A DNA stretch of 64,000 bases from an uncultured Alphaproteobacteria bacterium (GTDB lineage Bacteria; Pseudomonadota; Alphaproteobacteria; Micropepsales; Micropepsaceae), in the NCBI GenBank assembly GCA_903897605.1, contig CAIUCH010000057.1:1-64000 (forward strand), written 5' to 3'. A program made the translations under genes and the position numbers. The notes below the pieces were generated by a model, which saw nothing but the letters and a program-made list of their open reading frames with translations, was not told where the DNA came from and searched no databases. Shown piece by piece: positions 1-64,000 of the stretch. Each line of letters opens with the position of its first letter. The stretch's first letter is position 1.

Positions 1-2
1 CC

Positions 3-137
3 CGTGCTGCGACCACGGGCGAGGTGCAGGATCTGCGCCGTGAGACTAATGCCCTGAAGGAGTGCGTAGCAGACCTGACCCTGGAAAACCGGCTGCTTAA
101 AAAAAGCATGCTGGGGGATGGGGACGACGAGGCATGA
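3..137 (+). pseudogene. IS3-family OrfA transposase, C-terminal remnant
   Basis: The frame is open from the window edge to TGA at 135-137 and reads as 44 residues ending LENRLLKKSMLGDGDDEA. This is the leucine-zipper tail of an IS3-family OrfA, the helix-turn-helix half of the transposase. In intact IS3 elements OrfB follows at once, overlapping in another frame; here no OrfB-like frame follows the stop. The upstream part lies outside the window. I read it as the end of a decayed insertion sequence inside an integrated element next to tRNA-Val. Confidence 0.7.
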
Positions 138-200
138 GGTAAACACGCTTATTTCCGGCATCCGCGTTTCTGCATCATCGATACCATCGAAGATAAGGGT

Positions 201-380
201 ATGGAGCCACAAAGAAGTTATAATTTTCAACTTCAGATTGCCCGCGTGTCGCAGGAAAGTCCCGTCGAACATCAGATTATATACGGCACCGCCATGATCT
301 GCCCTGATCTCGACGAAGAACAATACACCGTGGGAAAGTTTTCCACCCGCGACGAGCCCACGCTGGCTATTCAGGTCTAG
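201..380 (+). CDS. Small hypothetical protein, 59 aa
   Basis: An ATG preceded by AAGGGT opens a 59-codon frame ending in TAG, too short for the ORF track. The product has no signal peptide or membrane segment. It is acidic in its second half (PDLDEEQYTVGKF) and has one Cys. I do not recognise a family. It lies between an IS3 remnant and a tRNA gene and is probably element cargo or a fragment of a larger lost gene. Coding status is uncertain. Confidence 0.4.
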   Translation: MEPQRSYNFQLQIARVSQESPVEHQIIYGTAMICPDLDEEQYTVGKFSTRDEPTLAIQV

Positions 381-419
381 ACCTGCGCAGCGAACGATTT
401 CGGCTCCGATTGTTGAGGA

Positions 420-494
420 TGGTGGGCGCGAGAGGGATCGAACCTCTGACCTTCCCCGTGTGAAGGGGACATTCTCCCGCTGAACTACGCGCCC
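420..494 (-). tRNA. tRNA-Val (anticodon CAC)
   Basis: The minus strand folds as a complete cloverleaf. The acceptor GGGCGCG pairs with CGCGCCC, the D stem is GTTC/GAAT, the anticodon stem is TCCCC/GGGGA with loop TTCACAC (anticodon CAC at 460-462), and the T arm is AGAGG-TTCGATC-CCTCT. The discriminator is A and the 3' CCA is encoded. The D and anticodon stems differ from the truncated tRNA-Val at 690-726, so it is not a recent copy of that gene. It probably serves as the working replacement. Confidence 0.93.
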
Positions 495-609
495 GGATTA
501 GATAGTGCTGCTCGATTGCCCCATATTGCACTGCTCGTCAATCGGTTTTGGCACGCTTGATTCTGCATTTCTGGAACTGCCGAGAAGTGCCGCGAGATAC
601 CGAGCCCCC

Positions 610-700
610 TCCCTTCATCAGTTTGGGTTTTCTCTGGAGCAAGCCATTGAGGTCATTGATAAATAGCCGATATTTCTCAGAACCCAAAAGTGTGAAGGGA
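610..700. repeat. Imperfect inverted repeat at the tRNA break point
   Basis: Positions 610-633 read TCCCTTCATCAGTTTGGG followed by TTTTCT. The reverse complement of 679-700 reads TCCCTTCACACTTTTGGG followed by TTCT. The arms match at about 18 of 22 positions and are separated by about 45 bp. The right arm includes the anticodon loop of the broken tRNA-Val. The arrangement resembles paired core sites of a site-specific recombinase or an element terminus. No recombinase gene is visible in the window. Confidence 0.5.
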
Positions 701-726
701 GTGCTCTCCCGCTGAGCTACGCGCCC
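690..726 (-). pseudogene. tRNA-Val (CAC) 5' half, truncated at the anticodon loop
   Basis: The minus strand reads a canonical 5' half of tRNA-Val: acceptor strand GGGCGCG, D arm GCTC-AGCGGGA-GAGC, anticodon 5' stem CTCCC and loop TTCACAC. It then diverges to TTTTGGGTTCTGAG, which cannot pair with the stem. The T arm and 3' acceptor strand are absent. The break is exactly at the 3' edge of the anticodon loop, a known integration position for tyrosine recombinases. It is best read as the chromosomal side of an insertion that was not healed by element sequence. Confidence 0.8.
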
Positions 727-794
727 TTTTCCATAAGGGGAGCATCGCCTTAAGGAGCGGCCCGGCCCCTGTCAAGACGGGGCCTCGGGGCGCT

Positions 795-2390
795 TCAAGA
801 AGCTAACGGCAGGTCGATCCAGAAGCGGGTCTGGCGGCCCGGAATGCTTTCGAAATCGATCCGGCCGCCTTGCTTTTCCGCCAGCAGCTTGGCGACGGAC
901 AGGCCCAGCCCCGCACCCGGCACAGCCCGCCCGCCAGTGTCATGTCCGAAAGGCCGGAACATCGCTTCGCGTTCCCTGAGCGGGATGCCGGGCCCGACAT
1001 TCATGATCTCGATCCGCCCGAAGCCGTCGCCCAGGCGCGACGCGCGAACCCGGATGGGGGATTCGGTGTCGCCATATTTGTAGGAATTGGCGATCAGGCT
1101 GTTGATGATCTGCGCCAGCCGCTGGGGATCGGCCTGCACGCTGAGGTCGTCCGCGATCTCGCCGAGCAGCACGGGCTTGCCGCCCAGCGCCGCGTCCAGC
1201 CGGATCGCCCCGATGCAGTTTTTCAGCGTCTGGCCCAGCTTCACACGTTCCGGATGAATGGTGAGCATGCCGGCCTCGGCGCAGGCAAGATCGTTGAGAT
1301 CGGCGTAGAGCCGCTGCAGCAACTCGCCATTATGCGCCACGACATGGGCGAATTCCCGGGCCCGGTCCGGCGGCAGTTTGCCGGATTCCAGCACGGTGGA
1401 AATTCCGATGATCGCCGACAACGGGCCGCGTGCTTCTTCGCCGACATGAGAGAGAAGTTGACTCTTGAAGCGGGAAGCCCGGGATGCGCGGCGCCTGCGG
1501 CGTTCGATGATCGCCAGATGCAATTCGCGTTCGTTCAGCACCATCGCGGCGCGGGCACTGATCAGGCCGGTGACGGCCAAGAATAACTGCATCACCTCGA
1601 TGCGCAAAATCGGATCGTGAGGCGCATGTGGTCCGGGTGGGTAGAACTGGATCGCCAGCACGATCAGCATTGCCGCGCCCGCACCCGGCAGACGGAAGCG
1701 CGCGGTGGCGATCAAAGCCACCGCCAGAATCAGGAACAGCATCTGATAGGCAGCGATATGCAGTACATAAATGCTGACCAGAGCCACAGCGGCGAAGGTC
1801 GCCATCGCTTCGACGGCACGGCGCTCCAGATGCAGCTTGACGAGTTGCCGCCATGTCAGGTTGAGCCCGAAGGGCAGAACAATACAGAAGCCGAGAGAAT
1901 TGGCCGAGAACCAGTGACGCGCATCCGTGATCCAGGTGGGATCGCCGACCGCCCACATCAATGTCGCCGCCAGCACTGCGCCCACCGCGGCTGGCGCGAT
2001 GATCCCAGCCAGAAGAAAGCGCAAAGTGGCACGCAGGTCGCGAAATCGCTTGGGCCCGAAACGCCGCACCGCAATCAATCCCGTCAGCACTTCGATCAAC
2101 CCGATGACGGGATAGCCAAGACCGAGCGGCGTCGGCAAAGCGGTGGCGATAGTAAGAACGACATGCGCCACGAAGATCGCGCCCAACATGACGGCATCCT
2201 GGGTGCGCGAGCGCGACAATCGCAGCGTCATGCAAAGCCCGAACGCCGTGGCCGGCCAGATCAGAGACACCATGTGCCCAGCGCCCGACAGCAATCGGCT
2301 GCCATAGCCCAAGGCCAGGAAACCGCCGGCGGTGAACAGCGCCTGCAACAGCATGCGCGGCCAGTTGTTGCCGCCGCCAGCCCGCGTCAT
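795..2390 (-). CDS. MASE1-type sensor histidine kinase with degenerate H-box
   Basis: This is a 531-aa membrane protein. Residues 1 to about 285 carry about eight hydrophobic segments in a MASE1-like sensor arrangement, followed by a basic linker (ERRRRRASR) and a histidine-kinase core. The region matching the canonical SHELRTPL reads GEEARGPL, so the phospho-accepting His is Glu (about residue 318). The N-box (IANSYKY, N near 435) and the G2 box (GAGLGLSVAK) are present, but the G1 Asp reads Asn (IMNVGPGIP). No response regulator is adjacent. It may be a degenerate or partner-dependent kinase, or use another acceptor. The family call is solid; activity is doubtful. Confidence 0.85.
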   Translation of the reverse strand: MTRAGGGNNWPRMLLQALFTAGGFLALGYGSRLLSGAGHMVSLIWPATAFGLCMTLRLSRSRTQDAVMLGAIFVAHVVLTIATALPTPLGLGYPVIGLIEVLTGLIAVRRFGPKRFRDLRATLRFLLAGIIAPAAVGAVLAATLMWAVGDPTWITDARHWFSANSLGFCIVLPFGLNLTWRQLVKLHLERRAVEAMATFAAVALVSIYVLHIAAYQMLFLILAVALIATARFRLPGAGAAMLIVLAIQFYPPGPHAPHDPILRIEVMQLFLAVTGLISARAAMVLNERELHLAIIERRRRRASRASRFKSQLLSHVGEEARGPLSAIIGISTVLESGKLPPDRAREFAHVVAHNGELLQRLYADLNDLACAEAGMLTIHPERVKLGQTLKNCIGAIRLDAALGGKPVLLGEIADDLSVQADPQRLAQIINSLIANSYKYGDTESPIRVRASRLGDGFGRIEIMNVGPGIPLREREAMFRPFGHDTGGRAVPGAGLGLSVAKLLAEKQGGRIDFESIPGRQTRFWIDLPLAS

Positions 2391-2473
2391 GGAAAGCCCC
2401 GCATCCGATGATTCGCGGGCACTTTAGGCCGATTTTGCGCAAGCGTCAGCCAGCAGCGGCGCGCCGTTTCGGC

Positions 2474-2788
2474 TTACAACAAAGCCAGCGGCTCTTGCGG
2501 TATCACCGACGCAGCCTCCGCCGCCGCAAGTCGCGCTTTGATATTCCGCCGCGGTTTATTCTTGGCCGGTTTGCGGGAAGCGGATTTCGCCAATTTTCTG
2601 GTCGCGGCGGCGCGGACCGGTTTACCGGTCTTGGCCTTTTTGGCCTTCGTCTTGGTTTTCGGCTTTGCTTTTTGCCGGGCGGATTTCTTCCGGCGGCTCT
2701 TTTTGGCCGGTCTGCCCGACAACAGGCCGGCGATCGCGTCCTCAAGCTTCTCGAGGCGGGCGACCAGCTTGTTCCATTTCTTTGCCAT
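2474..2788 (-). CDS. Lys/Ala-rich histone H1-like basic protein
   Basis: This 104-aa protein has a short amphipathic N-terminus (KLVARLEKLEDAIAGLL, a likely coiled coil). A roughly 55-residue tail follows, dominated by Lys, Ala, Arg and Pro (KAKPKTKTKAKKAKTGKP), resembling bacterial H1-like DNA- or RNA-binding proteins. The start is supported by GGAG seven bases upstream. Overlapping ORFs in other frames are compositional shadows. It lies 83 bp upstream of the sensor kinase on the same strand. A nucleoid role is inferred from composition alone. Confidence 0.65.
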   Translation of the reverse strand: MAKKWNKLVARLEKLEDAIAGLLSGRPAKKSRRKKSARQKAKPKTKTKAKKAKTGKPVRAAATRKLAKSASRKPAKNKPRRNIKARLAAAEAASVIPQEPLALL

Positions 2789-2866
2789 GCTTCGTCTCCG
2801 GGCGCTGCGGGCGCGATTGTGACCCGCGTTGTCGTCTTGTCTAGATGACCCAATCCGGAAACGGAA

Positions 2867-3550
2867 TTATGACAGCCCGAAATTCAGTCTGCCGATCGCA
2901 TCGGGCAGATGTTTGAAATGATCCAGCACCGCGTCCGCGCCCAGCGATGCCGCCGGCACCGGCGTATAGCCATAGGACATCAGGATGCAGGGCACGCCGC
3001 TGGCCCGCGCGGTCTGCAGGTCGGTAACGGAATCCCCGATCATGACACCCCGGCCGCCATGGCCTTTGCCGCCGGACAGCTCCGCCACCACATCCTCGAA
3101 GATGCGCGGATCGGGTTTGACATAGGCTTTCAAGCCCGCGCCATAGACGACGGGGAAAAAGCGCATCAGGTCCAGCCTCGCCAGCAGCGGCCCGGCCAGT
3201 TCATGCGGCTTGTTGGTGAGCACACCCATCGGCACGCCCCGCGCTTTCAACCGATCCAGGGTTTTCTCAACCCCGGGAAAGGGGCGGCTGAAATCCGCCA
3301 AGTGATCGCGGTAATGGGCGATGAAGATCGCCTCCAGCGCCGGCATCTCCTCGGCCTGGGCTTCCTCGCCGGTGAGGGCAAAGGCCTGGGCGATCAGGGA
3401 GCGGGCCCCGAACCCGATCATGTGGTGCAGGGCGTCGGGATCGATGGCGGGGCGGTCCCGTGCCGCCAGAACGGCGTTGGCGGCGCCCAAAAGGTCCGGG
3501 GCGGTATCGACCAGGGTGCCGTCCAAATCAAAGATCAGGGTGGGTGTCAT
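2867..3550 (-). CDS. gph: Phosphoglycolate phosphatase (HAD superfamily)
   Basis: This 227-aa HAD hydrolase dephosphorylates 2-phosphoglycolate, a by-product of DNA repair and oxygenase reactions. Motif I is FDLDGTLVDT near residues 7-16 with both Asp residues. Motif II contains LTNKP, the Lys motif is KPDPRIF, and motif IV is GDSVTDLQTA. The cap domain lies between motifs I and II. Length matches the Gph family. It is divergent from glmU across the tandem-repeat leader; gph beside glmU/glmS is a common alphaproteobacterial arrangement. Confidence 0.9.
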   Translation of the reverse strand: MTPTLIFDLDGTLVDTAPDLLGAANAVLAARDRPAIDPDALHHMIGFGARSLIAQAFALTGEEAQAEEMPALEAIFIAHYRDHLADFSRPFPGVEKTLDRLKARGVPMGVLTNKPHELAGPLLARLDLMRFFPVVYGAGLKAYVKPDPRIFEDVVAELSGGKGHGGRGVMIGDSVTDLQTARASGVPCILMSYGYTPVPAASLGADAVLDHFKHLPDAIGRLNFGLS

Positions 3551-3638
3551 GGGAGGCAGTAATAAGGTTTAATTTGGGGGCAATATAGTGTCGCAAATCG
3601 TCACTTCCTCTTTTTATGCTCGGGACATACCGGAAACC

Positions 3639-3770
3639 ATGAACAGATCGGCCGTCATTCTCGCAGCGGGGGCCGGAGCATTTTTCCAGAAGGCGCCAAT
3701 ACAACGGGTCGGCTCGGTGTCGGGCCGGAAAAAATGCGACAAGAAAACAAAAGGCACCTGCGATGAATAG
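3639..3770 (+). CDS. Upstream mini-ORF 1 (duplicated glmU N-terminus), 43 aa
   Basis: The ORF opens with MNRSAVILAAGAG, a copy of the GlmU N-terminus, then runs into leader-derived sequence (GSVSGRKKCDKKTKG) and stops at TAG. The stop overlaps the next start as ATGAATAG, a configuration suited to termination-reinitiation. It lacks the rest of the GlmU fold, so it cannot be an enzyme. It is either a translated regulatory peptide or a passive by-product of duplication. Confidence 0.3.
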   Translation: MNRSAVILAAGAGAFFQKAPIQRVGSVSGRKKCDKKTKGTCDE

Positions 3771-3894
3771 GGCCGCCATCATTCTCGCAGCGGGTCCCGG
3801 AGTATTTTTCCGGAAGTCGCTAATGCAACGGGTCGGCTCGGTGTTGGGCCGGAAAAAATGCGACAAGAAAACAAAAGGCACCCGCGATGAATAG
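3763..3894 (+). CDS. Upstream mini-ORF 2 (duplicated glmU N-terminus), 43 aa
   Basis: This second 43-codon copy begins MNRAAIILAAG, identical to GlmU over the first 11 residues, and ends in TAG overlapping the real glmU ATG (again ATGAATAG). It has AAAAGGC about ten bases upstream. Because the unit is 124 bp, not a multiple of three, each copy is in a different frame and cannot extend GlmU. Translational coupling to glmU is plausible but inferred. Confidence 0.3.
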   Translation: MNRAAIILAAGPGVFFRKSLMQRVGSVLGRKKCDKKTKGTRDE

Positions 3895-5215
3895 GGCCGC
3901 CATCATTCTCGCAGCGGGGGCCGGCACCCGCATGAAAAGCGCGACCGCCAAGGTCCTGCACAAGGTCGCGGGCCTGCCCATGCTGGGGCATGTGATCGCC
4001 GGACTGAAGGCGGCTGGTGTAAGCCGCATTGTGGTGGTGACAGCACCGGACGCCGACGCGGTTCGCGATTATGCGCACGCCCAGGGCTGTCAGAGCGCAG
4101 TCCAGGACAAGCAGCTCGGAACCGGCCATGCGGCGGCGGCGGCGGGCGAATCGCTCAAGGATTTCGACGGCGAATTGATGATCGCTTATGGCGACATGCC
4201 GTTGATGACGGCTTCGACTTTCGAGGCGTCGTTCGCGGCGCGGGGAGAAGGGCTTGCCATCGTCGCCTTTCGCGCCACCGATCCGGGCGCTTATGGCCGC
4301 GTGTTGCTGGATGCGTTCGGTGCGCTGGACCGCATCGTGGAATTCAAGGACGCCAGCGAAGCCGAACGCAGAACCGACCTCTGCAATGCCGGGGTGCTGA
4401 CGGCGGATGCCCGGAAATTCTTCGCCTGGGCCGCCAAGCTCGACAACAAGAATGCCCAAGGTGAATTCTATCTCACCGATGTGCCGGCGCTGGCCAAGCG
4501 CGATGGCGCGCGCTGTGCCGTCGCCACCGTAACGCAGACCGAGGCTCTGGGCGTCAACAGCCGCGCCGAGTTGGCCGAGGCGGAGCGCCTGATGCAAAAT
4601 CGTCTGCGCGCCAAAGCCATGGCGGCCGGTGTCGGCATGATCGCGCCGGAGACGGTGTTCCTGTCGTACGACACCGTGCTGGACGCCGATGTCATGATCG
4701 AGCCCTTTGTCGTGTTCGGCCCCAAGGTGCAGGTGGCGTCGGGTGCGCAGATCAAGAGCCACAGCCATCTGGAAGGCGCGCAGGTTGCATCCGGCGCCAT
4801 CGTCGGCCCTTTCGCGCGCCTGCGTCCCGGCGCGGTGATCGGTGAAAGCGCCCATATCGGCAATTTCGTGGAAGTGAAGAACAGTGTCATCGACAAAGGC
4901 GTCAAGGCCAACCATCTGACCTATCTGGGCGATGCTCATGTCGGCGCGGGCGCCAATATCGGCGCTGGCACCATCACCTGCAATTATGACGGCTATACCA
5001 AGTCCCATACCGAGATCGGCGCGGGCGCCTTTATCGGTTCCGACACTTCGCTGGTGGCGCCGGTGACGGTGGGCGCCGGTGCGATCACCGCGGCAGGATC
5101 GGTCATCACCAAAAATGTGGAGGCCGACGCGCTGGCATTGGCGCGCGGACAGCAGGTGGAAAAGCCGGGCTGGGCGAAGGCGTTCCGCAATTACAAACAG
5201 AAAGAGAAGCGCTGA
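3887..5215 (+). CDS. glmU: Bifunctional GlmU: GlcN-1-P acetyltransferase / GlcNAc-1-P uridylyltransferase
   Basis: GlmU (442 aa) acetylates glucosamine-1-phosphate and couples it to UTP, giving UDP-GlcNAc for peptidoglycan and LPS. The N-terminal domain has the signature ILAAGAGTRMKS, LHKVAGLPM and YGDMPLM. The C-terminal left-handed beta helix shows hexapeptide repeats (VGPFARLRPGAVIGESAHIG) and the acetyltransferase region NYDGYTKSHTEIG. Its TGA overlaps the glmS ATG by one base, so the two are translationally coupled. The ATG is the third tandem copy of its own start region. Confidence 0.96.
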   Translation: MNRAAIILAAGAGTRMKSATAKVLHKVAGLPMLGHVIAGLKAAGVSRIVVVTAPDADAVRDYAHAQGCQSAVQDKQLGTGHAAAAAGESLKDFDGELMIAYGDMPLMTASTFEASFAARGEGLAIVAFRATDPGAYGRVLLDAFGALDRIVEFKDASEAERRTDLCNAGVLTADARKFFAWAAKLDNKNAQGEFYLTDVPALAKRDGARCAVATVTQTEALGVNSRAELAEAERLMQNRLRAKAMAAGVGMIAPETVFLSYDTVLDADVMIEPFVVFGPKVQVASGAQIKSHSHLEGAQVASGAIVGPFARLRPGAVIGESAHIGNFVEVKNSVIDKGVKANHLTYLGDAHVGAGANIGAGTITCNYDGYTKSHTEIGAGAFIGSDTSLVAPVTVGAGAITAAGSVITKNVEADALALARGQQVEKPGWAKAFRNYKQKEKR

Positions 5216-7041
5216 TGTGCGGCATTGTCGGTATCGCGGGCGTTGGCAACGCCGCCCCCGTCATCCTGGAAGCGCTGAAGCGGCTGGAATATCGCGGTTA
5301 TGATTCTGCCGGTATCGCCACATTGGTGGGCGGCGAGATCGAACGCCGCCGCTCTCCCGGCAAATTGTCGAAGCTGGAAGCGGTGCTGCGCGAAGCGCCG
5401 CTGGCGGGCCGCACCGGCATCGGCCACACCCGCTGGGCGACGCATGGCGCGCCCACCGAATCCAACGCCCATCCCCACGCCACCGCCCGCGTCGCCATCG
5501 TCCATAATGGCATCATCGAGAATTTTCGCGAGCTGCGCCAAGAGCTGACGGCGCGGGGCCATAAATTCGAATCCCAGACCGACAGCGAAGTGGCGGCGCA
5601 TCTGGTCACCGACAATCTCGATAAGGGCATGGCGCCCGACGCGGCGGCCAAGGCGGCGGTGTCGCGTCTCACCGGCGCCTATTCCATCGCCATGATCTTC
5701 AAGGATCATGAAGGCCTTCTGATCGGCGCCCGCAAGGGCGCGCCGATGGCGGTGGGCTATGCCGCCAAGGAATCCTATCTCGGCTCGGACGCGTTCGCGC
5801 TGGCGCCCTTCACCAACCGCGTCTCTTATCTCGAGGACGGCGATGTCGCGGTGATCCAGGGCGCCGATGTGGCGATCTTCGATGCCGAAGGCCGTCCCGC
5901 CAACCGCGAGATCAAGATCACCTCCGCCTCCGCCGCGCTGGTGGACAAGGGCGGTCACGATCATTTCATGGCCAAGGAAATTCACGAGCAGCCGGAAGTG
6001 GTGGGTCATACCCTGGCCCATTATCTCGATCCGGCGGGACCGACCGTGCGTCATCTGGGCGTGGGCCTGCGCGCGGCGCTGGCCAAGGCCTCGCGTCTCA
6101 CCATCTCGGCCTGCGGCACGGCTTATTATGCCGGCATGGTGGGAAAATACTGGTTCGAGAAATTGGGCGGGCTGGCGGTGGAATCCGATGTCGCGTCGGA
6201 ATTGCGCTACCGCGATCCGATCTATCCCAAGGACGGCGCGGCCCTGTTCGTGTCGCAATCGGGCGAGACCGCCGACACCTTGGCGGCGCTGCGCGATGCC
6301 AAGGCCAAGGGCCAGACCACCATCGCGGTGGTCAATGTGGCCGAAAGCTCCATCGCCCGCGAGGCCGATATCGTGCTGCCGACCTATGCGGGGCCGGAAA
6401 TCGGCGTCGCTTCGACCAAGGCCTTCACTTGCCAATTGGCGGCGCTGGCGGCCTTTGCCATCGCGGCGGGACAGGCGCGCGGCAAGCTGGATGAAGCCGA
6501 AGAGAAACGTCTCTGCGCCGCGCTCTTGGAAGCGCCGCGCCATATCGCAGAATTCCTCAAGCAGGAAGACAAGATCGCCGTGCTGGGCCAGGCGATCGCC
6601 AAGGCCAGCGACGTTCTTTACATGGGGCGCGGCCAAAGCTTTCCGCTGGCGCTGGAAGGCGCGCTAAAGCTGAAGGAAATTTCCTACATCCATGCCGAAG
6701 GCTATGCCGCCGGCGAGATGAAGCATGGTCCCATCGCCCTGATCGACGAGAATGTGCCGATCATCGTGATCGCGCCGCATGACGGGCTCTATGAAAAGAC
6801 CATCTCCAACATGCAGGAAGTGATGGCGCGGGGCGGCAAGATCCTGCTGATTTCCGATGCCCGCGGCATCGCCGAAGCCGGCCCGGTCTGGGCCAGCATC
6901 ACCGTGCCCGATGCCGATCCCTTCCTGGCGCCGCTGATCTATGCGATCCCGGTGCAGTTGCTGGCCTATTATGCAGCGGTGGCAAAAGGCACGGACGTCG
7001 ATCAGCCGCGCAATCTGGCAAAATCCGTTACCGTCGAATAG
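5215..7041 (+). CDS. glmS: Glutamine--fructose-6-phosphate aminotransferase
   Basis: GlmS (608 aa) makes glucosamine-6-phosphate from fructose-6-phosphate and glutamine. The N-terminal glutaminase begins MCGIVGI with the nucleophile Cys at position 2, followed by RGYDSAG and the HTRWATHG motif. Two SIS domains follow, with SQSGETADTLAAL and GRGQSFPLALEGALKLKE, and the C-terminus ends PRNLAKSVTVE as in the family. It is coupled to glmU by a TGATG overlap. There is no room for a glmS ribozyme leader. Confidence 0.97.
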   Translation: MCGIVGIAGVGNAAPVILEALKRLEYRGYDSAGIATLVGGEIERRRSPGKLSKLEAVLREAPLAGRTGIGHTRWATHGAPTESNAHPHATARVAIVHNGIIENFRELRQELTARGHKFESQTDSEVAAHLVTDNLDKGMAPDAAAKAAVSRLTGAYSIAMIFKDHEGLLIGARKGAPMAVGYAAKESYLGSDAFALAPFTNRVSYLEDGDVAVIQGADVAIFDAEGRPANREIKITSASAALVDKGGHDHFMAKEIHEQPEVVGHTLAHYLDPAGPTVRHLGVGLRAALAKASRLTISACGTAYYAGMVGKYWFEKLGGLAVESDVASELRYRDPIYPKDGAALFVSQSGETADTLAALRDAKAKGQTTIAVVNVAESSIAREADIVLPTYAGPEIGVASTKAFTCQLAALAAFAIAAGQARGKLDEAEEKRLCAALLEAPRHIAEFLKQEDKIAVLGQAIAKASDVLYMGRGQSFPLALEGALKLKEISYIHAEGYAAGEMKHGPIALIDENVPIIVIAPHDGLYEKTISNMQEVMARGGKILLISDARGIAEAGPVWASITVPDADPFLAPLIYAIPVQLLAYYAAVAKGTDVDQPRNLAKSVTVE

Positions 7042-7092
7042 ACCTGCTGAATTCCGGACAGTCCGCCCTTGGCCGGTGTGAGTTGGCCCAGT

Positions 7093-7803
7093 ATGGTCAC
7101 GCCCATGACCGATCTCACCACATTGAAACGCGCCGCTGCCGCCAAGGCATTGGAATATGTCTCGGACGGCATGAAGCTGGGGTTGGGTTCCGGCTCGACC
7201 GCCGAATTGTTCGTGGAATTGCTGGCGCCCCGGGTGCGGGGTGGCCAAAAGCTGCTCTGCGTGCCAACCTCTGAGCGCACCGCCATTTTCGCCCGCAAGC
7301 TGGGCCTGACCTTATCCACGCTCGACGACCAGGCGCCGCTCGATCTCACAGTCGATGGCGCCGACGAGGCTGACCGCAATCTCGATCTGATCAAGGGCGG
7401 CGGCGGCATGCTGCTGCGCGAAAAGATTGTCGCCTCCTCCTCGAAGAAAATGATCGTGATCGCCGACGAATCCAAGCTGGTGCCGCGGCTGGGGAAATTT
7501 CCGCTGCCGGTCGAGATTGTGGAATTCGGCCACAAGACCATCGCCGCGCGGCTGCAATCGGCGCTGGCCGATCTGGGCTACAAGAATTTCCGCATGGGCC
7601 TGCGCCAGAAGGACGGCACGCCATTCAAGACCGACAATGGCAATGTGATCTATGACTGCCATTTGGGCGTGATCCAGAACGCCGCCAAGCTGGGCACGGC
7701 CATTCATACGGTGCCCGGCGTGGTCGAACACGGCCTGTTTGTCGGCATCGCCGCCACGCTCATCATCGCGGGGCCCGGCGAAGTCGAAGTGATAGAGAAA
7801 TGA
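7093..7803 (+). CDS. rpiA: Ribose-5-phosphate isomerase A
   Basis: RpiA interconverts ribose-5-phosphate and ribulose-5-phosphate in the pentose phosphate pathway. Motifs are GLGSGSTAE, TVDGADEADRNLDLIKGGGG and LLREKIVA, with the catalytic Asp and Glu in VDGADEAD. The ORF track starts at a TTG (7069). I prefer the ATG at 7093 (236 aa); an ATG at 7105 is equally possible. No start has a strong ribosome binding site. It lies 51 bp after glmS on the same strand. Confidence 0.93.
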   Translation: MVTPMTDLTTLKRAAAAKALEYVSDGMKLGLGSGSTAELFVELLAPRVRGGQKLLCVPTSERTAIFARKLGLTLSTLDDQAPLDLTVDGADEADRNLDLIKGGGGMLLREKIVASSSKKMIVIADESKLVPRLGKFPLPVEIVEFGHKTIAARLQSALADLGYKNFRMGLRQKDGTPFKTDNGNVIYDCHLGVIQNAAKLGTAIHTVPGVVEHGLFVGIAATLIIAGPGEVEVIEK

Positions 7804-7836
7804 TAGTGCGTCTTGGTCAGGACCTTCCTCCCCTGC

Positions 7837-7913
7837 GCGTGCGGAGCACGCCGGCGGCGGGGCGAGGTTCGCAGCCGGGCGAACCGAGCGCCGTAGCAGG
7901 CTCTCGAGCCTGC
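7837..7913. repeat. Three adjacent hairpins upstream of gor
   Basis: Three perfect stem-loops lie in a row between rpiA and gor: GCGTGC-gga-GCACGC (7837-7851), GGTTCGC-agccgg-GCGAACC (7866-7885) and GCAGGCT-ctcg-AGCCTGC (7896-7913). There is no T-run, so simple intrinsic termination is unlikely. The pattern resembles a REP-type intergenic palindromic cluster. It could stabilise or attenuate the rpiA-gor transcript. Confidence 0.6.
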
Positions 7914-7933
7914 GAAGGCCGGTGGGGGAAAAT

Positions 7934-9319
7934 ATGAAATACGATTACGACCTCTTCGTCATCGGCGGCGGCTCCGGCGGCGTGCGCGCGGCGCGGATGG
8001 CGGCGCTGGCGGGCGCCAAGGTGGCGCTGGCGGAAGAATACCGCATGGGCGGCACCTGCGTGATCCGCGGCTGCATTCCCAAGAAGCTGCTGGTTTACGC
8101 CAGCCAGTTCTCCGAGAATTTCCTGGATGCGCCTGGCTATGGCTGGACCATTCCCGGCACGCCCAGCTTCGATTGGCCCACCTTCATCGCCAACAAGGAC
8201 AAGGAGATCGCCCGGCTGGAAGGTCTCTATACCCAGAATGTGAAGGCGGCGGGCGTCACCATTTTCTCCGACCGCGCCGTGTTCGAGGATGGGCATACGC
8301 TGCTGCTGCTGAACGACCAGCGCAAGGTGACGGCGGAAAAGATCCTGATCGCCACCGGCAACCGGCCCACCCGCGAGATGGGCACCACCCAGGTCATTCC
8401 CGGCGGCGATCTCTGCATCACCTCCAACGAGGCTTTTCATCTGGCAAAAATGCCCAAGCGCGTGCTGGTGGCGGGCGGTGGCTATATCGCGTTGGAATTC
8501 GCGCATATTTTTCACGGATTGGGGGCGCATGTCTCACTGGTCTATCGGGGGGAAAAGCCCCTGCGCGGCTTCGACAATGACATGCGCGACGCGGTCTGCG
8601 ACTCGATGAAGGCGCGCGGGCTGGATGTGATGTTGAGTTGCGAATTCACCAAGGTGGAGAAGCACGGCGATTGCCTGCACGCCGAAACCAGCAAAGGCGA
8701 TGTGATCGAATGCGACCAGATCCTGCTCGCGATCGGCCGCCAACCCAACACCGACGCGCTGCATATCGAAAAAGCAGGGGTCGAGCTGGGGATGAAGGGC
8801 GAAGTGGTGGTGGACGATTATTCCCGCACCAGCGCGCCGCATATCTATGCCATCGGCGATGTCACCAATCGTCTGCAGCTGACGCCGGTGGCGATCCATG
8901 AAGCGATGTGTTTCGTCGAGACCGCCTTCAAGCACAATCCCACCAGGCCGGATTATGAGCATGTCGCCAGCGCGGTCTTCACCACCCCGGAACTGGCGGT
9001 GGTCGGCATGTCGGAGGAAAGGGCGCTGGGCACTGGTCACAGCATCGATGTCTACAAATCCAATTTTCGTCCCCTGCTGCACACCCTGGGCGGCCGCGCC
9101 GTCCGCACCACCATGAAGATGGTGGTGGATGCCAAGACCGGCAAAGTGCTGGGGGTGCATATTTTCGGCGATCACGCCGCCGAAATCATCCAGCTTGCCG
9201 CCCTGGCGCTGCGCATGGGTGCCACCAAGCGGGATTTCGACCGCACCGTCGCGCTTCACCCCACCGCCGCCGAGGAACTGGTGACGATGCGGAGCAAAAG
9301 CTATTCCAAGACGCCTTAG
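7934..9319 (+). CDS. gor: Glutathione-disulfide reductase
   Basis: Gor (461 aa) reduces glutathione disulfide with NADPH. The FAD-binding motif is VIGGGSGG near residue 9 and the redox-active disulfide is GGTCVIRGCIPKK. The NADPH-binding GGGYIALEFA, the second FAD motif YAIGDVTN and the C-terminal HPTAAEEL carrying the active-site His-Glu are all present. The ATG at 7934 is preferred over the GTG at 7922 because GGGGGAA lies just upstream. Three hairpins separate it from rpiA. Confidence 0.95.
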   Translation: MKYDYDLFVIGGGSGGVRAARMAALAGAKVALAEEYRMGGTCVIRGCIPKKLLVYASQFSENFLDAPGYGWTIPGTPSFDWPTFIANKDKEIARLEGLYTQNVKAAGVTIFSDRAVFEDGHTLLLLNDQRKVTAEKILIATGNRPTREMGTTQVIPGGDLCITSNEAFHLAKMPKRVLVAGGGYIALEFAHIFHGLGAHVSLVYRGEKPLRGFDNDMRDAVCDSMKARGLDVMLSCEFTKVEKHGDCLHAETSKGDVIECDQILLAIGRQPNTDALHIEKAGVELGMKGEVVVDDYSRTSAPHIYAIGDVTNRLQLTPVAIHEAMCFVETAFKHNPTRPDYEHVASAVFTTPELAVVGMSEERALGTGHSIDVYKSNFRPLLHTLGGRAVRTTMKMVVDAKTGKVLGVHIFGDHAAEIIQLAALALRMGATKRDFDRTVALHPTAAEELVTMRSKSYSKTP

Positions 9320-9359
9320 ACACTAGCGAATGCCAGGCGTCATCGCGGCCATGGCGGCG

Positions 9360-11264
9360 CTAGGGCGTGTCGCTTTTGGCGGCGGCGGGGAGCATCCGGG
9401 TCTGGGCGGAATAATCGTCACGGATCTTGGCCAGCGCCGAGACCGCCTCGGCGCGCAGCGATCCGGAACAGACCGGCTGGCTGACATGGCTTTCGAATTC
9501 GCGGTGCACGGTGACAATATTGCCGTCGGTGGACCAATGGGTGTCGTAGCGGATGCTGGTGGTTTTCAGATGGACGTCGGCGGGCATCTTGTCGATATGG
9601 AAGGCGTTGGTGAAATCCACCGAGAAATCCTCGACCTGCTTGGCGTTGAAGCACAGGGTTTCGTCATCGTTCTTGACGGTCTGGCTGGTGAGCGGCCCCA
9701 TCGGTCCGTCGCCGCTGCGATCGAGCAGGCGCAGGCCATTGGAGATCCCGGAAAAAAGGTTGGACTGGGGCGCTGCGCTGGCCGAAATGAAGGAACCGCT
9801 GATTGCATAGTCGGGGCCGAGCGCGCCGATGGGTCCGGGGGTCAGCTCGCCGCCGCTGGTGTTCTGGAAATTGTGCAGCTTGAGCAGAGCCGCCGCGATT
9901 TGCGCCGGCCCCAAGGCCTGAATGTCGAGACCGAGCCGGCGCAGATCCGCGGCCCAGCCGCCGGTGGCGGAAATCGTCATGTCGATCTTGATGCGCCGAT
10001 CGCTCTGCACCACGGCATTGATCTTGTAGGTCGAGGTCAGGCTCCCCGGCGCGATCACTGGCGTCAGATGCATGGCGGGCCCCTGCGTCACCGCATGCAC
10101 CACCGGCTTGCCGCTATCCACCAGCGGCAGAGTGCCAAACGCTGCGGTGCCCACGGTGGTGTCGGCATAGAGATTGAAAGAGGGCAGCCAGACAATCATG
10201 TGATTGAAATCGCTCATCGCCGGCACGGCGGCGAACTGATAGCGAGCCGCCGTGCTGATCAGCACCGGTTGGGCGGGAATGTTCTTGGCCTTGAGCAGAG
10301 AAGCAAACAGCACCGCCTGATCCATGCTGTCGCCATAGGCATTGGTCAATGTCCAATCGGGATCGTGCGGCACGAAACCGCCGGCGCCCAGCTCGATGGC
10401 GACATAACGCACATGCTGGCTCACCCATTCGTAAAGCGCGCGGGCCTGTTCGCGTGGATCGCTGATGCCCGTGGTGATGGTGTCGGCCTGCTTTTTGATT
10501 GCATCCGTCGCCACGATCTTGTCCAGCACCAGCGGCGCATAGGCATGGGCGAAATCGTCATAACTCGCCAGGCTGGCGGCACGAAAATGCGGCCGCTCGT
10601 CGGGATGCAGCACCGGGCTGGTGGGTCCGGCCTGCGATGCCATGTTGGAAAAGCGCCAGCCATATATGGTGCGGTCGCCGCTGACGGATTTTGTCTGATG
10701 CATGTCTTTTGAATCGACGTGCAAATTCATGCTGCTGGGCACGCTGAGGGTGAACTGGCTGTCGTCGGCTTCCAGTATCAGATTGGGATAATTCGCGGTC
10801 ATGAATTGGCGCGGAATGATCGGCGCCCGGCTGTGCCGTTTTTCGGTGTAGACCATGGTGTCGCCGGCTTCGACATTGGGGAAGATGATGATCTTCTGTT
10901 CGACATCGGTATAGACCGGGGACATGCTTTGCGCGGCCGCGTGCTGGGTCATGATCGCGCCGCGATCGACGGGAATTTTCTGGCCGTCGGTCTTCTGGGT
11001 ATAGGCATCGGTGATTTCGACATCTTCCAGGGTGGCGTTGTAGCTCACCGGCAACTGGCCGACCGGCCCGGTGGGCGCCACTTTCAGCATCTGGATGGCG
11101 TTGGTGACTATGGTTTCGGTGCGCCCTTCACTGTCCACCACAATGTCCTCGCGGAACTGCTTGATGCGCAGCGGCGGCTGCGGGGATGTCTGGGCGTGGG
11201 CGGGCGGGGCGGCGACGCCCCCCACCAGCAGAAGCGCCAAAAATGCATGCCGTGCCGTCATCAT
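9360..11264 (-). CDS. Secreted DUF3857 / transglutaminase-like protein, Cys-to-Ser at the active site
   Basis: This 634-aa exported protein has signal peptide [16 protein letters not shown] ending AHAQ. The ATG at 11264 follows GGGGACAGGCGA and is preferred to the ATG at 11291. A DUF3857 beta-rich domain (about residues 30-240) is followed by a transglutaminase-like fold. The active-site segment, typically GDCKDKA, reads GDSMDQA, so the nucleophile position is Ser (about 313). The downstream His (FNHMIVWLP) and Asp (YADTT) are kept. It may be a non-catalytic periplasmic scaffold. It is divergent from the DAHP synthase gene. Confidence 0.85.
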
Positions 11265-11347
11265 TCGCCTGTCCCCGGATGGCGCCACCATAGCCCCCCA
11301 ATGCCAGTTTAACCCCTATCTGTCCTGTAATTTTCTCAACCGTTGGG

Positions 11348-11385
11348 CCTGTTTACCGGCTGCCGCCCGTTTGCTGGTAAACAGG
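11348..11385 (+). promoter_or_regulatory. Perfect 10-bp inverted repeat in the DAHP synthase leader
   Basis: CCTGTTTACC at 11348-11357 is exactly complementary to GGTAAACAGG at 11376-11385, with an 18-nt loop. It sits 48 bp upstream of the aroF GTG in the divergent intergenic region. It could be a dimeric repressor operator or an mRNA stem-loop acting in attenuation. No leader peptide rich in aromatic residues is evident. Confidence 0.5.
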
Positions 11386-11433
11386 GGCTCGATCCCCTAT
11401 ATCCCAGAACCGATTTTTGAGGAGTATCCCCGC

Positions 11434-12813
11434 GTGGCCCAGCCCTGGACCCCGCAAAGCTGGCAGGCCAAGCCCATCCGTCAGGTGCCGGACTATCCGG
11501 ACAAGGCGGCCCTGGACCGTGCCTTGGCGCAGCTGAAATCCCACCCGCCGCTGGTCTTCGCGGGTGAGGCGCGCAACCTGATGGCGTCCTTGGGCCAGGT
11601 TTGCGAGGGCAAGGCGTTCCTGCTGCAAGGTGGGGACTGTGCCGAGAGCTTCGCCGAATTCCATCCCGACAATATCCGCGACACGTTCCGCGTGCTGCTG
11701 CAGATGGCGGTGGTGCTGACATTTGCCGCCGGCGTGCCGGTGGTGAAGGTGGGCCGCATCGCCGGCCAATATGCCAAGCCGCGCTCCGACGATTTCGAGA
11801 CCCAGAATGGCGTCACCCTGCCGTCCTATCGCGGCGACAATATCAACGGCAGCGAATTCACGCCGGAAGCGCGCACCCCCGATCCGCTGCGGCTGATCCA
11901 GGCCAATGCCCATTCGGCGGCGACACTTAATCTTCTGCGCGCCTTCGCCTCGGGCGGTTATGCCGACCTGCACAATGTCCATCGCTGGATGCTGGGTTTC
12001 ATCGCGGATTCGCCCGCCGGCGAACAATATAAAGGTCTGGCGGGCCGCATTTCCGAAACTCTGGAATTCATGTCGGCGTGCGGGATCAATTCGGATTCGG
12101 TGCCGCAGCTACGCACCACCGATTTCTACACCAGCCATGAAGCGCTACTGCTCCCTTATGAGCAGGCAATGACGCGCATCGATTCCACCAGCGGCGACTG
12201 GTACGACACCTCCGCGCATATGGTCTGGATCGGCGACCGCACCCGCCAGCTCGATGGCGCGCATGTCGAATTCTGCCGCGGCATCAAGAATCCCATCGGC
12301 CTGAAATGCGGACCCTCGCTGGACCCCGACGAATTGCTGCGGCTGATCGCGGTGCTCAATCCCGCCAACATTCCCGGCCGCCTCACTTTGATCGCGCGGT
12401 TCGGCTCCGACAAGGTGGCCGAGAAGCTGCCGCCCATGGTGCGCGCGGTGAAGCGCGAAGGCGCCAATGTCGTATGGTCGTCGGATCCCATGCACGGCAA
12501 CACCATCAAGCTCAATTCCGGCTACAAGACCCGCCCGGTGGACCGCATCCTGGAAGAAGTGCGGACTTTCTTCGCGGTACACCGCGCCGAAGGCACCCAT
12601 GCCGGCGGTGTGCATTTCGAGATGACTGGCCAGGACGTCACCGAATGCATGGGCGGCGCCCAGGCGATCACGGCGCTGGATCTGCAATCGCGTTATCAGA
12701 CCGCCTGCGATCCGCGCCTCAATGCCAGCCAGGCGCTGGAGATGGCCTTCCTGATCGCCGAAGGCATCCGCGATGAGCGGATGAAAGACGCGGCGCAGGC
12801 CGTCTCCGCATGA
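11434..12813 (+). CDS. aroF: 3-deoxy-7-phosphoheptulonate synthase, class II (plant type)
   Basis: This 459-aa enzyme condenses phosphoenolpyruvate with erythrose-4-phosphate, the first step of the shikimate pathway. Class II markers are [54 protein letters not shown] and MHGNTIKL, plus the C-terminal [15 protein letters not shown]. The track ORF starts at 11071, but the GTG at 11434, nine bases after GAGGAG, gives the family length and the expected WTPQSWQ start. An inverted repeat lies in its leader. The gene symbol varies between genomes. Confidence 0.94.
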
Positions 12814-12828
12814 GGACCGCGCGCTAAA

Positions 12829-13578
12829 ATGGGCATCGCGCGACTGCTGGCGAAAGGCTGGATCATTTTCTGCCTCTTCGCGGGCGCGCACGCGCTGCAC
12901 ATTGCCCTGACCAGAGGCCTGAAGCTGGAAGCCTCGCTTCCCGCCATCGCCATCTGCGTCATTCTGTTCGCGGCAATGGGGCTGTTGTTCGCCGGCGGTT
13001 TCGGCGTCTCGGCCGGATTACCCGGCACGCCATTCCGTTCGCGGCTGGGGCTTGGCCATTTCGTTCCCGGCTTCAACGAAATCGTGTTTCTGCTCTTTAT
13101 CTGCCTGTCATTCGTCAGCCAGGTCTGGTTCGCACCCACCTATCAGGACGCCAATTGGGTGACGCCGCTGGAGCATGCGATCTTTTTCGTGGTGCCGGGC
13201 CAGCGGGCCCTGGTCGGCGCACTCGATGTCTGCAGCTTGGATGGCGGGCGCGTCTTTGCCTCCAGCTTCGCCTGGCTGCTGGCGGTGGTGTATCTGGCCT
13301 CGGCCTGCTCGCGGCTGAAACTGCAGGCCGGCATCATCCGGCTGGAACGGAACACCCGGCCGGAAGGGCTGGGCCCAGCCACCCGCGCCTTCTGCCTGGG
13401 GCTGGTGGCGGTGGTTGGGGTGCAGTTCCTGTTCGTGGGATCGGCCTATCCCTGGTTCCGTTGCAGCGCCTTTGCCGACATCGCGGGTGCTCTTCTGATC
13501 GGTCTGGCGCCGCTGATGCTGACCTATCTGGTGGTGGCGGCACTGGCGACCTTGCTCGCAAGCTCGCCGGAATCCTGA
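12829..13578 (+). CDS. Integral membrane protein of unknown function
   Basis: A 249-aa hydrophobic protein with about six predicted membrane segments, for example GWIIFCLFAGAHALHIAL, AIAICVILFAAMGLLFAGG, EIVFLLFICLSFV and LLIGLAPLMLTYLVVAALAT. I recognise no family or catalytic motif. It starts 15 bp after the DAHP synthase stop and is likely cotranscribed. The overlapping minus-strand ORFs are Arg/Pro-rich shadows. A 162-bp inverted-repeat element begins directly at its stop codon. Confidence 0.75.
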   Translation: MGIARLLAKGWIIFCLFAGAHALHIALTRGLKLEASLPAIAICVILFAAMGLLFAGGFGVSAGLPGTPFRSRLGLGHFVPGFNEIVFLLFICLSFVSQVWFAPTYQDANWVTPLEHAIFFVVPGQRALVGALDVCSLDGGRVFASSFAWLLAVVYLASACSRLKLQAGIIRLERNTRPEGLGPATRAFCLGLVAVVGVQFLFVGSAYPWFRCSAFADIAGALLIGLAPLMLTYLVVAALATLLASSPES

Positions 13579-13740
13579 CCCCCATCTGTCCGCCACGCGG
13601 GCACGGGGGAGGCGGGTCACGACCAAGTTCCAACAGGCTCTCGTTCGCCTTGGCCTTGGCTTTCTTCCCCGGCAAGGCGAAGCCTTAGGCGGGGGAAGAT
13701 GTCCGCTAGCGGGCCTGCCCGCGTGGCGGACAGATGGGGG
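13579..13740. repeat. 162-bp element with 24-bp perfect terminal inverted repeats (MITE-like)
   Basis: CCCCCATCTGTCCGCCACGC plus GGGC at 13579-13602 is the exact reverse complement of 13717-13740. The interior holds a smaller palindrome (TTCGCCTTG / CAAGGCGAA) but no ORF with coding character. No clear target-site duplication is visible. It directly abuts the upstream stop codon. It may be a MITE-like element, a REP-type palindrome or a strong transcript-end hairpin. Confidence 0.65.
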
Positions 13741-13912
13741 AAGAAAGTCAGTCTGCGGATTAAGGTAAAGATAGGTTCGGGGCGCGTTATGTTATTAAGT
13801 ATCTGTTTTTGCTATATATTGTTCGTACAGTAACAAGCGGAAACATCTTATGAGTCGCGTTGGAGAGTCCCGCCGCGCTTAAAAAGGCCCGGGTTTGAAC
13901 CAAGGACTCTGG
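13741..13912 (+). promoter_or_regulatory. AT-rich intergenic stretch, probable promoter of the oxidoreductase gene
   Basis: Between the inverted-repeat element and the next start the composition shifts to AT-rich, including TTATTAAGTATCTG and GCTATATATTG. A weak sigma70-like pair, GTTATT then TATATA with about 16 bp spacing, can be drawn, but the -35 match is poor. No gene is visible in this stretch. AAGGA seven bases before 13913 is the ribosome binding site of the next gene. Confidence 0.3.
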
Positions 13913-14887
13913 ATGTTCCTCCGCCGCCGCGTTCCGGAAAACGGGCCGTTAAAGGCCGCCGTCATCGGCGTCGGCGCTTTCGGCCGGCACCATTGCGCCA
14001 AATACCGTGCCATTCCGGGCGTCGAGCTGTTTGCCGTTGCAGATACCAGCGCCGAGATCCGCCGCACCGCCGCCGCCCAGTTTGGCGTGCTGGCCGTTGC
14101 CGACTGGCGCGAGCTGCTGGGCAAGGTCGATCTGGTTTCGATCTGCTCGCCTGCCGTCACCCATGCCGCCATCGTGCGGGCTTTTCTGAATGCCGGCGCC
14201 CATGTGCTGGTGGAAAAGCCCATCGCCACCACCGTGGCCGAAGCCGACGAACTGGTGGCACTGGCGCGCCGCACCGGCCTGACCCTCACGGTCGGGCATC
14301 AGGAGCGTTTCGTTTTCGCCCGCACTGGCTTGCTGGACCAGAATGTGCAGCCGCTGGAAATCCAATGCTGGCGTCGCGGTCCCTGGACCGGCCGCGGCGA
14401 TGATGTCAGCGCCGTGCTGGATCTGATGATCCATGATCTGGATCTGGTGCATACGCTGGTGCAAAGCGAAGTCGTCCATGTGACGGCGCGCGGCGTGACC
14501 CAATATGGACCCCATGCCGACGAAGTCGCCGCCGAAGTGACTTTCGCCAATGGCACCGTGGTGTATCTGGACACCAGCCGCATCGCCGATAGCCGCAAGC
14601 GCGGTTTCCGCGCCGTCTATGCCGATGGGGTGGTGGAAATCGACTTCCTCACCCGCGAGATCATCAACACCACGCCGCGTCCCCTGGCCGAGCTGGAGAT
14701 GGGTGACCCCCTGGGCGACGCCGTGTCGTCCTTCGTCGCCGCCGCGCGGGGCGAGACTGCCCCGCTGGTGCTGCCGGAACAGGCCGCCCAGGCAGTGGAG
14801 ACCGCGCTTCTGATCGAGGAAGCCGCCGACGCCACAGTTCCCGCTGTCCTGCGCGCCCGGTATGGCCGCCTGGCCGCCACCGCGTAA
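13913..14887 (+). CDS. Gfo/Idh/MocA-family NAD(P)-dependent oxidoreductase
   Basis: This 324-aa protein opens with a Rossmann motif, AAVIGVGAFGRHH. The family signature EKPIATTVAEADEL follows, and then the C-terminal alpha/beta substrate domain containing DLMIHDLDLV. Such enzymes oxidise or reduce sugars, inositols or UDP-sugar acids; the substrate cannot be read from sequence. The closest style is the short UDP-GlcNAc-3-dehydrogenase-like group. The ATG at 13913 with AAGGA upstream is preferred over the TTG at 13895. Confidence 0.85.
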   Translation: MFLRRRVPENGPLKAAVIGVGAFGRHHCAKYRAIPGVELFAVADTSAEIRRTAAAQFGVLAVADWRELLGKVDLVSICSPAVTHAAIVRAFLNAGAHVLVEKPIATTVAEADELVALARRTGLTLTVGHQERFVFARTGLLDQNVQPLEIQCWRRGPWTGRGDDVSAVLDLMIHDLDLVHTLVQSEVVHVTARGVTQYGPHADEVAAEVTFANGTVVYLDTSRIADSRKRGFRAVYADGVVEIDFLTREIINTTPRPLAELEMGDPLGDAVSSFVAAARGETAPLVLPEQAAQAVETALLIEEAADATVPAVLRARYGRLAATA

Positions 14888-14930
14888 CCGGCACTTTTTC
14901 TTTTTCGGCTCAACAGTCTAAACAACGGCG

Positions 14931-16586
14931 ATGACCGGTCGCTTCCGCATTGCCCTGGCGCAGCTCAATCCCGTGATGGGCGACATCGCGGGCAATCTGA
15001 AGCGCGCCCGCGACGCCCGCGCCAAGGTGCCGGACGCCGACGTCATCCTGTTCTCCGAGCTTTTCATGGTCGGCTATCCGCCCGAGGATCTGGTGCTGAA
15101 GGGTGCATTGCAGGCCGATGTGCGTGAAGCGATCGAGAGTTTGGCGGCGGACACCGTTACCGGCCCCGCTATCCTGATCGGCGCGCCCTGGGCGGAAGAC
15201 GGCAAGCTCTATAACGCCATGCTGCTGCTCGATGGCGGCCGCATCGCGGGGCGCACCTTCAAGCATGACCTGCCCAATTACGGTGTGTTCGATGAAAAGC
15301 GCGTCTTCGCCGCCGGGCCGCTGCCGGGCCCGCTGAATGTTCGCGGCGTGCGCATCGGTGTGCCGGTGTGCGAGGACATCTGGACCCAGGATGTCACCGA
15401 ATGCCTGAACGAGACTGGGGCGGAAATCCTGGCGGTGCCCAATGGCTCGCCCTTCGAGGCGGGCAAGGAAGATCTGCGCCTGCAGCTGGCGGCCGCCCGC
15501 GTCGGCGAAACCGGATTGCCGCTGATCTATCTCAATCAGTTGGGCGGCCAGGACGAGTTGGTGTTCGACGGCGCCTCCTTCGTGCTCAATGCCGACAATT
15601 CGGTGGCGCTGGCGCTGCCGGGCTGGCGCGAAGACGTGACGATCAGCGATTGGAGCCGCGACCCGCACGGCAAATGGATCTGCGCGCCGGGCGAACGGGT
15701 GGGCGAGGAAAGCCGCGAAAGCGCCGTCTATCACGCCATGATGCTGGGCCTGCGCGACTATGTGAACAAGAACCGTTTTTCCGGCGTCGTGCTGGGGCTG
15801 TCGGGCGGTATCGACTCTGCATTGTCGGCGGCGGTGGCGGTGGATGCCTTGGGCGCGGCCCGTGTGCGCTGCGTGATGCTGCCGTCGCGCTATACCAGCA
15901 AGGACAGTCTGGACGATGCCGACGAATGCGCCCGCCGCCTGGGCGTGCCGTATGAAACTATCGAGATCGAGCGCGCCGTCACCGCTTTCGGCGAAACCTT
16001 GGCGCCGGTGTTCGCGGGCAAATCCGCCGACACCACGGAAGAGAATATCCAATCGCGCGCGCGCGGGCTCATTCTGATGGCGATCTCCAACAAATTCGGG
16101 CCGATGGTGCTGACCACCGGCAACAAGAGCGAGATGAGTGTCGGCTATGCCACCCTCTATGGCGACATGTGCGGCGGCTATAATGTGCTGAAAGACGTCT
16201 ACAAGACGGAGGTCTTCGCTTTGTCGCACTGGCGCAATGCCCATTCGCCGGAAGGCGCGCTGGGCCCGGGCGGAGCGGTGATCCCGGACCGCATCATCGA
16301 GAAAGCGCCGACGGCGGAATTGCGTGCCAACCAGACCGATCAGGATTCCCTGCCGCCCTACGAAATCCTGGACGGCATCTTGAAATGCCTGGTTGAGCAG
16401 GAAATGAGTTTCGACGATACGGTGGCCAAAGGGTTCGATCCCGGCACGGTCAAGCGAGTGGAACAGCTTCTTTATGTCTCCGAATATAAGCGCCGCCAAG
16501 CGCCGCCCGGCGTGAAGATCTCCTCACGCAATTTCGGCCGCGACCGCCGTTATCCCATCACCAACGCCTTTAGAGACGCCAGATGA
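14931..16586 (+). CDS. nadE: Glutamine-dependent NAD+ synthetase
   Basis: NadE (551 aa) amidates nicotinate adenine dinucleotide using ammonia from glutamine. The N-terminal nitrilase-type amidase has the triad in [14 protein letters not shown] (Glu), [13 protein letters not shown] (Lys) and GVPVCEDIW (Cys). The C-terminal synthetase has the PP-loop [10 protein letters not shown] and the downstream [18 protein letters not shown]. Length matches the two-domain form. Its stop overlaps the gltX start as ATGA, so the two are probably coupled. Confidence 0.96.
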
Positions 16587-17917
16587 GCGATGTTATCGTC
16601 CGCGTCGCGCCATCGCCCACCGGTTATCTGCATGTCGGCAATGCCCGCGCCGCGCTGCTGAATTATCTGTTCGCGCTGCATGCCGGCGGCAAATTCATGC
16701 TGCGGATCGACGACACCGACGATACGCGGTCGAAACCGGAATACGAAACCGCGATCCTGGAAGACCTGGCGTGGCTGGGCCTGACACATGACATATTCGC
16801 GCGCCAGTCCGACCGGGCGGCGCGTTACCAGGAGGCCGCCGGGAAACTGAAGACGGCAGGGCGGCTTTATCCCTGCTACGAAACTGCCGCCGAACTGGAC
16901 CGCCGCCGCAAGCGTCAGATGGCGGCGGGCAAGCCGCCCGTCTATGACCGTGCCGCGCTCGCCCTGACCGACGCACAGCGGGCCGCCTTCGAAGCCGAAG
17001 GCCGCAAACCGCATTGGCGCTTCAAGCTCAGCCATAACAAGGTGCAGTGGAACGATCTGATCCGCGGACATGTGGAGATCGATACCGCCACCCTCTCCGA
17101 TCCGGTGCTGATCCGCGAAGACGGTCGCTTTCTTTATACCTTGCCGTCGGTGGTGGACGATGCCGATTTCGCCGTCAACCATATCCTGCGCGGCGAGGAT
17201 CATGTCACCAACAGCGCGCCGCAGATCGAAATCTTTGAAGCCTTGGACGCACCGGTGCCGCATTTCGCGCATTTCGCCCTGTTCGTGGCGGCGGGCGGCG
17301 AAGTCCTGTCCAAGCGCGAAGGATCGTTGTCGCTGCGCGCCCTGCGCGACGACGGCATCGAGGCCCTGGCATTGAATGCCTATCTCGCCCGCATCGGTAC
17401 CTCCGACAGTATCGAACCGGCGCTGTCGCTGCGCGAACTGGCGGATGGTTTCGCCTTCGAGAAAATGGGCCGGGCGCTGGCGCATTTCGACAGGGCCGAG
17501 CTGACGGCCCTGAACGCCAAGACGCTTCACGCCATGCCTTATGAGATTGTGGCGCCACGCCTGATGGCAATGGGCGTGCATCAGCCAGTGTGGGAAGCGG
17601 TGAAACCAAATGTCACGCGCCTCGCCGACGCCGTGGATCTGCAACGGCTGGTGACGGGACCGGTGACGCCCGTGATCGAGGATGCGGATTTCATCGCTCG
17701 CGCGGCGGCTCTTCTGCCGCCCGAACCCTGGAACGAGGGGACCTGGGGCGTTTGGACCGAGGCGGTGAAGGCAGCGACCGGGACCAAGGGGCGGGCGCTA
17801 TTTCATCCCCTGCGCCTGGCGCTGACCGGGCTGGAGCATGGACCGGAACTCAAAAAACTGTTACCCCTGATCGGGAGGGCCAAAGTGCTGGCCCGCCTGG
17901 AAGGACAGACCGCGTGA
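16583..17917 (+). CDS. gltX: Glutamate--tRNA ligase
   Basis: A class I aminoacyl-tRNA synthetase of 444 aa. The HIGH-type motif is [13 protein letters not shown] and the KMSKS-type motif is [22 protein letters not shown] and [11 protein letters not shown] are typical of GluRS/GlnRS. The C-terminal anticodon-binding region is shorter and more divergent than in the main GluRS. Many alphaproteobacteria carry two gltX copies, one charging tRNA-Gln for later amidation; which one this is cannot be told here. It overlaps nadE by four bases. Confidence 0.93.
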
Positions 17918-18085
17918 CGCATTGTTTTGTCATTATCCGGATTTCGATTTGCAGCTGACGCTGCAAAAACCCTTCTGCTCGCCCCCACAATTTGCCAAGT
18001 TCAACAAGACATTTTTGATCGCCGCGCGATCTCACGGAAAACCGCTTCACACTTTTCCGGATCGCGCTCCCGCCGGTGGACTTCC

Positions 18086-19396
18086 ATGACTCTGCGTCTG
18101 TTCAATACGCTCACCAAGACCAAGGACGAGTTTGTTCCGATCGATCCCAGGAATGTCCGCACCTATGTCTGCGGGCCGACGGTCTATGACTTTGCCCATA
18201 TCGGCAATGCGCGCCCTTCGATCGTGTTCGATCTTCTGTTCCGGTTGCTGCGCCACGAATTCGGCGACGCCCATGTCACCTATGTCCGCAACATCACCGA
18301 CGTGGACGACAAGATCAACGCCCGTGCCGCCGAGCGCGGCGTGTCGATCCGCGAACTGACGGAAGAAACCGCGCAGATCTATGCCGAGGATATCGGCGCG
18401 TTGGGCTGCCTGCCGCCCACCGTGACGCCACGCGCCACCGAGCATATCGCCGAGATGGTGACGATCATCGGGCAGTTGATTGCCGCCGGCCATGCCTATG
18501 TCGCCGATGGCCATGTGCTGTTCGATGTTTCGTCCAAGCCGGATTACGGCAAGCTGTCGCGCCGGTCGCTGGACGAGATGATCGCCGGCGCGCGGGTGGA
18601 TGTGGCGCCCTATAAAAAAGGCGCGATGGATTTCGTGCTGTGGAAACCGTCCGAGGCGAAGGTCCCGGGCTGGGAGTCGCCTTGGGGCCGCGGCCGTCCC
18701 GGCTGGCACATCGAATGTTCGGCGATGGCGGGCAAATATCTGGGTGAGACATTCGACATTCATGGCGGCGGCATCGACCTGCTGTTTCCCCATCACGAGA
18801 ACGAGATCGCCCAAAGCGAAGGCGCCCATCACAATCACCCGTTGGCGAAAGTCTGGATGCATAACGGCTTTCTGCAGCTGCAGGGCGAGAAGATGTCCAA
18901 ATCGGCGGGCAATTTCTTCACCATCCGCGAGCTTCTGGCCGACTGGCCGGGCGAGGTTCTGCGCTTCAACATGCTGCGCAGCCATTACCGCCAGCCGATC
19001 GATTTCACTTTCGAGGGCCTCCGCGAAAGCTGGAAGACCCTGGAACGCTGGTACGAAATCACCGAGCCTTTGGCCGATCCGGCGCCCGATGCGGATTTCT
19101 TCGCCGCGCTGCGTGACGATCTCAACACCCCAGCGGCCATCGCCTCTCTGCATCAGGCGGAGCCATCGGCGCTGGCGGGTGGGCTGGGTTTTCTGGGTTT
19201 CTCCAATGTGCAGATGAAGATCTCGACCAAGACGAAAGTCGACGAGATTGCCATCGCCGATGCCATTGAAGCCCGCAAGGCGGCCCGTGCCGCCAAGAAT
19301 TTCGCCGAAAGCGACCGCATTCGCGATGAATTGCTGGTCAGGGGCATCGTACTGAAGGACGGGCCTGAGGGCACGACCTGGGAAATCAAGAAATGA
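18086..19396 (+). CDS. cysS: Cysteine--tRNA ligase
   Basis: CysRS (436 aa from the preferred start) begins [36 protein letters not shown] carries the first zinc Cys and the HIGH motif; [13 protein letters not shown] and [19 protein letters not shown] complete the zinc site; [10 protein letters not shown] is the KMSKS loop. The ATG at 18086 follows GGTGGA; the ORF-track start 53 codons earlier is not supported. It ends in an ATGA overlap with cimA. Confidence 0.95.
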
Positions 19397-20991
19397 CCCG
19401 CGAACGCCTTTATATTTTCGACACCACCTTGCGCGACGGAGCGCAAACCCAGGGCGTGGATTTCTCGGTCGCGGACAAGCGCCAGATCGCGCTCGCCCTG
19501 GACGGATTGGGCATCGACTATATCGAAGGCGGCTGGCCTGGCGCCAATCCCACCGACACGGCTTTCTTCGCCGAACGCCCGCCGCTGAAACGCGCTCGAT
19601 TTACCGCATTCGGCATGACCAAGCGCTCGGGCCGCAGCGCCGCCAACGATCCGTCGCTGGCGCCGGTGATCGATGCGCCGGTCGATGCGGTTTGTCTGGT
19701 GGGCAAGAGCTGGGACTATCAAGTCGATGTCGCGCTGGAGATTCCGCGCGAGGAGAATATCGACAATATCGCCCGCTCCATCGAAGCGGTGGTGGCCAAG
19801 AAGCGCGAAGCGATGCTCGACGCCGAACATTTCTTCGACGGCTACAAGGCGAATGCTGACTATGCCATGGCCTGCATCAAGGCCGCCCATGACGCGGGCG
19901 CCCGCTGGATCGTGCTGTGCGACACCAATGGCGGCACCATGCCGGAGGATGTCTATCGCATTGTCTGCGAAGTGAAGGCGAAGTTGCCGGGTGCGGCGCT
20001 GGGCATCCATGCCCATGACGATACCGGGCAGGGTGTGGCGGTGAGCCTGGCCGCCTTGCGTGCGGGCGTGCGCCAGATTCAGGGCACTTTGAATGGCCTC
20101 GGCGAGCGCTGCGGCAACGCCAATCTCTGTTCGCTGCTGCCGACCCTGATCCTGAAGGAGCCTTACGCCGCGCAATTCGAAACCGGCGTCAGCCCTGAGG
20201 CGCTGGCCCGCATCACCCAGCTCTCGCGCCTGCTGGACGAGATTCTCAATCGCGCCCCCCGGCGGCACGCGCCCTATGTCGGGCTCTCGGCTTTCGCGCA
20301 TAAGGGTGGCTTGCATTCGTCGGCCGTGCTGAAGGACCCGCGCACCTATGAACATGTGAATCCGGAATCGGTGGGCAATCAGCGCGTCATCCCGGTGTCG
20401 GATCAATCCGGACGCTCCAATGTTTTGGCGCGGATGGCGGAAATCGGCATAGCTATCGACGCCCAGGATGGCCGGGTGTCGCGCTTGCTCGACGAGGTGA
20501 AGCAGCGCGAATATCTCGGCTATGCCTATGACGGCGCCGACGCGTCGTTCGAATTGCTGGCGCGCCGGGCGCTGGGCCAGGTGCCGGATTATTTCACGGT
20601 GGACAGTTTCCGCGTCAGCGTCGAGCGCCGCCGCAATGCGCGCGGCGAGATGGTCAGCGTCTCCGAAGGCGTGGTCCGGCTGGATGTCGCCGGCGAGGAG
20701 ATCCACAGCGTCGCCACCGGCAACGGCCCCGTCAACGCGCTGGACGCGGCGCTGCGCAAGGATTTGGGAAAATATTCGGCCGCCATCAGCGATCTTCGCC
20801 TGGCGGATTATAAGGTGCGTATCCTCACCACCGGCACCGAAGCGGTGACCCGGGTGATGATCGAGAGCATCGATGGCCGGAGCAACCGCTGGTCCACGGT
20901 GGGGGTGTCGGCCAATATCGTCGATGCCTCCTTCGAGGCCTTGACCGACTCGATTACCTACAAGCTTTTCAAGGAAGGCCTTGTTCCCTGA
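19393..20991 (+). CDS. cimA: (R)-citramalate synthase
   Basis: CimA (532 aa) condenses pyruvate with acetyl-CoA to citramalate, the first step of a threonine-independent route to 2-oxobutyrate and isoleucine. The catalytic barrel has [29 protein letters not shown] and [15 protein letters not shown]; the regulatory C-terminal domain lies after about residue 390. Full length and the GWPGANPTD motif distinguish it from LeuA and NifV. It is coupled to cysS by ATGA. LeuC/LeuD-type enzymes carry the next steps, and leuD-leuB lie 9 kb downstream. Confidence 0.93.
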
Positions 20992-21190
20992 ACGCGCCTT
21001 CGATGGACACCCTGCTTTGGTTACACCGCGCGCGACGGGATTTCTGACATAGTATTGAGATAATTGGCATTCTTTCGCACTCGGCCGTCAAATACGGGCA
21101 ATTCCCCGCTTCCGGGCGTCGCCCAAAGGGGCTATTGTCCGCGCCGATCCTGGGCCCCCTGGGGAACCGATTTCAAGGGAGAAAAAAACT

Positions 21191-21790
21191 ATGAAGGGTT
21201 TACTCACTATGGCCGCCGCCGTGGCGCTCACGGCCTCGTTCGCCAGCACTGCAATGGCGCAGGGCATGTCGAAAGACGATCAGATCAAGCAAGCAACGTC
21301 CGCGCTGCCGGCCGCCATGCGCGCCGGTGCGATGGTCGTCAGCTATGACGCCAAGGGCATGCCGATGGTGCTGCGTCAGGGCACCAACAACATCTTCTGC
21401 ACGCCGAGCACGGGCGACACCTTCGCCGTGAGCTGCCGTGGCATGGGGCTCAAGGCCGCCAGCGATTTCACTGCGATGGAAAAGGCTGCAGGCAAGGATG
21501 CCAAGACGATCACGGCGGACACCGATGCGGCTTATGCCTCGGGCAAGCTTACCCGTGCGCCGGCCGGCACCACCATCTACACCCGTGGCGGCAAGACCGA
21601 AGCTGAAGCCCGCTCGATGTGGGTCGTGCTGATGCCGAACGTCAAAGGCGAGGATATGGGCCTGCCGACCATGCGCGTGAATGCGTCGTCGCCCTGGATG
21701 ATGCGTTCGGGCACGCCCGGCGCGCACATCATGATGCCGCAGACGGCGTCGATGGACGACATGCCGCCGCCGCCTCCGCCGAAGATGTGA
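21191..21790 (+). CDS. Secreted protein of unknown family, tandem paralogue 1
   Basis: A 199-aa exported protein. The signal peptide MKGLLTMAAAVALTASFAS ends at AMAQ, and AAGGGAG precedes the ATG. The mature part starts MSKDDQIKQA, has two Cys residues (IFCTPS and VSCRG, a possible disulfide) and ends in a Pro run (MPPPPPPKM). It shares MSKDD, VVSYDAKG-PMVLRQG and RSGTPGAHI-PQ with the gene at 22004. I do not recognise the family or a catalytic motif. A terminator-like hairpin follows it. Confidence 0.8.
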   Translation: MKGLLTMAAAVALTASFASTAMAQGMSKDDQIKQATSALPAAMRAGAMVVSYDAKGMPMVLRQGTNNIFCTPSTGDTFAVSCRGMGLKAASDFTAMEKAAGKDAKTITADTDAAYASGKLTRAPAGTTIYTRGGKTEAEARSMWVVLMPNVKGEDMGLPTMRVNASSPWMMRSGTPGAHIMMPQTASMDDMPPPPPPKM

Positions 21791-21836
21791 TGTAAAGATC
21801 GTGTAAAGACTGGGTCTCTCCTCTGAGACACGAACG

Positions 21837-21868
21837 CGGCGCCCCTCAAAAGGCGCCGTGTTTCGTTT
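21837..21868 (+). terminator. Rho-independent terminator
   Basis: CGGCGCC (21837-21843) pairs with GGCGCCG (21852-21858) across an 8-nt loop and is followed by TGTTTCGTTT. It lies 46 bp after the stop of the first secreted paralogue. The same hairpin style follows the second paralogue. Confidence 0.7.
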
Positions 21869-22003
21869 CGGGGGAGTTCTTCCCGGTCTGCGTACAACAA
21901 AGCCGCAAAGCCTTCCGGACGCGCTCCAAACCCGTTATGGTCCGCGCCCAGTTACCCAAAAGCCAGTTACCCAAAAGAATGTCTCAAGGAGGAGAAACAA
22001 ACG

Positions 22004-22579
22004 ATGAAGCATTTGTTGATGATCTCGGCGGCCGTGATGCTCACGGCATCATTCGGTTCCGCCGCCATGGCGCAGACCATGTCGAAGGACGACCTGATCG
22101 CACAGGCCGTGAAGGCGGCGCCGGAAGCGTTGCGCGCGGGCGCCACGGTGGTGAATTACGATGCCAAGGGCGAGCCGATGGTGCTGCGTCAGGGCAATAA
22201 CGGCATTGTCTGCACCCCCAACCAGCCGGGCGGCACCAGCTTCTCGGTGAATTGCTATGGCCAGGCCTTGCGCGCCCAGCGTGACCTGCAGGCCAAGGAC
22301 AAGGCCGAAGGCAAGGACGCCAAGGCCTCCGCCGCCGACATGGCCGACGCCATGAAGTCCGGCAAGCTGCAAGCGCCTCCGACGGGCACGGCGATGTATT
22401 CGCTGTCCGGCAAGACCGAGGCCACCGCCCGCGGCATGTGGGTGGTTCTGGTTCCCAACATGACGGCCGAAGCGACCGGCCTGCCCACCCAGCCGACGGC
22501 GAACGGAACGCCCTGGCTGATGCGGGCCGGCACGCCCGGCGCGCACATCCACATCCCTCAGGCAGCGCCCCCGGGCTGA
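22004..22579 (+). CDS. Secreted protein of unknown family, tandem paralogue 2
   Basis: A 191-aa exported protein with signal peptide MKHLLMISAAVMLTASFGS ending AMAQ, and AAGGAGG upstream of the ATG. It is co-linear with the gene at 21191: MSKDDLIAQA, VVNYDAKGEPMVLRQG, two Cys residues (IVCTPN and VNCYG) and RAGTPGAHIHIPQ near the end. It lacks the Pro-rich tail of its neighbour. The family is unknown to me. The terminator between the paralogues suggests separate transcripts. Confidence 0.8.
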   Translation: MKHLLMISAAVMLTASFGSAAMAQTMSKDDLIAQAVKAAPEALRAGATVVNYDAKGEPMVLRQGNNGIVCTPNQPGGTSFSVNCYGQALRAQRDLQAKDKAEGKDAKASAADMADAMKSGKLQAPPTGTAMYSLSGKTEATARGMWVVLVPNMTAEATGLPTQPTANGTPWLMRAGTPGAHIHIPQAAPPG

Positions 22580-22606
22580 GGGTTCGAGCATTTTTGGAAT
22601 ACGGAC

Positions 22607-22636
22607 ACGGCGCTCGAAAGGGCGCCGTTTTCGTTT
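22607..22636 (+). terminator. Rho-independent terminator
   Basis: CGGCGC (from 22608) pairs with GCGCCG (22622-22627), with CGAAAG in the loop region, and is followed by TTTTCGTTT. It lies just after the second secreted paralogue and before the convergent csaA, so it may terminate from both sides. Confidence 0.65.
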
Positions 22637-22647
22637 GGCCCCAGTGC

Positions 22648-23004
22648 TTAAAACATGCGTCCGCCATTAGGCACGGGATGGGAGGGATGCAGCAGCACCA
22701 CTTCACCTGTTTCGTCCGGCACCCCCAGGGTCAGGACCTGCGACATGAAGGGACCGATCTGGCGCGGGGGAAAATTCATCACCGCCACCACCTGTTTTCC
22801 CACCAGCGCCTCGGGCGTGTAATGGCGGGTGATCTGGGCGGAGGAGCGCCGAGTGCCGATTTGCGCTCCAAAATCTATGGTCAGCTTGATCGCCGGTTTG
22901 CGTGCTTCGGGAAACGGCTCGGCGGCGATCACGGTGCCGACCCGGATATCCACTTTCAGGAAATCGTCGAACCCAATTGGGCCAGGTATTGCGGCATCAG
23001 GCAT
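22648..23004 (-). CDS. csaA: CsaA-type tRNA-binding domain protein
   Basis: This 118-aa protein is a single OB-fold tRNA-binding domain. The family run FLKVDIRVGTVIAAEPFPEA, then KPAIKLTIDFG, SSAQIT and VMNFPPRQIGPF, is closely CsaA-like. CsaA proteins form dimers, bind tRNA acceptor regions and have chaperone-like activity. The start overlaps the end of the upstream LOG gene by eight bases on the same strand, suggesting coupling. Confidence 0.92.
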   Translation of the reverse strand: MPDAAIPGPIGFDDFLKVDIRVGTVIAAEPFPEARKPAIKLTIDFGAQIGTRRSSAQITRHYTPEALVGKQVVAVMNFPPRQIGPFMSQVLTLGVPDETGEVVLLHPSHPVPNGGRMF

Positions 23005-23560
23005 TGAGACGGCCTTCCAGAATTTTCAGTGCGTCTTGCGGCCCGTCGGCCAGGTCGTAAAGCTTGAGCGTTTTCTCGCGCGCGAAGCCCGCTTTTACCG
23101 TGGCGTGCAGCATCGCATCCAGGGCGTCGTAATAGCCGTTCACATTCACCACCACGATGGGTTTGTCGTGTACGCCCAGCTGGGCCTCGACCGCGACCTC
23201 GAAAAATTCGTCGAAGGTGCCAAGTCCGCCCGGCAGGACCACAAAGGCGTCGGACATTTGCAGCATCAGGGCTTTGCGCTCCTGGATATGCGGCGTGACG
23301 ATCAACCTTTCCTCCGCCGATATCGGCGGTTCCAGCAGCTGCAGAAAGGCGGGGATGATGCCCTGCACCGTGGCGCCGCCTGCTTGTGCCGATCTGGCAA
23401 CATCGCCCATCAATCCATTGCCGCCGCCGCCGAAAACCACCGACCAGCCCGCCTTGGCGATACCCGTTCCGATGGCGCGCGCCGCATCGCGGAAGGCGGG
23501 ATCGTCGCCGTATGAGGAGCCACAAAATACGCAAATTGCGGGCTTTTGCTTGGTGTCCAT
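22997..23560 (-). CDS. LOG-family nucleotide 5'-monophosphate phosphoribohydrolase
   Basis: This 187-aa Rossmann-like protein carries the LOG signature PGGLGTFDEFFE and GGGGNGLMGDVA, with IQERKALM between them. LOG enzymes release the base from nucleoside monophosphates, including cytokinin precursors and AMP/GMP in bacteria. The start MDTKQKPAICVFCGSS is typical. It forms an overlapping pair with csaA. The actual bacterial substrate is not shown by sequence. Confidence 0.9.
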   Translation of the reverse strand: MDTKQKPAICVFCGSSYGDDPAFRDAARAIGTGIAKAGWSVVFGGGGNGLMGDVARSAQAGGATVQGIIPAFLQLLEPPISAEERLIVTPHIQERKALMLQMSDAFVVLPGGLGTFDEFFEVAVEAQLGVHDKPIVVVNVNGYYDALDAMLHATVKAGFAREKTLKLYDLADGPQDALKILEGRLNA

Positions 23561-23621
23561 GGCGCTATTGGGGTTGCGTGGGGAGCGGCATCTTCCTAAA
23601 CAGGTTCGGCTCTTAAACCAA

Positions 23622-23820
23622 GAGCGTCGGCGAGAGCCGGAGCGACCTTGAAACGAGCGTCGGCGAGAGCCGCAGCGACCTTGAAACGAGCGTCGGCGAG
23701 AGCCGGAGCGACCTTGAAACGAGCGTCGGCGAGAGCCGGAGCGACCTTGAAACGAGCGTCGGCGAGAGCCGGAGCGACCTTAAAACGAGCATCGGCGGGG
23801 CCCATAGCGACAGCGTATGG
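23622..23820. repeat. 33-bp tandem repeat (five copies plus a degenerate sixth)
   Basis: The unit GAGCGTCGGCGAGAGCCGGA plus GCGACCTTGAAAC recurs with period exactly 33 bp at 23622, 23655, 23688, 23721 and 23754; a decayed copy starts at 23787. Copies differ at one or two bases. Because 33 is a multiple of three, several frames stay open on both strands, giving 11-residue repeats (ADARFKVAPAL on minus, KRASARAGATL on plus). The minus ORF 23596-23841 even has a possible GGGGAG ribosome site. It looks like a minisatellite, possibly translated. Confidence 0.85.
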
Positions 23821-23923
23821 GCGAGCGACCGTTGAATACATTTACTCCCCATTGCGTTAGCAAGGGGAGAACACCAAGTGAGCGTTGCCGCCAAGGCGTG
23901 ACGTTCCTGTTACGGAGATTTTC

Positions 23924-24016
23924 GTGCCGCGCTGGTTGCTGATTCTGGGTGCGATTGCGCTGATCGCGCTTGTCGCGGGTTATGTCACCTTCGGTGGTGC
24001 CAATATGGGGCGGTAG
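23924..24016 (+). CDS. 30-aa single-span membrane peptide upstream of the ABC exporter
   Basis: A GTG start nine bases after GGAG opens a 30-codon frame, MPRWLLILGAIALIALVAGY then VTFGGANMGR, ending in TAG directly abutting the ATG of the ABC exporter (TAGATG). It is one hydrophobic helix with a short polar tail. It is below the ORF-track cut-off. Spacing indicates translational coupling. A role as small exporter subunit or as a translation-coupling leader is inference. Confidence 0.6.
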   Translation: MPRWLLILGAIALIALVAGYVTFGGANMGR

Positions 24017-25885
24017 ATGGCGCGGTCGGCTGTAGAAGAAGGTGACGGCGCGCCATCTTTTCGGCCGCTCTGGACCCTGATGCCGTATCTCTGGCCGAAG
24101 AACCGGCCGGATCTGAGGATACGCGTTCTTGTCTCGATCGTCTTTCTGGTGCTGGCCACGGGTGTCACCAGCATCTCGCCCCTGATCTTCGGCTGGGCGG
24201 TGGACCGCTTGCGGCCCACGCCCACCAATATCGCCATCGGCGCGGTGCTGTCCTTGATCGCGTCCTATGTGATCTCGCGCATCATGATGCAGGCCTTCGC
24301 CCAGCTGCGCGATGGCATCTTCGCCAAAGTCCAGTATCACGCCATGCGCGAAGTGGCGGTGGAGACCTTCGCCCATGTCCATACCCTGTCCTTGCGCTTT
24401 CACTTGGAACGCAAGACCGGCGGCCTGTCGCGGGTGATCGAGCGCGGCATCAAGGGCATCGACACGCTGTTGTCCTTTGCCCTGTTCAGTATCTTTCCCA
24501 CCATTCTGCTGCTGGCTTTCTACAGCGCCATACTTTTGATCGACCTGAATATCTGGGTGGCGGTCTCGACCGTGATCATGGTGATCGCCTATGTCTGGTT
24601 CACCTTCTGGATCACCCGCTGGCGCATCCAGTTCCGCCGCGAAATGAACCAGTCCGACACCGACGCTAATACCAAGGCGGTGGACAGCCTGCTCAATTTC
24701 GAGACCGTCAAATATTTCAACAACGAAGCGCATGAGACCAGGCGCTACGATGTCTCGATGGAGAAATTCTCCCGCGCCTCGATCCAATCGCAGATTTCGC
24801 TCTCTTATCTTAATACCGGTCAGGCCGCGATCATGGCGCTGGGTCTGGGCGCGGTGATGGCGCTGACCGCGATAGGCATCGCGCGCGGGCAATTCTCCAT
24901 CGGCTTGTTCGTGACCGGAAACGCCATTCTGATCCAGCTTTATCAGCCGCTGAATCTGCTGGGCACGGTCTATCGCGAAATCACCCAGGGCCTGGTCGAC
25001 ATGGAGGCAATGTTCCGCCTGCTCAATCAGCCGCGCGAGGTGAAGGACAAGCCCGGCGCCAAGCCCTTGCAGGTCACGGGCGGCGAGATCCGTTTCGACA
25101 ATGTCGTGTTCAATTACGATCCCGAACGCACCGTGCTCAAAGGCATCAGCTTCGCCGTGCCTGCCGGCAAGACCGTCGCGGTGGTGGGTCCGTCCGGCGC
25201 CGGCAAATCCACCATCAGCCGCATTCTCTATCGTTTCTACGATATCCGCGAAGGTAAGGTGACCATCGACGGTCAGGATATCCGCGATGTGACGCAGACC
25301 AGCCTGCGCGCCGCCATCGGCATTGTTCCCCAGGACACGGTGCTGTTCAACGACACCGTCCGCTACAACATCGCCTATGGCCGCATCGGCGCCAGCGATG
25401 CCGATATTCGCGAGGCCGCGGGGCTGGCCCAGATCGACAAATTCATCGTCGAGTTGCCCCATGGCTATGACGCCATGGTGGGTGAGCGCGGCCTGAAATT
25501 GTCGGGCGGCGAGAAGCAGCGCGTCGCCATCGCCCGCACCATCCTGAAGAACCCGCCCATCCTGCTCTTGGACGAGGCGACCAGCGCGCTGGACACCGGC
25601 ACCGAGCGGGAAATCCAGGGCGCGCTCGCCGATGTCTCGCGCGGCCGCACCACCTTGGTGATCGCCCACCGGCTTTCCACCGTGATCGATGCCGATGAGA
25701 TCCTGGTGCTTGATCATGGCCAGATCATCGAACGCGGACGGCATTCGCAATTGCTGGCGATGAACGGCCACTACGCCTCGATGTGGAACAAGCAGCGCGA
25801 AGCCGCCGCGGCGCGCGAGAAGCTGAAAGAAGTCGAGAACGATCCGGATGTCGCGCCGGGAATCGCCAAAGCGGTTCCGGCCTAG
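24017..25885 (+). CDS. Atm1/HMT-like ABC exporter (fused permease and ATPase)
   Basis: This 622-aa half-transporter has six membrane segments in residues 30-320 and an ATPase domain. Walker A is GPSGAGKS (391-398), the signature is LSGGEKQRVA, Walker B is ILLLDEATSALD, and the H-loop is VIAHRLSTV. The membrane part carries SLLNFETVKYFNNEAHE, the hallmark of the Atm1/ABCB7/HMT1 group that exports glutathione-linked or metal-linked compounds. It functions as a homodimer in the inner membrane. A 30-aa peptide ORF abuts its start. Confidence 0.93.
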   Translation: MARSAVEEGDGAPSFRPLWTLMPYLWPKNRPDLRIRVLVSIVFLVLATGVTSISPLIFGWAVDRLRPTPTNIAIGAVLSLIASYVISRIMMQAFAQLRDGIFAKVQYHAMREVAVETFAHVHTLSLRFHLERKTGGLSRVIERGIKGIDTLLSFALFSIFPTILLLAFYSAILLIDLNIWVAVSTVIMVIAYVWFTFWITRWRIQFRREMNQSDTDANTKAVDSLLNFETVKYFNNEAHETRRYDVSMEKFSRASIQSQISLSYLNTGQAAIMALGLGAVMALTAIGIARGQFSIGLFVTGNAILIQLYQPLNLLGTVYREITQGLVDMEAMFRLLNQPREVKDKPGAKPLQVTGGEIRFDNVVFNYDPERTVLKGISFAVPAGKTVAVVGPSGAGKSTISRILYRFYDIREGKVTIDGQDIRDVTQTSLRAAIGIVPQDTVLFNDTVRYNIAYGRIGASDADIREAAGLAQIDKFIVELPHGYDAMVGERGLKLSGGEKQRVAIARTILKNPPILLLDEATSALDTGTEREIQGALADVSRGRTTLVIAHRLSTVIDADEILVLDHGQIIERGRHSQLLAMNGHYASMWNKQREAAAAREKLKEVENDPDVAPGIAKAVPA

Positions 25886-25898
25886 TCACATTCTCTAC

Positions 25899-25996
25899 CG
25901 TCATCACCCGCGCATGCGGGTGATCCATAAAGATTGTCGTCGCTGCGATGCTGTCGAAAGTCTTTATGGATGGCCCGGATGAACCGGGCCATGACG
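25899..25996. repeat. Cloverleaf-like nested palindrome (98 bp)
   Basis: Nested perfect stems can be drawn: outer CGTCAT/ATGACG; hairpin ATCACCCGC-gcat-GCGGGTGAT (25903-25924); central ATCCATAAAGA/TCTTTATGGAT (25923-25933 with 25961-25971); and hairpin GGCCCGG-atgaa-CCGGGCC (25972-25990). It sits between the convergent ABC exporter and cold-shock genes. It could be a dispersed palindromic repeat or a bidirectional terminator, though T-runs are lacking. Confidence 0.7.
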
Positions 25997-26014
25997 AATG
26001 CAATGCAAGCTCGC

Positions 26015-26647
26015 CTAGATAATTTCGACTCTATCCACTTCGACGCCCTTGTTGCCTTGGCGCGTGGAATAGCGAATGCGTTGGTCGGGCTCCACAGCTT
26101 GGACGCCCGAGCGGCGCAGCGCGCTGGCATGCAGATAGATGTCGCCGGAACCGGAGTCCGGCATCACAAAGCCGAAACCCTTTTGGTCGTTGAAGAACTT
26201 GACCTTGCCTTCGACCATCGGGCCGGACGGCGCGTTGTTGTCGCGATAGCCGCCGCCCCGGCCACCGCCGCTGAAGCGGTCGCCACCGCCGCCAAAGCGA
26301 TCGCCACCGCCGCCAAAGCGGTCGCCGCCGCCGAACCGGTCGCCGCCGCCGCCGAAATCGCGGCGCGGGCCGCGCGGGGAGGGCGCCTCCGCCGTCGAAA
26401 GATCGACGCTGTGGACATTGACCACCTGAAGGCCACGCTGGGAATCCGCCAGATCGCAGACGATGGTGGCGCCTTGCGGCACTTCGCTATGCCCGACCGC
26501 CTGCAAGGCCGATGCGTGGCAAAAGGCGTCGCTGCCATCGTTCAGGGTTATGAACCCATAGCCCTTGGTCGCGTTGAACCATTTCACCTTGCCCGTCGCG
26601 GAAGTCTGCGCGAGGGCCTTTGAGCCTTCGTTGTCGTAATGTGCCAT
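26015..26647 (-). CDS. Two-domain cold-shock protein with Gly-rich linker
   Basis: The protein has 210 aa from the MAHYDNEG start. CSD1 is GKVKWFNATKGYGFITLNDG (about 18-85) and CSD2 is GKVKFFNDQKGFGFVMPDSG (about 145-210), each with both RNP motifs. The linker has four GGGGDRF-type repeats and RGGG. The ORF-track start 81 codons earlier is an unsupported extension. Tandem CSD proteins bind single-stranded RNA; the RGG-like linker suggests added RNA affinity. It is divergent from a DEAD-box helicase. Confidence 0.9.
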   Translation of the reverse strand: MAHYDNEGSKALAQTSATGKVKWFNATKGYGFITLNDGSDAFCHASALQAVGHSEVPQGATIVCDLADSQRGLQVVNVHSVDLSTAEAPSPRGPRRDFGGGGDRFGGGDRFGGGGDRFGGGGDRFSGGGRGGGYRDNNAPSGPMVEGKVKFFNDQKGFGFVMPDSGSGDIYLHASALRRSGVQAVEPDQRIRYSTRQGNKGVEVDRVEII

Positions 26648-26997
26648 TTGAACCGACGCCACACCCAAGCCGGTTGATAATACGACGCCCCCACGTCCGG
26701 CTGCGAGCAGGGCGCAATCCCATATGATGACTACAGAAATACGAAAGCCGCAAGCGAGGTTAAGAGAAGGTTGCGGCCGCCAAAAGCCTGGCTTTTTTGC
26801 TGCATTGCGAAAATAACTTGACTTTAAAGGGCTTGGCACCGATATACCCATTGTCTCCGTGCGACCGCACAAAGGCCCTTGGGCCGTCATCGCCGGGATT
26901 TTTTCGAACCTCCGTTCCCTCCAGTGTGCGTGGAAGACGGCAACAGCCGTTCCCCCGTGCGCGACCGCGCGCGGACTTCCGGTTTTAAGGACTATCT
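26648..26997. promoter_or_regulatory. Divergent leader region between cold-shock protein and helicase
   Basis: These 350 bp lie between the two divergent starts. They contain no convincing ORF, although two shadow ORFs cross them. The middle is AT-richer (GCATTGCGAAAATAACTTGA). Long 5' leaders are usual for cold-shock genes, so this is a candidate for temperature-responsive mRNA structures, but I cannot point to a specific box. AAGGA seven bases before the helicase GTG is its ribosome binding site. Confidence 0.4.
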
Positions 26998-28323
26998 GTG
27001 ACTGACGTAACTTTTGCCTCGCTTGGCGTCGCCGAGCCGATCCTCCGCGCCTTGGCGGCGGAGAATTATACCCATCCCACCCCCATCCAGGCCCGCGCCA
27101 TCCCGGCGCTGCTGGCGGGCCGCGATCTTCTGGGCATTGCCCAGACCGGCACCGGCAAGACGGCCGCTTTCGGCCTGCCGCTGCTGCAGAAACTCTCCAT
27201 CGGCCATGTGCCGCCCCGTCCGCGGGAAGCCAAGGCCCTGATCCTGGCGCCGACCCGCGAACTGGCGGTGCAGATCGAGGACAGCCTGCGGGTCTATGGA
27301 AAATTCCTCAATCTCAAGCGCGCCGTCATCCTGGGCGGCGTCAGCCAGAATGCCCAGGTCAATGCCACCAAGAATGGCGTCGACATCCTGGTGGCGACAC
27401 CGGGCCGTCTGCTGGACCTGGTGCAGCAGAAACATATCCGCCTCGACGCGGTGTCGGTGCTCATTGTCGATGAAGCCGACCGCATGCTGGACATGGGCTT
27501 CATCCGCGATGTCCGCAAGATCGTGGCGCATCTGCCGAAGGAACGGCAGTCGATGCTGTTCTCCGCCACCATGCCCGACGACATCGTCAAGCTGGTGGGC
27601 GATATGCTCAAGAATCCCGAGCGCATCGAAGTGTCGCCGCAGACCCGCACCGCCGACCGCATCGAGCAGAAACTCTATTATGTGCCGATGCCGCAGAAGC
27701 GCCAGCTGCTCAGCGCGCTGTTGAAGGACGAGGCGATGAACAAGGTCATCGTCTTCACCCGCACCAAGCATGGCGCCAACCGCGTCGCCGAGCATCTCAG
27801 CAAGACCGGCGTGGTGGCCGAGGCCATTCACGGCAACAAAAGCCAGAATGCCCGCCAGCGCGCCCTGGAATTGTTCCGCTGCGGCAAGGCTCGCGTGTTG
27901 GTGGCGACCGATATCGCCGCCCGGGGCATCGACATTGACGACATTTCGCATGTGATCAATTTCGAATTGCCCAACGAGCCGGAAAGTTATGTCCATCGCA
28001 TCGGCCGCACCGCGCGGGCTGGCGGCGAAGGCATTGCGATCTCGTTCTGCGATTCGTCTGAGCGCGAATATCTGCGCGACATCGAAAGGCTGATCCGAAA
28101 TAAAATCACTGCCTTGCCGCACGACCTGCCGGACCTGACCGAAGCCCAGAAGGCCGCCGCCGAAGAGCCGCGCCGTCCGCACGGTCATCGTCATGGCAAG
28201 CCGCATGGCCACAAGGGTGGCGGTCATAAGCCCGGTGGTCATAAGGCTGGCGACGCGGGCGGTCCGGCCAAGAAGCGCAACGGCTCGCGTGCCCATTGGA
28301 ACCGCAAGCGGGACGCCGCCTGA
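26998..28323 (+). CDS. rhlE: DEAD-box ATP-dependent RNA helicase (RhlE-like)
   Basis: This 441-aa helicase has the Q motif YTHPTPIQARAIP, motif I AQTGTGKT, Ia PTRELAVQ, II VDEADRMLD, III SATMP, V ATDIAARGIDID and VI HRIGRTARAG. The C-terminal tail of about 65 residues is rich in His, Gly and Lys (HGHRHGKPHGHKGGGHKPGG), typical of basic RNA-binding tails. The start is GTG with AAGGA upstream. It probably unwinds structured RNA during ribosome assembly or cold shock. yaiI follows at 6 bp. Confidence 0.93.
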   Translation: MTDVTFASLGVAEPILRALAAENYTHPTPIQARAIPALLAGRDLLGIAQTGTGKTAAFGLPLLQKLSIGHVPPRPREAKALILAPTRELAVQIEDSLRVYGKFLNLKRAVILGGVSQNAQVNATKNGVDILVATPGRLLDLVQQKHIRLDAVSVLIVDEADRMLDMGFIRDVRKIVAHLPKERQSMLFSATMPDDIVKLVGDMLKNPERIEVSPQTRTADRIEQKLYYVPMPQKRQLLSALLKDEAMNKVIVFTRTKHGANRVAEHLSKTGVVAEAIHGNKSQNARQRALELFRCGKARVLVATDIAARGIDIDDISHVINFELPNEPESYVHRIGRTARAGGEGIAISFCDSSEREYLRDIERLIRNKITALPHDLPDLTEAQKAAAEEPRRPHGHRHGKPHGHKGGGHKPGGHKAGDAGGPAKKRNGSRAHWNRKRDAA

Positions 28324-28329
28324 TCCGTC

Positions 28330-28782
28330 ATGACGGCGATCTTCGTTGACGGCGACGCCTGTCCGGTGAAAGCCGAGATCGAAAAGGTCGCCACCCGGCA
28401 TGGCCTGCCGGTCACCATCGTCAGCAATGGCGGATTGCGCCCCTCGGCCAATCCGCTGGTCTGCCATGTGATGGTGCCAGACGGTCCCGACGCCGCCGAT
28501 GACTGGATTGCCGAACATGCCGGCGCCGGCGACATCGTCGTCACCGCCGACATTCCGCTGGCCGCGCGCAGCCTTGAAAAAGGCGCGCGGGTCATCGGCC
28601 CCAACGGCAAGCCCTTCACCGAACAGGGGATCGGCATGGCGCTGGGGATGCGCGATCTCAGCCGTCATTTGCGGGAAGTCACGGGCGGCCAGACCCATCA
28701 TGCGGGTTTTTCCAGCAAGGACCGTTCGCGATTTCTTGGCGAACTGGAAAATTGCATCCAGGCCTTGAAGCGCGCAGGCTAG
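28330..28782 (+). CDS. YaiI/YqxD-family (DUF188) protein
   Basis: This 150-aa conserved protein starts FVDGDACPVKAEIEKVA and carries the family blocks DDWIAEHAGAGDIVVTADIPLA and LTFTEQGIG-like KPFTEQGIG. The Asp-rich pattern resembles PIN/NYN-type nucleases, but the biochemical function is not established. It starts 6 bp after the helicase and ends 4 bp before selO, so the three are likely one operon. Confidence 0.9.
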   Translation: MTAIFVDGDACPVKAEIEKVATRHGLPVTIVSNGGLRPSANPLVCHVMVPDGPDAADDWIAEHAGAGDIVVTADIPLAARSLEKGARVIGPNGKPFTEQGIGMALGMRDLSRHLREVTGGQTHHAGFSSKDRSRFLGELENCIQALKRAG

Positions 28783-28786
28783 GGCG

Positions 28787-30238
28787 ATGTCCGAAACCCA
28801 TTCCAGAACCGCGCCATTCGGGCTTGCGCTGGAAAATCACTATGCCCGGCTGCCGGGCGAGTTCTACACCCGCATGCCGGCCGAGAAGGTGGGCAACCAC
28901 CCGGTCCTGCTGCATGCCAATCCCAAGGCGGGGGCCTTGATCGGCCTCGATCCGAAAGCGTTCGCCGATCCGGATTTCGTGCCGGTCTTTTGCGGGCACA
29001 AGCCGCTGGGCGATTTTTCGCCCCTGGCGATGGTCTATTCCGGCCATCAGTTCGGCGCCTGGGCGGGTCAATTGGGCGATGGCCGCGCGCTGCTGATCGG
29101 GCAGGCTCGCGACATGGCCGGTCAATTGTGGGATGTGCAATTGAAGGGCGCGGGTCTGACGCCCTATTCGCGCTTCGGCGATGGGCGCGCGGTGATGCGT
29201 TCCACCATCCGCGAATATCTGGGCAGCGAAGCGATTGGCGCCCTTGGCATTGCCACCAGCCGGGCGCTTTGCATCATTTCCACCGGCGAAACGGTGATGC
29301 GCGAGCAGCCGGAGCCGGGCGCCATCCTCACCCGCCTGGCAAAGAGTCATATCCGTTTCGGCCATTTCGAGCATTTCCACCATCGCGGCAAGCATGAGCA
29401 GGTGCGGCTTCTGGCCGATCATGTGATCGGTGAGTATTTTCCGGAATTCATCGGCGATCATGCCGGCTGGTTCGGCGAGGTGGTCAGGCGCACCGCCGAA
29501 TTGATGGCCGCGTGGCAAGCGGCGGGTTTCGCCCACGGCGTGATGAATACCGACAATATGTCCATCCTGGGTCTGACCTTGGATTACGGACCTTATGGGT
29601 TCCTCGACGCCTATGATCCGGATTTCATCTGCAACCATACCGACGAAGGCGGGCGCTATTCCTTTTCCAACCAGCCTGGCATCGGTCAGTGGAATCTGCG
29701 CGCGCTGGCCTTGGCGCTGTCCAGCCTGATCGATAGCGACAGGCTGGTCGAACAGCTCAATGCTTATGAATCGATTTTTGTCACCCGTTTCCGCGCTCTG
29801 ATGCGCGCCAAGGTCGGGCTGGTCAGCGACCGGGAAGGCGATGACGATCTGATCCGTTCGCTGTTGGTGCTGATGGCCAAAGCCCGCGCCGACTACACGT
29901 TGACCTTCCGGCAATTGCCCCAGGCGGCGGAAAGCTGGCTGGCCCTGTTTGGCGAAGCCCGCTCCGAAGCTCCCGCCTGGCTTGCCCGCTACCGCGCCCG
30001 CATGGACGGTGAGGGCGGCCGGACAGCCGCCATGAATGCGGTCAATCCCAAATATGTCCTGCGAAACTGGGTGGCGGAAACCGCCATCCGGGCAGTGGAG
30101 GATCGGGGCGATGCCGGGCCGCTGGACCGTGTTTTGAGGTTGGTGCAGAGCCCCTATGCCGAACATGCGGGCGACGACGCCTGGGCTTTGCCGCCGGCGC
30201 CCGAATATTGCGGCCTTTCGGTCTCCTGCTCCTCCTGA
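28787..30238 (+). CDS. selO: SelO-type protein adenylyltransferase (YdiU/UPF0061)
   Basis: This 483-aa pseudokinase-fold enzyme transfers AMP to protein Ser/Thr/Tyr residues. Family blocks are [42 protein letters not shown]-like [33 protein letters not shown] and the C-terminal [11 protein letters not shown]. The conserved Asp residues of the active site (NTDNMS and LDYGP) are present. Known SelO proteins modify targets during oxidative stress. It is positioned between yaiI and leuD, possibly cotranscribed. Confidence 0.95.
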
Positions 30239-30305
30239 AGCGGCTGAAATTGCCGCGCAAATACGGGTGGCAGGGGCGGGGCGGACCGATTATGGTCCCG
30301 CCGCC

Positions 30306-30911
30306 ATGGAACCTTTCAAGACGCTGGACGGCATCGCCGCGCCCCTCAACATGATCAATGTCGACACCGACATGATCATCCCCAAGCAATTCCTCAAAAC
30401 CATTCATCGCACCGGACTGGGCAAGGCTCTGTTCGACGAGATGCGTTACAAGCCCGACGGCAGCGAGAATCCGGATTTCGTGCTGAACAAACCGGCCTAT
30501 CGCAAGGCGCAGATCCTGGTGACCGGCGAGAATTTCGGCTGCGGCTCGTCGCGTGAGCATGCACCCTGGGCGCTGCTGGATTTCGGCATCCGCTGTGTCA
30601 TCGCCACCAGCTTTGCCGATATTTTCTACAACAATTGTTTCAAGAACGGCATTCTGCCGATCCGTCTGCCGCAGGAGATCGTCGACAAGCTGATGGACGA
30701 TGCCGGACGCGGCGCCAATGCCCGCATCTCGGTCAATCTGGAAACGCTGGAGATTCGCGGTCCCGATGGCGGCATGGTCACGTTCGAGGTCGATGAATTT
30801 CGCCGCCAGTGCCTGCTCAATGGCTGGGACGATATCGGACTGACCCTGCGCGACGAGGACAAGATCACGTCGTATGAAGCGCGGCACAAAGCCGACGCGC
30901 CCTGGCTGTAA
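30306..30911 (+). CDS. leuD: 3-isopropylmalate dehydratase small subunit
   Basis: LeuD (201 aa) works with LeuC to isomerise isopropylmalate in leucine synthesis, and citramalate in the CimA route. The track ORF starts at 30156, but the ATG at 30306 gives the usual [14 protein letters not shown] start and length. Motifs are [31 protein letters not shown] and [15 protein letters not shown]. leuB follows at 9 bp. LeuC is not in the window. Confidence 0.95.
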
Positions 30912-30920
30912 GAGAGAGAC

Positions 30921-32021
30921 ATGCACAATATTCTTCTGACGCCGGGCGACGGCATCGGTCCCGAAGTGATGGACGCTACCCAGCGGGTGCTCTCCTGGTA
31001 TGGCCAGAACCGCAATTTCGGTTACACCACCCAGGAAGGCCTAATCGGCGGCACTGCGTTTGAAAAGACCGGGCGCTCCGATCCGGACGACACCATCGCC
31101 AAGGCAAAAAAGGCCGATGCAGTTCTGTTCGGAGCGGTGGGCGGGCCGCAATGGGACGTGCTGCCCTTCGCCCAGAAGCCGGAACGGGGCCTGCTGCGCC
31201 TGCGCAAGGATCTGGAGCTGTTCGCCAATCTGCGACCGGCGCTGTGCTTCGATGCGTTGAAAGATGCCTCCAGTCTCAAGCCCGAGATCGTGTCTGGTCT
31301 CGACATTCTGATCGTGCGCGAGCTGACCGGCGGGGTTTATTTCGGCGAGCCCAAGGAAACCACCACCTTGCCGGATGGCCAGAAGCGCGCCGTCGATACT
31401 CAGGTTTACACCACCTCGGAAATCGCCCGCATCGCCCGCGTCGCTTTCGAGCTGGCGCGGCTGCGCGGCAAGCGCGTCGCCTCGGCGGAGAAATCCAATG
31501 TAATGGTGACCGGCGTATTGTGGCGCGAAGTCGTCACCAAGGTGCACAAGGACGAGTTCCCCGATATCGCGCTTAGCCATGTGCTGGCCGACAATTGCGC
31601 CATGCAGCTGGTGCGCAATCCCAAGCAGTATGACGTCATCGTCACGGATAATCTGTTCGGCGACGTGCTGTCGGACGAGGCGGCGCAGCTCACCGGCTCG
31701 ATCGGCATGCTGCCATCGGCATCGCTTGGCGCGAAGATCAACGGCAAGCAGGCGGCGCTCTATGAGCCCATCCATGGCAGCGCGCCGGATATCGCGGGCA
31801 AGGGCCTGGCCAATCCGATCGCCTCCATTCTCTCCTTCGCCATGTGCCTGCGTTATTCCTTCGGCCGGGTCGAGGACGCGCTGCTGCTGGAAAAGGCGGT
31901 GGAACGGGTGCTGGCCGATGGCTATCGCACCGGTGACATCATGCAGCCGGGCATGACCCAGTTGGGCACGACGGCGATGACGGATGCGATCCTGAAGGCG
32001 TTGGCGAAATTGTCGGCCTGA
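30921..32021 (+). CDS. leuB: 3-isopropylmalate dehydrogenase
   Basis: LeuB (366 aa) oxidatively decarboxylates 3-isopropylmalate with NAD+. Motifs are [39 protein letters not shown], the metal site [27 protein letters not shown], and the nucleotide loop [15 protein letters not shown]. It is directly downstream of leuD, and its stop is 3 bp from the convergent dioxygenase gene. Confidence 0.96.
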
Positions 32022-32024
32022 TTT

Positions 32025-32702
32025 TCAGCCGCGGGACCATCTGCGGGTCAGGTTCTGGACCACGGCTTCCAGCCTGGTCCGGCTGATCCAGTCCATCTTG
32101 AGTCCTTCCAGCCCCATCACATCCTTCACTTCGAACACCAGATTGCGCTCGGCTTCGTCCGGAATCATGCTTTCGATGAAGGTGATGCAGACCAGCCGCG
32201 TGCCCGATGTCACGGGCCGCACTTCGTGCAGCGTGGTCGAGGGATAGACAAAGGCTTCGCCGGGCTTGCCCTTGATCATGATGGGCAGGGTGCCGACATG
32301 CAGCGTCAGTTCGCCGCCTTCATAGCTGGCGGGATCGTTCAGAAAAATGGTGCAGGAAAGATCCGAGCGCAATTGATAAGCGCCCCCCGGAATATTGATG
32401 TTCATGATCGCGGCATCGGCATGGACGCCGTATTTCATGCCCGGCTCGTAACGGCTCAGCAGGGGCGGGGCGATGCGCTTGGGAAGGGCGAAATCCCGAA
32501 ACGGGCGGCAGCGCTGGAAGGCATCGATCACGATCTGGGCCGCTTCGGGATAGCGCGGATCGCTCTGGTTGGATTGCAGATTGACCTTGGTGATATTGGC
32601 GGGGTTGGACAAACGCCCCTCCACGAACGGGAGTTCGTTGGAAAACTGGACCAGGCGCGCGATTTCCGCCGGATTCAAGAAGTCGCGAATTTCCTGGAAC
32701 AT
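32025..32702 (-). CDS. PKHD-type 2-oxoglutarate/Fe(II) dioxygenase (PiuC/YbiX-like)
   Basis: The preferred start is the ATG at 32702, six bases after GAGG, giving 225 aa; the longer track ORF is not supported. It begins MFQEIRDFLNPAEIARL. The iron site is GVHADAAIMN (His, Asp) with distal STTLHEVRPV (His), and the 2-oxoglutarate Arg is in SGTRLVCITF. Family members often sit near iron-uptake genes, and none is seen here. It is convergent with leuB and divergent from pyc. Confidence 0.92.
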   Translation of the reverse strand: MFQEIRDFLNPAEIARLVQFSNELPFVEGRLSNPANITKVNLQSNQSDPRYPEAAQIVIDAFQRCRPFRDFALPKRIAPPLLSRYEPGMKYGVHADAAIMNINIPGGAYQLRSDLSCTIFLNDPASYEGGELTLHVGTLPIMIKGKPGEAFVYPSTTLHEVRPVTSGTRLVCITFIESMIPDEAERNLVFEVKDVMGLEGLKMDWISRTRLEAVVQNLTRRWSRG

Positions 32703-33238
32703 GGAGCCCTCGGCGATGTCGCGCAAACCATAGCAAACCAGGACATTCCTGCCCATGCGCCAGCCTGCGGCCACCTGTCCCGCTCCAGATGCCCGATTGC
32801 GGTCTTTAAACATACGCAAAAGGTAATTTTCCTGAACATCTCTGCGCGAAGTTGGCGACATTTGCGAGTGACTCTGGTGTTGGAAAAATTGTCCTCCCAG
32901 CTAATTTCTTCCCTCCATAAGCCGCGACGCAAAGACCAAGATCTCGCATTCCTCGCATCTGCGTTGGCGGCTGTTCGGGCTTGGCGCGCAGCTTCTGCTG
33001 GCTTCGGCCTGGTTCGCCGACAAGCCGAAATCGCATGGTCCACGCGGCCGTCAGGGCGAACTTGGGTTGCATCCCGCGCCAGCGGAATAGAGGCTTGCGG
33101 ACAGGAAAAATCCCGGCCCGGAAGAGCTTGGCGGCGGGCAAAACCATAAAAAACACCAAGGGTTAGGTGGATCTCAGACGGGCGTTGCGTTGCTTACGCA
33201 GTTGCAACATAAAGCTTCGTCCATTTTCCAGGCTGCCT
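32703..33238. other. Divergent intergenic region between dioxygenase and pyc
   Basis: This 536-bp stretch has no ORF I would defend; the ORFs drawn across it are extensions of the flanking genes or shadows. It must hold the promoters of both divergent genes. A somewhat AT-rich spot (CCATAAAAAACACCAAGGG, about 33146-33164) lies about 80 bp before pyc. I see no clear sigma70 pair, riboswitch or tRNA. Confidence 0.4.
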
Positions 33239-36200
33239 ATGTCCGTCCCCTTCAGCCGCCTTCTGGTGGCCAACCGCTCCGAGATCGCGATCCGCGTTTT
33301 CCGCGCCGCGACCGAGCTGGGCATCTCGACCATCGCGGTCTATGCCGAAGAGGACAAACTCTCGCTCCATCGCTTCAAGGCGGACGAGGCCTATCAGATC
33401 GGCAAGGGCAAGGGGCCGGTCGAAGCCTATCTTTCCATCGACGAAATCCTGCGGGTGGCGAAGGAAGTCAAAGCCGACGCCATCCATCCCGGCTATGGCC
33501 TGTTGTCGGAGAGCCCGGAATTCGCCGAAGCCTGCGCGGCGGCAGGCATCATTTTCATCGGCCCGTCACCCAGGACGCTCCGCACCCTCGGCAACAAGGT
33601 CGATGCGCGCAATCTTGCGGTCTCGGTCGGCGTGCCGGTGATGTCCGCCAGCCCGCCCTTGCCCGACGATCCGGAAGAAGTGAAAGCGCTGGCGCGCACG
33701 GTCGGCTATCCGGTGATGCTGAAGGCTTCCTGGGGCGGCGGCGGGCGCGGCATGCGCCCCATCGAGAGCGAAGAGGCGTTGCTCGACGCGGTTTTCACCG
33801 CCAGGCGCGAAGCCAAGGCGGCGTTCGGCAAGGACGAAGTCTATCTCGAGAAGCTGGTGCGGCATGCTCGTCATGTCGAAGTGCAGGTGCTGGGCGACAG
33901 TCATGGCACCCTGGTGCATCTCTATGAGCGCGACTGTTCGATCCAGCGCCGCAACCAGAAGGTAATCGAGCGGGCACCCGCGCCCTATCTCGATCCCGAT
34001 ACCCGCCAGCAATTATGCGCGGCGGCGCTCAAGATCGCCGGCGGCACCGATTATGTCGGGGCCGGCACCGTCGAATTCCTGATTGATGTCGATACCGGAA
34101 AATTCTATTTCATCGAGGTCAACCCCCGCATCCAGGTCGAGCACACCGTCACCGAAGTGGTGTGCAATCTCGACATCGTAAAGGCCCAGATCCGCATCGC
34201 CGAAGGCCGGCGCATCGGCGTGATGGGCGATGACGGCGCCTATGAGACCGGCATTCCGCCGCAAGGTGAGATCGCCACCCATGGCCATGCCATGCAATGC
34301 CGCATCACCACCGAAAATCCCGAAAATAATTTCATTCCCGATTATGGCCGCATCATCGCCTATCGCGGCGCCACCGGCTTTGGCATCCGCATCGATGGCG
34401 GCACGGCCTATTCCGGCGCGGTGGTGACGCGCTGGTATGATCCCTTGCTGGAGAAAGTCACCGCCTGGGCCGCCACGCCCGCGGAAACCATCGCGCGCAT
34501 GGAACGGGCCTTGCGCGAATACCGCATCCGGGGCGTCGCCACCAACCTGCCCTTCCTGGAGACGGTGCTCAGTCATCCCAAATTCCGCTCCAATCAATAC
34601 ACCACCCGCTTCATCGACGAGACGCCAGAGCTGTTTCATCTGCCGCCCCGCCGCGACCGCGCCACCAAGCTTTTGACCTACATCGCGGATGTGACGGTGA
34701 ACGGCCATCCGGAGACACGCGGCCGCGCCCGGCCACCCGCCGATGCCCGCAAGCCAGAAGCGCCTTTCTTCGACCGCCCCCCCGCGTCCGGCGCCAAGCA
34801 GCGCCTGGATCAATTGGGTCCGGAGAAATTCGCCCAATGGATGAAGGACCATAAACAGGTCCTGGTCACCGACACCACCATGCGCGACGGGCATCAGTCC
34901 CTGCTCGCCACCCGTATGCGCACCCACGACATCGCCGGCATCGCCTCGGCCTATGCCAAGAGCCTGCCGCAGCTGCTGTCGCTGGAATGCTGGGGCGGCG
35001 CCACTTTCGACGTGGCGATGCGGTTTCTGGGCGAGGATCCCTGGGAGCGCTTGGCGCTGGTGCGCGAACGGACGCCCAATCTTCTTACCCAGATGCTGCT
35101 GCGCGGCGCCAATGGCGTCGGCTACACCAATTATCCCGACAATGTGGTGAAGGAATTAGTCCGGCGCACCGCGGCGGCGGGGATGGATATGTTCCGCATC
35201 TTCGATTGTCTGAACTGGGTGGAGAATATGCGCGTTGCCATCGATGCGGTGCGCGACGCCGGCAAGCTGGCGGAAGGCGCGGTCTGTTACACCGGCGATT
35301 TGTTCGATCCGGCGCGCTCCAAATACGACCTGGCCTATTACATCGGCATGGCGAAAGCCCTGGAAAAAGCCGGCTGTCATATCCTGGCGATCAAGGACAT
35401 GGCGGGTTTGCTCAAGCCTGCCCAGGCGCGGGTGCTGATCGGCGCGCTGAAGAACGAGATCGGGCTGCCGATCCATCTGCACACCCATGACACATCGGGC
35501 ATCGCCGGTGCCACCATCCTGGCGGCGGTGGATGCCGGCGTCGATGCGGTGGATGCGGCGATGGATGCGATGTCGGGGACCACGTCGCAGCCTTGCCTGG
35601 GTTCGATCGTCGAGGCTCTGCGTCACACGCCGCGCGATCCCGGGCTCGATCCCGAAGCGATCCGCCAGATCAGTTTCTATTGGGAGGCGGTGCGCACCCA
35701 ATATGCCGCCTTCGAAAGCGACCTCAAGGCAGGCGCTTCGGAAGTCTATCTCCACGAAATGCCGGGTGGCCAGTTCACCAATCTGAAGGAACAGGCGCGT
35801 TCGCTGGGGCTGGAGACGCGCTGGCATGAAGTCGCCAAGGCCTATCGCGCCGCCAACGATCTGTTCGGCGACATCGTGAAAGTCACGCCGTCATCCAAAG
35901 TCGTCGGCGACATGGCGCTGATGATGGTGGCGCAGGGGCTTTCCAGTGCCGATGTGCTCGACCCCAAACACGACATGGCTTTCCCCGCCTCGGTGGTGGA
36001 AATGCTGCGCGGCGATCTGGGCCAGCCTTTGGGCGGTTGGCCAATGGCGCTGCAGGACAAGGCGCTGAAAGACATCAAGCCCAGCACCGCCCGGCCTGGC
36101 GCATTGCTCCCCGCCACCGACATGGCCGCGGCAAAGAAGGAAGCCGAGACCAGGATCGGCCGGCCGCTGGAAGGCGACGAGCTGATGTCCTACTTGATGT

Positions 36201-36700
36201 ATCCCAAGGTCTTTAGCGACTACGCCGCCATGCAGGGCAAGTATGGACCGGTCTCGGTGCTGCCGACGCCGGTATTCTTCTATGGCATGACGCCAGGTGA
36301 CGAGATCGCCATCGAGCTGGAGCGGGGCAAATCACTGGTGTTGCGGCTGCAGACCATCGGCGACACCGATGAAGAAGGCAAAGTGCGCGTCTTCTTCGAG
36401 CTCAATGGCCAGCCCCGCATCGTCAAGGTGCCCAACCGCTCCGCCAAGGCCACCGTCGAAGTGCGGCGCAAGGCGGAGGAGGGCAACGATGCTCATGTCG
36501 CCGCTCCGATGCCCGGCGCCATTTCCACCGTCGCGGTGAAGAAAGGCGAGGCGGTCAAGGCGGGCGATGTGCTTCTCACCATCGAGGCGATGAAGATGGA
36601 AACCGCGCTGCATGCGCCGCGCGACGGCACCGTCGCCGAATTGCTGGTGACGCCGGGCGCCCAGATCGACGCCAAGGATCTGTTGGTGGTCTTGGGATAA
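33239..36700 (+). CDS. pyc: Pyruvate carboxylase
   Basis: Pyc (1153 aa) carboxylates pyruvate to oxaloacetate, refilling the TCA cycle. Domain order is biotin carboxylase (1 to about 460: KASWGGGGRGMRPI, FIEVNPRIQVEHTVTE), carboxyltransferase (about 540-830: TTMRDGHQSLLATRMR, metal site HTHDTSGI), the tetramerisation part, and a biotinyl domain with EAMKMET (Lys near 1119). The ATG at 33239 follows AGG eight bases upstream; the track start at 33167 has no support. It is a single-chain, full-length enzyme. Confidence 0.96.
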   Translation: MSVPFSRLLVANRSEIAIRVFRAATELGISTIAVYAEEDKLSLHRFKADEAYQIGKGKGPVEAYLSIDEILRVAKEVKADAIHPGYGLLSESPEFAEACAAAGIIFIGPSPRTLRTLGNKVDARNLAVSVGVPVMSASPPLPDDPEEVKALARTVGYPVMLKASWGGGGRGMRPIESEEALLDAVFTARREAKAAFGKDEVYLEKLVRHARHVEVQVLGDSHGTLVHLYERDCSIQRRNQKVIERAPAPYLDPDTRQQLCAAALKIAGGTDYVGAGTVEFLIDVDTGKFYFIEVNPRIQVEHTVTEVVCNLDIVKAQIRIAEGRRIGVMGDDGAYETGIPPQGEIATHGHAMQCRITTENPENNFIPDYGRIIAYRGATGFGIRIDGGTAYSGAVVTRWYDPLLEKVTAWAATPAETIARMERALREYRIRGVATNLPFLETVLSHPKFRSNQYTTRFIDETPELFHLPPRRDRATKLLTYIADVTVNGHPETRGRARPPADARKPEAPFFDRPPASGAKQRLDQLGPEKFAQWMKDHKQVLVTDTTMRDGHQSLLATRMRTHDIAGIASAYAKSLPQLLSLECWGGATFDVAMRFLGEDPWERLALVRERTPNLLTQMLLRGANGVGYTNYPDNVVKELVRRTAAAGMDMFRIFDCLNWVENMRVAIDAVRDAGKLAEGAVCYTGDLFDPARSKYDLAYYIGMAKALEKAGCHILAIKDMAGLLKPAQARVLIGALKNEIGLPIHLHTHDTSGIAGATILAAVDAGVDAVDAAMDAMSGTTSQPCLGSIVEALRHTPRDPGLDPEAIRQISFYWEAVRTQYAAFESDLKAGASEVYLHEMPGGQFTNLKEQARSLGLETRWHEVAKAYRAANDLFGDIVKVTPSSKVVGDMALMMVAQGLSSADVLDPKHDMAFPASVVEMLRGDLGQPLGGWPMALQDKALKDIKPSTARPGALLPATDMAAAKKEAETRIGRPLEGDELMSYLMYPKVFSDYAAMQGKYGPVSVLPTPVFFYGMTPGDEIAIELERGKSLVLRLQTIGDTDEEGKVRVFFELNGQPRIVKVPNRSAKATVEVRRKAEEGNDAHVAAPMPGAISTVAVKKGEAVKAGDVLLTIEAMKMETALHAPRDGTVAELLVTPGAQIDAKDLLVVLG

Positions 36701-36838
36701 GGCGAGCCGGACACCAGAGGGTTCGCCGCGCCCGGCTCCGACCTGCGGCGGCAATTTCGCCGATTCTGGGCTTGGCTTTTGTTTCCTGGCGGGCGCGCCA
36801 TCTGTGACAGGGGCACCGCCCGCGTGTAGACAGGCGCA

Positions 36839-38266
36839 ATGAGCGCAGCGATCCAAGCCGCTTGCGATACCGGCAGCGCCGTTGGCTCCGCGAGCCATCC
36901 CCCGCGCCATCCCCGCTGGGTCCTGACCGCCACCATCCTGGCCTCCAGCCTCGGATTCATCGACGGATCAGTGGTCAATGTCGGCCTCGCCGCCATCGGT
37001 ACGGATCTCAAGACTGGCGCCGGCGATCTTTCCTGGGTGGTCAATGCCTATCTGTTGCCGCTGGGCGCGCTGCTGCTGCTGGGCGGCGCGGCGGGCGACC
37101 GTTGGGGCCGCAGGCGCCTCCTGGTCCTCGGGACCGGTCTGTTCGGGGTTGCCTCCATCGCCTGCGCATTGGCGCCGAGCCTTCCCTGGCTGCTGGCGGG
37201 ACGGGGCGTTCAAGGCGTCGGCGCGGCGCTCTTGATGCCCAACAGCCTGGCCATTCTGGGCGCGTCTTTTTCGGGCGCGGCACGGGGCCGGGCAATCGGC
37301 ATCTGGGCGGCAATGGGCGCGGTGATGGGCGCGGCAGGGCCGGTCTTGGGTGGCTGGCTGATCGACATGGTGGGCTGGCGCGCCATCTTCCTCATCAATC
37401 TGCCGCTGGTGGTCGGGGCGATCCTGCTGGCCGTGATCTTCGTGAAAGACGCCAGGCCGGAGCGCGGCGCGCCAGCCTTGGACCTGTCCGGCGGCCTGCT
37501 GGTGACTTTGGGCCTGGGCGCCATCACCTGGGGTCTGACCATGGGATCGGGCGCCGCCGGATGGACGCCTTTGGCCGTGACCATGACGTCGGCGGGGCTG
37601 GTCTTGATGATCGCCTTTCTGGGCGTCGAAAAAGCGAAGGGCGAAGGCGCGATGATGCCGCTGACCCTGTTCGGATCATCGAGCTTCATCGGCCTCACGC
37701 TGCTGACCTGGCTTCTGTGGGGTGCGCTGGGCGCATTGATGGTGATGGTGCCTTATGTGCTGATTGCCGCGGGCGGCTATTCCGGCACCGGAGCGGGCGC
37801 CGCCCTTGTGCCATTCGCGGTGGTGCTGGCGCTGGCCTCGCCGCTGTTGGGCGCCGTCGCGGGGCGGATCGGGCCGCGTCTGCCGCTAGCGCTCGGCTCG
37901 CTGGTGACAGCCATCGGTTATCTGCTTCTGCTGCGGCTGGGCCGGCAGGCGGATTACTGGACGGATGTTTTTCCCGGCATCCTGGTCATCGCCATCGGCA
38001 TGTCCGGCGCGGTGGCGCCCCTGACCACGGCGGTGTTGTCGTCGGTGGACAATCGTCACACCGGTTCCGCCTCCGGTCTCAACAGCGCGGTGGCGCGCAT
38101 CGCCGGCATGGTCGCCACCGCCTTGCTGGGCGGTCTGCTGGGCGCATCGGGACAAATGCTGGTACGCGGGTTTGATGCCGCGATGATCGCTTGCGCCATT
38201 GCTGCGCTAGGCGCATCCGCCAGTGCCGTCCTGCTCATTCACATCCAAGGCGAGCCGGTCAGGTGA
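36839..38266 (+). CDS. MFS drug exporter, DHA2 family
   Basis: This 475-aa inner-membrane protein has about 14 hydrophobic segments. It opens LTATILASSLGFIDGSVVNVGL, a DHA2 signature in helix 1, with GDRWGRRRLLVLG between helices 2 and 3 and GRGVQGVGAALLMPNSLAI in helix 4-5. It is a proton-coupled exporter whose substrate cannot be inferred. It has no adaptor partner next to it, unlike the emrB-like gene at 47469. Its 3' end overlaps the convergent DUF2214 gene by eight bases. Confidence 0.9.
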   Translation: MSAAIQAACDTGSAVGSASHPPRHPRWVLTATILASSLGFIDGSVVNVGLAAIGTDLKTGAGDLSWVVNAYLLPLGALLLLGGAAGDRWGRRRLLVLGTGLFGVASIACALAPSLPWLLAGRGVQGVGAALLMPNSLAILGASFSGAARGRAIGIWAAMGAVMGAAGPVLGGWLIDMVGWRAIFLINLPLVVGAILLAVIFVKDARPERGAPALDLSGGLLVTLGLGAITWGLTMGSGAAGWTPLAVTMTSAGLVLMIAFLGVEKAKGEGAMMPLTLFGSSSFIGLTLLTWLLWGALGALMVMVPYVLIAAGGYSGTGAGAALVPFAVVLALASPLLGAVAGRIGPRLPLALGSLVTAIGYLLLLRLGRQADYWTDVFPGILVIAIGMSGAVAPLTTAVLSSVDNRHTGSASGLNSAVARIAGMVATALLGGLLGASGQMLVRGFDAAMIACAIAALGASASAVLLIHIQGEPVR

Positions 38267-38699
38267 ATTCGCCATAGCCGCGGGCCATCGCGGCGGCAAA
38301 GGCAAGCAGCAGGGGGAACAGAAGCACCTGCGCCAAAAGAAAGCGGCGCACATCGCCGACCTCGGCATCATCGGGTGCATGGTTCTGCCGCCGCCAGCGC
38401 AGGAAACACATCGTCGGCCATGCCGACAACACGCCGATGACGGCAAAGGTTCCAATCTTCGCCCAGAAAAAGGCGTTGTGGGAATAATAGTCCCAGCCCT
38501 TGGCGGCGAACACGGCGCGCGAAAAGCCGACAATGATGATCAGCCCGGCCGTAATGCCATACCACAGATCGATGCTGGAGATGCGGCTCACCATCGCTAT
38601 GTCGATGCCGCGCCTCAGCAGGAGCAATTCGGCGAACAGAACGCCGAACAATCCGAAGACCAATATGTGATGCGCAACCGCCAGTATCAGATCGAGCAT
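38259..38699 (-). CDS. DUF2214-family membrane protein
   Basis: This 146-aa protein has four membrane segments (LAVAHHILVFGLFGVLFAEL, WYGITAGLIIIVGFSRAVF, FAVIGVLSAWPTMCFL, LLLAFAAAMARG). The N-terminal HH pair and the GWDYYSHNAFFWAK loop match the DUF2214 family. The function is unknown; conserved His residues in membrane segments could bind metal or haem, but this is speculation. It lies 12 bp downstream of the hydrolase gene on the same strand. Confidence 0.85.
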   Translation of the reverse strand: MLDLILAVAHHILVFGLFGVLFAELLLLRRGIDIAMVSRISSIDLWYGITAGLIIIVGFSRAVFAAKGWDYYSHNAFFWAKIGTFAVIGVLSAWPTMCFLRWRRQNHAPDDAEVGDVRRFLLAQVLLFPLLLAFAAAMARGYGEFT

Positions 38700-38711
38700 G
38701 TTTTCCGGCGT

Positions 38712-39665
38712 TTATTTTTCAAATGGCGTTGCGTTCTCCACCGCCGCCCAGGCCCTGGCGCTGCGTTCAGTGGGCAGCCACACCGTGGGTTCCTCCGGCA
38801 TCTTGGCGCCCGCCACCACCGGCGCGACGGTGTGCTTGGCCAGATCGCCCTGCCAGCCCGTGGCAGGATCGAGCGGTTTCAACGCGCCGCCGCCATTGAG
38901 CCGCATCGGCAAGACGTCATCGAAGAAGATGCGGGACATTTCGTCGGAACGGCCCACCGCATGCGGTGTGTTGGGCTCCTGCACCAGGGCCCACACCGCG
39001 CCGGGACGCCGGTTCATGGAGAAAATCCCGGTCACGGCAGTGACACGATATTGCAGGTCGTCATTGCCAACAAACAAAAGAGCCGGAACGGCGCGCGTCG
39101 CCTTGGAGGCGATGCCGGTATAGTAGAAATTGCCCTTGTTCACGACAAAGGCGGCGATCCGCTCCGGTTTCCAGGCGGCGAGCTCGTAATTGACTTCGCC
39201 TCCCGCCGACATCCCCCACAGCACCAGGGGCGCTTTGGCCAGTTCCGGATGCTTGGAGCGTTTGGCAAATTTGTTGATCGCGTTCATCAGCGCCGGTCCG
39301 GTGCCTTTGCTGACATCGGCGTAATCCTCGACAAAGGACGGCACCTTGTCGGTGAAATGGGTGCCGATGATCGCGAATTTGTGGCCGGCGGCCCATTGCC
39401 GCCAGACCGGATCGGACGCCATCTGGCGTCCCTCGCCATTCGAGCCGGGATTGAGAACCAGGATGCCGTCCAGTTTGGCGACGCCGTCCGGCGCCCAGAA
39501 GCGGAATTCCGCCTTGTCGTAATTGACGCCCGGCGGCGCGGCTTCGTCCAGAGTGCTGGGATCGGGTTGCAGCGGCGGTTCGGAGCGCGGCGCCTGTGCC
39601 TGTGCCAGGCTGGTGAACGCGATGAGGGCAATGCCCACGGAAATCCGTTTCAAAACCTGCGACAT
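38712..39665 (-). CDS. Exported alpha/beta-hydrolase-fold protein
   Basis: A 317-aa protein with signal peptide MSQVLKRISVGIALIAFTSL ending AQAQ. The nucleophile elbow is LWGMSAGGEVNYE and the likely catalytic His is in EPNTPHAVG. The mature N-terminus is Pro-rich (PPLQPDPSTLDEAAPPG). It resembles secreted poly-ester or peptidase-like hydrolases of the dienelactone-hydrolase style; the substrate is unknown. It is probably cotranscribed with the DUF2214 gene. Confidence 0.8.
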   Translation of the reverse strand: MSQVLKRISVGIALIAFTSLAQAQAPRSEPPLQPDPSTLDEAAPPGVNYDKAEFRFWAPDGVAKLDGILVLNPGSNGEGRQMASDPVWRQWAAGHKFAIIGTHFTDKVPSFVEDYADVSKGTGPALMNAINKFAKRSKHPELAKAPLVLWGMSAGGEVNYELAAWKPERIAAFVVNKGNFYYTGIASKATRAVPALLFVGNDDLQYRVTAVTGIFSMNRRPGAVWALVQEPNTPHAVGRSDEMSRIFFDDVLPMRLNGGGALKPLDPATGWQGDLAKHTVAPVVAGAKMPEEPTVWLPTERSARAWAAVENATPFEK

Positions 39666-39882
39666 GTCTGATCCTTTTCCCCGTTTGATTATTTTGAGGT
39701 TATCTTAGGAAGCCGGAAGGCCGGTTGCTAGCCCCATCCGCCGCGCCCGCGCCTGACCGAGGAAGGCGATCTGGTGGAGGTTTGGCGGGGCCTGGACTGC
39801 GTCTATGCCAGCCATACGTCGTCCTCTGCGCCGTGACGCGGCACGTCGGTGTCTTCACGCAATCGTGAAGCACTTGGCAATC

Positions 39883-40665
<783 letters not shown>

Positions 40666-40823
40666 TAGCAATTCCTTATCGTGGGTTAACGCGTCCTGCT
40701 TCTATCATGGCGCCGAACTTCACGCCCATCGGACATTTCGATGACACAATATGCCGCTACAGGGGACATGTTTGCACGAGAACCGTCATCGGAGTTTTAA
40801 CACCCTGGCATTAGATTCCCCGG

Positions 40824-41993
40824 ATGGACACAAAACCTATCCAAATCGACGGTGGAAACATGGCCAGCTGGCGGCCAAAGGGCTGCGGCCGCGTCGCCCT
40901 GGTGCTGCAGGGCGGTGGCGCGCTGGGCGCCTATCAGGCCGGTGTCTATCAGGCGATGCACGAAGCCCATATCGAGCCGGACTGGGTGTCGGGCGTCTCC
41001 ATCGGCGCCGTCAACGCCGCCATCATTGCCGGCAACCCGCCGGAAAAAAGATTGGAGCGGCTGACCACTTTCTGGTCGCGTATCACCGACCGCACGGTCT
41101 GGCTGCACACGCCCGACGGCGACATTTTCCGCCAGCTGCGCAATGCCACCTCTTCCTTCTACACCACCTTGCTGGGTCAGCCGGGCTTTTTCGCCCCCAA
41201 CAAGATCAATCCCTGGTTCAGTCCGGCGGGCGCCAAGACCGCCACCAGCTATTACGACAATACCCCCTTGCGCGAGACTTTACTGGAGCTGGTGGATTTC
41301 GATCTGCTGAACAGCCAGCGCTGTCGCTTCTCGGTGGGGGCGGTGAATGTGGCGAGCGGCAATTTCATATTCTTCGACAATGCCAAGCATGTGATCGAGC
41401 CGGAGCATGTCATGGCGTCGGGCGCGTTGCCGCCCGCTTTCGCGCCGGTGAAGATCGGCACGGATTATTACTGGGACGGGGGCATCGTCTCGAACACGCC
41501 GCTGCAGCATCTGCTGGCCCAGGATGACGACATCAATTCCCTGGTCTTCCAGGTCGATCTGTTCAGCGCGTCCGGCGCCTTGCCGCGCACCATCCAGGAC
41601 GTGCTGGGGCGGGAAAAGGACATCGCCTATTCCTCCCGCACCCGCCAGGTCACCGACATGTTTCAGCGCCTGCAGCGCTGGAAGACCCGCGCCTATCGCG
41701 CATTGTTGAAGATTCCGGAAGCGGATCTGACGGACGAGGAGCGCAAGATGCGCGACAAGTTGGCCAAGCTTCCCGCCCACACCATCCTGCAGCTGATCTA
41801 TCAGCAGAAGGCCTATGAGGGGAACGCGAAGGATCATGAATTCTCCCGCACCTCAATGCGCGAGCATTGGGACAGCGGCCATGAGGACACCAAGCGCACC
41901 ATGATGCACAAGCATTGGCTGGAGATGCCGCCCGAGAATACCGGCATCGTCACCCACGACGTCCATCACGAGCGCGAGGAAGTCAGCTGGTAG
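40824..41993 (+). CDS. Patatin-like phospholipase with DUF3734 C-terminus
   Basis: This 389-aa protein has the oxyanion motif QGGGALGAYQAG, the nucleophile GVSIG (Ser about 59) and the dyad Asp in YYWDGGIV (about 218). The C-terminal third (KAYEGNAKDHEFSRTSMREHW) matches the DUF3734 extension. There is no signal peptide, so it acts in the cytoplasm. Its placement divergent from bdhA suggests a role in granule or lipid turnover connected with polyhydroxybutyrate; this is inference from context. Confidence 0.9.
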   Translation: MDTKPIQIDGGNMASWRPKGCGRVALVLQGGGALGAYQAGVYQAMHEAHIEPDWVSGVSIGAVNAAIIAGNPPEKRLERLTTFWSRITDRTVWLHTPDGDIFRQLRNATSSFYTTLLGQPGFFAPNKINPWFSPAGAKTATSYYDNTPLRETLLELVDFDLLNSQRCRFSVGAVNVASGNFIFFDNAKHVIEPEHVMASGALPPAFAPVKIGTDYYWDGGIVSNTPLQHLLAQDDDINSLVFQVDLFSASGALPRTIQDVLGREKDIAYSSRTRQVTDMFQRLQRWKTRAYRALLKIPEADLTDEERKMRDKLAKLPAHTILQLIYQQKAYEGNAKDHEFSRTSMREHWDSGHEDTKRTMMHKHWLEMPPENTGIVTHDVHHEREEVSW

Positions 41994-42000
41994 CTTCGCC

Positions 42001-44001
42001 TTACCTGCCCAGCTTCAGCACATTGTTGCCGCGATCCTTGTCCGGAATCACATGGTCGGGATCGATGGTGACCGACAGGATCGGCTGGGTGCTGTCGAGA
42101 CGGATCTGCGCCACCGATTTCTGGATCCAGGTTTCCGCCGGCAGCTGAACGCGCCGGCGCGTTGCATCCGCGAACACGATCTCCACCGTGGAAGGCATCA
42201 CCATGCGGTCCAGATTGGCGATGGTCACCACCGCGCCCTTGCTCCAGCCGTCCTTGGCGGGTTCCGCGCCTTGGGCCGCCAAATCCAAAGTCCAGTTGTT
42301 CATGTACCAGCCCCGCCAGAACCAGGAGAGATCCTCGCCGCCGGCGCTTTCCATGGCGCGGAAGAAGTCCGATGGGGTGGGATGCTTGAAGGACCAGTCG
42401 GCGATGTATTTGCGGAAGGTCCAGTCGAAGCGCTCCGGTCCCAGGATCTGCTCGCGCAATAGAACCAAGCCCAGCGCCGATTTGAAATAGCTGAGGGGGT
42501 GGCGGTATTTCTCGCTCACCTGATCGGAGCGGGTCAGCATGCCGGGCGCGTTGGGATCTTCCAGCAGCGGCAGAATCTCTTCCACCGGATTGCCCTTGTG
42601 CGGCGCATATTCGCCGTCGCGCTTGGGACCGAATTCCTTGAAATCGTCGGACTCGTAGATGTCGATGAAGGTATTAAAGCCTTCGTCCATCCATTGATCG
42701 CGCCGCTCGTTGGAACCCACCACCATCGGAAACCAGGTGTGGCCGATTTCATGCGCCGTGATCCAGAACAGCTGCGGCCCATGGTCCTTGTAGCTGTCGA
42801 AAGCGACGCCGGGATATTCCATGCCGTCGATCGGTCCGCCCAGGCTCGAGGCCACCGGCCAGGGATAGACCGACCAGCGGCGCGAGAAATTCTCCACCGC
42901 ATGTTTGAGATATTCGGTCGAACGGTCCCAGCCGGTGGGGCCAACGCCTTCCACCGGATAGACCGACTGGGCCAGCGCGGTCTTGCCGCCCGGCAGGTTC
43001 ATCCGTGCCGCGTCCCAAATGAAAGCGCGGCTGGCGCTGACCGCGACATCGCGGGTGTTGGCCATGTGGAAACGCCAAGTCAAGGTGCCGCTCTGCTTGG
43101 GGCGGCTCATGGGATCGCCCACCTCGCCGGCCGGGCGGATCATCACGGTCTTGTCACTGGCGCGGGCGGCGGCCAGCCTTGTGCGTTCGGCCGCGGTCAG
43201 CACGTCTTGTGGATTCATCAGTTCGCCCGAGCCCGCCACCAGCACATCCCACGGCACCGTCAGGGCGTAATCGAAATCGCCATATTCGAGATAAAATTCC
43301 GACGCCAGATAGGGCAGCGTGTCCCAGCCGCGCAGATCGTCATAGACCGCCATGCGCGGATACCATTGGGCGAGGTCGAAGATCTCGCCATTCTTGGTGG
43401 AGGAATGGCCGGTGCGTCCGGAACTGCCGGCCGGAACCGTATAATGATAGCGGATATGGAGCTTGACCTGGCCGCCATGCCCCTTCACCGCGCCGGGCAG
43501 GCGCACTTGCATGCGAGTGTCCGAAACGACGCTGTCGGCTTTTTCGGCCTGGCTGCCTTCGCCGACCTCGACCGCATCCAGCACAAAACCATCGGTGGTC
43601 TGGGCGACCGCGCGGCGCGAAAGGCCGGTGGAGTAGCGCGAGCGGGCATCGGCGCGATAGGTGTTCTCGTCCAGCTGCACCCACAGCGCGGTGAGCGCGG
43701 TGGGACTGTTGTTGGTGTAGGTGATGGTCTCGTCGCCGCTTAAGGTCGCGGCGGCGGTATCGAGATTGGCATCGATCTTGTAGTCGGCGCGGTTCTGCCA
43801 ATAGTCGGGGCCCGGCGCGCCATCGGCGCCGCGATAGCTGTTCACCGGCGTCGGCAGGCGCAACGGCGCGAAAGCCCGGCGTGGGTCATAAATCCCGGGC
43901 GCCTTGGCCGCATCCGTCTGCGCCGGTGGTTTGTCGCAACCCGTCAGCGAGAATAACGACAGCGCCAAAGCGCCGAACACAGTACCGCGCGTCATCGACA
44001 T
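42001..44001 (-). CDS. M1-family metallopeptidase, lipoprotein
   Basis: This 666-aa zinc aminopeptidase-like protein has a lipobox signal (LFSLTGC), so it is membrane-anchored outside the cytoplasm. Zinc ligands are HEIGH (417-421) and Glu 440 in WMDEGFNTF. The substrate motif normally GAMEN reads GPIDGMEYPG, as in the large bacterial M1 subgroup with a modified exopeptidase loop. The N-terminal beta domain has GDETITYTNNSP. It is convergent with the patatin gene. Confidence 0.92.
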   Translation of the reverse strand: MSMTRGTVFGALALSLFSLTGCDKPPAQTDAAKAPGIYDPRRAFAPLRLPTPVNSYRGADGAPGPDYWQNRADYKIDANLDTAAATLSGDETITYTNNSPTALTALWVQLDENTYRADARSRYSTGLSRRAVAQTTDGFVLDAVEVGEGSQAEKADSVVSDTRMQVRLPGAVKGHGGQVKLHIRYHYTVPAGSSGRTGHSSTKNGEIFDLAQWYPRMAVYDDLRGWDTLPYLASEFYLEYGDFDYALTVPWDVLVAGSGELMNPQDVLTAAERTRLAAARASDKTVMIRPAGEVGDPMSRPKQSGTLTWRFHMANTRDVAVSASRAFIWDAARMNLPGGKTALAQSVYPVEGVGPTGWDRSTEYLKHAVENFSRRWSVYPWPVASSLGGPIDGMEYPGVAFDSYKDHGPQLFWITAHEIGHTWFPMVVGSNERRDQWMDEGFNTFIDIYESDDFKEFGPKRDGEYAPHKGNPVEEILPLLEDPNAPGMLTRSDQVSEKYRHPLSYFKSALGLVLLREQILGPERFDWTFRKYIADWSFKHPTPSDFFRAMESAGGEDLSWFWRGWYMNNWTLDLAAQGAEPAKDGWSKGAVVTIANLDRMVMPSTVEIVFADATRRRVQLPAETWIQKSVAQIRLDSTQPILSVTIDPDHVIPDKDRGNNVLKLGR

Positions 44002-44049
44002 GCCAGCCCGCCCAACCCGTTCGCCACCGGGCGATGATGTGGCATTTTC

Positions 44050-45249
44050 CTAGAGAGTGGAAGGGTTCGCGGCCGGGCGGCGAAGGGCGAATTGGGTCAC
44101 CAGGAAGGCGGCGGCGGCGCAGGCGGCGATCCCGAATGTCATCGGCTTCGGCGACCCGTCGGCGAAGAGGCCCGCCAGCGCCATGATCGCCGAACCGATA
44201 ATCATCTGCAGCGAACCCATCAGGGCCGAGGCGGTGCCGGCAATGGCGCCATGATGCTCCAACGACAGGACGGCGGTGGCGGGAATCACCAGGCCCAGAA
44301 AGCCATAGCCGATGAAGAGCGGCGCCATCAGGGCCAACAGATTGTCCACGCCCATCGCGAACAACCCCGCCAGACTGAGCATCGCCAGCGCAAAGCAGCA
44401 TGCGGCTGCCCGCACCACCCGCGGCAGGCCAAATCGCTGGGTCAAGGTGCCGGTGAGTTGGCTGAAGCCGAAGAAGGACGCCGCGTTCAGGGCAAAGCAG
44501 AGACTGAACAGCTTGGGCGTCAGGCCATAATGATTGATCAGCACGAAGGAGGCGCTGCCCAGATAAACGAAAAAGGACGAAATCCCCAACGCGCCCACCA
44601 AGGTCAGGCCCAGGAATTCACCATCGCGCAACAGAAGGCCATAAGCGCTGAAGGCGCTGCGCCAGGAGCTTTCGCCGCGCTGTTCCGCTGGCCTGGTTTC
44701 CTTCAACTGTGTCGCGGTCAGGATGAAGGCAATGATGGCGGCGATGGTGAGGACCGCGAATACGCCGCGCCAGCCAAAGGCCGCAATCACGAAGCTGCCG
44801 GTCAAGGGCGCCAGGATGGGCGAGATGCTGACCGTCAGCATCAGCAACGACATCAGCCGCGTGGCGTCATGACCGGTGTGCAGGTCGCGCACGATGGCGC
44901 GGGGGATCACCATGCCGGCGCAGGCGCCGAAGGCCTGGAGCACCCGGAATGCGATCAGGATCGTGACGTTGGGCGCCAGGGCGCAGCCGATGCTGCCGAT
45001 GGTGAAGATTGCAAGGCCGCCATAGATCGGCAGCTTGCGTCCCACGATATCACTCAAGGGGCCATAGAAAAGCTGGCAGATGCCGATGACAATGATGAAC
45101 GCCATCAGGCTCATCTGTACCGCGCCCGGCGTGGCCTCGAGGCTTTTGCCCATCGATGGCAAGGCGGGCAGATACATGTCGACGGCGAACGGCCCGACCG
45201 CGGTGATCAGGCCAAGCACGATTGCCATGCGCAGGAAGCGGCGTGTCAC
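44050..45249 (-). CDS. Bcr/CflA-type MFS multidrug exporter
   Basis: This 399-aa protein with 12 predicted membrane segments uses a GTG start. DMYLPALPSMGKSLEATPGAVQ in helix 1-2 and QLFYGPLSDIVGRKLPIYGG after helix 2 are the Bcr/CflA signature; FRVLQAFGACAGMVIPRAIVRD is motif C-like. Known relatives export bicyclomycin, chloramphenicol or sulphonamides. It is divergent from the MarR regulator at 45406, which probably controls it. Confidence 0.9.
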   Translation of the reverse strand: MTRRFLRMAIVLGLITAVGPFAVDMYLPALPSMGKSLEATPGAVQMSLMAFIIVIGICQLFYGPLSDIVGRKLPIYGGLAIFTIGSIGCALAPNVTILIAFRVLQAFGACAGMVIPRAIVRDLHTGHDATRLMSLLMLTVSISPILAPLTGSFVIAAFGWRGVFAVLTIAAIIAFILTATQLKETRPAEQRGESSWRSAFSAYGLLLRDGEFLGLTLVGALGISSFFVYLGSASFVLINHYGLTPKLFSLCFALNAASFFGFSQLTGTLTQRFGLPRVVRAAACCFALAMLSLAGLFAMGVDNLLALMAPLFIGYGFLGLVIPATAVLSLEHHGAIAGTASALMGSLQMIIGSAIMALAGLFADGSPKPMTFGIAACAAAAFLVTQFALRRPAANPSTL

Positions 45250-45370
45250 GGGACCATCCGACTTTGTTTGAGGCCGTCTCTGTTGAGGGCGAGGTTTATG
45301 CCATCAGTGTTTCGGCGCCGCCAGCGTGAAATCGGTATGGTGTCGGTGATTGTCTGGCGCGGCACGCAAC

Positions 45371-45399
45371 TTGACTTGATAGGTTGAAATCAACATAAT
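45371..45399 (+). promoter_or_regulatory. Sigma70-type promoter of marR, overlapping a palindromic operator
   Basis: TTGACT (45371-45376) and CATAAT (45394-45399) are 17 bp apart. The spacer holds palindromes TTGAT-N8-ATCAA (45376-45393) and GTTGA-AA-TCAAC (45383-45394). The ATG at 45406 lies seven bases after the -10, so the mRNA probably begins at or next to the start codon. There is no ribosome binding site. Confidence 0.65.
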
Positions 45400-45405
45400 T
45401 GCCGG

Positions 45406-45849
45406 ATGGCCGAGATTCCCTTTGAGACAACTTTGCATGTGCGCGACACTTGCCTGTGCCTGGCGACCCAGCGGGCGGCCCGGGCGTTGGCGCGCCGCTT
45501 CGACGATGCCTTCCGGCCGCTCAGTCTCACCAATGGGCAATTCTCGCTGCTGATGGCGCTGAACCGGCCCAAGCCGCCCAGTATCGCGCCGCTGGCGGAA
45601 TTCCTGGCGATGGACCGCACCACGCTCACCGCGGCGCTGAAGCCGCTGGAGCGGCGGGGGCTGATCAGCGTGGCTGTCGATCCGGACGACCGGCGCGGCC
45701 GCCTGCTGCGCCTCACTGCCAAGGGACGCGGGCTGCTGGCCCGGGCGCTGCCGATCTGGAAGGAGCATCACGCCCTTCTGGAACAGCAGACCGGACCGAT
45801 CGTGCCCTTGCACAGCGGCTTGGCGATGCTGGCGCGCATCGCGTCCTGA
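45406..45849 (+). CDS. MarR-family transcriptional regulator
   Basis: This 147-aa winged-helix protein has a recognition region IAPLAEFLAMDRTTLTAALK and the wing motif DPDDRRGRLLRLTAKGR, standard for MarR. Two Cys near residue 16 (DTCLCLAT) could sense oxidants. It likely autorepresses through the palindrome in its own promoter and controls the divergent Bcr/CflA exporter. A matching half-site precedes emrA. The transcript appears leaderless. Confidence 0.9.
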   Translation: MAEIPFETTLHVRDTCLCLATQRAARALARRFDDAFRPLSLTNGQFSLLMALNRPKPPSIAPLAEFLAMDRTTLTAALKPLERRGLISVAVDPDDRRGRLLRLTAKGRGLLARALPIWKEHHALLEQQTGPIVPLHSGLAMLARIAS

Positions 45850-45851
45850 TC

Positions 45852-46010
45852 ACCACCTTTCGCGGCTCGAACAATGTCTGCTCGGCCTTGGATTGGAATC
45901 TGAAAGTCAGCGCCGGCCTCAACAGCACGGTCGAGCCCTGCATCGTGAAGACCATGACGGAACTGACCGCAGCCGAAGTCGCGGCGCTTGCGGCCAAGGC
46001 CTGGCCCTGA
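45852..46010 (+). pseudogene. C-terminal gene remnant after marR
   Basis: Immediately after marR, in another frame, the sequence reads FRGSNNVCSALDWNLKVSAG, NSTVEPCIVKTMTELTAAEV and AALAAKAWP to TGA at 46008-46010. Codon bias is strongly coding-like, but there is no start codon of its own; the frame opens only inside marR. I do not recognise the family. It looks like the tail of a deleted gene whose front was lost when the marR region was rearranged. Confidence 0.4.
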
Positions 46011-46023
46011 AAGCCGGTGACGG

Positions 46024-47472
46024 CTATTGGCTGGTCGGCGCCTCGGCAGGCGGCGTGACCGGCGAGCCGCCCAGCGCAAGGTAAAGCTGCGCCGTGTCCA
46101 TCAGGCGCTGGGCACTGGCGCGGGCCAGGCCCAGTTGGGCTTGTGCATTGCGGCGCTGGGCATCGATCACATCCAGAATGCCGGAATTGCCCGCCGCATA
46201 GCTGCGCCGCGCCAGATCGAGCGCTTGCGCCGCCGTGTCGGCCGCGGCGGTCTCGGCGCGCACCCGGTCGGCATCATTCGTCAAAGCCTGAAGCCGGTCG
46301 CCGACATCGCCGAAGGCGATCAGGATGGTCTGGCGATAAATCGCCAGCGCCGCCTTGTAATTGTCGATCGCGGCGCGGCGCTCGGCGCTGAGACGGCCGC
46401 CGTTGAAGATCGGCTGGGAGATATTGGCGGCCAGGGCATAGGCGTTGGCGATACTGTTGAACAATCCGCCCGGGGTCAGCGCCTGTTGCGTCACCGTCGC
46501 GGTGAGATTGATGTTGGGATAGAGATTGGCGGTGGCGACGCCGATCGCGGCGCTGGCGGCATGAAGCTGCGATTCAGCGGCGCGGATATCGGGCCGGCGA
46601 TGCACCAGTTCCGACGGCAAGCTGACCGGCAATTCGGCGGGCAGCGTGAAATCGCCGAGGTTGAAATCCGGTGCGTTCCATTCCGCAGGCGCTTTGCCGA
46701 CAAGAATGGCCAGCGCATGGCGCGCCACCGCTTCCTGCTGGTTCAGGTCCGGCAATAGCGCCCGGTCTTCCGCCTGCTGGCTTTGCGCGCTCACCAGCTG
46801 GACCCGGGTTCCCGATCCCGCCGTCATCGCCGACTGCACCAGGCCGACATTGCGCTCGTCATCGGCGATGATGCCATTCAAAGTCACGATCTGGGCCCGT
46901 GCCGCGGCCAGCGCCAGCGCTTCGGCGGCGACATGGGCGGTCAGCGATTGGTAGGCGGCGTCGAGCTCGAAGCCTTGATACTCCAGTAACGCCTTGCGTT
47001 CCTCGACGGTGCGTTTCTCGCCGCCGAACAGATCGAGCGGAAAACTCACCGTGGGCCCCACGACATAGGCGACGAAAGGCGGAATCGTGAAATTCAATGG
47101 GCCGAACAGGGAGCGGCCATATTTCTGATAGGCGGCGCTGCCGCCCAATGATACCTGCGGCAGCAAAGCGCCTTCGGCGGCGTTTACTTGTTCCTCGGCT
47201 TCGGCCATGCGCTGGCGCGCCGCTTCGACGTCCTGGTTGCCGGACAAGGCTTGCTTGATCACGCCGTCCAGTGCGGGCGATTTGAACCCCGCCCACCAAT
47301 CGCCTTCAATCCTTTGGCCCAGCGCCACGCGCTGATCGTCGGGCGGCCCGGCATCACCCTTGGCGGCATAGCTGGTTATCGCGGGTGGTGCGGGGGTCTG
47401 GAAGTCTGGACCGACAGTGCAGGCGGAAACCAGCAGGGCCGAGAGCAACGAGAAAGCTGCGCGTTTCATCAA
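46024..47472 (-). CDS. Outer membrane efflux lipoprotein (NodT/OprM family)
   Basis: This 482-aa TolC-like outer membrane factor has a lipobox signal (SALLVSAC). Mature residues include PDFQTPAPPAITSY, typical of NodT-type proteins, with two repeated OEP domains (QDVEAARQRMAEAEEQVNAAEG, and LVHRRPDIRAAESQLHAASAAIGVA). It forms the outer channel for the EmrA-EmrB pair upstream. It overlaps emrB by ATGA, so the three genes form one operon transcribed leftward. Confidence 0.93.
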   Translation of the reverse strand: MMKRAAFSLLSALLVSACTVGPDFQTPAPPAITSYAAKGDAGPPDDQRVALGQRIEGDWWAGFKSPALDGVIKQALSGNQDVEAARQRMAEAEEQVNAAEGALLPQVSLGGSAAYQKYGRSLFGPLNFTIPPFVAYVVGPTVSFPLDLFGGEKRTVEERKALLEYQGFELDAAYQSLTAHVAAEALALAAARAQIVTLNGIIADDERNVGLVQSAMTAGSGTRVQLVSAQSQQAEDRALLPDLNQQEAVARHALAILVGKAPAEWNAPDFNLGDFTLPAELPVSLPSELVHRRPDIRAAESQLHAASAAIGVATANLYPNINLTATVTQQALTPGGLFNSIANAYALAANISQPIFNGGRLSAERRAAIDNYKAALAIYRQTILIAFGDVGDRLQALTNDADRVRAETAAADTAAQALDLARRSYAAGNSGILDVIDAQRRNAQAQLGLARASAQRLMDTAQLYLALGGSPVTPPAEAPTSQ

Positions 47473-49079
47473 TCCAGCACCGCATGGCCGCCGCCGGCCG
47501 GCCGCGTTCTTTTGATCAGGAACAGGAAAGGAATGGTCGCCAGGGTCAGCACCATCATCAGCTGGAAATCGTCGATATAGGCCATCATCGCCGCCTGGTT
47601 GGTGATGGCGCCGTTCAGTCCGATCAGGCCCGGCACCGAGCCCAGGTTGAAATGCGCGGCGGCAGCGGCCTGGTTGCCCGCCGCGTTATAGCGGGTGATG
47701 TTTTCGGCCAGCGAGGCATGCAGTTTCTGGGTGTTCTGGGTGAGAAGGAAGAATACCACGGAAATGCCGATCGAGCTGCCGACATTACGCAGCAGGTTGA
47801 AGAAGGAGGTACCTTCATTGCGCAGATTGGCGGGCAGGGTGGTGAAGGCGACCGCCGACAGCGGCACCCAGACTAGGCCCACGCCGAAGCCTTGCAGGAT
47901 GCCCGAGATGATGATCGGCCAGCTGTTCATCAGCAGCGAGAATTGCGTCATCTGCCATAGCGAAAAGGCGGTCAGCGCCAGGCCGAAAGCGATGATCAGG
48001 CGCGGGTCGATGCGCGACACCAGCCGGCCCACCACGATCATGGCGATCATGGTGCCGGCGCCGCGCGGTGCCGTCACCAGGCCTGTCAGCACCACCGGAT
48101 ATTGCATCTGGTTCTGCAGCAGGGGCGGCACCAGCGCCAGGGTCGCAAACAAGACCACGCCGATCACGAAGATGAAGATGTTTGAAGCGACGAAGTTGCG
48201 GTCCTGAAACAAATGCGGATTAAGGAATGGTTTGGGGCTGGTAAAGGTGTGCACCAGGAACAGATAGAAGGCGATACCGGCAACGATCGCCTCGATCATG
48301 ATTTCAGTTGAGGAGAACCAGTCCAAGAGCTGACCCCGGTCCAGCATCAGCTGCAGCGCGGTGATGAAGACGCTAAGACTGATGAAGCCGAAAAAATCGA
48401 ACCGCGATCCTTGCGCGTTGCGGTTTTCCGGCAAGGTGAAATAGAGGCCGATAAAGGCGAGAATGCCGATCGGCAGGTTGATGTAGAACACCCAGCGCCA
48501 AGTGTAATTCTCGGTCAGCCAGCCGCCCAGCGCCGGGCCCAGGATCGGGCCCATGGTGACGCCGATGCCCCAGATCGCCATGGCGCGGCCAAAATCCTTG
48601 GGCGGATTGATGTCGAACAAAACCGCCTGGGACAACGGCACCAGAGCTGCGCCGCCGACGCCTTGCAAGAAGCGGAACAGCACGATTTGCGGCAGGGATA
48701 CCGCCAGCCCGCACAAGGCCGATGCGACCGTGAAAATGAAAACCGAAATAAGGAAGACGCGGCGGCGGCCAAATTGACCGGCCAGCCAGCCGGTCAGGGG
48801 AATGGTGATGGCGGCGGCGACGATATAGGAGGTCAGCACCCAACCCATCTCGTCCTGGGTGGCCGACAGAGTGCCTTGCATGCGCGGCAAGGCGACGTTG
48901 GCGATGGTGGTGTCCAGCGCCTGCATGATGGTTGCCGCCATCACCGAAAGAGTAATGAGGCCGTGAAAGCGCACCCGTCCACCAGCCACGGGCTGCGGTG
49001 GCTGCGGCGCGATGGTCGCGCCCTGGCCCGCGACTTCCGCCGCTTCTTCGAATCCGTCTTCTGCGGTTATGTCGGCCAT
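47469..49079 (-). CDS. emrB: EmrB-type MFS multidrug exporter (DHA2)
   Basis: This 536-aa protein with 14 predicted membrane segments has DTTIANVALPRMQGTLSATQD and WVLTSYIVAAAITIPLTGWLA in helices 1-2, the FGRRRVFLISV loop and FLQGVGGAALVPLSQAVLFD. This is the EmrB/QacA pattern. It sits between the adaptor emrA (6 bp gap) and the outer membrane factor (ATGA overlap), forming a tripartite pump spanning both membranes. The substrate is unknown. Confidence 0.93.
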   Translation of the reverse strand: MADITAEDGFEEAAEVAGQGATIAPQPPQPVAGGRVRFHGLITLSVMAATIMQALDTTIANVALPRMQGTLSATQDEMGWVLTSYIVAAAITIPLTGWLAGQFGRRRVFLISVFIFTVASALCGLAVSLPQIVLFRFLQGVGGAALVPLSQAVLFDINPPKDFGRAMAIWGIGVTMGPILGPALGGWLTENYTWRWVFYINLPIGILAFIGLYFTLPENRNAQGSRFDFFGFISLSVFITALQLMLDRGQLLDWFSSTEIMIEAIVAGIAFYLFLVHTFTSPKPFLNPHLFQDRNFVASNIFIFVIGVVLFATLALVPPLLQNQMQYPVVLTGLVTAPRGAGTMIAMIVVGRLVSRIDPRLIIAFGLALTAFSLWQMTQFSLLMNSWPIIISGILQGFGVGLVWVPLSAVAFTTLPANLRNEGTSFFNLLRNVGSSIGISVVFFLLTQNTQKLHASLAENITRYNAAGNQAAAAAHFNLGSVPGLIGLNGAITNQAAMMAYIDDFQLMMVLTLATIPFLFLIKRTRPAGGGHAVLD

Positions 49080-49085
49080 TCGCCT

Positions 49086-50144
49086 CTAGTTCCAGAAGGC
49101 CAGCGAGCGGTGATGCTCGGTGTCCACTTCCGCGTTCACGCTCATTCCCGCGGCGAGCGGCACGCCGCCATTATCGTCAATCGAAAGCCGCACCGGCAGG
49201 CGCTGCACCACCTTCACCCAGTTGCCGGACGAGTTCTCCGGCGGCAGCAGCGAGAAGCTCGATCCCGTGCCTGGGCTGGTCGATAGCACCGTGCCGGTGA
49301 ATTTCTTGCCCGGATAGGCGTCGAGGGAGAAGGTCGCGTGCTGGCCCGGCCGCATATAGGTGAGGTCGGTTTCCTTGAAATTGGCTTCCACCCAGATGTC
49401 GCGGTCACTCATCAGGGCGAACAGGGGGGTGGCCATGTTGATATGGTCGCCGATCTGGATCTGGTCGACCTTGGCGACCACGCCGTCCATCGGCGCGTGC
49501 ACCACGGTGAAGGACAGATCGAGCAGAGCGCGGTCGAGCGCCGCTTGCGCCTGGCGCACCAAGGGCAGATCCGCCGGCGCACCATCGGCATTGCCACCCA
49601 GATCGGCCAGGGCGCTGGCGGTCTGCTGCTGGGCCGCCGCCAATTGCTGTTCGGCGGACTGAAAACCGGTCTTGGCCTGGTCGAGCTGGGCGCGCGAGGA
49701 AATGCCCTGCGATTGAAGTTCGGTCTGGCGGCCGGATTCGCGCTGCTGGAAGGCCAGATTGTTGCGCGCCGCCGCCTCGTCGGCCTGCCGCTGGCGGTAG
49801 GCCGCCTTGAGGGCGGGAACCTTGATCATGGCCGCGGCGAGCTGCGCTCTGGCGTCGGCCACCGCGATATTGAACCGGGGTGTGTCGAGACGGAACAGCA
49901 CATCGCCTTTATGGACATGCTGGTTGTCGCGCACGTCAATTTCCACGATCTTGCCGGAAACTTCGGTGCTGATGTCCGCCCGCGCCGCCTGCACATAGGC
50001 GTCATCGGTCGAAACATAACGCCCGCCTGTCAGATAGAAGAACGCGATTACCACCAGCACGAGCACTGGCCCGCCGACCAGAAGGGCGCGGCGATTGCGC
50101 CCGATCCAGCCCTTGGTTTGCAGGTCGGTACTGGTGTTCGCCAT
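49086..50144 (-). CDS. emrA: EmrA-type membrane fusion protein (HlyD family)
   Basis: The adaptor has 352 aa from the ATG at 50144 (GGAA six bases upstream); the longer track ORF is unsupported. There is one N-terminal membrane anchor (GGPVLVLVVIAFFYLTG). The lipoyl half-motifs are AARADISTEVSGKIVEIDVR and VVHAPMDGVVAKVDQIQIGD, flanking a long coiled coil, followed by a beta-barrel region. It connects EmrB to the outer membrane factor. A palindromic operator lies in its promoter. Confidence 0.93.
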   Translation of the reverse strand: MANTSTDLQTKGWIGRNRRALLVGGPVLVLVVIAFFYLTGGRYVSTDDAYVQAARADISTEVSGKIVEIDVRDNQHVHKGDVLFRLDTPRFNIAVADARAQLAAAMIKVPALKAAYRQRQADEAAARNNLAFQQRESGRQTELQSQGISSRAQLDQAKTGFQSAEQQLAAAQQQTASALADLGGNADGAPADLPLVRQAQAALDRALLDLSFTVVHAPMDGVVAKVDQIQIGDHINMATPLFALMSDRDIWVEANFKETDLTYMRPGQHATFSLDAYPGKKFTGTVLSTSPGTGSSFSLLPPENSSGNWVKVVQRLPVRLSIDDNGGVPLAAGMSVNAEVDTEHHRSLAFWN

Positions 50145-50170
50145 GAGAGTTCCGCAAGGATATCGCGCCA

Positions 50171-50200
50171 GCCATATAGCGGGTTGACGGGAAATCAACC
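50171..50200 (-). promoter_or_regulatory. emrA promoter region with GGTTGA-N7-TCAACC palindrome
   Basis: GGTTGA (50182-50187) and TCAACC (50195-50200) form a perfect inverted repeat. On the minus strand TTGATT (50198-50193) and TATGGC (50176-50171) are 16 bp apart and could be -35 and -10. This would place the start about 20 bases before the emrA ATG. The half-sites match those in the marR promoter at 45383-45394. Confidence 0.5.
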
Positions 50201-50308
50201 AGCCCAGGCGGCGGATGGCAGATCAACGGGCTTTGATCGTTGACAACATCGCCCCGCCCATGCGTCGGCGCGCACGCCTTCGGCGTAAGCCGCCAGGGCA
50301 GCGGCCGA

Positions 50309-50804
50309 TCAGGCCTTGTTGCCGATGAAGAGTGTCTCTCCGGGAATAAGACCGAAGCGCACGACATCGGGACCTATCGGCGAGAATGTCTCCAACCGGA
50401 ATCCGGCATCGGCAAACTCTCCACGCACCGAAGCGCCGAAGCGGCGCCGGTGATTGGATTTGCCGAAATGCAAGCTCCTGTCCCTTGGACCTTGAATCTC
50501 CGGCGCTTCATAGTCACGGGACCATGCATCGACAATCGGGAACAGGGCCAGAAGCTTTCCGCCGGGTGCGAGAATCCGGTGCAGCTCTCTGAGGGCCTTG
50601 CGGTGATCCACATGCTCCAGCACGTGCGAACAAATGATCAGATCCCAGCTTGCGTCCGGCTGATCGATAGCTTCGATATTTAATTTAAGGTCGACGTCTC
50701 CGGCGTACAGATCGGCGGTGCGATAAAGACCGACCCGCGAGTTGACATAATCGCGCACGTTTGCTTCGGGCGCGAAATGGAGCAGGCGGCTCTCGCCGCT
50801 GGCG
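50309..50804 (-). pseudogene. SAM-dependent methyltransferase, N-terminally truncated
   Basis: The frame runs upstream without a natural start to about 50804 (SGESRLLHFAPEANVRDYV). The longest start-codon ORF is 149 aa from 50758. It keeps the family middle and end: DLKLNIEAIDQPDASWDLII, CSHVLEHVDHRKALRELHRI and LAPGGKLLALFPIVDAWSRD. The glycine-rich SAM-binding motif I is missing. Its front has been replaced by the head of a sugar transferase in another frame. It is a likely remnant of a polysaccharide-locus methyltransferase, possibly still translated. Confidence 0.65.
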
Positions 50805-51044
50805 AAAAAGAATGGGACCTCGGGTCTCCGTCAGGATCGCCAGGGAGATCAACCCCAGAAACGGCGAAAGAATCAGGAAGCCAAGGCCGGCGCCAAGGAA
50901 ATCCACCAGGCGCTTGATTTTGGATTTGCGAATGCGAATCGCGCCGTCATAAAAAGAAGCGGGCGCGGACGAAATGCTGACGCCACTGAGTTCGTCCGCC
51001 GAACTATCGCCAGGCCAGTCGATCTGCTGAATTACTTCCGGCAT
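50793..51044 (-). pseudogene. Undecaprenyl-phosphate sugar transferase, N-terminal fragment
   Basis: From the ATG at 51044 the frame reads a typical bacterial sugar-transferase head: KIKRLVDFLGAGLGFLILSP, then FLGLISLAILTETRGPILFR and QRR. This is the conserved start of the catalytic domain after its membrane helix. Right after QRR the similarity stops; the same bases continue in another frame as the methyltransferase remnant. More than half of the enzyme, including its active site, is gone. I infer a deletion that fused two genes out of frame. Confidence 0.7.
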
Positions 51045-51496
51045 CCAAACCCCAACGGCCTGCTAATATTCTTGTCGAAACAAATCTTCCAAAAGACGGC
51101 GACACATTTACGGCGCTGCGAACTCATTTGCGCTTCGCAGGAAAATCACTGTCCTGCCACAACGCGAAATCCATACGGCGAAGATAGGCGATGCGATTCA
51201 AGATACATAGCCTCCCTGGAGCGAAAAAGTATTGGTTTTTATGTGGTTAACCATATTTTGGCCGGTGAAGGTTCCGTGAAGGAGACGAGGCCGATCGGTG
51301 CGGCCAGCGCAAGTTTGTGACGCGACAGGAACCGAGCGGAGTGCCGGCGCGGCGATGAAAAATTGCGCTGGCTCCAAACATTCCCTCCTCGAACAAAGCT
51401 TGCCAAATAGTTTGGGCAAATTGGGGCGCTTCGATGGCACATCGAAGATTTGCATTCTCCCGAGCAGAGGCAACGCCAGACGCGGCGAATGGTGCC
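51045..51496. other. Intergenic region with no recognisable gene
   Basis: About 450 bp between rfbA and the sugar-transferase fragment. It is less GC-rich than its surroundings. Several short ORFs cross it on both strands, but none has a domain, a plausible ribosome binding site or coding-like codon bias. A TGGTTAACCA palindrome (about 51242-51251) could be an operator. It may be what remains after loss of polysaccharide genes. Confidence 0.4.
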
Positions 51497-52402
51497 CTAA
51501 ATTTTGCCGGACGGTCCGGAGCCCGCAACGGGACCGGCGGTGTCAGCCACGTCGATCAGATATTGGCCATAGCCGGTTTTCGAGAGTGCCATGCCCAATG
51601 CACGAACGGCCTGGCGATCGATGAAGCCCATCCGGTATGCGATTTCTTCGGGACAGCCGACCTTCAATCCCTGCCGGGCTTCGACCGTCCGCACGAATTC
51701 GCCGGCCTGGATCAAGGAATCATGGGTTCCGGTATCGAGCCAGGCATGACCCCGTCCCAGCAACTCCACCACCAGTTTCTTCTGCTCCAGATAAATATTG
51801 TTGAGGGCGGTAATTTCGAGCTCGCCGCGTGCGGAAGGCTTCAGGGTGCGGGCCAGTGTGGCGGCGTTTCCGTCATAAAAGTAAAGGCCGGTCACCGCAT
51901 AATTCGATTTCGGGTTCTTCGGCTTCTCCTCGATCGAGATCGCGCGGCCAAGAGCGTCGAATTCCACCACACCGTAACTTTGCGGATCCTTGACCCGATA
52001 GCCGAACACCATCGCGCCATCGGTCAGGCTTGCCGCCTTGCCGAGCTGCTCCGGCAGGCCGTGGCCGAAATAGAGATTGTCTCCCAGAATGAGCGCGCTG
52101 GGCTTAGCGCCGACAAAATCCTCGGCGATGATATAGGCCTGTGCCAGTCCCTCCGGTCTGGGTTGAATCGCATAAGACAATGTGATGCCCCATTTGGCGC
52201 CGTCGCCAAGCAACCGTTTGAACGCGGCCTGATCCTCCGGCGTCGTGATGATCAAGATCTCGCGTATGCCCGCCAGCATCAGGGTCGAAAGCGGATAATA
52301 GATCATCGGTTTGTCATAAACCGGCAGCAACTGTTTGCAGGTCGAGATCGTGATCGGATAAAGCCGTGTCCCCGAGCCGCCCGCCAGAATGATGCCTTTC
52401 AT
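51497..52402 (-). CDS. rfbA: Glucose-1-phosphate thymidylyltransferase
   Basis: RfbA (301 aa) makes dTDP-glucose, the first step of dTDP-L-rhamnose synthesis. Motifs are [51 protein letters not shown] and [20 protein letters not shown]. It is the last gene of the rfbBCDA operon and overlaps rfbD by ATGA. Confidence 0.96.
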
Positions 52403-53304
52403 CGGCGTATCTCCCCCAATTCAGCCAGCATGGTGGCGAGTGATGTCTGCCAGGATGGCGGGCTGATCCCGAATGTCGCGCGGATCTTGTCGGTGTTAAG
52501 CCGCGAATTCGCCGGCCGGCGTGCCGGCGTCGGATAATCGGCTGACGGAATTGGCACAATCCTCGCCCGCATTCTTGCCGGACCCGCTTGCCGGAAGATC
52601 TCTTCGGCGAAGCGCCGCCAGGTGGTTTCTCCGCTGCCCGCAAAATGATAGGTGCCGAAGACGCGCGCGTCCCTGACGACCGCAATTTGCCGTGCGATTT
52701 CGAGAATCGCGCCCGCAAGATCCCGGGCAGAGGTTGGCGAGCCCCACTGATCGTCGACCACGCGGATTTCGTCGCGCTCCGCGCCCAGCCGCAGCATGGT
52801 CTTCACGAAATTCTGTCCCGATGCGCCGAACAGCCATGAGGTACGCAGAATGACATGTGCCGCAAGATGCGTCCGGATCATTTCTTCGCCGGCCAATTTC
52901 GTTTGGCCATAAACATTGATGGGATTGGTGCCATCGCTTTCCACATAGGGGCCGGCCTTGCTGCCGTCATAGACATAATCCGTCGATACATGGATGAGCG
53001 GCACCTGCCGCGCCTGGCAAGCCCTGGCAAGTCGTTCCACTGTTTCGGCATTGATGCGCCAGGCCAGCGCCTGTTCGCTCTCGGCCCGATCGACGGCGGT
53101 ATAGGCCACCGCATTGATCACCGCGTCCAGCGCCGGAGCTCCAAGGACGGCAGCTTCGATCTCGTTCGGATTGGCAAAGTCGGCTTCAGCCCGGCTCAAT
53201 ATCGTCAGATGGATGTCATTTTCATTGGCGCTGGCTCGCAGCAATTCTTGCCCAAGCTGGCCGCTGGCGCCGAATTGGAGAAGGGCGAGAGGTGTGGTGG
53301 TCAT
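52399..53304 (-). CDS. rfbD: dTDP-4-dehydrorhamnose reductase
   Basis: RfbD (301 aa from the ATG at 53304) reduces dTDP-4-keto-rhamnose to dTDP-L-rhamnose. The Rossmann motif is [11 protein letters not shown]. Further family blocks are [34 protein letters not shown] and [11 protein letters not shown] (the Tyr/Lys catalytic pair), and [17 protein letters not shown]. The 48-codon extension in the track is rejected because it overlaps rfbC. ATGA overlaps join it to both neighbours. Confidence 0.95.
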
Positions 53305-53873
53305 GCCCGCGCCGCGTCGAATACGAACGGCGTGTCCAGGAGGCTCAGCGGAGCGAGGCTGGCATCCTTGGCGGCGATCTGGGCACCAGCGAAGTCCGGC
53401 CAAGCGATGGCCAGCGCGGGATCGTTCCACACCACGCCGCCTTCGCAATCGGGGGCCCAGAAATCCGTGACTTTGTAGATCACTTCGGTGTCGGGTTCCA
53501 AAGTGCAGAAGCCATGCGCAAATCCACCGGGAACATACAACTGTTTGCCATCACTGGCGCCAAGCTCGACGGCGATATGTTGGCCATAGCTGGGCGAGCC
53601 GCGCCGAATGTCCAGCACGACATCCAGAATCCTTCCTCGGACCACACGGACAAGCTTTTCCTGTTCATGCGGCTGGCGCTGAAAATGCAATCCGCGAACC
53701 GTGCCTTTGTCGCGGGAGAGGGAGTGATTGTCCTGCACGAAATTCGAACGGATCCCCGCTGCCGCAAAAGCGCGGGCATTATAGGTTTCGGAAAAAAAAC
53801 CGCGCGCATCCTCGAACCGCTTGATGGCAACAAGCAGCGGGCCCGCGATCCGGAAAGTTTCCGCCATGGCCAT
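53301..53873 (-). CDS. rfbC: dTDP-4-dehydrorhamnose 3,5-epimerase
   Basis: RfbC (190 aa) epimerises dTDP-4-keto-6-deoxyglucose. Motifs are DARGFFSETYNARAF, FVQDNHSLSRDKGTVRGLHF (catalytic His), GRILDVVLDIRRGSP and VPGGFAHGFCTLEPDTEV. Start choice lies between the ATG at 53873 and a second at 53867; the 84-codon upstream extension overlaps rfbB and is rejected. It starts 2 bp after the rfbB stop. Confidence 0.94.
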   Translation of the reverse strand: MAMAETFRIAGPLLVAIKRFEDARGFFSETYNARAFAAAGIRSNFVQDNHSLSRDKGTVRGLHFQRQPHEQEKLVRVVRGRILDVVLDIRRGSPSYGQHIAVELGASDGKQLYVPGGFAHGFCTLEPDTEVIYKVTDFWAPDCEGGVVWNDPALAIAWPDFAGAQIAAKDASLAPLSLLDTPFVFDAARA

Positions 53874-53875
53874 GG

Positions 53876-54955
53876 TCAGCGAATATTCCTGTCGGGCGTC
53901 TTTCCCGCCAGGCCCAGGCGGCCGCCGGAGGTGCCGCGCTCCTGGATGGGTTGCCACCACCAGCGGTTTTCGAGGTACCAGGTCACGGTACGGCGCACGC
54001 CTTCCTCGATCGTCATGTGAGGTTGCCAACCAAGTTCGCGTTCGAGCTTGGAGGCATCGATCGCATAGCGAAGATCGTGACCGGGCCTGTCGGCGACGAA
54101 TGCGATGAGTTTTTCGTGGCTGCAATGGGGGCTGTCGGGCAAGGCTTCATCGAGCGCGCCGCACAGCAGCCGCACCAGATCGATGTTCCGCAATTCGCTG
54201 CGTCCTCCCACGTTGTAAGTCTCTCCCACCCGGCCCTGTTCCAATATTCGAACCAGGGCGCGAACATGGTCCTCGACAAACAACCAGTCGCGGACGTTTG
54301 TCCCGTTGCCGTAAACCGGGATCGGCCGGCCATCCAGCGCCGCCAAGATCACCACCGGAATGAGCTTCTCGGGAAACTGGTACGGTCCGTAATTGTTCGA
54401 GCAATTGCTAGTGACGACCGGCAGTCCATAGGTGTGATGCCAGGCGCGCACCAGCATGTCCGATGACGCCTTGCTGGCGGAGTAGGGGGAATTGGGCGCG
54501 TAGGGCGAGGATTCGGTGAACAAATTTACGTCATCCAGCGAGCCGAATACTTCATCGGTCGAAACATGATGGAAGCGAAAGCACGCTCGGCGCTCGGCGG
54601 GCAAACCTTGATAATAGCCGCGCGCCGCTTCCAGCAGCACATAAGTTCCCACAATGTTGGTCTGGATAAAGGCTGCGGGCCCATCGATCGATCGATCGAC
54701 ATGCGATTCCGCCGCCAGATGCATGACGGCATCCGGCTGATATTCCGTGAAAATCCGATCCAACTTTGACCGGTCAGCGATATCGGCCTGCCGGAAAACG
54801 TAGTGGTCACTGGGCAAACTCTCGTCCAGGCTCCGAAGATCCGAGGCATAAGTCAGCTTGTCGAGATTGACGATGTGATGCGCGGTATGGCGCAGACAAT
54901 GGCGAATAAGACAGGACCCGATAAAACCCGCTCCGCCGGTCACCAATATGCGCAT
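53876..54955 (-). CDS. rfbB: dTDP-glucose 4,6-dehydratase
   Basis: RfbB (359 aa from MRILVTGG) converts dTDP-glucose to dTDP-4-keto-6-deoxyglucose. The NAD-binding motif is [14 protein letters not shown]. Family blocks are [31 protein letters not shown], the YSASKASSD active-site Tyr/Lys, [15 protein letters not shown] and [15 protein letters not shown]. It heads the rfbBCDA operon, which supplies dTDP-L-rhamnose for surface polysaccharide. Confidence 0.96.
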
Positions 54956-55225
54956 CTCAGACCCGGTTGGTTGGTCGCCATAGGCTTTGTTGGGCAAACA
55001 ATTGCCCGCCATCAATAGGGCATATTTGAAGGCAGGCACAGCACTGCCGCGCGTCTCGCAAAATCAACCAAAAAGGAGGCGGTTGGCGGGTATTTGGCAC
55101 CTGATGGGCAATATCGAATGCCTTTGACGATGCCATCCCATTCGGCTTGCGACACCGCCAGCACCAAGCGCAGCGATTTCAGCTCAGCCGGCTACAAAAG
55201 ATCTTGCGCGGAGACTGACGGGGGA

Positions 55226-55450
55226 ATGCTGATCTCGTTTCTGGCAGGACTTCTATATGCCCGGCTGGCGCCGGCTGGCTGGGCGGGCGCCTGTATCGGC
55301 GGTGCCATCGCAGGCGGCGCCTGCGCGGTGATCGCGATCGCGGTATCGGTTTCGCTGAAGGATGTCCCGCCCCAGATTCTTCTGCTCGGCACCATGGCCT
55401 CGGCGGTTACGGGCGTGGCTGGCGGCGCGATCGCCCGGTTGATGGCATGA
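55226..55450 (+). CDS. Small Gly/Ala-rich membrane protein
   Basis: The ORF track starts at 55094, but the hydrophobic product probably starts at the ATG at 55226 after GGGGGA (74 aa: MLISFLAGLLYARLAPAGWA). Three short membrane segments with glycine patterns (GACIGGAIAGGACAVIAIAV and VTGVAGGAIARLMA) are visible. I do not recognise a family. It lies 139 bp upstream of the RND permease on the same strand and could be cotranscribed. Confidence 0.55.
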   Translation: MLISFLAGLLYARLAPAGWAGACIGGAIAGGACAVIAIAVSVSLKDVPPQILLLGTMASAVTGVAGGAIARLMA

Positions 55451-55589
55451 TGCGTCGGGATCGCTCAATTCCCTGACGGCATTCGGGATATTTTCCTGTC
55501 TGGTTTGTCACCAGCGCCGCATACCGCGCATCTCAGCCTGCGCCTTCGCGGCAGTTGCCGCCGGGTCCGGGATGCCATAATGAGCGTAT

Positions 55590-58500
55590 ATGCTCCTGTC
55601 TCGCTTCTTCATCGACCGTCCGGTCTTCGCCTGGGTCATCGCCATCGTCATCATGCTGGCGGGCGCGATTTCCGCGTTCTCCTTGCCGGTGGCGCAGTAC
55701 CCCACCATCGCGCCGCCCGCCGTATCGGTGAGCGCGATCTATCCCGGCGCCGATGCCGCCACTTTGCAGAATTCCGTCACCCAAGTGATCGAGCAGCAGC
55801 TCACGGGACTGGATAACCTTCTTTACTTCGCGTCCACCTCCAATGCCGATGGCACGGTCTCGATCGTCGCCACCTTCGCGCCGGGCACCGATCCCGACAT
55901 CGCCCAGGTGCAAGTCCAGAACAAGGTGCAGCAGGCGGTGGCGCAATTGCCGACCCAGGTGCAGCAGCTAGGCGTCACAGTGGCGAAGTCGCAGGCGAAC
56001 TTCCTGCTGCTGGTCGCCATGTACGACCAGTCCGATCGCACCAGCAGCCGCGATGTGGCCGACTTCATCATTTCCAAGATGCAGGATACCTTGCTGCGCG
56101 TGCCTGGCGTCGGCACCGCCATTGTGTTCGGGTCGCCTTATGCAATGCGCATCTGGCTCGACCCCTACAAGCTGCACAATTATTCGCTGGAGCCGTCGGA
56201 TGTGCGCAGCGCCATCCAGGCCCAGAATGTTCAGGTCTCCGCCGGTTCGATCGGTGGACAGCCCGCGGTTCCCGGTCAGGCGCTGAACGCCACCGTCACG
56301 GCCCAGTCGCAACTTCAAACGGCGGCGCAATTTCGCAAAATCATCGTCAAGACCGCGCTGGACGGCGCGGTGGTGCATCTGTCGGACGTGGCGCGGGTCG
56401 AGCTTGGCACCGACAATTATGGCATCACCGGCCAGATGAATGGCCACCCTGCCGCGGGTATCGCCATTACGCCCGCGCCCGGCACCAATGCGCTCAAGCT
56501 GGTGGACGCGATCAAGGGCCGGGCCCGCTCGTTGGAAGCCACTTTTCCGCCGAGCTACAAGCTTGTCTTTCCGGTCGACAACACCGAATTCATCCGGCTT
56601 TCCATCCGCGACGTGGCCAAGACCCTGGCGGAAGCGATCCTGCTGGTGATCCTGGTGATGTATATCTTCCTGCAGAATTGGCGCACCACATTGGTGCCCG
56701 CGGTTGCGGTGCCGGTGGTGCTGCTGGGCACCTTCGGGGTGCTGTCGGCGGTGGGCTATTCCATCAACACATTAACGCTCTTTGCCTTGGTGCTGGTGAT
56801 CGGCCTTCTGGTCGATGACGCTATCGTGGTGGTGGAGAATGTCGAACGCATCATGCGCGAAGAGGGCCTCAGCCCGCGCGACGCGACCTTGCGCTCGATG
56901 AAGGAAATCACGGGAGCGCTGATCGGCATCGGCTTGGTGCTGACGGCGGTGTTCCTGCCGATGGCATTCTTCGGCGGTTCGACCGGCGTGATCTATCGCC
57001 AATTTTCCGTCACCATCGTCTCGGCCATGTCGCTCTCGATCATGTGCGCCCTGGTCCTGACGCCGGCGCTGTGCGCCACCTTGCTGAAACCCGTCGAGGA
57101 TGGCCGCCACCAGCATGCCGGCGGGCTTTTGGGCCGCTTCTTCACCTGGTTCAATGCCAGCTTCGATGAGACCCGCGACTGGTATCATCGCAATCTGCAG
57201 CGGCTGCTAAACCGCACCAAAACGGTCATGATCGTCTATGCCGCGGTCCTGGTGGTACTGGGATGGCTTTTTGTCTATCTGCCCACCGGCTTTCTGCCGG
57301 ACGAGGACCAGGGCGTTCTCATCAACCTGCTGAACCTGCCATCCGGATCCACCCAGCAAAGCACTTTGCGCGTGGCCCAGAAGGTCGCCGACCATTATCT
57401 GAAGGACGAAGCCAAGAATGTGGACTTCGCTTTCGCCATCGCCGGATTCAGCTTTCTCGGCGTGGGGCAGAATACCGGCATCGCCTTCGTCAAGCTGAAG
57501 GACTGGAGCGTTCGTCCCGGCGAGCAAAACGCCTCGCCCGCCATGGCCCGCCGCGCCATTCAGTTGTTCCGCCGTACCATCAACGAGGCGCAAGTGTTCC
57601 CTCTGGTGCCGCCTGCCGTGCGCGAGTTGGGCGTCTCCACCGGGTTCGATCTGGAAATGGAAGACCGGGGCAATATCGGCCATGCCGGCTTGATCCAGGC
57701 CCGCAATATGCTGCTGCGCCTGGCAGCGCGCGATCCGCTGCTCCAATCGGTGCGGCCGGCCAGCTTGGATGATGCCCAGCAGCTGCATGTCGATGTCGAT
57801 CAGGGCAAGGCCAATGCGCTGGGTGTGGCGACCTCGGATATCAATACCACCCTGTCGGCGGCATGGGGCGGAACCTTCGTCAACAATTTCATCGACCGCG
57901 ATCGCGTCAAGCGCGTCTATATCCAGGGTGACGCGTCCTATCGCATGGCGCCGGAAGACCTGGATCGCTGGTATGTGCGCGGCGCAAGCGGCAGCATGGC
58001 GCCTTTCTCATCCTTCGCGCATGCCAGTTGGACCCTGGGGCCTGCGTCCTTGACGCGTTATAACGGATTGCCGTCGATCGAAATTCAGGGCCAGGGCGCT
58101 CCCGGCATCAGTTCCGGCACCGCATTGGCGGAGATGGACAAGCTGATCAAGCAATTGCCACCCGGCATGGGCTATGAACTGACGGGCCTGTCGTTCCAGG
58201 AGCAGCAATCCGGCGCCCAGGCGCCCGCGCTCTATGCGCTCTCCATACTCATCATCTATCTCTGCCTGTCGGCGCTGTATGAAAGCTGGGCGATTCCGCT
58301 TTCGGTGCTGCTGGTCATTCCCTTGGGCGTGATCGGTGCGGTGGCGGCGGCCAGCGCCCGTGGGCTCTTCAACGACATTTATTTCCAGGTCGGCTTGCTC
58401 GCCACCATCGGCCTCTCGGCCAAGAACGCCATTCTGATCGTGGAGTTCGCGGTCGAGGCCGAGGGACGGGGCCTCAGCGCCCGTGATGCCGCGCTGGAAG

Positions 58501-58715
58501 CGGCGCGGCTTCGCCTGCGTCCGATCTTGATGACTTCGATCGCATTCATCGCCGGCGTCTTTCCACTGGCGGTGGCCACCGGCGCGGGCGCGCACAGCCA
58601 GAATGACATCGGCACCGGCGTGATCGGCGGCATGCTGACCGCGACGGTGCTGGCGATCTTCTTCGTGCCGGTCTTTTTCCAGCTCATCAACCGGGGCCTG
58701 CAGCATCACGAATAG
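55590..58715 (+). CDS. RND efflux permease (HAE1/AcrB family)
   Basis: This 1041-aa inner-membrane pump has 12 expected membrane segments in two repeats separated by large periplasmic loops. It begins MLLSRFFIDRPVFAWVIAIV. The proton-relay motif in TM4 is LVLVIGLLVDDAIVVVENVE (Asp pair); later blocks are LTAVFLPMAFFGGSTGVIYR and GLSAKNAILIVEFAVEAEGR. Such pumps need an adaptor and an outer membrane factor; no adaptor gene is adjacent. The nearest outer membrane factor is the NodT-type gene in the emr operon. Confidence 0.95.
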   Translation: MLLSRFFIDRPVFAWVIAIVIMLAGAISAFSLPVAQYPTIAPPAVSVSAIYPGADAATLQNSVTQVIEQQLTGLDNLLYFASTSNADGTVSIVATFAPGTDPDIAQVQVQNKVQQAVAQLPTQVQQLGVTVAKSQANFLLLVAMYDQSDRTSSRDVADFIISKMQDTLLRVPGVGTAIVFGSPYAMRIWLDPYKLHNYSLEPSDVRSAIQAQNVQVSAGSIGGQPAVPGQALNATVTAQSQLQTAAQFRKIIVKTALDGAVVHLSDVARVELGTDNYGITGQMNGHPAAGIAITPAPGTNALKLVDAIKGRARSLEATFPPSYKLVFPVDNTEFIRLSIRDVAKTLAEAILLVILVMYIFLQNWRTTLVPAVAVPVVLLGTFGVLSAVGYSINTLTLFALVLVIGLLVDDAIVVVENVERIMREEGLSPRDATLRSMKEITGALIGIGLVLTAVFLPMAFFGGSTGVIYRQFSVTIVSAMSLSIMCALVLTPALCATLLKPVEDGRHQHAGGLLGRFFTWFNASFDETRDWYHRNLQRLLNRTKTVMIVYAAVLVVLGWLFVYLPTGFLPDEDQGVLINLLNLPSGSTQQSTLRVAQKVADHYLKDEAKNVDFAFAIAGFSFLGVGQNTGIAFVKLKDWSVRPGEQNASPAMARRAIQLFRRTINEAQVFPLVPPAVRELGVSTGFDLEMEDRGNIGHAGLIQARNMLLRLAARDPLLQSVRPASLDDAQQLHVDVDQGKANALGVATSDINTTLSAAWGGTFVNNFIDRDRVKRVYIQGDASYRMAPEDLDRWYVRGASGSMAPFSSFAHASWTLGPASLTRYNGLPSIEIQGQGAPGISSGTALAEMDKLIKQLPPGMGYELTGLSFQEQQSGAQAPALYALSILIIYLCLSALYESWAIPLSVLLVIPLGVIGAVAAASARGLFNDIYFQVGLLATIGLSAKNAILIVEFAVEAEGRGLSARDAALEAARLRLRPILMTSIAFIAGVFPLAVATGAGAHSQNDIGTGVIGGMLTATVLAIFFVPVFFQLINRGLQHHE

Positions 58716-58730
58716 ACCCGGGGAGCCGCT

Positions 58731-58846
58731 CCCAGACCATGTGCTAAGTGGTTCAAATCATGATGTTTTGCCTTGGGTCTGGGCGGTCTGCTGCCGGTTA
58801 TTTTACAGCGACATCACGTACATTGCCCGGCATAGCGATAATCGCT
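58731..58846. promoter_or_regulatory. Inverted repeats between the RND pump and the PQQ-fold gene
   Basis: CCCAGACC just after the pump stop pairs with GGTCTGGG about 36 bases on, a weak terminator-like stem without a T-run. Further down, AGCGAT-a-ATCGCT (58834-58846) is a perfect palindrome about 50 bp before the next ATG and could be an operator. No coding sequence is seen in this gap. Confidence 0.35.
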
Positions 58847-58895
58847 AATCCTTTACGCACCGGCGGCCGAACACGCCGGATCAGGGAAGGACCAC

Positions 58896-60158
58896 ATGAA
58901 AAGTTTTGCCGCCATTCTGCTTCTGAGCATCGCCGTGACGCCTGCGCTGGCGGATGAATCCGGACTGACATTGCCATCCGGGTTTCACGCCACCATTGTC
59001 GCCGACGGGCTGGGCGCGGGCGCCCGCCATGTCGCCGTGCGCAGCAATGGCGATATCTATGTCTCCACCCGCCGCGATCGCCAACAGGCTTCCCCGGTCG
59101 GTGTCATCGCTCTGAAGCTCGATCGCGATCACAAAGTGGTCGAGACCCAGCATTTCGGCAATGTCGATGGCGGCACCGGCATGCGTCTCTATAACGGCGC
59201 GCTCTATGTCGCCTCGCAGACCACGCTTTACCGTTACAAGTTCAAGGGCAACGAACTGGTGCCCAGCGCGCCGCCGGACGTGATGGTGGACGGCATGCCT
59301 TCCACCGGCCACACCAATATCGGCATCGCTTTCGATGGCAAGGGCGGCCTGTATCTCTCGGTGGCGGGCGAGGGCAATATCTGCACCGATCCCAATACGC
59401 CCAACGGGCAGCGGCCGGTCGGCCTCAAGCCCTGTCCGTCACTGACGGGCCGTGCAGGCGTCTGGCGCTTTGACGTCAACAAGACCTATCAGAAATTCCC
59501 CGCCGATGGCGTGCAGATCGCCACTGGCGTGCGCGACATGTTCGCGGTGGACTGGTCCAAAGAGTTGAACGGCTTTTACGGCGTGATGCAGGACCGCAAT
59601 GGCACCTCGCGTACCTTCGCCGATACGATCACCGGCGACGCAGATGCCGACGCGATTGCCGAAGAGATGCACCGGGTCGAAAAGGGCGCCGATCTGGGCT
59701 GGCCTTACACGTATTATGACCGCGACCTGAAGCTTCGGGTCACGTCACCGGAATATGGCGGCGATGGCAAGACGCCGGCGCCGGGCAATTACTCGACCCC
59801 GGTGGTGGCGTTTCCGGCCCATTCCTCGCCGGTGGATCTGAAGTTCTATGACGGCCGTCAATTTCCCAAAGCGTATCGCGGTGGCGTCTTTGTCGTGTTC
59901 CAGGGAGGCTCGGGTCCCCAGGTGGCGAAGGGCCGCAATGGCTACAACCTTACCTTTGTGCCCTTCGACAAGTCCGGCAAACCGGGCGTGGCGCAGGTCT
60001 TCGCCACCAACTTCGCCGGGCCCGCGGCGGAGAACCGGAACACCGGCAAAGCCGCCTATCGTCCCAGCGGCGTGACGATCGCGCCGGATGGCTCGCTTTA
60101 TGTGGTGGACACGCTGAAGGGCCGGCTCTGGCACATCTCTTACGACGGCAAGAGCTGA
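58896..60158 (+). CDS. Exported PQQ-dependent sugar dehydrogenase-fold protein (sorbosone dehydrogenase-like)
   Basis: This 420-aa protein has signal peptide MKSFAAILLLSIAVTPALA and AAGGA before the ATG. The six-bladed propeller repeats include VRSNGDIYVSTRRD, GGTGMRLYNGALYVASQTT and SGVTIAPDGSLYVVDTLKGR. VEKGADLGWPYTYYDRD matches the soluble glucose/sorbosone dehydrogenase family. It lies in the periplasm if functional. Whether it binds PQQ cannot be read from sequence, and no pqq genes are in the window. Confidence 0.85.
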   Translation: MKSFAAILLLSIAVTPALADESGLTLPSGFHATIVADGLGAGARHVAVRSNGDIYVSTRRDRQQASPVGVIALKLDRDHKVVETQHFGNVDGGTGMRLYNGALYVASQTTLYRYKFKGNELVPSAPPDVMVDGMPSTGHTNIGIAFDGKGGLYLSVAGEGNICTDPNTPNGQRPVGLKPCPSLTGRAGVWRFDVNKTYQKFPADGVQIATGVRDMFAVDWSKELNGFYGVMQDRNGTSRTFADTITGDADADAIAEEMHRVEKGADLGWPYTYYDRDLKLRVTSPEYGGDGKTPAPGNYSTPVVAFPAHSSPVDLKFYDGRQFPKAYRGGVFVVFQGGSGPQVAKGRNGYNLTFVPFDKSGKPGVAQVFATNFAGPAAENRNTGKAAYRPSGVTIAPDGSLYVVDTLKGRLWHISYDGKS

Positions 60159-60181
60159 GCGGTATTTTCCGTCAGATGACG

Positions 60182-60216
60182 CGGGCCGGACGTTCCGCTT
60201 CCGGCCCGTTCCTTCG
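60182..60216 (+). terminator. Probable intrinsic terminator
   Basis: CGGGCCGGA (60182-60190) pairs exactly with TCCGGCCCG (60200-60208) across a 9-nt loop, followed by TTCCTT. It lies 24 bp after the stop of the PQQ-fold gene. The U-run is weak, so efficiency is uncertain. Confidence 0.55.
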
Positions 60217-60306
60217 CCTGTCAAGCGTCATTTTGGTCAGATTCGGGCTCACCAAGTGGCGTGTGTTTGGCTAATCTGTGGTTGCAGATCTGCCACGGAA
60301 TCCCCG

Positions 60307-62346
60307 ATGAAACCGCGCCTTCTGATTTCGGTCCTGGCCATCGTCGCAGTATCCGTCACGGCAAAAGCCGATATGCCGCGCGGTGTCGATCTGACCGCGA
60401 TGGACAAGGCAATCGCGCCCGGCGATGATTTCTACAATTACGCCAATGGCGGCTGGCTCAAGCGCACCAAAATTCCGGCGGATCAGGCGCGCTGGGGATC
60501 CTTCAACATTCTCAACCAGGAAGCCCAGAAGCGGACTCGCGCTTTGCTTGAGAATGCACAGAAGACAAGCGTGCCGGGATCTGACGGGCGCAAGGCCGCC
60601 GATTTCTATGCCGCCTTCATGGATGAGAAAGGCATCGCAGCCCATGGGACGAAGCTGTTGAAACCCCAGCTTGGTACCATCGCCGTCATTGCCAACAAAG
60701 CGGACCTTTCACGCCACATCGGGGCGGTGCTGCGCGCCGATGTTGATCCGCTCAACAACACCAATTTCCAGACCGAAAATCTGTTCGGCATCTGGGTGGC
60801 GCCCGGCTTCGCCGATAGCGAACATTATGCGGCTTATCTGCTGCAGGGCGGCCTCGGCATCCCCAGCCGGGATTATTATCTGGGAGCCGGCGCCAAGATG
60901 AAAGCGGTCCGGGCGGCCTACAAGACCTATATCGCCACTGCACTCAAACTCGCGGGATTCGCGGACGGGGACAGAAAAGCGACGGCAATAATCGATCTGG
61001 AAACACAGATCGCTAAAGCCCAGGAAAGCATTGTTGACAGCCAGGATGTGGTAAAGGCCAACAATGTCTGGGCGCGAGCCGACTTCGCTAGGAAAGCACC
61101 CGGCATTGATTGGGACCAGTTCTTCCAGAGAGCTGGCCTTGATTCCGTGCCCAGCTTCATCGTCTGGCAGCCTTCCGCCATCGCGGGCCTTTCCCGGCTG
61201 GTCGCTGATGTTTCACTCGACACTTGGAAATCCTGGCTGGCTTTCCACCGCATCAATCATTTCGCGCCGGAACTCCCCAAGGCATTTGTCGATGCGCGTT
61301 TCGCGTTTTACGGCAAGGCATTGTCGGGCACGCCGCAACAGCAGGATCGCTGGAAGCGCGCTGTGATTGCCACCAACGACGCGCTGGGCGATGCGGTTGG
61401 CAGGCTTTATGCCGCCAAATATTTCCCGCCTGAATCCAAGGTCAAGGCGCAAGAGATGGTGAAGAACATCATCGCCGCGTGGGGCCGGCGGATCGATGCG
61501 TTGACCTGGATGACGCCGGCGACCAAGGCGAAAGCCAAGGAAAAATTATTCGGCCTTTATGTCGGGATCGGTTATCCGGAAAAATGGCGCGATTATTCTG
61601 ACCTCCCGGTGGAGATTGAGGATGCCCTGGGCAACCAGGCAGTGTCTGATCTGTTCGAGTATCAGTACAGCATCGATCGTATCGCAAAGCCGGTGGATCG
61701 GCGCGAATGGTCGATGACGCCGCAGACCGTCAATGCCGTGAACCTGCCGCTGCAGAATGCGTTGAATTTTCCGGCCGCCATCCTGGAGCGTCCTTTCTTC
61801 GACCCCCATGCCAATGATGCCTTCAATTATGGCGCCATCGGTTCGGTGATCGGCCACGAAATCAGCCACACATTCGATGATCAGGGCGCGGCTTTCGACG
61901 TCAAGGGCCGCCTGAACAATTGGTGGACCAAGGCGGATTTCGCACATTTCCAGCAATCCGGTCAGGCCTTGGTGGCACAATATAATCAATACAAGCCATT
62001 CCCCGATCTGGCGGTGAACGGGCAACAAACCCTGGGCGAAAATATCGCCGACAATGCGGGGATCGCCGCGTCGTACGATGCCTGGCGTGCCTCGCTGGGC
62101 GGCAAACCCGCGCCGATGGATCAAGGCCTTACCGGCGATCAGCAATTTTTTCTGGCCTTCGGGCAGGAATGGACGGCCAAGACGCGCGAGGCGGCGCAGC
62201 GCCAGCAGATCCTGGTGGATGTGCATGCGCCGGGTGAATTCCGCGCCCGGGAGGTGCGCAACATGGATAGCTGGTATTCGGCCTTCGACGTCAAGCCGGG
62301 GCAGAAGCTCTATCTCGCGCCGGACGCCCGCGTTCATGTCTGGTAG
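60307..62346 (+). CDS. M13-family (neprilysin-like) metallopeptidase
   Basis: This 679-aa exported zinc endopeptidase uses the ATG at 60307 after GGAA, which gives a signal peptide (MKPRLLISVLAIVAVSVTA). Zinc ligands are HEISH (517-521) and Glu 578 in GENIADNAG. The substrate region VNAVNLPLQNALNFPAAILE corresponds to the NAYY block, and FDDQGAAFD follows the zinc motif. The C-terminal CxVW of the family reads VHVW. The hydrolase gene follows 10 bp later. Confidence 0.93.
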   Translation: MKPRLLISVLAIVAVSVTAKADMPRGVDLTAMDKAIAPGDDFYNYANGGWLKRTKIPADQARWGSFNILNQEAQKRTRALLENAQKTSVPGSDGRKAADFYAAFMDEKGIAAHGTKLLKPQLGTIAVIANKADLSRHIGAVLRADVDPLNNTNFQTENLFGIWVAPGFADSEHYAAYLLQGGLGIPSRDYYLGAGAKMKAVRAAYKTYIATALKLAGFADGDRKATAIIDLETQIAKAQESIVDSQDVVKANNVWARADFARKAPGIDWDQFFQRAGLDSVPSFIVWQPSAIAGLSRLVADVSLDTWKSWLAFHRINHFAPELPKAFVDARFAFYGKALSGTPQQQDRWKRAVIATNDALGDAVGRLYAAKYFPPESKVKAQEMVKNIIAAWGRRIDALTWMTPATKAKAKEKLFGLYVGIGYPEKWRDYSDLPVEIEDALGNQAVSDLFEYQYSIDRIAKPVDRREWSMTPQTVNAVNLPLQNALNFPAAILERPFFDPHANDAFNYGAIGSVIGHEISHTFDDQGAAFDVKGRLNNWWTKADFAHFQQSGQALVAQYNQYKPFPDLAVNGQQTLGENIADNAGIAASYDAWRASLGGKPAPMDQGLTGDQQFFLAFGQEWTAKTREAAQRQQILVDVHAPGEFRAREVRNMDSWYSAFDVKPGQKLYLAPDARVHVW

Positions 62347-62356
62347 GCGAGGGGCG

Positions 62357-63127
62357 ATGCCGCGGCGGAATGGAATAGCACTCGAGGAAAAAGGCCACGG
62401 CACGCCCCTGGTGTTTCTGCACGGTCTTGGAATGGACCGGCGCATTTGGACGCCATTTATGGACGCGCTGGCCGGCGAATTTCGCTGCATAGCGGTGGAT
62501 CTTCCCGGCCATGGAAATTCCGCCGATCTCGCGGCCACCGGTGATTATGAATTTCAGGCGGTGGCGGAACGCATTCACCACGCCTTGCGGCAATCCGATA
62601 TCGCCGACCCTGTGATAATCGGCCATTCCATGGGCGCGGTGGTGGCCAGCTTCTACGCGGTCCGGTTTTCTGTTCGCGCCGTCGTCAATATCGATCAATT
62701 CCTGGACATAAGGGCAACGGCGGGACTCTTTCAGGGAATGACCGATGTCTTGCGCGGCCCGGATTTTCCGGATCTCTGGCGCCGCGTCCGCGCTTCGTTC
62801 GGGCTGGAGAAACTTCCGGTCGAGGCGCAACAGCTCGAGGAAAAAGTATCCAACCCGCGTCAGGCAATCGTGCTCTCCTATTGGGATGGACTTCTGACCA
62901 CCGCGCCAGCCCAGTATCAGGACTATATCGACGACCATATCCGCGCGATCCGCGCGCCTTACACAGCGTTCCATGGGGTGCTGCCGACCCCCGACTATAA
63001 AACCTGGCTAGGCCAACGCATTCCACAGGCCGAGTGTATCGAAATAGGCGTGCCCTGCCATTTTCCACATTTTGTCGCGCCGCAGACCTTGATCTCCACG
63101 CTTCGGGACGCCGGGCGGCAGGCTTAA
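62357..63127 (+). CDS. Alpha/beta-hydrolase
   Basis: The protein has 256 aa from the ATG at 62357 after GAGGGG; the longer track ORF overlaps the M13 gene and is rejected. PLVFLHGLGMDRRIWTPFMD carries the oxyanion HG, DLPGHGNS follows, the nucleophile elbow is IIGHSMGAVVA, and the catalytic His is in CHFPHFVAP. There is no signal peptide. The substrate is unknown. It is likely cotranscribed with the M13 peptidase. Confidence 0.88.
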   Translation: MPRRNGIALEEKGHGTPLVFLHGLGMDRRIWTPFMDALAGEFRCIAVDLPGHGNSADLAATGDYEFQAVAERIHHALRQSDIADPVIIGHSMGAVVASFYAVRFSVRAVVNIDQFLDIRATAGLFQGMTDVLRGPDFPDLWRRVRASFGLEKLPVEAQQLEEKVSNPRQAIVLSYWDGLLTTAPAQYQDYIDDHIRAIRAPYTAFHGVLPTPDYKTWLGQRIPQAECIEIGVPCHFPHFVAPQTLISTLRDAGRQA

Positions 63128-63491
63128 GTTTACGGCGACTACAGTCTGGTGGTGCGACGCAATCATACGCCAAGCAATGGGAGCGGTATCGCGCCAGGCG
63201 CTTCAACCGCAACAAGAAATGATCATTCGCGCTGTGCCGGTTGTAAATTTGACAACCATCCGCGTAATATCAGCAGGCTAATTGTCGGCATTGCAGTCGA
63301 GTCCGAATGCTCCTTATACTGACCAATTCCAAATTGCAGGACTTGGAAATTCTTTGGGAGCGCGGTCCTAAGTTTGTGCGTGGCGCCCGATACGACAGAC
63401 GGCAAATTTCAAATGCACAGGTTTTCAAGAGTGAGCAACGGGAAAATCGTTAGCCGAGCTGCCGATTGATCATACAAAATGGAGGGGTGCC
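63128..63491. other. Intergenic region, probable gene scar and promoter
   Basis: About 360 bp. The first part ends in a short coding-like tail (QWERYRARRFNRNKK, stop about 63222) without a credible start, possibly a remnant. The rest is AT-richer and carries a sigma70-like pair, TTGCAG (63291-63296) and TATACT (63315-63320), 18 bp apart, oriented toward the next gene. Confidence 0.4.
63291..63320 (+). promoter_or_regulatory. Candidate sigma70 promoter for the aspartyl-protease-like gene
   Basis: TTGCAG and TATACT are separated by 18 bp, giving a transcript start near 63327 and a leader of about 165 nt. The -10 matches well and the -35 moderately. No operator-like palindrome overlaps it. Confidence 0.4.
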
Positions 63492-64000
63492 ATGTTTAAG
63501 CAAATGCTTGCCACGTTCGGAGTGATGTTGGGGTTGAATGCCACTGCGGCGGCGCAGACCTGTCCATTGCCCGCGGTTGCCGACACGGTCGAGATGAATC
63601 AGCTTACCGGAAGCGACCTGATGACGGTGCCGGTGCAAATCAACGGCAAGCCCAAGCAATTCCTATTGGATCTCAGCACAAACCCGACGGAAGTCTCGCA
63701 AGCGGCGGTGACCGAGCTGGGCCTGCCCGAAAGCACGCGCGGCAATGAATCCATCCAATTGAATCCCGGGGCACCCCCAGCTGGCGACTCTTTTAAAAGC
63801 ATGAATCAGGGACAGACGATCTCGGCCTCCGTCTACGATGCCAGAAATGGTGGCGGCGGCCGCGATGCCTTGCGGACGCGGGTTCGCATCGACGCGTTCA
63901 CCCTGGGAAGCGCCACGGGCAACACCATCCAGTTTCTGGTCGCAAAGGACGCAGATATGGGAAAATCAAAACCATATGACGGACTTCTGACCAACGGTTT
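63492..64000 (+). CDS. Secreted retropepsin-like aspartyl protease family protein (partial)
   Basis: The ATG follows GGAGGGGTGCC, and the frame stays open to the window end (169 codons). The signal peptide MFKQMLATFGVMLGLNATAA ends AAAQ. VPVQINGKPKQFLLDLSTNP fits the start of a retropepsin-like domain, where FLLDTGS is usual; here the flap Asp is kept but DTG reads DLS. IDAFTLGSATGNTIQFLVAK and YDGLLTNG match later strands of that fold. The 3' part lies outside the window. Confidence 0.65.
   Translation, partial: MFKQMLATFGVMLGLNATAAAQTCPLPAVADTVEMNQLTGSDLMTVPVQINGKPKQFLLDLSTNPTEVSQAAVTELGLPESTRGNESIQLNPGAPPAGDSFKSMNQGQTISASVYDARNGGGGRDALRTRVRIDAFTLGSATGNTIQFLVAKDADMGKSKPYDGLLTNG

Follow-up and report, generated by a model that had tools for sequence, protein, structure and literature searches.

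Why should the 5' half of a tRNA-Val(CAC) gene stand beside a complete, divergent tRNA gene with the same anticodon? The question is raised by a draft genome (G000; 2.79 Mb in 60 contigs), of whose contig C57 the first 64 kb are called the window below. The 37 nt at positions 690-726 of its minus strand (GGGCGCGTAGCTCAGCGGGAGAGCACTCCCTTCACAC) are 100% identical to nt 1-37 of the tRNA-Val(CAC) of the genus, and the same 37 nt open the native gene in many relatives. They end precisely with the final base of the anticodon loop (7 nt, TTCACAC) and are directly abutted by unrelated sequence (TTTTGGG...). Both points agree with the original prediction, which had described a tRNA-Val 5' half that ends after TTCACAC and whose 3' half is not restored by the element side; in relatives, hybrid stems mispair. 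Since Rfam at E<=1 gave no tRNA match for 690-726 on the minus strand, we regard this segment as half a tRNA only. A 29-nt pattern running from the D-arm to the loop matched once in the window, with 0.00 matches expected from shuffled sequences. Read along the minus strand, the half (726-690) is followed by a spacer of 195 bp, an intact tRNA-Val(CAC) (494-420), 39 bp, the tail of an oppositely oriented gene (380-141) and a fragment of an IS3 orfA (141-1). Window base 1 is also the first base of the contig, which therefore breaks off 419 bp past the intact tRNA.

Introns of tRNA genes sit in the anticodon loop, and the position of the break would fit a split or intron-bearing tRNA, in which the half is joined in trans to a 3' half or is the exon of a group I intron. 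There is no 3' exon nearby, a group I intron was not among the Rfam matches, and the half has a complete tRNA beside it that looks functional. The intron or split-tRNA reading was rejected on the missing Rfam match, and we assign it a negligible probability. Upstream of the half lie a host histidine kinase gene (795-2390, minus strand; MASE1-HisKA-HATPase by Pfam), with homologues at the same place in several relatives, and a gene for a gph-like HAD phosphatase (2867-3550, minus strand; Pfam), which by synteny is the conserved upstream neighbour of tRNA-Val(CAC), also in a case from the Methylobacteriaceae (L185, described below). They are followed by glmU (3887-5215, plus strand), a conserved flank by synteny that was named from its sequence. 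Because the genes upstream of the half (gph, glmU and glmS) show synteny with those at tRNA-Val(CAC) in relatives, the broken half belongs to the native gene, which occupies its conserved site after gph and glmU.

The intact tRNA-Val(CAC) at 420-494 (minus strand) is called by ARAGORN, scores 64.9 bits as an Rfam tRNA and has its CCA encoded. Its acceptor, anticodon and T stems are fully paired, and its D stem consists of three Watson-Crick pairs and one G-U. It has the orientation of the broken gene. The original prediction had placed a tRNA of the same anticodon, with different D and anticodon stems, about 195 bp from the half; the spacer is indeed 195 bp, and the differences from the tRNA-Val(CAC) of the genus amount to 12 of 75 positions and extend to the T stem as well. 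It has its D-arm and anticodon stem in common with the island-borne tRNA-Val(GAC) of two relatives (G027 and G028) but departs from the latter at 8 sites, among them the anticodon, here switched to CAC, and its neighbours. Plasmids and phages, searched for kin of this tRNA, contained no close relative (best 84% and 80%), and in viral contigs we found no such broken half, no relative of the element integrase of another congener (G073, see below) and no replacement tRNA of this type. The prediction hinged on the number of tRNA-Val(CAC) genes in the genome, and on this point it also stood: among the 36 tRNA matches of the assembly, the copy at 420-494 is the only CAC tRNA, and a second one was not found.

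Past the cut, the DNA carries gene remnants. Positions 141-380 (plus strand) retain 79 codons from the C-terminus of an AAA ATPase that belongs to an ABC-three-component (defence-type) system. This remnant is 62% identical over 78 aa to an Allorhizobium plasmid protein that adjoins ABC-3C components, and aligns to its residues 559-636. Positions 1-141 (plus strand) hold the end of an IS3-family transposase orfA, truncated at the contig end, with 83-87% identity over 1-141 to IS3 transposases in plasmids. The likeness of the ATPase C-terminus to the Allorhizobium protein marks the DNA beyond the cut, by its sequence, as foreign, decayed island cargo. Searches of the window genome's own assembly for the displaced 3' half, with a strict pattern and with up to three mismatches, gave none, and the IS3 end lies 280 bp away. 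Both observations would also be expected if a tandem pair of tRNA-Val(CAC) genes had simply decayed, a deletion or an IS insertion having removed the 3' half of one copy, with no replacement element involved. We hold such a decay to be improbable, however, given that the examined relatives have one canonical CAC tRNA at the locus and no tandem pair, that the intact copy differs at the 12 of 75 sites given above, that the cut falls exactly at the loop end, as in nine other loci, and that at tRNA-Val(GAC) both displaced ends were found in five relatives. Near the locus there is no integrase, the four integrase matches of the assembly all being on other contigs.

We consider it very likely that a tyrosine-integrase island split the tRNA-Val(CAC) gene via a 7-bp core, brought a replacement and then decayed. 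A genomic island of this kind would have entered the host gene with the 7-bp anticodon loop alone as common core and crossover point (690-696, minus strand), splitting the tRNA without rebuilding its 3' half, unlike ordinary tRNA islands. Instead, it would have carried a complete tRNA-Val(CAC) 195 bp inside its end, in the same orientation as the broken gene. Transcription would probably run from the orphaned native promoter through the 5' half into the replacement tRNA, which would be freed by RNase P and customary 3' processing. The island would since have decayed, as the truncated IS3 and the ATPase fragment suggest, and the replacement would have been retained as the sole gene for Val(CAC). 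A single end with the att core is visible in the window genome; at the far end we would expect island cargo, an att end ...TTCACAC and then the displaced 3' half, GGGAGGGGTCACAGG...CGCGCCCACCA. This 3' half and the integrase are presumed for the window genome, and in relatives the same architecture is seen with both ends.

Eight other species of the genus (G027, G028, G009, G017, G001, G071, G080 and G073) have the same design at tRNA-Val(GAC): the native gene is cut after the loop TTGACAT, and a whole replacement tRNA-Val(GAC) follows. The short spacers of these congeners measure 80-126 bp; in G073, the replacement is 2.5 kb off, with a tyrosine integrase in between. Displaced 3' halves were located in five of the eight (G027, G028, G009, G017 and G080), each preceded by the same 7-bp core, and homologous cores (TTGACAT) stand at both element ends. 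The 3' half lies 27 kb away in G027, a single-contig genome, 20 kb away in G028, and on other contigs in G009, G017 and G080. Once the native halves were rejoined, ARAGORN called a tRNA-Val(GAC) in all five. The rejoined stems pair fully in G027 and G080, and one pair is missing in G028, G009 and G017, as is expected of a displaced piece that is free to drift. In the window genome, tRNA-Val(GAC) is intact at the same syntenic locus, which represents the empty-site state. The evidence from G001, G009, G017, G071, G073, G080 and L185 is limited by MAG binning and contig ends.

The two element ends also bear on a reversed polarity, in which a promoter and 5' half newly brought by the element were fused to the 3' half of the host and the broken piece is the displaced 5' end. 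Such 5'-restoring integration would find a parallel in Islander, where 159 of 3919 islands have 5' fragments (PMC4383910), and one element end in G009 bears a further 5' half, preceded by a promoter-like sequence of its own. Against it, the host 3' half was located at another place in five relatives, where it pairs with the broken 5' half, and the stems mispair when the 3' part of a replacement is set against a native 5' half. In G027, both native halves lie outside the intact copy, 27 kb apart, and no sequence other than the replacement matches a GAC tRNA over its full length. Since the mispairing between native 5' half and replacement 3' half affects at least one pair, the replacement did not arise at the junction as a hybrid. 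In its simple form, 5'-restoring integration was rejected for stem mispairing and is contradicted in G027, G028 and G080; we regard it as very unlikely.

An island-borne integrase, as insertion of a tRNA-carrying island would involve, is intact within the element of G073 (423 aa, tyrosine integrase), truncated in G009 (53% identity to that of G073) and present as a fragment beside the 3' half in G080. There is no Phage_integrase match inside the G027 island and only a split one in G028 (C2:331.9-332.4k), and these two elements therefore look like dead islands whose tRNA persists. Their sampled cargo is metabolic (peptidases, aminotransferases, an amidase, sulfotransferases and regulators), and no phage structural genes were seen in the subset of ORFs scanned. 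Outside the genus, a Methylobacteriaceae MAG (L185; JAFAVH010000020.1) has a CAC half, 70 bp, an intact CAC tRNA with a different anticodon stem and then foreign-looking sequence, with a gph-like gene adjoining. It is an independent CAC case in another family, and the only other case of the CAC type. The claim that an element broke the tRNA and carried its replacement is now well supported, mostly via these relatives: the eight congeners at GAC, the five 3' halves and the Methylobacteriaceae CAC case.

Integration of the island would leave the native tRNA promoter orphaned, with predicted read-through via the 5' half into the replacement. The probable promoter is found at 748-775 (minus strand; TTGACA-16-TTAAGG), the best -35/-10 match upstream of the half, which is weak if taken alone (p about 0.08). 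In 10 of 10 loci, the simple scan gave a promoter-like match upstream of the native 5' half (shuffle p 0.01-0.08); in the nine short spacers, no match rose above background. The spacer of the window (495-689, minus strand), which forms the element end between att core and replacement, likewise has no promoter above background and shows no similarity to the other fetched loci. The distant replacement of G073 has a promoter-like match of its own (TTGCCC-17-TATATG, p 0.11). A stricter promoter scanner reported none in positions 380-830 of the window. Judging from the consensus matches, the orphaned host promoter probably drives the replacement, and RNase P would trim the transcript.

The replacement tRNAs of G017, G001, G071 and G080 are 100% identical, while their spacers share only 51-67% identity, except for the G017/G001 pair, which is near-identical throughout. 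Such identity of the replacements next to divergent spacers suggests purifying selection and a replacement that is in use. Val(GAC) is very probably essential. In the window genome, the host presumably depends on its replacement as well, and we expect this dependence to be weaker for CAC than for GAC because GUG might also be read by a UAC tRNA; if so, Val(CAC) may be dispensable. A Val(UAC) gene was not seen in the draft assembly, which misses several tRNAs.

In two congeners, the events look serial or tandem. On contig C66 of G009 (L078), two loop-ended tRNA-Val(GAC) 5' halves (639-675 and 3577-3613) lie 2.9 kb apart and enclose the truncated integrase mentioned above (53% identity to the G073 enzyme). 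Most simply, this would mean that a first element arrived with a tRNA of its own, which a second element then struck. In G028, two elements adjoin at C2:372,661, and a pair of identical replacement tRNAs is separated by 40 kb. Viewed as a whole, the G028 region (C2:322,669-412,490; L062-L064, L125 and L126) is a tandem array of tRNA-carrying islands that comprises this pair of identical tRNA-Val(GAC), two displaced 3' halves that differ from each other and the one element-element junction; one 5' half is missing.

Counted with a strict pattern that excludes divergent D-arms and a G after the loop, and thus as a lower bound, the broken half occurs in 8 of 69 genomes of the genus, G027 being a ninth, and in 7 records across 84,980 genomes, namely six apparent congeners and the Methylobacteriaceae MAG. 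A class-wide pattern matched only the window among 385 genomes, just 5 of them from the genus. Its demand for a non-G after the loop misses about one quarter of the cases, for example the second half of G009, and its fixed letters miss divergent halves such as that of G027. Ordinary tRNA-restoring islands, with an intact canonical tRNA and a separate 3' half, are absent at the window locus itself. Since they are also common in the genus at the same two tRNAs, two strategies meet at one hot spot, and the window represents the rarer of them. Ordinary restoring islands at tRNA-Val(CAC) were seen in G026 (C50; L080), G020 (C3; L076) and G013 (C6; L072 and L073), with lengths from 1.2 kb to about 54 kb by the distance from the tRNA to the displaced 3' half. 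In G001 (C340, 4005-4060; L134), a tRNA-Val(CAC) 3' half at a contig end is inverted relative to the gph and kinase remnants that are normally upstream, an arrangement due to inversion or misassembly.

The principle behind this design is already known as tRNA-dependent lysogeny. In actinobacteriophages, a short core is used, the tRNA is not rebuilt and a phage tRNA of the same isotype is required; there is genetic proof in mycobacteriophages, and the authors expected occurrence elsewhere (Guerrero-Bustamante & Hatfull 2024, mBio, PMC10865867). Our loci share with that system the junction inside a host tRNA gene without rebuilding (690-726 of the window, the eight congeners and L185), the short common core (the 7-bp loop, at both ends in G027, G028, G009, G017 and G080) and an intact tRNA of the same anticodon on the element (CAC in the window and L185, GAC in the eight relatives). 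They differ in that the sampled islands hold metabolic cargo or remnants instead of phage genes, in belonging to the Alphaproteobacteria and in using tRNA-Val with GAC or CAC. Moreover, the phage tRNA lies elsewhere and has its own measured promoter, whereas here the tRNA usually lies 70-195 bp inside the att end, collinear with the orphaned host promoter. The proof there is genetic and our case is built from sequence comparison, and here the replacements themselves were apparently struck. Closer in taxonomy, prophages and islands of Sinorhizobium meliloti, also an alphaproteobacterium, replace an integration-inactivated tRNA by a divergent isoacceptor from the element, e.g. tRNA-Leu(UAG), with no evidence of element tRNAs serving as new integration sites (PMC11476347). 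Those elements are mainly prophages, in contrast to ours, and G009 and G028 look serial or tandem. Classical islands of tyrosine integrases normally restore the tRNA, the attP carrying the restoring fragment (Islander, PMC4383910). They resemble the present ones in the att site centred on the anticodon loop, and those of some relatives also in the tyrosine integrase and the displaced 3' half that marks the island end, but the 5' half in the window runs into unrelated sequence instead of being restored by such a fragment.

What appears to be new is the use of this principle by decayed non-phage islands in Alphaproteobacteria, the replacement of a replacement and a substitute set 70-195 bp behind an orphaned host promoter. 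This would extend tRNA-dependent integration to decayed metabolic islands in a large alphaproteobacterial genus, account for the foreign takeover of core tRNA genes and for the persistence of dead islands, and suggest orphan promoter capture as a simple expression mechanism. Such islands escape Islander-like searches because these seek a fragment of the same tRNA together with an integrase. For a more general rule, the balance is even: non-phage islands may need only 7-nt loop homology and set their own tRNA behind the orphaned host promoter, later islands hitting the replacement. If so, islands would be freed from matching the rest of the host tRNA, an island would be hard to delete even without an integrase, and host tRNA genes would be replaced successively by island-borne ones as later islands target the replacement.

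Three further tRNA loci were noted in the window genome. ARAGORN called a low-scoring tRNA-Ile(AAT) of 92 nt on contig C31 (42128-42219; L234), which is unusual in its long variable region and whose anticodon assignment is doubtful. A disrupted tyrosine integrase near the end of contig C16 (71405-71924) lies about 0.8 kb from tRNA-Glu(CTC) and is probably another decayed tRNA island. On contig C39 (13493-14226), an intact tyrosine integrase frame of 380 aa lies about 0.2 kb from tRNA-Thr(CGT).
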